The notes under the pieces were generated by a model, which had not been told where the DNA came from, did not search any database, and saw nothing but the letters and a program-made list of their open reading frames with translations. Below are positions 1 through 23,559 of a DNA stretch of 23,559 bases, piece after piece. The translations under genes were made by a program, and so were the position numbers. Every line of letters starts with the position of its first letter. Positions within the stretch are counted from its first letter, which is position 1. The DNA comes from Deltaproteobacteria bacterium (GTDB taxonomy: Bacteria; Desulfobacterota; DSM-4660; Desulfatiglandales; HGW-15), in contig DAOVAK010000002.1 of the NCBI GenBank assembly GCA_030671095.1, forward strand, positions 1 to 23,559, written 5' to 3'.

Positions 1-2030
1 ACCATGCGGAGCAGACCCCCGTCCCCGACGATGAATTTTCTCTGCGTGACATTGTACTTGGAGTGTCCCACAAACCCGGGGGAGGATTGTCCGCCTCCCA
101 TGACACCAGCCAAGGTGGTGAATTTCATCCCGCATGGCGTCTCTTTGGTGTACTCCCGGTTAACGGTCATCACCCCGTTGCAGCCGGGTAACACGGCGGC
201 AATACACTCGCAACAGCCACAGGTGGTCATGGGATCAATGACAAGACTGTAAAAATTATAGTGGTCTACGGCTTGGCGCGACGTCTTATAAACAAACTCG
301 TTGACCCCCTTCCACTGTCCCAGCTTGGGATCGAGGCACTCTCCCTTTTCCACAGGCTGGTTGGGGCCGGTCGGGTTGATCTCGAAAGAGGCCTTGCAGT
401 CCATCCAGTTATAGGCGCCACAAAGACCTGTCCTCTCCGGGCTGATCATGCAGACATGGTTGGGGGCGAAGGACTGGCAAAGGGTGCAAGAATAATAGGT
501 CTCCACGCCCTCATCGGTCATCTTCTCCACCCGGTCATCCCTTCCCTTGTACTCGCCCTTGGCCCTTTTTGTGAGTTTATCCACATCCCCTTTCTTGGTG
601 TACAGGGTCACAGCAACCTTATCCAGGATGTTAGCAAAGTCCTGATGGAGCTTGGCATGAAGGATCGTGCCGATATCCTTCAGGGTGAAGCCCTTTTCTA
701 TGGCCTGATCGCCCACCCTGATCCAGGCAATGTCCCGCTGTCCGATATGCATGATGCCTTGGGCATAATTGATCAGGTGGTGAATCTGCCTTTCCAAAAT
801 GGGCTCAAAGTCGGGCTGCATCTGACGGCCTGCTACCTGGACATAAATACCTAACGGTAAGTTGTCGCCTTTTTTCAGGTCTTTTATATCTGGACCGATC
901 ACGTCCACTTTTCCATCCTCGATCTCATTCATTTCCGCCATCTTACAGAGCTCCGTGCACGGGCTCTTGCCGCCGCCCACCTCCAGGAAGAGGTCATCCT
1001 TGCGAACCCGCTCTCCTTCGAATGCCGGCCCATAGGCCAACGGGATGTCGATCTCGGCGATAGTTACCTTGAGACCCCGGATCTCGATGGATCTGGATGT
1101 AAGCTCATCGTGCGTCACATTGGCCACCACATGCTCATAGGTGCAGACACCTGTGGGCAGGACCTCTGGAATATCCGTATCTGCCAAGGTGGGGAATCCC
1201 CAGTTGATGGCGCCTGCCGCATTGGCAGCCCATTCCGCATTCACATCACCCATTGCATTGACAAAGGCGAAGATGCGGTTTTTCTGATAGGCGAGTTGCT
1301 TCTTGAAATCACCCGGCTCGATGCCACCAAAGGACATCCCGGCCCGGTTCGCAAAGCCGAGGGCAAACACGGCCGCAGATATATCGGGCCCAAAGGGGAC
1401 AAGGCGGGTGTTCCACCCAATCTGTACATTCTCCTCCAGAAGTTGCTCTGCAAACGTGGTCCCGTTCTGACTGGCCGCCATGAACACATAGATGGTTTTC
1501 AATTGATACTCTTCAGCAATCTTTTTTGCTGTTGCAGAATCGGGCGCAGCCCCAACAATGGCGGCAAAACCGGGAGCTGTGCCATCCACAAACTCCACAC
1601 CCCGCTTTCTCATGATGGCGTCGTCGGCCGCACCCAACCATATTTTCCCGTTATCCACATCGGGGTCTTCCATTTCAGCCTGGTAAAAATCAGGGTCCTC
1701 CACATACCGAACGGCCTCCACAATCTCCTCGGCAAAGAGGGCCGCCATGCCCGCATCCAGCAACGGACCCAGATAGGGTAGATGCACGTCTTTCTTGATA
1801 TGGGGCGGCAAAAGCTTACGGGCAAATTCTAAGGGCTTTCCTGCCGAGTCCAGATCGGTAACCTTGATTCCGGTCAAGGAATAAATAATAGGCAAGTAAT
1901 AGGCGGTATTAGGAAATTCCAGTTTCTGACTACCGCCATAGGTCTCCAGGGCCCTCTTATACTTCCCTTCCGCCTTCGAAACAATGTTGTAAGCGCCCTG
2001 AATCGCTGCAAATGCTACCAATTTCGACAT
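1..2030 (-). CDS. acsB: Acetyl-CoA synthase (CODH/ACS beta subunit), 3' end cut by window
   Basis: Makes acetyl-CoA from CO, a methyl group delivered by the corrinoid iron-sulfur protein, and CoA; partner of the CO dehydrogenase encoded just upstream. About 676 codons are visible and the frame is open to the window edge; the bacterial family is about 730 residues, so roughly 50 are missing. The A-cluster ligands are all present: Cys515, Cys518, Cys527 and Cys537 for the 4Fe-4S cluster, and the Cys604-Gly605-Cys606 motif that binds the distal nickel. Their spacing (3, 9, 10, 67) equals that of the Moorella enzyme as I remember it (506/509/518/528/595). ATG start at 2030 has a strong AGGAG ribosome site about 9 nt upstream. 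It follows acsA by 53 nt, clearly the same operon. No in-frame stop is seen in the visible part. Identity is near certain; activity is inferred. Confidence 0.97.
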   Translation of the reverse strand, partial: MSKLVAFAAIQGAYNIVSKAEGKYKRALETYGGSQKLEFPNTAYYLPIIYSLTGIKVTDLDSAGKPLEFARKLLPPHIKKDVHLPYLGPLLDAGMAALFAEEIVEAVRYVEDPDFYQAEMEDPDVDNGKIWLGAADDAIMRKRGVEFVDGTAPGFAAIVGAAPDSATAKKIAEEYQLKTIYVFMAASQNGTTFAEQLLEENVQIGWNTRLVPFGPDISAAVFALGFANRAGMSFGGIEPGDFKKQLAYQKNRIFAFVNAMGDVNAEWAANAAGAINWGFPTLADTDIPEVLPTGVCTYEHVVANVTHDELTSRSIEIRGLKVTIAEIDIPLAYGPAFEGERVRKDDLFLEVGGGKSPCTELCKMAEMNEIEDGKVDVIGPDIKDLKKGDNLPLGIYVQVAGRQMQPDFEPILERQIHHLINYAQGIMHIGQRDIAWIRVGDQAIEKGFTLKDIGTILHAKLHQDFANILDKVAVTLYTKKGDVDKLTKRAKGEYKGRDDRVEKMTDEGVETYYSCTLCQSFAPNHVCMISPERTGLCGAYNWMDCKASFEINPTGPNQPVEKGECLDPKLGQWKGVNEFVYKTSRQAVDHYNFYSLVIDPMTTCGCCECIAAVLPGCNGVMTVNREYTKETPCGMKFTTLAGVMGGGQSSPGFVGHSKYNVTQRKFIVGDGGLLRM

Positions 2031-2083
2031 GATCTTTTTCTCCTTTCTTAAGAGACATTATTTTTGAAAACTTGAAAGTTAAA

Positions 2084-4132
2084 TTAAGCCGCTTCCAGAT
2101 CCCGCCGTGCAGCCATATCCACAAGCACTCTCTCGCCGGCCTTATCAATACGCAACGCCTTGCGCTTCTTATCAATGTGCGCGATCATCTTGTGAGCATG
2201 TTTGATCGGATCGGCCTCCATATCCCACATGCCGCCGTAAATTTCTTCCAGTTCTTTATACAGGTGATTCTCAAACACCGGTGCTCCACTCACCGGGAGA
2301 GTGACTCCGAATACCGTGTAAACCCCGGATACGACAAAATAGTGGCCGATACTTATGGCCTTCTCGCTCATCCACTCGGGCGCCGAACCGGCCGCCGGTA
2401 GATCACTAATATCATTTCCCAGGCCACCAGCCTTGACCACTTCGGTGGCCGCCATCAGGATCCGGCTATTATCTACACAGGAGCCCATATGCAGCACTGG
2501 TGGGATTCCCACTGTCTCGCAGACCTCGGCCAGGCCCGGCCCGCAATAAACCTTTGCAGATTCCGGAGTCAGAAGACCCGCCTTGGCACAGGCAATGGCG
2601 TTGCATCCGGTGGTCAGTACGATAACATCATGCTTGACCAATTCCTTAACGACTGTGATATGCCCCTCGTCCAGAGAGGTTCGGGCGTTGTTTCACCCAA
2701 CCACGCCGCCGATACCTCGTATGCGGCCGTTGATGATGTTGTCATTGAGGGGCGTATAAGATCCGCGGAAGGTTCCGCCCAGGTGATAATTGATTGCCTC
2801 ATAGCTGAAACCCGCAATCAAATCCGAGGCATTTTGGGGTATCATGACCTCCTTTTCCCTGTTGGGGAAATTCTCTATAGCGGTCCTTACAATCTTCTTG
2901 GCATCCTCAAAAGCGGTATGTTCATCGAATTCAATATGGACCGTATCACCAGAGGCGATCTTGGCCCTCGGATTGGTCGTGATAATCTTGGTGTGGAAAC
3001 ACTGGGCCACATTGGCGATGTTTTCCATGATGCACTGGACATCCACAACCATAGCTTCCACCGCACCTGTGATGATCGCCAGCTCTTGCTGTAAGAAATT
3101 TCCCGCTAAGGGAATACCGTGGCGCATGAGAAGCTCGTTGGCCGTACAACAGATGCCGCTCAGCTGAATCCCGTTTGCGCCTTTCTCTTTGGCCAGTTCC
3201 ACCAATTCGGGCAGTTCAGAGGCCTGGACGATCATTTCGCTCAGGAGCGGCTCATGCCCGTGGATGATGATGTTCACGTGGTCTTCCCGGAGCGTTCCCA
3301 AATTGGCAGAGCTTTTAACGGGATAAGGGCAACCAAAAAGGACATCCTGCAGGTCTGTAGCGATCATGGACCCGCCCCATCCATCCCCGATGGCTGCACG
3401 GGTGCACTGCTCAGTGAGATTTTCATAGTCCTGATCCACACCGATATGGGTCCGGTGCATGATCTCCACGATCTCTCGATCGATGCCTCTCGGAACGACC
3501 CCCAGTTTTTTCCAAAGCTCATATCGCGCAGCAGGCGCTCTTTTTGCTGTACAGACTTCACCTGTCTGCTGGCCCCACTGTCCCAAGGCCTTCTCACCTA
3601 CCTCCACAGCGATCTCATCCATATTCCGATCAAGAACTTCTCCATTTTCACCTTCTACAGTGATGTCCACCCCGAAATCAGGGGCAATCTCTAAGAGTTT
3701 CTTCGTATCCTTAATCTTGTAATCTTCTGTCTCCTTCCTCGCGGCTGCCAGAAATGTCTCTGCCACACCCCGTCCATGGTCAGAATGGGCTGCAGCTCCA
3801 GCCGCAACCATTCTTGCAAAATTTCTCGCTGCTATGGTCTCAGGCGTCGCACCACAAAGACCTTTTCGCGTGTCCTCTCCCTCTATGCCACTTTTCGGTA
3901 AGGGGAGCCTGCAGGGTCCCTGAGCACAATTCTTACAGCACGTCCCCTGGACACCTATATTACAGGGTTTCATCTTCTGGGCCCGGTCAAAGATGGTCTC
4001 CACCTCCATCTCCCTCGACCTCTTTATCATTGCCATGCTGGCTGGATCAATGGTCAAATCTTCTGGCTCGAAGATCTTCTTCACCTTTTCTTTGCCCACC
4101 GCCACTTTCTTTTTGACTTCTTCTGTCGTCAT
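2084..4132 (-). CDS. acsA: Ni-dependent CO dehydrogenase, probable selenoprotein (in-frame UGA at codon 480)
   Basis: Reversibly reduces CO2 to CO and passes CO to acetyl-CoA synthase. The frame runs 682 codons, the normal family size, with a single interruption: TGA at codon 480 (2695-2693). Both sides are in the same frame and well conserved, so this is not a frameshift. Residues 1-479 hold the D/B-cluster cysteines 57, 65, 66, 69, 74 and 93, the HGHEP histidine region (291-295), Cys329 and Cys367. Residues 481-682 hold Cys510, Cys552 (motif MGSCVDN) and the MSEKA lysine. The UGA lies 113 codons after Cys367 and 30 before Cys510, the spacing of C-cluster ligands Cys333, Cys446 and Cys476 in Carboxydothermus CODH-II, so it replaces the Cys446 equivalent (motif GG-VVG-x-NN). 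gyrB, birA and the second dnaA all end in TGA, so UGA is normally a stop here. ATG start has GAGGA upstream; stop is TAA. Alternatives are a sequencing error (TGC/TGT to TGA) or a recent nonsense mutation. Confidence 0.93.
2663..2679 (-). promoter_or_regulatory. SECIS-like hairpin downstream of the acsA UGA
   Basis: In the mRNA a 6-bp stem CCUCUC/GAGGGG (one U-G wobble) closes a 5-nt loop UGGAC. The stem begins 13 nt after the UGA and the loop guanines lie 21-22 nt after it. Bacterial SECIS elements sit directly downstream of the UGA within the coding sequence, with a short stem and a G near the start of the apical loop; this one fits that model in position and shape. No lower stem is obvious. 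The call is by eye, without a folding calculation. Confidence 0.6.
2693..2695 (-). other. In-frame UGA, proposed selenocysteine codon 480 of acsA
   Basis: Seen directly: TGA on the minus strand, between a Gly codon (GGG) and two Asn codons (AAC AAC). In the family this position is a cysteine (GCNN motif) that ligates an iron of the C-cluster. Selenocysteine for cysteine is the usual exchange in bacterial selenoproteins. Support comes from the conserved downstream 202 codons and the hairpin 13 nt further on. The selA/selB/selC machinery is not in this window. Confidence 0.75.
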
Positions 4133-4186
4133 TATAAGGTTCCTCCTCTTTCTTTTCTTTTTTCCTCTTAGCTGTTTGGATCCTGA

Positions 4187-5743
4187 TTATATACGTTTGT
4201 GTATACGATCCAGATTGTCTATCAACTTATCAACCCAACTCTTCTGGGCACGTGCTGGTGTCTTGCTCACCTTCTCACGTTCACGCTCAGCCCTCTGAGC
4301 TTCGAGTTTCTCTCTCTCCAGGCCCCTTTGATATCTAAGGGCTTTTAAGTCCTCTTTTTCTTTGGCTTTTGCTTCGGCTATTTTTCGGGCTTCTTCCTCC
4401 GCCTTGGCCTTAGCTTTCGCCTCTGCCTCTGCCCTAGCCCAATCTTCCTCTTCCGCCTTCTTTCTCGCCTCTTCCTCCGCCCTTTTCTTGGCATCCTCCT
4501 CAGCCTTGGCTTTCGCCTCTGCTTCTGCTTTGGCCTTAGCCTCTTCCTCTGGCTTTTCTTTGGGCTTCAGTTCCACCACTTTCTCTTCAGGCCTTGGGAC
4601 CTCCTTCGGTTTCTCTTCCTTCTTCTCCGGTTTTGGCGCCGCTTTGACCTCCTTCTTTTTCGGCTCGGCCGGTTTTTCTTTGGCCGGAACGGCCTCTTCC
4701 GCAACGGCCAGCTTTGGTTCTGGGGATATGGAGAGCAGATCCGCTTCCTGCAGCTTCAAATTCTTGGAAATCTCTGGCACATCGGTGGCCACGCCGCCAT
4801 TCATCATCAGATCAATAAATGATCGTGTGAGCCTAACACTCTCCGGGTGCCTCAGGATTACCACATCAGCTCCGCCCAGAAGATAACTCACCGATGCCAC
4901 CGTCTCCATGAGAACACCGCGCCTCTCTGGATCACCGAGGGTAGGCACCTCTTCCAAGGGTTGACCTGCCTCCTTAGATTTCCAGACTTCATTTCCAATG
5001 TTAGATATCATGGGGATCTGGAGCTTATCGTCCTCCTGGGTCAGGGCTGCCATACGAATCCTTTCCATGACAGAGTAGGAATATTCAAGGCCGTATCCAA
5101 GTCCACCTGTTGTGGGGTCAATGACGATCTTTTCGCTTGGCACACCCAAGTTGCCCAGCAAGATGTTCAGCTGCTTGGCCAGATTCACGTCGATGGGAGA
5201 AGAGGCCACAATGGTGTGACCATATCCAATGGCACTGGCACCCACGCCCTTGTAGTTTGCCTCTTCCACAGGTGCCAGGGCAACGTTCTTGCCCTGACAA
5301 TCCTCTGAGATCTTCTTCAAGACCTCCTCATCCTTCTGGTTGTTTGCCGTACCCCACACCACAACAGGCACATCAACGGCCTCTATCACCTTCTTGGCCA
5401 CCTGGGCGGCCTCATCTGTCCCCCTGTCCATACCATTGGGGTCCGTGCTCTTCATCTGAAGTACGATGATGTCGGCGCCATATTCATCCACATTTTTTTT
5501 GGCCCAAGCATCAGGTGAAGCAATGACGTCCTTAAATGGTTCCACAGCAGCGGCAGGCCACTCCTCAGACGGATCGTAATCCCATATCTCCATGGCAATC
5601 TTGGGCGCGTTGGGCATGTCCCCCTCAAATAGGTGAAAAGGATAGGATTCCTCCCCTCCCAAATTGAGTGCACCGCCTCCAGCACCTATGGTTGTCTGTC
5701 CGATCTCTCCCGAATAAGGCTGTTTGGGTATTTCAAAGGCCAA
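4187..5743 (-). CDS. acsD: Corrinoid iron-sulfur protein small subunit (ACS delta) with a long charged C-terminal tail
   Basis: Small subunit of the corrinoid iron-sulfur protein, which carries the methyl group from methyltetrahydrofolate to acetyl-CoA synthase. Residues 1 to about 330 are the TIM-barrel core, recognisable from the N-terminal AGGGALNLGG stretch, the IVLQMKSTDPNG segment and DPTTGGLGYGLEYS near 209-222; this matches the usual size of about 310-325 residues. About 190 extra residues follow: a Pro/Lys/Glu linker (341-398), a highly charged Ala/Lys/Glu stretch (399-490) that should form a long single helix or coiled coil resembling TolA, and a final amphipathic segment (501-518, KSWVDKLIDNLDRIHKRI). 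The start codon is TTG, chosen because an ideal AGGAGGT lies 7 nt upstream and the N-terminus matches the family. acsA follows 54 nt downstream. The large subunit gene acsC is not in view and may lie beyond acsB. Confidence 0.94.
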   Translation of the reverse strand: MAFEIPKQPYSGEIGQTTIGAGGGALNLGGEESYPFHLFEGDMPNAPKIAMEIWDYDPSEEWPAAAVEPFKDVIASPDAWAKKNVDEYGADIIVLQMKSTDPNGMDRGTDEAAQVAKKVIEAVDVPVVVWGTANNQKDEEVLKKISEDCQGKNVALAPVEEANYKGVGASAIGYGHTIVASSPIDVNLAKQLNILLGNLGVPSEKIVIDPTTGGLGYGLEYSYSVMERIRMAALTQEDDKLQIPMISNIGNEVWKSKEAGQPLEEVPTLGDPERRGVLMETVASVSYLLGGADVVILRHPESVRLTRSFIDLMMNGGVATDVPEISKNLKLQEADLLSISPEPKLAVAEEAVPAKEKPAEPKKKEVKAAPKPEKKEEKPKEVPRPEEKVVELKPKEKPEEEAKAKAEAEAKAKAEEDAKKRAEEEARKKAEEEDWARAEAEAKAKAKAEEEARKIAEAKAKEKEDLKALRYQRGLEREKLEAQRAEREREKVSKTPARAQKSWVDKLIDNLDRIHKRI

Positions 5744-5781
5744 TTTCTTTACCTCCTTTTCCCATTGCAGATGGTTTTTGC

Positions 5782-5804
5782 ATAAAATCGTGAAGCGATT
5801 TTAT
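5782..5804 (-). promoter_or_regulatory. Perfect 9-bp hairpin in the acsD leader
   Basis: Arms ATAAAATCG and CGATTTTAT enclose a 5-nt loop, about 40 nt upstream of the acsD start. It lies inside the predicted 5' untranslated leader. It has no following U-run, so it is not a terminator. A role in mRNA stability or translation is only a guess. Confidence 0.5.
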
Positions 5805-5826
5805 AACTTATTGAAATCGCGACCTT

Positions 5827-5849
5827 TTGTTATGTGAAAAATGTAACAA
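5827..5849 (-). promoter_or_regulatory. Inverted repeat in the acsD leader
   Basis: Arms TTGTTA and TAACAA with an 11-nt loop. It is the middle of three hairpins between the predicted acsD promoter and the gene, and lies just after the U-rich run of the first hairpin. Weak on its own. Confidence 0.35.
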
Positions 5850-5857
5850 GGGAGCGC

Positions 5858-5882
5858 AAAAAAAATTACCTCTTTTTAGAGG
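5858..5882 (-). terminator. Terminator-like hairpin at the very start of the acsD leader (possible attenuator)
   Basis: On the minus strand a 5-bp stem CCTCT/AGAGG with an AAAA loop is followed by TAA and then eight T residues, the layout of a Rho-independent terminator. It begins only about 5 nt after the predicted transcription start. It could end read-through from cooC or attenuate the acs operon. The stem is short, so strength is uncertain. Confidence 0.4.
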
Positions 5883-5893
5883 AACAAATTTGG

Positions 5894-5922
5894 AGAATAA
5901 ATGAGAGAAAAATGCTTGTCAA
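5894..5922 (-). promoter_or_regulatory. Predicted sigma-70 promoter for acsD-acsA-acsB
   Basis: On the minus strand, a perfect -35 TTGACA (5922-5917), 17-nt spacer, and -10 TATTCT (5899-5894; 4 of 6 consensus bases). Transcription would start near 5887, giving a leader of about 145 nt before acsD. It lies in the AT-rich gap, in the right direction for the operon. Confidence 0.55.
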
Positions 5923-5970
5923 GTAATTTTTGTGAATAAAATGAAAAGCTTAAAGGGCGTTTTAGACCCA

Positions 5971-6006
5971 ATATATTGTGACATTTGACAATTTATATCA
6001 ATATAT
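5971..6006. promoter_or_regulatory. Palindrome upstream of the acs promoter, possible operator
   Basis: The core at 5976-5991 reads TTGTGA-CATT-TGACAA, an imperfect palindrome, and is flanked by an outer perfect inverted repeat ATATATTG/CAATATAT. It is centred about 97 bp upstream of the predicted acs transcription start. The half-site TTGTGA recalls CRP/FNR-type and Rex-type sites, but the 4-bp spacer fits neither consensus exactly. The regulator is unknown. Confidence 0.35.
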
Positions 6007-6091
6007 GCGAAATCTTTCTCAGGGCGCCAAGGATCAGAACACCGGCTATCAGGGGAATAGATATCAGCTTGCCTTCGAGCTGTCGGCTCTA

Positions 6092-6127
6092 CCCTCCGGG
6101 CGCGTCGTCGAGCAGGAAGCCGGAGGG
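6092..6127. repeat. GC-rich inverted repeat between cooC and acsD
   Basis: Perfect 8-bp arms CCCTCCGG and CCGGAGGG separated by 20 nt, about 40 nt after the cooC stop codon. No T-run follows on either strand, so it is not a standard intrinsic terminator; it may protect the 3' end of the cooC message. The rest of the 5744-6165 gap is AT-rich leader and promoter sequence, with no credible gene. Confidence 0.35.
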
Positions 6128-6165
6128 AGGAGAGCGGGAAGACTTTTGAACGGTACGAATATTTG

Positions 6166-6918
6166 CTATTTACGGTTCAAAATCTTCTCAAAGATTTCAT
6201 AGGCCGCTTCCAGTGCCTTACTCTCCCTATCGAGTTCTATGGTTGGCCTTCCCTCGAGATCAAAATCGCGCACCAGCAGATCTTCAGGCACTATCCCAAT
6301 CAGCTCCAGGGGATATTGGCTGACGGCCTTTTCAATGGTCTCCAACTGTTCTTCTTTGGCCTGATTGATGATCAGCAGTTTCTGGTTGATATCGAGTGCC
6401 AACTCATGGGTCAATTGCAAAATTCTGGCCGCCGATTGAATTCCCCTCCGGCTGGGATCGGAGACGATGAGCAGAAGGTCAATGTTGTTGGTCGTTAATC
6501 TACTGATATGTTCCATGCCCGCTTCATTGTCGATCACCACGTAGGCATAGTTACTGATCAGCCTATCCAGGTATTGGGTGAGTAACGTGTTGGCGGCACA
6601 ATAGCAACCTGCCCCTTCTGGCCTTCCCATAACGATCAAATCAAACCCCTTTGCCTCAACCACTGCCTGCTCCAGCTTCATCTCCATGAACACATCTTTC
6701 GTCATCCCTGCTGCCACGCCCACCTTCATCTCCTCCCTCGCCTGCCCCAGGGTCTCCTCCACTTCGAGTCCGAGGACCTCATTGAGATTGGCGTTTGAAT
6801 CCGCATCCACACCCAGGATGGGCGTTTTTCCCTGTTCTATCAGGTACTTAATGAGCATACCGGCTATGGTGGTTTTCCCTGTTCCCCCTTTACCAGCAAG
6901 GCCAATTGAGTAGGGCAT
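6166..6918 (-). CDS. cooC: CooC/AcsF-type nickel-insertion ATPase
   Basis: A MinD/SIMIBI-family ATPase that matures nickel sites of CO dehydrogenase or acetyl-CoA synthase; acts in the cytosol as a dimer. The 250 residues begin with a deviant Walker A loop GKGGTGKTT at 9-17, followed by VDADSNANL near 37-45. Cys105-Tyr-Cys107 is the CXC metal-binding motif of the CooC family, which separates it from ordinary MinD or ParA proteins. ATG start has a strong AAGGAGG site. It is the first gene of the acs cluster on the minus strand and separated from acsD by 422 nt, so it may have its own promoter. Whether it serves CODH (CooC) or ACS (AcsF) cannot be told from sequence alone. Confidence 0.92.
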   Translation of the reverse strand: MPYSIGLAGKGGTGKTTIAGMLIKYLIEQGKTPILGVDADSNANLNEVLGLEVEETLGQAREEMKVGVAAGMTKDVFMEMKLEQAVVEAKGFDLIVMGRPEGAGCYCAANTLLTQYLDRLISNYAYVVIDNEAGMEHISRLTTNNIDLLLIVSDPSRRGIQSAARILQLTHELALDINQKLLIINQAKEEQLETIEKAVSQYPLELIGIVPEDLLVRDFDLEGRPTIELDRESKALEAAYEIFEKILNRK

Positions 6919-6946
6919 TGTCGCCTCCTTATCCGTATATTTTTGG

Positions 6947-6975
6947 TTGATATTCCAATAAAATTTTTTTAAAGT
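6947..6975 (+). promoter_or_regulatory. Candidate promoter of the first dnaA gene
   Basis: TTGATA (6947-6952), 17-nt spacer, TAAAGT (6970-6975; 4 of 6 consensus bases). It lies in the 96-bp divergent gap between cooC and dnaA. The start of transcription would fall near the direct repeat described next. Confidence 0.3.
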
Positions 6976-6984
6976 GAGGGCGCC

Positions 6985-7005
6985 TATAAATACCTTATAA
7001 ATACC
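6985..7005. repeat. Tandem 10-mer repeat just upstream of dnaA
   Basis: TATAAATACC occurs twice at an 11-bp interval (6985-6994 and 6996-7005), about one helical turn, ending 9 nt before the dnaA start codon. The spacing suggests a dimer-binding site, perhaps for autoregulation. It also occupies the place where a ribosome-binding site would be expected, and no good Shine-Dalgarno sequence is visible. Confidence 0.4.
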
Positions 7006-7014
7006 ATTTTTATC

Positions 7015-8325
7015 ATGTCAAAAAAAAAAGACATATGGGAGCAAATCACCAAAAGTTTGGAATCTCAACTGTCCAAATCAGAGCTTAACACATGGTTCTC
7101 TCAAGCAACGCTCAGAAAATCTAATCCCGACTTAGCGATCATCGGCGTCCCCAATAAATTTATTGCCAATTGGTTACGAGAAAAATATTACATCCAGATC
7201 AAAAACGCCTTTGAAGCCATCCTCAACCGATCCCCCGAATTACACTTCATCTATGATCACCCATCTGACAGGGTAGAATCCCCTGATGGGGAACCCTCCC
7301 TGAAACAGGAAGTCTATTCTGAACATCAATTAGATCCGTCCATGACTTTCGATGGGCTTCACATGGGAGAATGCAATCGTTTTGCCTGTTCATCGGCCTT
7401 AGAGGTCGCCAAAAGGCCGGCTGAGCAATATAACCCATTCTACATCTTTTCTGATCTGAGCCTAGGTAAGACCCATCTCTTGAACGCCATAGGAAACCAT
7501 GTACTCCGTAAAAACCCATATTCTCACGTGCGGTATCTCTCTTCAAACACATTCACTTCTGATTTTACTTATTCCATAAAGAACAAAAATCTTCAGGCGT
7601 TCCGGGAAAGATATTGTGGTCTCGATTTGCTGCTATTGGACGATGTACAGTTGCTCGGGAACCGTAAAAGGACACAAGAGGAATTTCTTTTCGTTTTTGA
7701 CGCCCTCTACGGAGCCAGGAAGCAGATTGTGATTTCGGGGGATAGCCCCCCGAATCAACTGACGAGGATGAACTCTCGCCTGAAATCAAGACTGGGCTCC
7801 GGACTCATCTCAGAGATTGAGGTCCCGGATCAGAGCACAAAGATACACATTATTAGGAAAAAGGCAAAAGAAGATGGTATTCCTATTCCGGATGACGTAA
7901 TCTTCTTTCTCGCCAAGTCCAATAGGGATATCAAGGGGCTAATCAAGAATATCGTGAGGATTGAGACCTATGCATCGCTCAACCGTGGAGACATAAACAT
8001 CTCCAGGGTAAAATCTCTCATCAAGGATGATAGGAGAAAGGAAGCTGGAATGGATGATGTGAAATCCATCACAGCGGGCTATTTCAATATCTCCCTGTCT
8101 GAGCTCATCTCAAAGAAAAAACAGAGAGTCTATTCCTATCCAAGACAGGTGGCTATGTATCTCTGCAGGAAATACACGGATTCATCCTTTAAGCAGATCG
8201 GAGATGCCTTTGGGAATAAGGACCATTCCACAGTGATCTACGCCGTGAATCGGATTGAGAAGTACAAGGTTCGGAAAAAAGAGATACGGGAAGATCTGAA
8301 TAAGCTGGAGGATTTATTGGGATAA
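7015..8325 (+). CDS. dnaA: DnaA family replication initiator, paralogue 1, with altered P-loop
   Basis: Domain I (residues 1-75, with the WFSQATL and VPNKFIANWLREKY segments), a short linker, AAA+ domain III and DNA-binding domain IV are all present in 436 residues, near the family length. Walker B is LDLLLLDD (203-210), arginine-finger residues R255 and R259 are kept, and sensor II arginine appears to be R315. The domain IV signature reads NKDHSTVIYA (401-410), close to the usual GRDHTTVLHA. The P-loop is odd: S146-D-L-S-L-G-K-T153 instead of GG(T/V)GLGKT, losing three glycines including the invariant first one. Start is ATG followed by a run of ten A residues in codons 2-5; no clear ribosome site. 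It heads the dnaN-gyrB-gyrA block, the normal place for dnaA. ATP affinity may be altered (inference). Confidence 0.9.
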   Translation: MSKKKDIWEQITKSLESQLSKSELNTWFSQATLRKSNPDLAIIGVPNKFIANWLREKYYIQIKNAFEAILNRSPELHFIYDHPSDRVESPDGEPSLKQEVYSEHQLDPSMTFDGLHMGECNRFACSSALEVAKRPAEQYNPFYIFSDLSLGKTHLLNAIGNHVLRKNPYSHVRYLSSNTFTSDFTYSIKNKNLQAFRERYCGLDLLLLDDVQLLGNRKRTQEEFLFVFDALYGARKQIVISGDSPPNQLTRMNSRLKSRLGSGLISEIEVPDQSTKIHIIRKKAKEDGIPIPDDVIFFLAKSNRDIKGLIKNIVRIETYASLNRGDINISRVKSLIKDDRRKEAGMDDVKSITAGYFNISLSELISKKKQRVYSYPRQVAMYLCRKYTDSSFKQIGDAFGNKDHSTVIYAVNRIEKYKVRKKEIREDLNKLEDLLG

Positions 8326-8588
8326 GCCTTTAGAACATTCCACGCTCCCTAAGGGAATCTCTCTTTTAAAATTTTTTGAACATTACTCAACAAAAAGCAC
8401 ATTATTTTTGATCAAAGAAAAAAATATTTTCATAGATTAGAGAAAAGACTGGGAAGATTTATCAAAACTTATCAATAATTTTTTCTGTGTCTCTGAAGGC
8501 TTAAAGGACTAATTAACAAAATAACATATATATATTATGATTATGATATTAGAATTGTATTTTTAATAAATAATATGGGGAGGGGAAT
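8326..8588. other. AT-rich dnaA-dnaN gap, candidate replication origin (oriC)
   Basis: No gene fits in these 263 bp. Two DnaA-box-like 9-mers, TTATCAAAA (8459-8467) and TTATCAATA (8469-8477), repeat at exactly 10 bp; each differs from TTATCCACA at two positions. A stretch of about 70 bp (8508-8579) that is almost pure A/T follows, with repeated TTATGA, as expected for an unwinding element. An ATTCC/GGAAT inverted repeat (8337-8358) followed by T-rich sequence may terminate dnaA. Location between dnaA and dnaN supports an origin, but no canonical box was found. The dnaN promoter probably lies here as well. Confidence 0.4.
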
Positions 8589-12097
<3,509 letters not shown>

Positions 12098-12202
12098 CCG
12101 TCTAACCCCTTTATTCTTTAAATCCATAACATACCTCCATTGAACAGCACCCATCCACGAATCACTGAAGCCGGGACTCACCCACACAAAGGATTGCCAG
12201 GT

Positions 12203-12232
12203 TTGACTCCCACGGGATCACTAACGGATAGT
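12203..12232 (+). promoter_or_regulatory. Candidate gyrA promoter
   Basis: TTGACT (12203-12208), 18-nt spacer, GATAGT (12227-12232) in the 209-bp gap between gyrB and gyrA. The match to consensus is moderate. The rest of the gap shows no gene. Confidence 0.3.
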
Positions 12233-12306
12233 CAAGTGCTCAGAGGTATGAAGACACCTAGGGGGTTGTTTTCAATAGAGGTGAGAAAATTGATGAGGAG
12301 AGAAAT

Positions 12307-14733
12307 ATGGTGGCCAATGTAAGTCCTGACATTGTGAACATTGAAGATGAGATGAAAAAGTCCTATCTCGAATATTCCATGAGTGTGATCGTGGGGAGGG
12401 CCCTGCCAGACATTCGAGATGGTCTCAAGCCTGTTCACCGACGCGTGCTCTATAGCATGCATGAGATGAAGAACTACTTCAACCGGCCCTTTAAGAAGTC
12501 CGCCAGGGTCGTTGGGGACGTGATTGGGAAGTACCACCCACATGGAGATGCCGCGGTCTATGACACCATTGTGCGCCTGGCACAAGATTTTTCCATGAGG
12601 TACCGCCTGGTAGATGGCCAGGGCAATTTCGGATCCGTAGATGGGGACCCTCCTGCCGCCATGCGTTATACAGAAGTGAGGATGACGCGGTTGGCGCAAG
12701 ATTTCCTCTCCGACATTGAGAAAGAGACGGTGGATTTCAATACCAATTATGACGACTCCCTCTCAGAACCTTCCATCCTGCCCACAACCATTCCCAACCT
12801 ACTCATCAACGGCAGCTCGGGAATTGCCGTCGGTATGGCGACCAACATCCCGCCTCACAATCTTTCCGAGGTGTGTGATGCCGTCATAAGGGTGATTGAT
12901 CAGCCCGATGTGGGCCTAGAGGAATTGATTGGGCTCATTCCGGCCCCAGACTTCCCGACGGCGGGATTTATCCTTGGGAAAAAGGGGATTTACGAGGCCT
13001 ACAAGACGGGAAAGGGAATTATCAAGATAAGGGCCAGGGCCTTTGTGGAGAAGGTGGGCAAGCGCCGAGAAAGGATCGTGGTCTCAGAGATACCTTACCA
13101 GGTGAATAAAACAAAGCTCCTGGAAAAGATAGCGGAGTTGGTCAGAGAGAAAAAGGTAGAGGGGATCTCTGACATCAGGGACGAATCGGACAGAGATGGG
13201 ATGCGAATTGTTGTAGAGGTAAGAAGGGATGGAAAATCCCTGGTGATACTTAACCGCCTGTACAAATTTACGCAGATGGAGATCTCCTTTGGAATCATTC
13301 TGCTGGCCATCGTGAAGGGACAACCCCAGACCCTAACGCTCAAAGAGATCCTCCAGTTCTTCATTGATCACCGTCGTGAGATTATCATTCGTCGGACCAT
13401 ATATGACCTCAGGAAGGCAGAGGAGCGTGCTCACATCCTTGAGGGACTAAAGAAGGCCATGGATTTCTTGGATGATGTGATCGAGTTGATCAGATCCTCC
13501 TCAGACCCTCGGGAGGCAAAGGCCAGATTGATGGCCGAGCTTGAGTTTTCCGATATCCAAGCACAGGCTATTCTGGATATGAGGTTGCAAAGGTTGACAG
13601 GACTGGAAAGGGAGAAGCTGGATGCCGAATACCAAGATCTGATCAAGAATATTGCACGATTTAAGGCCATTTTGGAAAGTCCAGCCATGGTACAGCAGAT
13701 CATCAAAGATGAAATACAGGAAATTAGGGGAAAATATGGTGATGAGCGCAGGACTGAAATCCTGGAGGAGACCGGAGAGATAGATCTGGAGGACCTTATT
13801 GCAGAGGAAGATATGGTCGTCACATTCAGCCACCAGGGATATATTAAGAGGAACCCCATCAGTCTTTACAGGGCACAGCGACGGGGCGGCAAGGGCCTGA
13901 CCGGTGTGAGACCCAAGGCAGAAGACTTTGTTGAGAGTCTCTTTGTGGCATCTTCCCATGATACCTTTTTCTTTTTTACAAACAAGGGACGTGTCTACTG
14001 GAAGAAGGTCCATGAGATCCCAGAAGCAGGAAGGATGTCCCGGGGAAAGGCTATCGTTAACCTCCTCGATTTAAAGAGGGGGGAGCGTGTGGCCACCACA
14101 CTTTCGGTAAGGGATTTTGAAGAAGGGAAGTACGTGGTTATGGCCACGAAAAGGGGGTTGGTCAAGAAGACGGAACTGGCGGCTTACAGCCATCCTAGAT
14201 CCACGGGAATTGTTGCCCTAAGGATCCGGGATGAGGATGAGCTGATCGCTGTGCGCGTGACAAGCGGGGAACACGACATCTTCCTGTCCACACGGCAAGG
14301 GAAATCGATCCGGTTCAAGGAGTCTGATTTGAGGGCCATGGGAAGGGTTGCAGAAGGAAACATCGGGATCAGGATTGAACCGGAAGACTATGTGGTGGGG
14401 ATGGAGGCCCTTACGGAGGAGGGAGCCACCATCCTGACTGTGACGCAGAACGGGTACGGAAAGAGGACCAGAATAGAAGAATATCGCCGGCAGGCAAGGG
14501 GCGGCAAGGGAATACTCACCATAAAGACGACAGAGCGAAATGGACCCGTCGTTTATTCCTATCAAGTCACCGATCAGGACCAACTCATGATTATTTCTGA
14601 ACACGGGAAGATCATCCGGTTGAGAGTGGCAGACATCTCTGTCATAGGACGGAATACCCAAGGTGTGAAATTGATCGGCCTAGGAGAGGGAGAAAAGGTG
14701 GTGGGTGTGGCCAGGTTGATGGAGGAGGATTAG
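12307..14733 (+). CDS. gyrA: DNA gyrase subunit A
   Basis: DNA-cleaving subunit of gyrase. In the 808 residues, catalytic Tyr121 sits in [10 protein letters not shown], the quinolone-resistance region is [14 protein letters not shown] (77-90), and the GyrA box QRRGGKG near residue 525 starts the C-terminal DNA-wrapping beta-pinwheel; this box marks gyrase and argues against topoisomerase IV ParC. The residue equivalent to Escherichia coli Ser83 is Ala82, while Asp86 is kept; Ala here occurs naturally in many bacteria and can lower quinolone sensitivity (inference). ATG start has GAGGAG 6-11 nt upstream. It is separated from gyrB by 209 bp and may have its own promoter. Confidence 0.97.
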
Positions 14734-14856
14734 GAGGATGCAGAGGACGGGCGGGGCGGATCCTAGATGCTGGATGAAGGAAGGTTTTTGGCCCCTCCAG
14801 AGAACCCCGCTCAGCCCAACAGTAGTTTCTGCACGGCTGTTTCAAAGGGCTAAAAT

Positions 14857-14887
14857 GATACGGATTTTGATTCAAATATTCCGTATC
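14857..14887. repeat. Inverted repeat between gyrA and gpsA
   Basis: Perfect 8-bp arms GATACGGA (14857-14864) and TCCGTATC (14880-14887) with a 15-nt spacer. No T-run follows, so it is not an intrinsic terminator; it could be an operator for gpsA. No gene was found in this 207-bp gap. Confidence 0.35.
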
Positions 14888-14905
14888 CGGTATCTGGTGG
14901 TATCG

Positions 14906-14932
14906 TGGAGAGAAGGGTTCTGGAGAGAAGGG
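14906..14932 (+). repeat. Duplicated Shine-Dalgarno-like 12-mer before gpsA
   Basis: TGGAGAGAAGGG appears twice, at 14906-14917 and 14921-14932, separated by TTC. The second copy ends 8 nt before the GTG start of gpsA and can serve as its ribosome site; the first copy looks like a local duplication. Confidence 0.5.
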
Positions 14933-14940
14933 AATAGACT

Positions 14941-15963
14941 GTGTCTAAACCTGGAATTTCAAAGATAGCGGTTATCGGTGCCGGGAGTTGGGGTACCACA
15001 TTGGGCAACCTCCTCGTGGAAAAGGGTTGCCAGGTTGATCTATGGGTGAGGGAGGAGGAAGTCTATTATCAGATAAAAGAGGAGCGCGTTAACAGGAGAT
15101 TTTTGCCGGATATGGCTTTGGATCCTCTACTGAACCCCGTACGGTCTTATGAGGAGGCACTCTCGGAAAAGGAGCTGGTTCTGCTTGTCGTCCCAAGCCA
15201 GTTCTTTCGCGAAGTCTTAAACCATATCAAACCCCACCTTCGTCCAGGGATGGCCCTCATGTCAGCAAACAAGGGCATTGAAAACGAGACCCTGTTGACC
15301 ATGTCCCAGGTTGCCGAAACGGTCCTTCATAAAGAGTATATGGGGCGTTATGCATGTCTGACTGGGCCCAGTTTTGCGAGGGAGGTCTTCCTGAAGCACC
15401 CCACAGCCGTAACCATGGGATGCCGTGATGTGAACCATGCAGAGCGGCTTCAACGCCTTTTTTCTACAGAGTTTTTTAGGGTGTATACTACCGAGGATCT
15501 CATCGGTATTGAACTGGCAGGGGCATTGAAGAATGTGTTAGCCATAGCAGCCGGAGTGTCAGATGGATTGAATTTCGGCCACAATGCTAGGGCCGCGTTG
15601 ATTACCCGAGGCCTGGCAGAGATAACCAGGTTGGGAGTGGCCATGGGGGCCAATCCACTCACGTTTGCAGGACTGGCAGGGATGGGAGACCTTGTTCTGA
15701 CCTGCACGGGAGACCTGAGCAGAAACCGGAGCGTGGGGCTAAAAATGGGACAAGGGATGAAGCTTCAGGAGATTATTCAGGGAATGGATATGGTGGCAGA
15801 AGGTGTCAAAACAACCGTTGCCGCTCACCAATTGGCCATGAAGATGGGCGTGGATATGCCGATTATCAATCAGGTCTACCATATCCTTTATGATGGAAAA
15901 GACCCAAAAAAGGCGGTTAGAGAAATCATGACCAGGGAGCTGAAGCCTGAACTGCATACCTGA
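14941..15963 (+). CDS. gpsA: Glycerol-3-phosphate dehydrogenase [NAD(P)+]
   Basis: Reduces dihydroxyacetone phosphate to sn-glycerol 3-phosphate for phospholipid synthesis; cytosolic. In 340 residues (family about 330-340) the N-terminal Rossmann motif is GAGSWG (13-18), the TGPSFAREV signature lies at 141-149, and catalytic Lys197 is in ELAGALKNV, followed by NARAALITRG and the AGLAGMGDLVLTCT signature (244-257). The start is GTG, supported by the GAGAAGGG site 8 nt upstream and by the match of the N-terminus. birA begins 33 nt after the stop; the genes to 17792 probably form one unit. Confidence 0.96.
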   Translation: MSKPGISKIAVIGAGSWGTTLGNLLVEKGCQVDLWVREEEVYYQIKEERVNRRFLPDMALDPLLNPVRSYEEALSEKELVLLVVPSQFFREVLNHIKPHLRPGMALMSANKGIENETLLTMSQVAETVLHKEYMGRYACLTGPSFAREVFLKHPTAVTMGCRDVNHAERLQRLFSTEFFRVYTTEDLIGIELAGALKNVLAIAAGVSDGLNFGHNARAALITRGLAEITRLGVAMGANPLTFAGLAGMGDLVLTCTGDLSRNRSVGLKMGQGMKLQEIIQGMDMVAEGVKTTVAAHQLAMKMGVDMPIINQVYHILYDGKDPKKAVREIMTRELKPELHT

Positions 15964-15996
15964 ATTTTATTAAGTGAAGCATAGCGAAAAGGGATA

Positions 15997-16809
15997 ATGT
16001 TGTCGGAACAATATGGCCTAGATCGGCATATCATCCTCAAAAGATTGGGCTCATCCCTGTTTGCCCAAAACATCGTATTCCACTGGTCCTTAGATTCCAC
16101 AAACACATTGGCGAAAGAGCTGGCGGCCCAAGGCGCACCGGAGGGAACCCTGGTCCTGACTGAGGTGCAGAGAGCGGGCAGGGGGAGAATGGGAAGGCAG
16201 TGGGTTTCGCCAGGGTATGTGAACCTCCTCTTTTCCCTTTTATTAAGACCCGATATCCAGAAAGATCAGGTTTTCGTTACCACGATGATCTTGGCCCTGG
16301 CAACCATTGAGGCCATCAAGAGCAAAACCGGTCTAACATCGAGGATCAAGTGGCCCAATGACATATTTGTGGCGGGCAAGAAATTGGGTGGGATTCTCAC
16401 AGAGTTTTCATTGCGTCAAGGAGAGATTGAATATGTTGTCCTAGGCCTTGGTCTCAATGTGAACTGGAGCCCCGATCGGACCGAAGAAGCCTCCAATCTC
16501 GCCACAAGCATTCTGGCCGAAACGGGGTCTAGGATCTCCAGAAACGATTTGTTAGTCACCATCTTGAGGATATTTGAGATTTACTACCGGGAGGTTTTAT
16601 CAGGACAGATCGACGATTTTTACAGGACATGGAATGAGGCTTCCATGATCATAGGGCGGAATGTGGAGATCGTATCCCCCAAAGAGACGACCCGTGGAAA
16701 GGCCCTCCGCATAGATCGCAGCGGTGCACTGGTCATAGAAGATGACGCGGGCAAAGAACAGAAAATTATTATTGGTGAAGTATCCGTAACCTTGGGGAAA
16801 AAAGGATGA
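15997..16809 (+). CDS. birA: Biotin--[acetyl-CoA-carboxylase] ligase, monofunctional
   Basis: Activates biotin to biotinyl-AMP and attaches it to the lysine of biotin carboxyl carrier proteins. The 270 residues hold the biotin-binding GRGRMGR loop (61-67), KWPND (118-122) and the KKLGGILTE segment with a catalytic lysine (128-136), then a small C-terminal SH3-like domain. No N-terminal helix-turn-helix domain is present, so it should not act as a biotin repressor, unlike the E. coli protein. ATG start follows AAAAGGG. Its TGA stop overlaps the ATG of the next gene by 4 nt, so the two are translationally coupled. Confidence 0.95.
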   Translation: MLSEQYGLDRHIILKRLGSSLFAQNIVFHWSLDSTNTLAKELAAQGAPEGTLVLTEVQRAGRGRMGRQWVSPGYVNLLFSLLLRPDIQKDQVFVTTMILALATIEAIKSKTGLTSRIKWPNDIFVAGKKLGGILTEFSLRQGEIEYVVLGLGLNVNWSPDRTEEASNLATSILAETGSRISRNDLLVTILRIFEIYYREVLSGQIDDFYRTWNEASMIIGRNVEIVSPKETTRGKALRIDRSGALVIEDDAGKEQKIIIGEVSVTLGKKG

Positions 16810-17792
16810 AAGTGCTGATTACCTGCAACCTTCCTCAAGAGGTTAGAGCCTGTATAGAGAAGGAGCACCACGTGCAGATCAATGATAAGGACCGTCCCAT
16901 GGAGAGGAATAATCTCCTTCAGCGTGTGAAAAATAAGGAAGGGCTCCTCTGCACGATTACAGACCAGATTGATAGAGAGCTCCTGGACAAGGCACCCCAT
17001 CTAAGGATGATCGCCAACTATGGCGTAGGCTTTAATAATATCGATGTGAAGGCAGCCACTGCCAGGGGTATTCCCGTCTCCAACACACCCGGCGTGCTCA
17101 CCGATGCCACCGCTGATATCACCTTTGCGCTGATCCTGGCCACGGCCAGGCGTGTCGTGGAAGGGGACAAGAGAAACAGGGAAGGGGAATTCAAGTTTTG
17201 GGCCCCTTTACATTTCCTGGGAAGGGAAGTGAGCGGCAAAACGTTGGGTATTGTCGGTTTGGGCCGAATAGGAAAGGCCGTGGTGCGAAGAGCCAGGGGA
17301 TTTGAGATGCGCGTCCTTTATCACAATCGTCATCCCATGGAGGAATCCGAGGAAAAACAACTGGACGTCCAATATGTGGACCTAAAAAGGCTCCTCACTG
17401 AGGCAGATTTCGTCTCACTCCATGTGCCCCTCACGGATCAAACGCACCATTTGATTGGCTCCCATGAACTGGAACTGATGAAGCCCAGTTCGTACCTGAT
17501 TAATGCATCGCGAGGACCCGTGGTGGATGAGAAGGCCCTTGTAGAAGCCCTCAAAAATGGGAAGATCGCGGGGGCAGGTCTGGATGTGTACGAAGAGGAA
17601 CCGGATTTGGCCCCAGGTCTTACAGATCTGGATAATGTCATCCTTCTCCCCCACGTGGGCAGTGCCACACTGGAGACAAGGACCAAAATGGCTCAGCTTG
17701 CCGCAGACAATCTCCTGGCCGGTCTGAGGGGAGAAATTCCGCCCAATTGCCTAAACTGCGACACAATCTCTCATCGCTCCAGCAGCTTGTAG
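16806..17792 (+). CDS. D-2-hydroxyacid dehydrogenase, glyoxylate/hydroxypyruvate reductase type
   Basis: NAD(P)H-linked reduction of a 2-oxo acid to the D-2-hydroxy acid. The 328-residue protein has the NYGVGFNNID segment (71-80), Rossmann motif GLGRIG (151-156) and the catalytic set Arg236 (NASRGPVVDE), Glu265 (EEEP) and His283 (LPHVGSAT). It resembles glyoxylate reductase (GyaR/GhrB-like), but the substrate cannot be set from sequence; 3-phosphoglycerate dehydrogenase is less likely because no C-terminal ACT domain is present. Start ATG overlaps the birA stop (ATGA). The 64-bp gap that follows is shared with the convergent ilvA. Confidence 0.88.
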   Translation: MKVLITCNLPQEVRACIEKEHHVQINDKDRPMERNNLLQRVKNKEGLLCTITDQIDRELLDKAPHLRMIANYGVGFNNIDVKAATARGIPVSNTPGVLTDATADITFALILATARRVVEGDKRNREGEFKFWAPLHFLGREVSGKTLGIVGLGRIGKAVVRRARGFEMRVLYHNRHPMEESEEKQLDVQYVDLKRLLTEADFVSLHVPLTDQTHHLIGSHELELMKPSSYLINASRGPVVDEKALVEALKNGKIAGAGLDVYEEEPDLAPGLTDLDNVILLPHVGSATLETRTKMAQLAADNLLAGLRGEIPPNCLNCDTISHRSSSL

Positions 17793-17856
17793 CCATGCGG
17801 CGTTCTTGAACGCCCCGCCTGCCAGCGCCTGCCCATCCCGGGGAGTCGAAGCTTCG

Positions 17857-19068
17857 CTAGAGGATCTGTCTTACCTCATATCCTTCTTGTCTGAGTCTAG
17901 CCAGTATATCCTTTGCATGTTCATGCCCTCTCGTCTCCAGGTTTAGCTTCACACGTGAGACCTCTATGGGATTGTCCAGGGCAAGACGATCATGGAAGAT
18001 ATGCAGGATATTGGCCTTCTCTTCGGCAATGATGCCCAAGAGACCCCAAAGGGAGCCTGGAACGTCCAGAAGATTGATCTCGATCCGAATGAGTCTCCCC
18101 ATCTTGACCGAGCCTTTCTGGAGGATACGGTCAATCATACTCGTCTCGATGTTGCCGCCGCTGAGCACCAGGACATAACGTTTCGCTTTGGTGGAGACCT
18201 TATGGTCCATGAGGGCCGCAAGGGGTGTAGCCCCTGCCCCTTCAACAACAATATTTACCTTCTCCAAAAGGTTCATAATGGCCCCTGCAATCCCCTCTTC
18301 ATCCACGCCTGCCATCTCATCCACATACCTTTGCAAGATGGGAAAAGTCAGGTCCCCAGGTTTCTTTATGGCAATTCCATCGGCGAGTGTGGGCATCCCC
18401 TCCACGGCTATGGGCCTGTTTTCATTTAGAGATTGGATGGCAGACGGGCAACAATTGGCTTGGACACCGATGATACGGACATCTGGGCAGAGGGACTTGG
18501 CCGTGATGGCGATGCCGGAGATGAGTCCTCCCCCTCCCACAGGTACCACAATGGCCGTGTCTTTTTCCAATAGGTTGGAGATTTCGAGCCCGATCGTTCC
18601 CTGGCCTGCAATGACACGGGAATCATCAAAGGCGGGAATCAAGATTTTTCCCGTCTCACGTGAAAGCTCAACGGCATGGGCGTATGCCTCGTCATAATTG
18701 GGTCCATGAAGGATGATCTCCGTTCCATATTCCTTAACGGCCATCAATTTCTTTATGGATACCCCTTCAGGCATCACTATGGTGGCGCCAATTCCCAATT
18801 TTCTGGCCGACCAGGCCACACCCTGGGCGTGGTTACCCGCAGAGGCGGCGATGACGCCCTTTTCCTTTTCTTTGGGACCCAATTGAAGGAGGCGATTGTA
18901 GGCTCCCCTCACCTTGAATGATCCTGTTTCCTGGAGGTTTTCCAGTTTAAGAAAGATCTCTGAGCCCAGCATCTCGCTCAGAGATCGGGACGGTATGAGA
19001 GGCGAGGAGAGAATAATCCCCTTGAGCCTTTCTTGGGCGAGTTGAATTTGCTCCAAGTCTGGTTCCAT
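17857..19068 (-). CDS. ilvA: Threonine dehydratase (ammonia-lyase), PLP-dependent, with C-terminal ACT-like domain
   Basis: Deaminates threonine to 2-oxobutanoate, feeding isoleucine synthesis or degradation. The 403 residues include PLP lysine Lys52 in ETGSFKVRGA, SAGNHAQG (76-83), the PLP phosphate-binding GGGG loop (178-181) and TLADGIAIKKPG. From about residue 325 a single ACT-like domain (LIRIEINLLDVPGSLWGLL) follows, the short-regulatory layout of about 400 residues rather than the 510-residue E. coli IlvA. This could be the biosynthetic or the catabolic (TdcB-like) form. ATG start follows AGGAGT. Convergent with the hydroxyacid dehydrogenase gene; the membrane protein gene ends 53 nt upstream on the same strand. 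Confidence 0.92.
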   Translation of the reverse strand: MEPDLEQIQLAQERLKGIILSSPLIPSRSLSEMLGSEIFLKLENLQETGSFKVRGAYNRLLQLGPKEKEKGVIAASAGNHAQGVAWSARKLGIGATIVMPEGVSIKKLMAVKEYGTEIILHGPNYDEAYAHAVELSRETGKILIPAFDDSRVIAGQGTIGLEISNLLEKDTAIVVPVGGGGLISGIAITAKSLCPDVRIIGVQANCCPSAIQSLNENRPIAVEGMPTLADGIAIKKPGDLTFPILQRYVDEMAGVDEEGIAGAIMNLLEKVNIVVEGAGATPLAALMDHKVSTKAKRYVLVLSGGNIETSMIDRILQKGSVKMGRLIRIEINLLDVPGSLWGLLGIIAEEKANILHIFHDRLALDNPIEVSRVKLNLETRGHEHAKDILARLRQEGYEVRQIL

Positions 19069-19121
19069 GTCACTCCTGTCCTATCCATTTGATGTCTCAA
19101 AAATTGTGCAACCCCCTGATA

Positions 19122-20267
19122 TCACATCTTGCCCCGCCTCTGGCCAGTTGATCCCAACCGACTCGGCCCAGCGCGTCGCGGGGCGTCAACATCTTCTTTC
19201 CCCCTGAAAATGTGTGCGATTACAGCGCATTGCAGACCAAAGGGGAGATAGCCCGCGTATCCCAGAACGGGCATCTCAAATATCTGGTAGCGATGGACGA
19301 AAGGGATGCTGTACTTCCATTTAGCAAGGCTGTAGTAATTCCACATTTCCCAAAAGAAACCACAGATGAGGGCCGCCAGGGCAGCGGTAAGCACATGGCG
19401 CCAATCTCCATGAGGCATACGTGAAAAGATGTGGCTGTCTTCAAAAATATTTTGAAGGGAGACGATAATGAGCAGAGGAGATACCCAGAGGAGAGGAAAT
19501 AGGTGGTTGGGCCAGACGCCAATGCCTGCTAGCCCAACACCTGTAATGAAGAGAACGGCCCATGCTAGCCGTTTTGGCCGGTTGCATTTGATGGATAAGT
19601 AGTTCCGGAATTTCCTCGCTGGCCAAGAGAAACTGAGCAGCCACTCCTGGGTTCCCATGACAGCGGGTAGAACGGTTGAGAAGGGCAGAGTCGCGTACCA
19701 GAAATACTCCCATGGACCAAATTGGCCCCCCACGTAGTACCAGTTTTGTACGAACCGGTTAAGGTATTCAAAGAACCACCAAAAGGCTGCGCTTAAGGGA
19801 AAGAGCAGGAGAAAAGCGTGGGGACGGTCGCGCATCATGCAGTGGCCAGTTCGGTGATATGTCAGGGCATTAATGGTGATGATATAGGCTATCCATAAGG
19901 GGGTGAAAGTGTGGGGCTGAAATCTGACAAACCAGTGAAACCGGCTCCAGGCTAATATCCAGGCGACGACGCCTAATAGGGTGCCGAACCATCCCCACCA
20001 GGGAAATGGAAAGGCATGTGAGCGCGTAACCCTTTCGCCAGCCTTTACCCTTAATACCCGGATGAGGAAAGGACTTACCACTGCCAGCACAAAAATGGAG
20101 TAGCCTGTGAAAACGGGCCAAGAGAAGGGTGCATGCTCCACGTAGGCGGAATGAGGAGGGAACTCCAGATAGGTGGCTATCTCCTTGTTGGAGAGGATAA
20201 TCCCCAGCATAGGAAGCCCCAACAACATCATCGTGAGGAGAGAGAAATTTAAGACCGTCTTTTTCAT
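19122..20267 (-). CDS. Multi-pass inner-membrane protein of unknown function with an internal repeat
   Basis: I do not recognise a named family. The 381 residues are very rich in Trp and Phe and contain about 9-10 hydrophobic segments (roughly 5-25, 51-72, 90-107, 122-137, 150-169, 190-212, 234-252, 255-272, 293-308, 335-354), then a basic, probably cytoplasmic tail (355-381). Two halves share a pattern: FFEYLN...NWYY at 165-178 and FWEMWN...KWKY at 305-319, each followed by an acidic residue and an L-P-F motif (E187/P195-F196 and E331/P342-F343). The conserved Glu and Asn lie within or at the edge of membrane segments. ATG start has AGGTGAAG upstream. It may be co-transcribed with ilvA, but no functional link is evident. 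Confidence 0.85.
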   Translation of the reverse strand: MKKTVLNFSLLTMMLLGLPMLGIILSNKEIATYLEFPPHSAYVEHAPFSWPVFTGYSIFVLAVVSPFLIRVLRVKAGERVTRSHAFPFPWWGWFGTLLGVVAWILAWSRFHWFVRFQPHTFTPLWIAYIITINALTYHRTGHCMMRDRPHAFLLLFPLSAAFWWFFEYLNRFVQNWYYVGGQFGPWEYFWYATLPFSTVLPAVMGTQEWLLSFSWPARKFRNYLSIKCNRPKRLAWAVLFITGVGLAGIGVWPNHLFPLLWVSPLLIIVSLQNIFEDSHIFSRMPHGDWRHVLTAALAALICGFFWEMWNYYSLAKWKYSIPFVHRYQIFEMPVLGYAGYLPFGLQCAVIAHIFRGKEDVDAPRRAGPSRLGSTGQRRGKM

Positions 20268-20444
20268 TCTTCACCTAATCTGGGAATATACGACCAATCA
20301 TTCATATCTGCAATCTCAAAAAATCCGCCTTGGGGTGAAGGAGCCCCTTAATTTTCTTATGGAAAAATCCTCAGATATCATTAAGAATGATTCGGGTTTC
20401 AGCGCCAACTTTGAAAAGTGTCAATTCTGAAAGGGGGATTCCAT

Positions 20445-20624
20445 ATGGCGACAATTCAGCCAAAAGGGGAGCAACTCCGACAGGCGATCAAGTGGATTTC
20501 TGCAGAACGGCAGGAAAATGAAAATAGGTCCATCCCGCGGCTTATTGAGGAGGCGGCATTAAGATTCAATCTATCCCCAAAGGATGAGGAGTTCTTGAGA
20601 TCTTTTTACGAGAAAGAGGGTTAG
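20445..20624 (+). CDS. Small conserved-looking cytosolic protein, 59 residues, unknown function
   Basis: The product starts MATIQPKGEQLRQAIKW and is charged and probably helical, with no membrane segment or cysteine. The start at 20445 is preferred over an in-frame ATG 27 nt upstream, because AAGGGGG lies 8 nt before it and the N-terminus MATIQP looks like that of small proteins I recall from Desulfobacterota. It is transcribed away from the membrane-protein gene; the 177-bp divergent gap should hold both promoters. Ends 28 nt before a convergent small membrane-protein gene. Function unknown. Confidence 0.7.
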   Translation: MATIQPKGEQLRQAIKWISAERQENENRSIPRLIEEAALRFNLSPKDEEFLRSFYEKEG

Positions 20625-20652
20625 TCATATCTTTGTGGAGAGAGGTGTGGGT

Positions 20653-20910
20653 CTAAATGCTGATCGTATCCTTTTCTTTCATTGCATTGAGAATGAGCCG
20701 GGAAAGACGCAGAAATGGCCACAAGACCAGAATCATACAGAGCATTCCGGTAAGGATGGGCATCCAGAATCCGTCCTGTTGCACGTGGCTTAGCCCGACC
20801 CAGATGGAGACAATTGCAGCAAAAATGATATAGGCAGCAAGGAAGGCAGAAAGGAGGAATAGGGACCAGAGGCCCAGGTTTTTCAACGGCAATGGCTCGT
20901 GAGAAATCAT
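20653..20910 (-). CDS. Small membrane protein with two transmembrane helices
   Basis: The 85-residue product has two hydrophobic helices at about 12-38 and 50-72, with a short loop and a basic/charged C-terminus. The family is not recognised. Its ATG overlaps the TGA of the upstream dnaA paralogue by 4 nt (ATGA), which argues that it is translated and coupled to that gene. No strong separate ribosome site. A tie to replication initiation is only suggested by position. Confidence 0.7.
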   Translation of the reverse strand: MISHEPLPLKNLGLWSLFLLSAFLAAYIIFAAIVSIWVGLSHVQQDGFWMPILTGMLCMILVLWPFLRLSRLILNAMKEKDTISI

Positions 20911-22256
20911 TTTGTCATACTTTGTAGCCTTTGTCGCACAAAGTTTACATGGTTTTTCACCTTATTGTCCACCCTTATTTTGTGTTCAATGACCTCCGAA
21001 GCATACAGGACCGTCGAATGATTTCGTTGAATGGATTTGCCTATGTCTTCAAGGGTTGCCTCCGTGTGATGGCGGCAGAGATAGACGTATATACTGCGAG
21101 GATAAGCGTGGATCTTTTTCCTCGATTTTGACCGGAGCATGAGCGGTTCAATCTTGAAATACCGACAGACAATCTTTTCAATCTCTTCCATTTTGGTCGA
21201 TTCCTGTTCAGAGACATGGCATCTGAGCACCTCTTTGGCCAGGTCCAGATTTATCTTAGCGTTCATGAGTTCGGATTTGGCCTTAAGACACCTGAGGGCA
21301 CTCTCCATCTGACGGATATCCCGGGTCAGGTGCTTCGCGAAGAGATGAAAGATTTCTTCAGATAGAGTCAGGTTTTGCTCAGCAGACTTTTTTTGGAGGA
21401 TCTTGAGTGCGGTTTTGTAATCCGGTCTGTCAAGGGTGGTAATGACACCCGAGGTGAGACGAGATGATAGTTCCTTTGCGAGGTTTGGGATATCTTTGGG
21501 CAAGAGGGGACTGGTGAAAATGAGCTTTTTGTGTGCGTTTGCCAGAGCATCCAACGTATATCCGAGTTCAACCTGCGTTTTTCCTTTGCCGCCCAAGAAA
21601 TGGACCTCTTCCAATAGAAGGACGTCACAGCTCCTCCGATATTTGTTCTTGAATTCATCAATTTGGCCATTCCTTAGGGCAAAGATCATCTGATTCACAA
21701 AATCTTCTGCCGTAATGTAGCATACCCTGACCGTCGGATCACGATTTAGGATGGCGTGTCCAATGGCCTGGGAGAGGTGGCTCTTGCCCAGCCCCGTGCT
21801 TGCCAACATAAAAAGAGGGTTGTAGGGCTGATTCGCCCCGAGGGCAAGGGCCTTTGAGGCAGAGAAGGCAAACTCATTGCACGCCCCCACAACAAAACGG
21901 TCAAAGGTGAATTCTTTATTGAGCCAACTCCTTCCCACCCTTCTCTTGGTGGGCATGTTGGGAAGGGTCAACTGTTTAGAGCCATTGCCGCTGTCAGAGA
22001 GAGGTCTCTTTTTAGGCGGAGCCTTGACCTTCAAATCGAGTTTGTAATGGCCATTTCCTATCTTATCAAGCTTCTCTTCTATGATGCCCCTATAGTTGTC
22101 CACAATCCAGTTGCGGGCAAACTTGTTGGGGCATCCGAGAACAAGGGTATCATCGTTGTTCTCTAAAAAAACCATGGAGCTTATCCATAGTTGGAAGCTT
22201 TTTTCCGGAATAGCAGGCCGGACCTGGTTTTTTACCTCTTCCCAAATGGCACTCAT
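20907..22256 (-). CDS. DnaA family protein, paralogue 2, diverged ATPase site
   Basis: A 449-residue DnaA-type protein: domain I (1-75), linker (75-112), AAA+ domain III from FTFDRFVVGACNEFAF (116-131), and domain IV ending in the helix-turn-helix. ATG at 22256 was chosen over one 66 nt upstream because GGAGAG lies about 9 nt before it and the N-terminus then matches DnaA domain I. Key sites differ from canonical DnaA: P-loop A152-S-T-G-L-G-K-S159 lacks the first Gly, Walker B is LLLEE (213-217) instead of DD, the residue matching E. coli Arg281 is Glu262, and the sensor II Arg appears to be Cys323. Arg-finger R266 is kept. The DNA-reading signature is QRNHSTVLYA (410-419), without the usual GRDH. 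It may be a regulator or specialised initiator rather than the main one (inference). Confidence 0.88.
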   Translation of the reverse strand: MSAIWEEVKNQVRPAIPEKSFQLWISSMVFLENNDDTLVLGCPNKFARNWIVDNYRGIIEEKLDKIGNGHYKLDLKVKAPPKKRPLSDSGNGSKQLTLPNMPTKRRVGRSWLNKEFTFDRFVVGACNEFAFSASKALALGANQPYNPLFMLASTGLGKSHLSQAIGHAILNRDPTVRVCYITAEDFVNQMIFALRNGQIDEFKNKYRRSCDVLLLEEVHFLGGKGKTQVELGYTLDALANAHKKLIFTSPLLPKDIPNLAKELSSRLTSGVITTLDRPDYKTALKILQKKSAEQNLTLSEEIFHLFAKHLTRDIRQMESALRCLKAKSELMNAKINLDLAKEVLRCHVSEQESTKMEEIEKIVCRYFKIEPLMLRSKSRKKIHAYPRSIYVYLCRHHTEATLEDIGKSIQRNHSTVLYASEVIEHKIRVDNKVKNHVNFVRQRLQSMTK

Positions 22257-22947
22257 TGTGGACTCTCCAAGAAAAGGAAAGGTGGGAATGACTGTTTGTG
22301 TATTATTGAAAATATGCAGCAAGCGTTTTACCCGTCTCGCTCAGAGAGTGGGGCGGGAGGTAGCGAATGAATTGCAATTATTATCAAAGAAAATTGTTCG
22401 CGCTTCGCTTGGACGCCTCATCCTTCGGGTGGATCCCCGATTTTCTTATATTCGGAATTTCTATGAAATCGGGACTGTCCCTGCACTAAGCGTGGGGACC
22501 GAAGGAAGCTACAACCTAAGAATCGGCTACTATCTGAATATTGTGGAGGCTGTCAAAGCGGATGGGGAGCCGGAATAACTTAGCTTGCATCCAATTTTTG
22601 ACATACCCTAACTCGCTGAAAAGACGATAATATTTTTTGCTGTGGGGGTAACATTCAGTTAAACATCAATAAATTGGAAACGCGGATTTGCCATTGAATT
22701 CAGAAACTTTCCCAATTTCTCCCGGTGGTGTATAAATATATTAACAATGAAGAATCTCCGATTTTCTGCGATCTGGTTTAATTTTTGTCGGTTTTCATTT
22801 TATTACGCTTCATTTTTTTGAACGCAATACGCTGTTAAGCATGGCCCGGACTTCAGGTAAGATTCTTGCATGAAATCGGAGAGTCTCGCAGTTCAAGGGC
22901 ATTGTTATTTTGTCGTTGTTTTAGGTGACCCGTTGAGATATATAGGT
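22257..22947. other. Long non-coding region with recurring inverted motifs between dnaA paralogue 2 and ddl
   Basis: No credible gene. Structure seen: a UUCG-type hairpin TCATCC-TTCG-GGTGGA (22418-22433); an inverted repeat CCCGATTT/AAATCGGG (22436-22473); a hairpin GTCCC...GGGAC (22477-22499); and a distant inverted pair CTCCGATTT (22756-22764) and AAATCGGAG (22873-22881). The words CCGATTTTCT and ATGAAATCGG each occur twice. The part from 22330 to 22570 is structured enough to suggest an RNA, but no known family is recognised. The rest is AT-rich and must hold the divergent promoters of dnaA paralogue 2 and ddl. Confidence 0.4.
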
Positions 22948-22974
22948 AAAAATTTTTTTGGCAAAAAAATTTTT
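22948..22974. repeat. All-A/T perfect 12-bp inverted repeat upstream of ddl
   Basis: Arms AAAAATTTTTTT (22948-22959) and AAAAAAATTTTT (22963-22974) flank GGC. A further AAAAATTTTT lies at 22995-23004. Such A/T tracts bend DNA or melt easily. It lies 33 bp before the ddl start codon; promoter element or protein site is possible. Confidence 0.5.
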
Positions 22975-23007
22975 ATTCTATCTGGAAAAATCAGAAAAAT
23001 TTTTGAA

Positions 23008-23559
23008 ATGGGAAGACTTCGCATAGCGTTACTTTCGGGTGGATGGTCCGGAGAGAGGGAGATATCCCTGAAAAGCGGAGAAGCCGTTTTTCGGGCCCTA
23101 GACAAGCAGAAATATCTTGTGTCCAAATATGACCCGCGTGATGACCTGATTGACTTGATACGGGACAGGGAAAACATAGACATCGCCTTCGTGTTGCTCC
23201 ATGGAAAATTTGGTGAAGATGGTTGCATTCAGGGATTTCTGGACCTGCTGGGTATCCTCTTTGTCGGTTCAGGCGTTCTGCCCAGTGCCTTGGCACTAAA
23301 CAAGAAGGTTGCCAAGCAATTGTATAGAAGCAACGGACTGAATGTTGTAGACGATGTCATCGTTAATAAACACCAGGAATACGCTGTTGATCAGATTATG
23401 GAAACAGTCGGGCCATCTACAGTTGTGAAGCCTGTGGCTGAAGGATCAAGTCTGGGCATGTCCATTTGCCATTCAAAAGAGGAGCTCTCAAAAGGACTCG
23501 AGTCTGCCTTCCAATTTGATCAAGAGGTTCTCGTGGAAAGGTATATCAAGGGTAGGGAG
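23008..23559 (+). CDS. ddl: D-alanine--D-alanine ligase, 3' end cut by window
   Basis: Joins two D-alanines with ATP for peptidoglycan precursor synthesis. 184 codons are visible of about 300-370 in the family. The N-terminus IALLSGGWSGEREISLKSG (5-23) carries the typical Gly-rich loop and the catalytic Glu of the EREISL motif; LLHGKFGEDGCIQGFLDLLGI and ALNKKVAKQLY follow, then the ATP-grasp segment VVKPVAEGSSLGMS. ATG at 23008 is chosen by alignment to the family; no good ribosome site is visible and the frame stays open upstream without a likely start. Divergent from dnaA paralogue 2. Confidence 0.93.
   Translation, partial: MGRLRIALLSGGWSGEREISLKSGEAVFRALDKQKYLVSKYDPRDDLIDLIRDRENIDIAFVLLHGKFGEDGCIQGFLDLLGILFVGSGVLPSALALNKKVAKQLYRSNGLNVVDDVIVNKHQEYAVDQIMETVGPSTVVKPVAEGSSLGMSICHSKEELSKGLESAFQFDQEVLVERYIKGRE

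Follow-up and report, generated by a model that had tools for sequence, protein, structure and literature searches.

An in-frame UGA codon predicted to encode selenocysteine at a C-cluster ligand of a Ni-Fe CO dehydrogenase

The acsA locus and its gene context

The window, as we call the whole 23,559-nucleotide stretch of deltaproteobacterial DNA that was analyzed, carries on its minus strand acsA, the gene for the catalytic subunit of CO dehydrogenase (CODH; 2084..4132). The gene runs from 4132 to 2084 and has 682 codons plus a TAA, with one UGA inside; the product has 682 residues when the UGA is read as an amino acid. The UGA, predicted here to encode selenocysteine (Sec), is codon 480 (2693..2695, minus strand, read as bases 2695-2693) and the sole internal stop of the gene. 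The original prediction of one in-frame UGA in an otherwise intact, full-length acsA was accurate, coordinates included. The sequence GGAGG, nine bases ahead of the ATG (4142..4146, minus strand), is a likely ribosome-binding site. In profile searches, residues 28-660 of AcsA match NCBIfam TIGR01702, the anaerobic CO dehydrogenase catalytic subunit, at 615.1 bits, which exceeds the curated cut-off of 478. UGA terminates five of the 15 window genes checked and so retains its meaning as a stop in the window; global reassignment of the codon was rejected for this reason.

The neighbors of acsA are those expected of a CODH/acetyl-CoA synthase (ACS) gene context: acsA adjoins acsB and acsD both in the window and in another genome with a UGA-containing acsA, G053. 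In the window, acsB (acetyl-CoA synthase subunit; 3..2030, minus strand) lies downstream and is cut by the window edge, leaving 676 open codons. Upstream are acsD, assigned by profile match to the small (delta) subunit of the corrinoid protein (4187..5743, minus strand), and a gene for a MinD/ParA-type ATPase (6166..6918, minus strand). The ATPase has no specific family match; we presume that it may be a CooC-like nickel-insertion ATPase. Past about residue 340, AcsD continues into a long, TolA-like C-terminal extension rich in Lys, Glu, and Ala, and AcsD of G053 is likewise long (524 codons). Elsewhere in the window there are two dnaA-type genes, one of 436 codons (7015-8325, plus strand) that adjoins dnaN, gyrB, and gyrA, and one of 471 codons (20907-22322, minus strand). 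A UGA-terminated open reading frame of 381 codons (19122-20267, minus strand) has no Pfam match.

The UGA aligns with a ligand of the C-cluster

In the CODH of D. vulgaris, His266 and Cys302 bind the unique iron, Cys340 binds Fe1, Cys519 binds Ni, and the cubane is held by four cysteines (PMC6168284, excerpt). Window residues His293, Cys329, Cys367, 480, Cys510, and Cys552 align with 266, 302, 340, 448, 478, and 519 of D. vulgaris chain 6b6v after subtraction of 8, an offset inferred from the chain being 8 residues longer than 6vwy and one that fits every named ligand. The codons concerned, all on the minus strand, are those of His293 (3254..3256) and Cys329 (3146..3148), aligned to the two ligands of the unique iron; Cys367 (3032..3034), aligned to the cubane iron ligand Cys340; Cys510 (2603..2605), aligned to position 478 and by spacing to Cys476 of C. 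hydrogenoformans CODH-II; and Cys552 (2477..2479), aligned to the Ni ligand. Codon 480 itself aligns to Cys448 (offset-corrected) and falls on the Cys of the GCNN motif in alignments with five solved CODHs. The CODH-II residues that have been compared are His261, Cys295, Cys333, Cys446, Cys476, and Cys526 (PMC10502027, excerpt), and this ligand set marks 448 as one of the four cubane cysteines.

The spacings agree with this assignment. From Cys329 through Cys367 and 480 to Cys510 they are 38, 113, and 30, identical to those of CODH-II; the last two had been put forward in the original prediction and are borne out by count. The outer spacings differ from those of CODH-II (36 versus 34 from the His to the first Cys, and 42 versus 50 between the last two Cys), as expected from length differences. 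By alignment, then, codon 480 corresponds to a cysteine ligand of a cubane iron of the C-cluster, Cys446 in CODH-II. The C-cluster set comprises one His and five Cys. Five of these are present in the window protein and are kept wherever covered in the 16 UGA sequences described below. Since the codon for the sixth is UGA, the set is complete only if Sec (or Cys) is inserted there.

Conservation of the UGA among relatives

A scan of genome contigs, from which 80 loci were kept, found codon 480 to be TGC in 62, TGT in 17, and TGA in one (L001, of genome G001). In the neighborhood of G001, 197 genomes were searched and 133 matched at E 1e-100, and among the matches listed, 15 genomes had one TGA in the gene, in every case at codon 480. 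Neither these 15 further genomes nor the window has any other stop in the matched stretch (L116 and L123, among the UGA loci, are partial genes). The original prediction had called for homologs with UGA at the same position, and these genomes supply them. In 13 other genomes near G001, orthologs at least 83% identical have Cys at the site. In a sample of the phylum (395 genomes, 231 matched), the matches listed with a TGA were limited to three of the genomes counted above and G204, which has TGC at site 480 despite the flagged TGA. Of the places in more distant CODHs where stops were flagged, eight were read; five of these have no stop in the tblastn-aligned stretch and three have one near an end (residues 18, 663, and 680), and site 480 is Cys in all eight.

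Gene callers end these genes early at the UGA, so that surveys built on called proteins overlook or misinterpret them. When the 479-residue piece was used as query, 34 short proteins were among the best 120 matches, and 33 of the 34 stop exactly before site 480; these 33 are likely UGA forms of which the proteins alone are visible. GCNN is present in all 120 listed matches of the full-length protein search, as expected of called proteins. The closest protein to window AcsA, P0122, is 99% identical, has 479 residues, and stands for seven member sequences. Cys is found at the site in P0002, whose identity is 91% across the full length. Desulfatiglans anilini, a Desulfatiglandaceae, and Desulfobacterales metagenome-assembled genomes are among the named homologs with 86-90% identity, so the window probably stems from an uncultured bacterium related to them.

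That many named relatives are metagenome assemblies could be taken to favor a sequencing error or a decaying pseudogene. Against this, the identical codon is found in 15 further genomes, and the 479-residue P0122 stands for seven sequences. One of the UGA genes, in G053, lies in a contig of 5,085,533 bases (5.1 Mb) with the acs operon intact: around it acsD, acsB, and acsC score above their family cut-offs and an acsE-like gene scores under its cut-off (215 versus 259 bits), each in one open frame. There is also purifying selection downstream of the UGA. For the group as a whole the shared codon and the purifying selection refute error and decay, which we regard as scarcely credible. Four of the 15 UGA genomes (G001, G042, G046, and G062) have no second CODH match at E 1e-100 among the matches listed.

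The selection can be compared on the two sides of the UGA. Median pN/pS, taken over 120 pairs of UGA sequences, is 0.108 upstream (codons 1-479) and 0.097 downstream (codons 494-682); the downstream stretch is, by this measure, under as much constraint as the upstream one. Values of pS between the window gene and each other UGA sequence are 0.60-0.91, from which the UGA is judged to have persisted through near-saturated synonymous change. These results bear on the idea of a split gene, in which a 479-residue product is made together with a separate downstream protein (ORF 2641-2084), or the truncated product is used alone. A TTG-initiated ORF of 185 codons does span the downstream part. However, that part is equally constrained, carries Cys510 and Cys552, and has kept its frame without indels in 16 sequences. 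The two pieces would also have to form one buried cluster, and the hairpin described in the next section would serve no need. A split gene is accordingly a very improbable account.

A predicted SECIS hairpin after the UGA

In bacterial selenoprotein genes a stem-loop (SECIS) is expected just after the UGA, within general spacing rules. In acsA a hairpin is predicted at 2663..2679 (minus strand), with a 6-bp stem that pairs bases 17-22 with 28-33 (counting the UGA as 1-3) and a 5-base loop. Its apical loop, at 2669..2673 (minus strand), is UGGAC in the window and UGGAY across the 16 UGA sequences compared, and begins 19 bases past the UGA. RNAalifold, run de novo on the 16 UGA sequences, found only this helix (-10.17 kcal/mol); with 16 Cys orthologs the helix was not found (-0.34 kcal/mol). 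Paired cells in the helix amount to 99.0% in the UGA set versus 32.3% in the Cys set. The difference is also seen when only 20 bases are folded, the median being -10.2 kcal/mol for the 16 UGA forms versus -0.7 for 91 Cys forms, of which seven match or exceed the weakest UGA form in stability.

One pair covaries. Pair 21-29 is U-A in seven UGA sequences and G-C in nine; the 5' change is synonymous (serine), the 3' change replaces Glu with Ala, and the switch occurred at least twice on the tree. Four of the six pairs are invariant, and one varies one-sidedly and is broken in L094. When the 61 bases of the window were folded singly, a different fold was obtained, with a z-score of +1.06. In the window no Rfam family reached its gathering threshold, and two matches near the UGA were at chance level. 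Taken with its layout, which recurs in selD, the comparative evidence supports the assignment of the hairpin as a predicted SECIS.

The selD layout and the selenocysteine machinery

SelD (selenophosphate synthetase) is unrelated in protein to AcsA and is a long known selenoprotein (Table 1 of PMC13188914, excerpt). The UGA-containing selD genes of the same genomes have the arrangement seen in acsA: a UGA, 19 bases, a 5-base loop with GGA, and a short stem. A search of the 15 UGA genomes for selD located 13 in-frame TGA codons, spread over 11 genomes, and the motif Gly-UGA-Ala-(Ser/Ala) in 12 of 15 selD loci. Among these 12, the UGA is followed after 19 bases by a GGGAC loop in 10 and by GAGAC in one, and one differs. 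The collected loci and the window were scanned on both strands for the layout (UGA, 19 bases, NGGAY, and five flanking pairs), L089 being left out. Only 26 of 38,014 TGA triplets fit: 15 distinct acsA and one duplicate (L142, which overlaps L090 and is counted once among the distinct acsA), nine selD, and one unrelated (L029). L094 is the sole acsA to fail the scan, and acsA is the only match among the 917 TGA triplets of the window. The acsA genes fit by construction because the motif was taken from them, which is not so for selD.

Genes for the decoding machinery are present in relatives. In genome searches, the 15 UGA genomes yielded selA in 13, selB in 14, selC in 12, and selD in 12. At least one of selA, selB, and selC was found in each of the 15, as the original prediction had proposed for genomes with UGA homologs, although the same is seen in Cys-form relatives: among 20 relatives without UGA in acsA (16 read as Cys and four judged only by absence of a stop), selA was found in 19, selB in 15, and selC in 19. 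Since the sel genes are about as common in these relatives, their co-occurrence does not discriminate Sec from Cys forms, and it was dropped as a test. In G001, selA and selB are accompanied by a tRNA-Sec whose anticodon is UCA, and a tRNA-Sec is present in G053 also.

Some genomes have more than one match of this kind. A second selB match, covering about 344 of 581 profile positions, was seen in G030:C262:7138-8391, G050:C174:6392-7625, and G012:C239:1908-3109, in each case adjoining a further tRNA-Sec match of lower score (about 56 bits). These may possibly be a second Sec-decoding set.

The only precedent that we found for a UGA in a CODH gene is the acsA of C. autoethanogenum, which likewise has an in-frame UGA (PMC4895105, excerpt). 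There the internal TGA is read through at a low level, and Sec was thought unlikely by the authors (PMC4895105, excerpt). By extension, decoding of the window UGA could be free of selenium, with Cys, Trp, or a different residue brought in by a suppressor or near-cognate tRNA, as has been proposed for that gene. That Cys is the ancestral-type residue at site 480, kept by many relatives, would suit such a reading. However, the C. autoethanogenum UGA is unlike the one in the window: it is codon 401, at a Ser site, is inefficiently read, and is reported as unique to the species and not conserved in relatives (PMC4895105, excerpt). Codon 401 aligns to window residue 436, a Ser, 44 residues from site 480. 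The site-480 UGA, in contrast, is conserved, stands on a Cys position, and has a hairpin layout in common with selD. Also against a suppressor is an incomplete survey of the tRNAs of G053 (150 of 200 candidates scored, those read including no tRNA for Ile, Asp, or Tyr), in which the only UCA anticodon is that of tRNA-Sec and the single tRNA-Cys seen has GCA. For this survey, 26 of the 30 loci returned and four more were read, and the four omitted lie inside loci that were read. Insertion of a residue other than Sec is thus improbable, in our judgment. In PDB 6ytt chain B, the deposited CODH chain of C. autoethanogenum, Cys is present at the position counted as codon 401, the one reported as UGA (PMC4895105, excerpt).

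Selenium at the active site of CODH

The window acsA very probably encodes a Ni-Fe CODH in which the UGA at codon 480 is decoded as Sec, so that an iron of the active-site cluster would carry selenium. The original prediction of Sec at a C-cluster ligand is backed by the UGA in 15 genomes, the hairpin with its covarying pair, the selD layout, and the sel genes of relatives. In the mechanism that we propose, SelB and tRNA-Sec would read the UGA with help from the hairpin, and the selenium of residue 480 would bind one of the three cubane irons. In the acetyl-CoA pathway, the predicted Sec enzyme would have AcsB and the corrinoid protein as partners. Since close relatives have Cys at the site, Sec probably tunes the enzyme rather than being needed for catalysis.

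The Cys-type Ni-Fe CODHs of CODH/ACS (AcsA/CooS, TIGR01702), including those of D. vulgaris and C. hydrogenoformans (CODH-II), share with window AcsA the whole sequence, the other ligands, and the acsB/acsD operon. Unlike these, the window acsA has a predicted Sec in place of Cys at one cubane-iron ligand and a SECIS-like hairpin. The [NiFeSe] hydrogenases offer a parallel: there too, some members of a Cys-type family have Sec instead of Cys at a catalytic Ni-Fe site, and Sec at the Ni is associated with reduced O2 sensitivity and with protection from oxidative damage (PMC10779653, excerpt). However, the hydrogenase is an unrelated protein, and its Sec binds Ni, whereas the Sec in the window would bind a cubane iron. 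The class III hybrid cluster protein is homologous to CODH in fold, and its persulfide Cys347 superposes on Cys446 of CODH-II (PMC10502027, excerpt). It differs from CODH in having an Fe-S-O cluster and no Ni, and window AcsA scores only 25.5 bits against TIGR01703 (hydroxylamine reductase/hybrid cluster protein), far under the cut-off of 360.8. The C-cluster of D. vulgaris CODH rearranges upon oxidation (PMC6168284, excerpt). From the hydrogenase analogy and the persulfide at the equivalent residue of the hybrid cluster protein, we speculate that a selenolate might help to protect the cluster or ease its re-reduction once oxidized. The original prediction had suggested that a selenolate could shift the redox potential or alter the behavior toward O2 or CO.

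A literature search that covered mainly openly available, published journal papers turned up no description of a CODH catalytic subunit with Sec. None is listed in Table 1 of a 2026 inventory of 119 prokaryotic selenoprotein families and subfamilies, which includes HgcA, HgcB, HdrA, NiFe hydrogenase subunits, and a GenBank-annotated nitrogenase subunit (PMC13188914, excerpt). An excerpt of PMC9312934 mentions only a 'CO dehydrogenase/acetyl-CoA synthase gamma subunit', and excerpts of PMC8318568, PMC1794560, and PMC5039349 have nothing on Sec in the catalytic subunit. If the prediction is true, a core enzyme of carbon fixation joins the selenoprotein list. CODH is a central and much studied metalloenzyme, and the tuning of its C-cluster, above all its oxygen sensitivity, is a live question. 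With a selenium ligand, nature would have perturbed a single iron and provided a spectroscopic handle (77Se EPR/ENDOR and Se K-edge EXAFS), and Cys relatives 82-91% identical to the window protein allow direct comparison.

Exchange of selenocysteine and cysteine

In trees, the Sec and Cys forms of close relatives are intermixed. A 40-row tree, which omits loci with <74% identity or <300 aligned residues, implies four Sec/Cys changes (three to five over bootstraps), one of them forced by starred branches. A 200-row N-terminal tree, which omits loci with <72% identity and P0141, implies at least 16 changes, seven of them forced by starred branches, with 33 of its 49 Sec labels resting on truncation. 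Both trees are weakly resolved, and the minimum is four or 16 depending on the tree. Left out of the rows were L089, which is the L001 gene, and L100, L102, L107, and L115, taken as duplicates. We lean slightly toward a broader proposal, that there is a natural seleno-CODH lineage in which a Sec iron ligand, at the residue equivalent to the persulfide of the hybrid cluster protein, tunes the enzyme or protects it against oxidation, and has been toggled with Cys several times, leaving natural Sec/Cys pairs.

The residues after the site hint at the direction of some of these changes. T(S/T/P)LD(E/A)GH follows the site in all 16 UGA forms; the majority of Cys forms differ at these positions, frequently with His in place of Leu. 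TSLD is retained in six Cys proteins (P0002, P0003, P0027, P0029, P0035, and P0118) and in locus L002, which suggests that Sec-to-Cys reversals have occurred.
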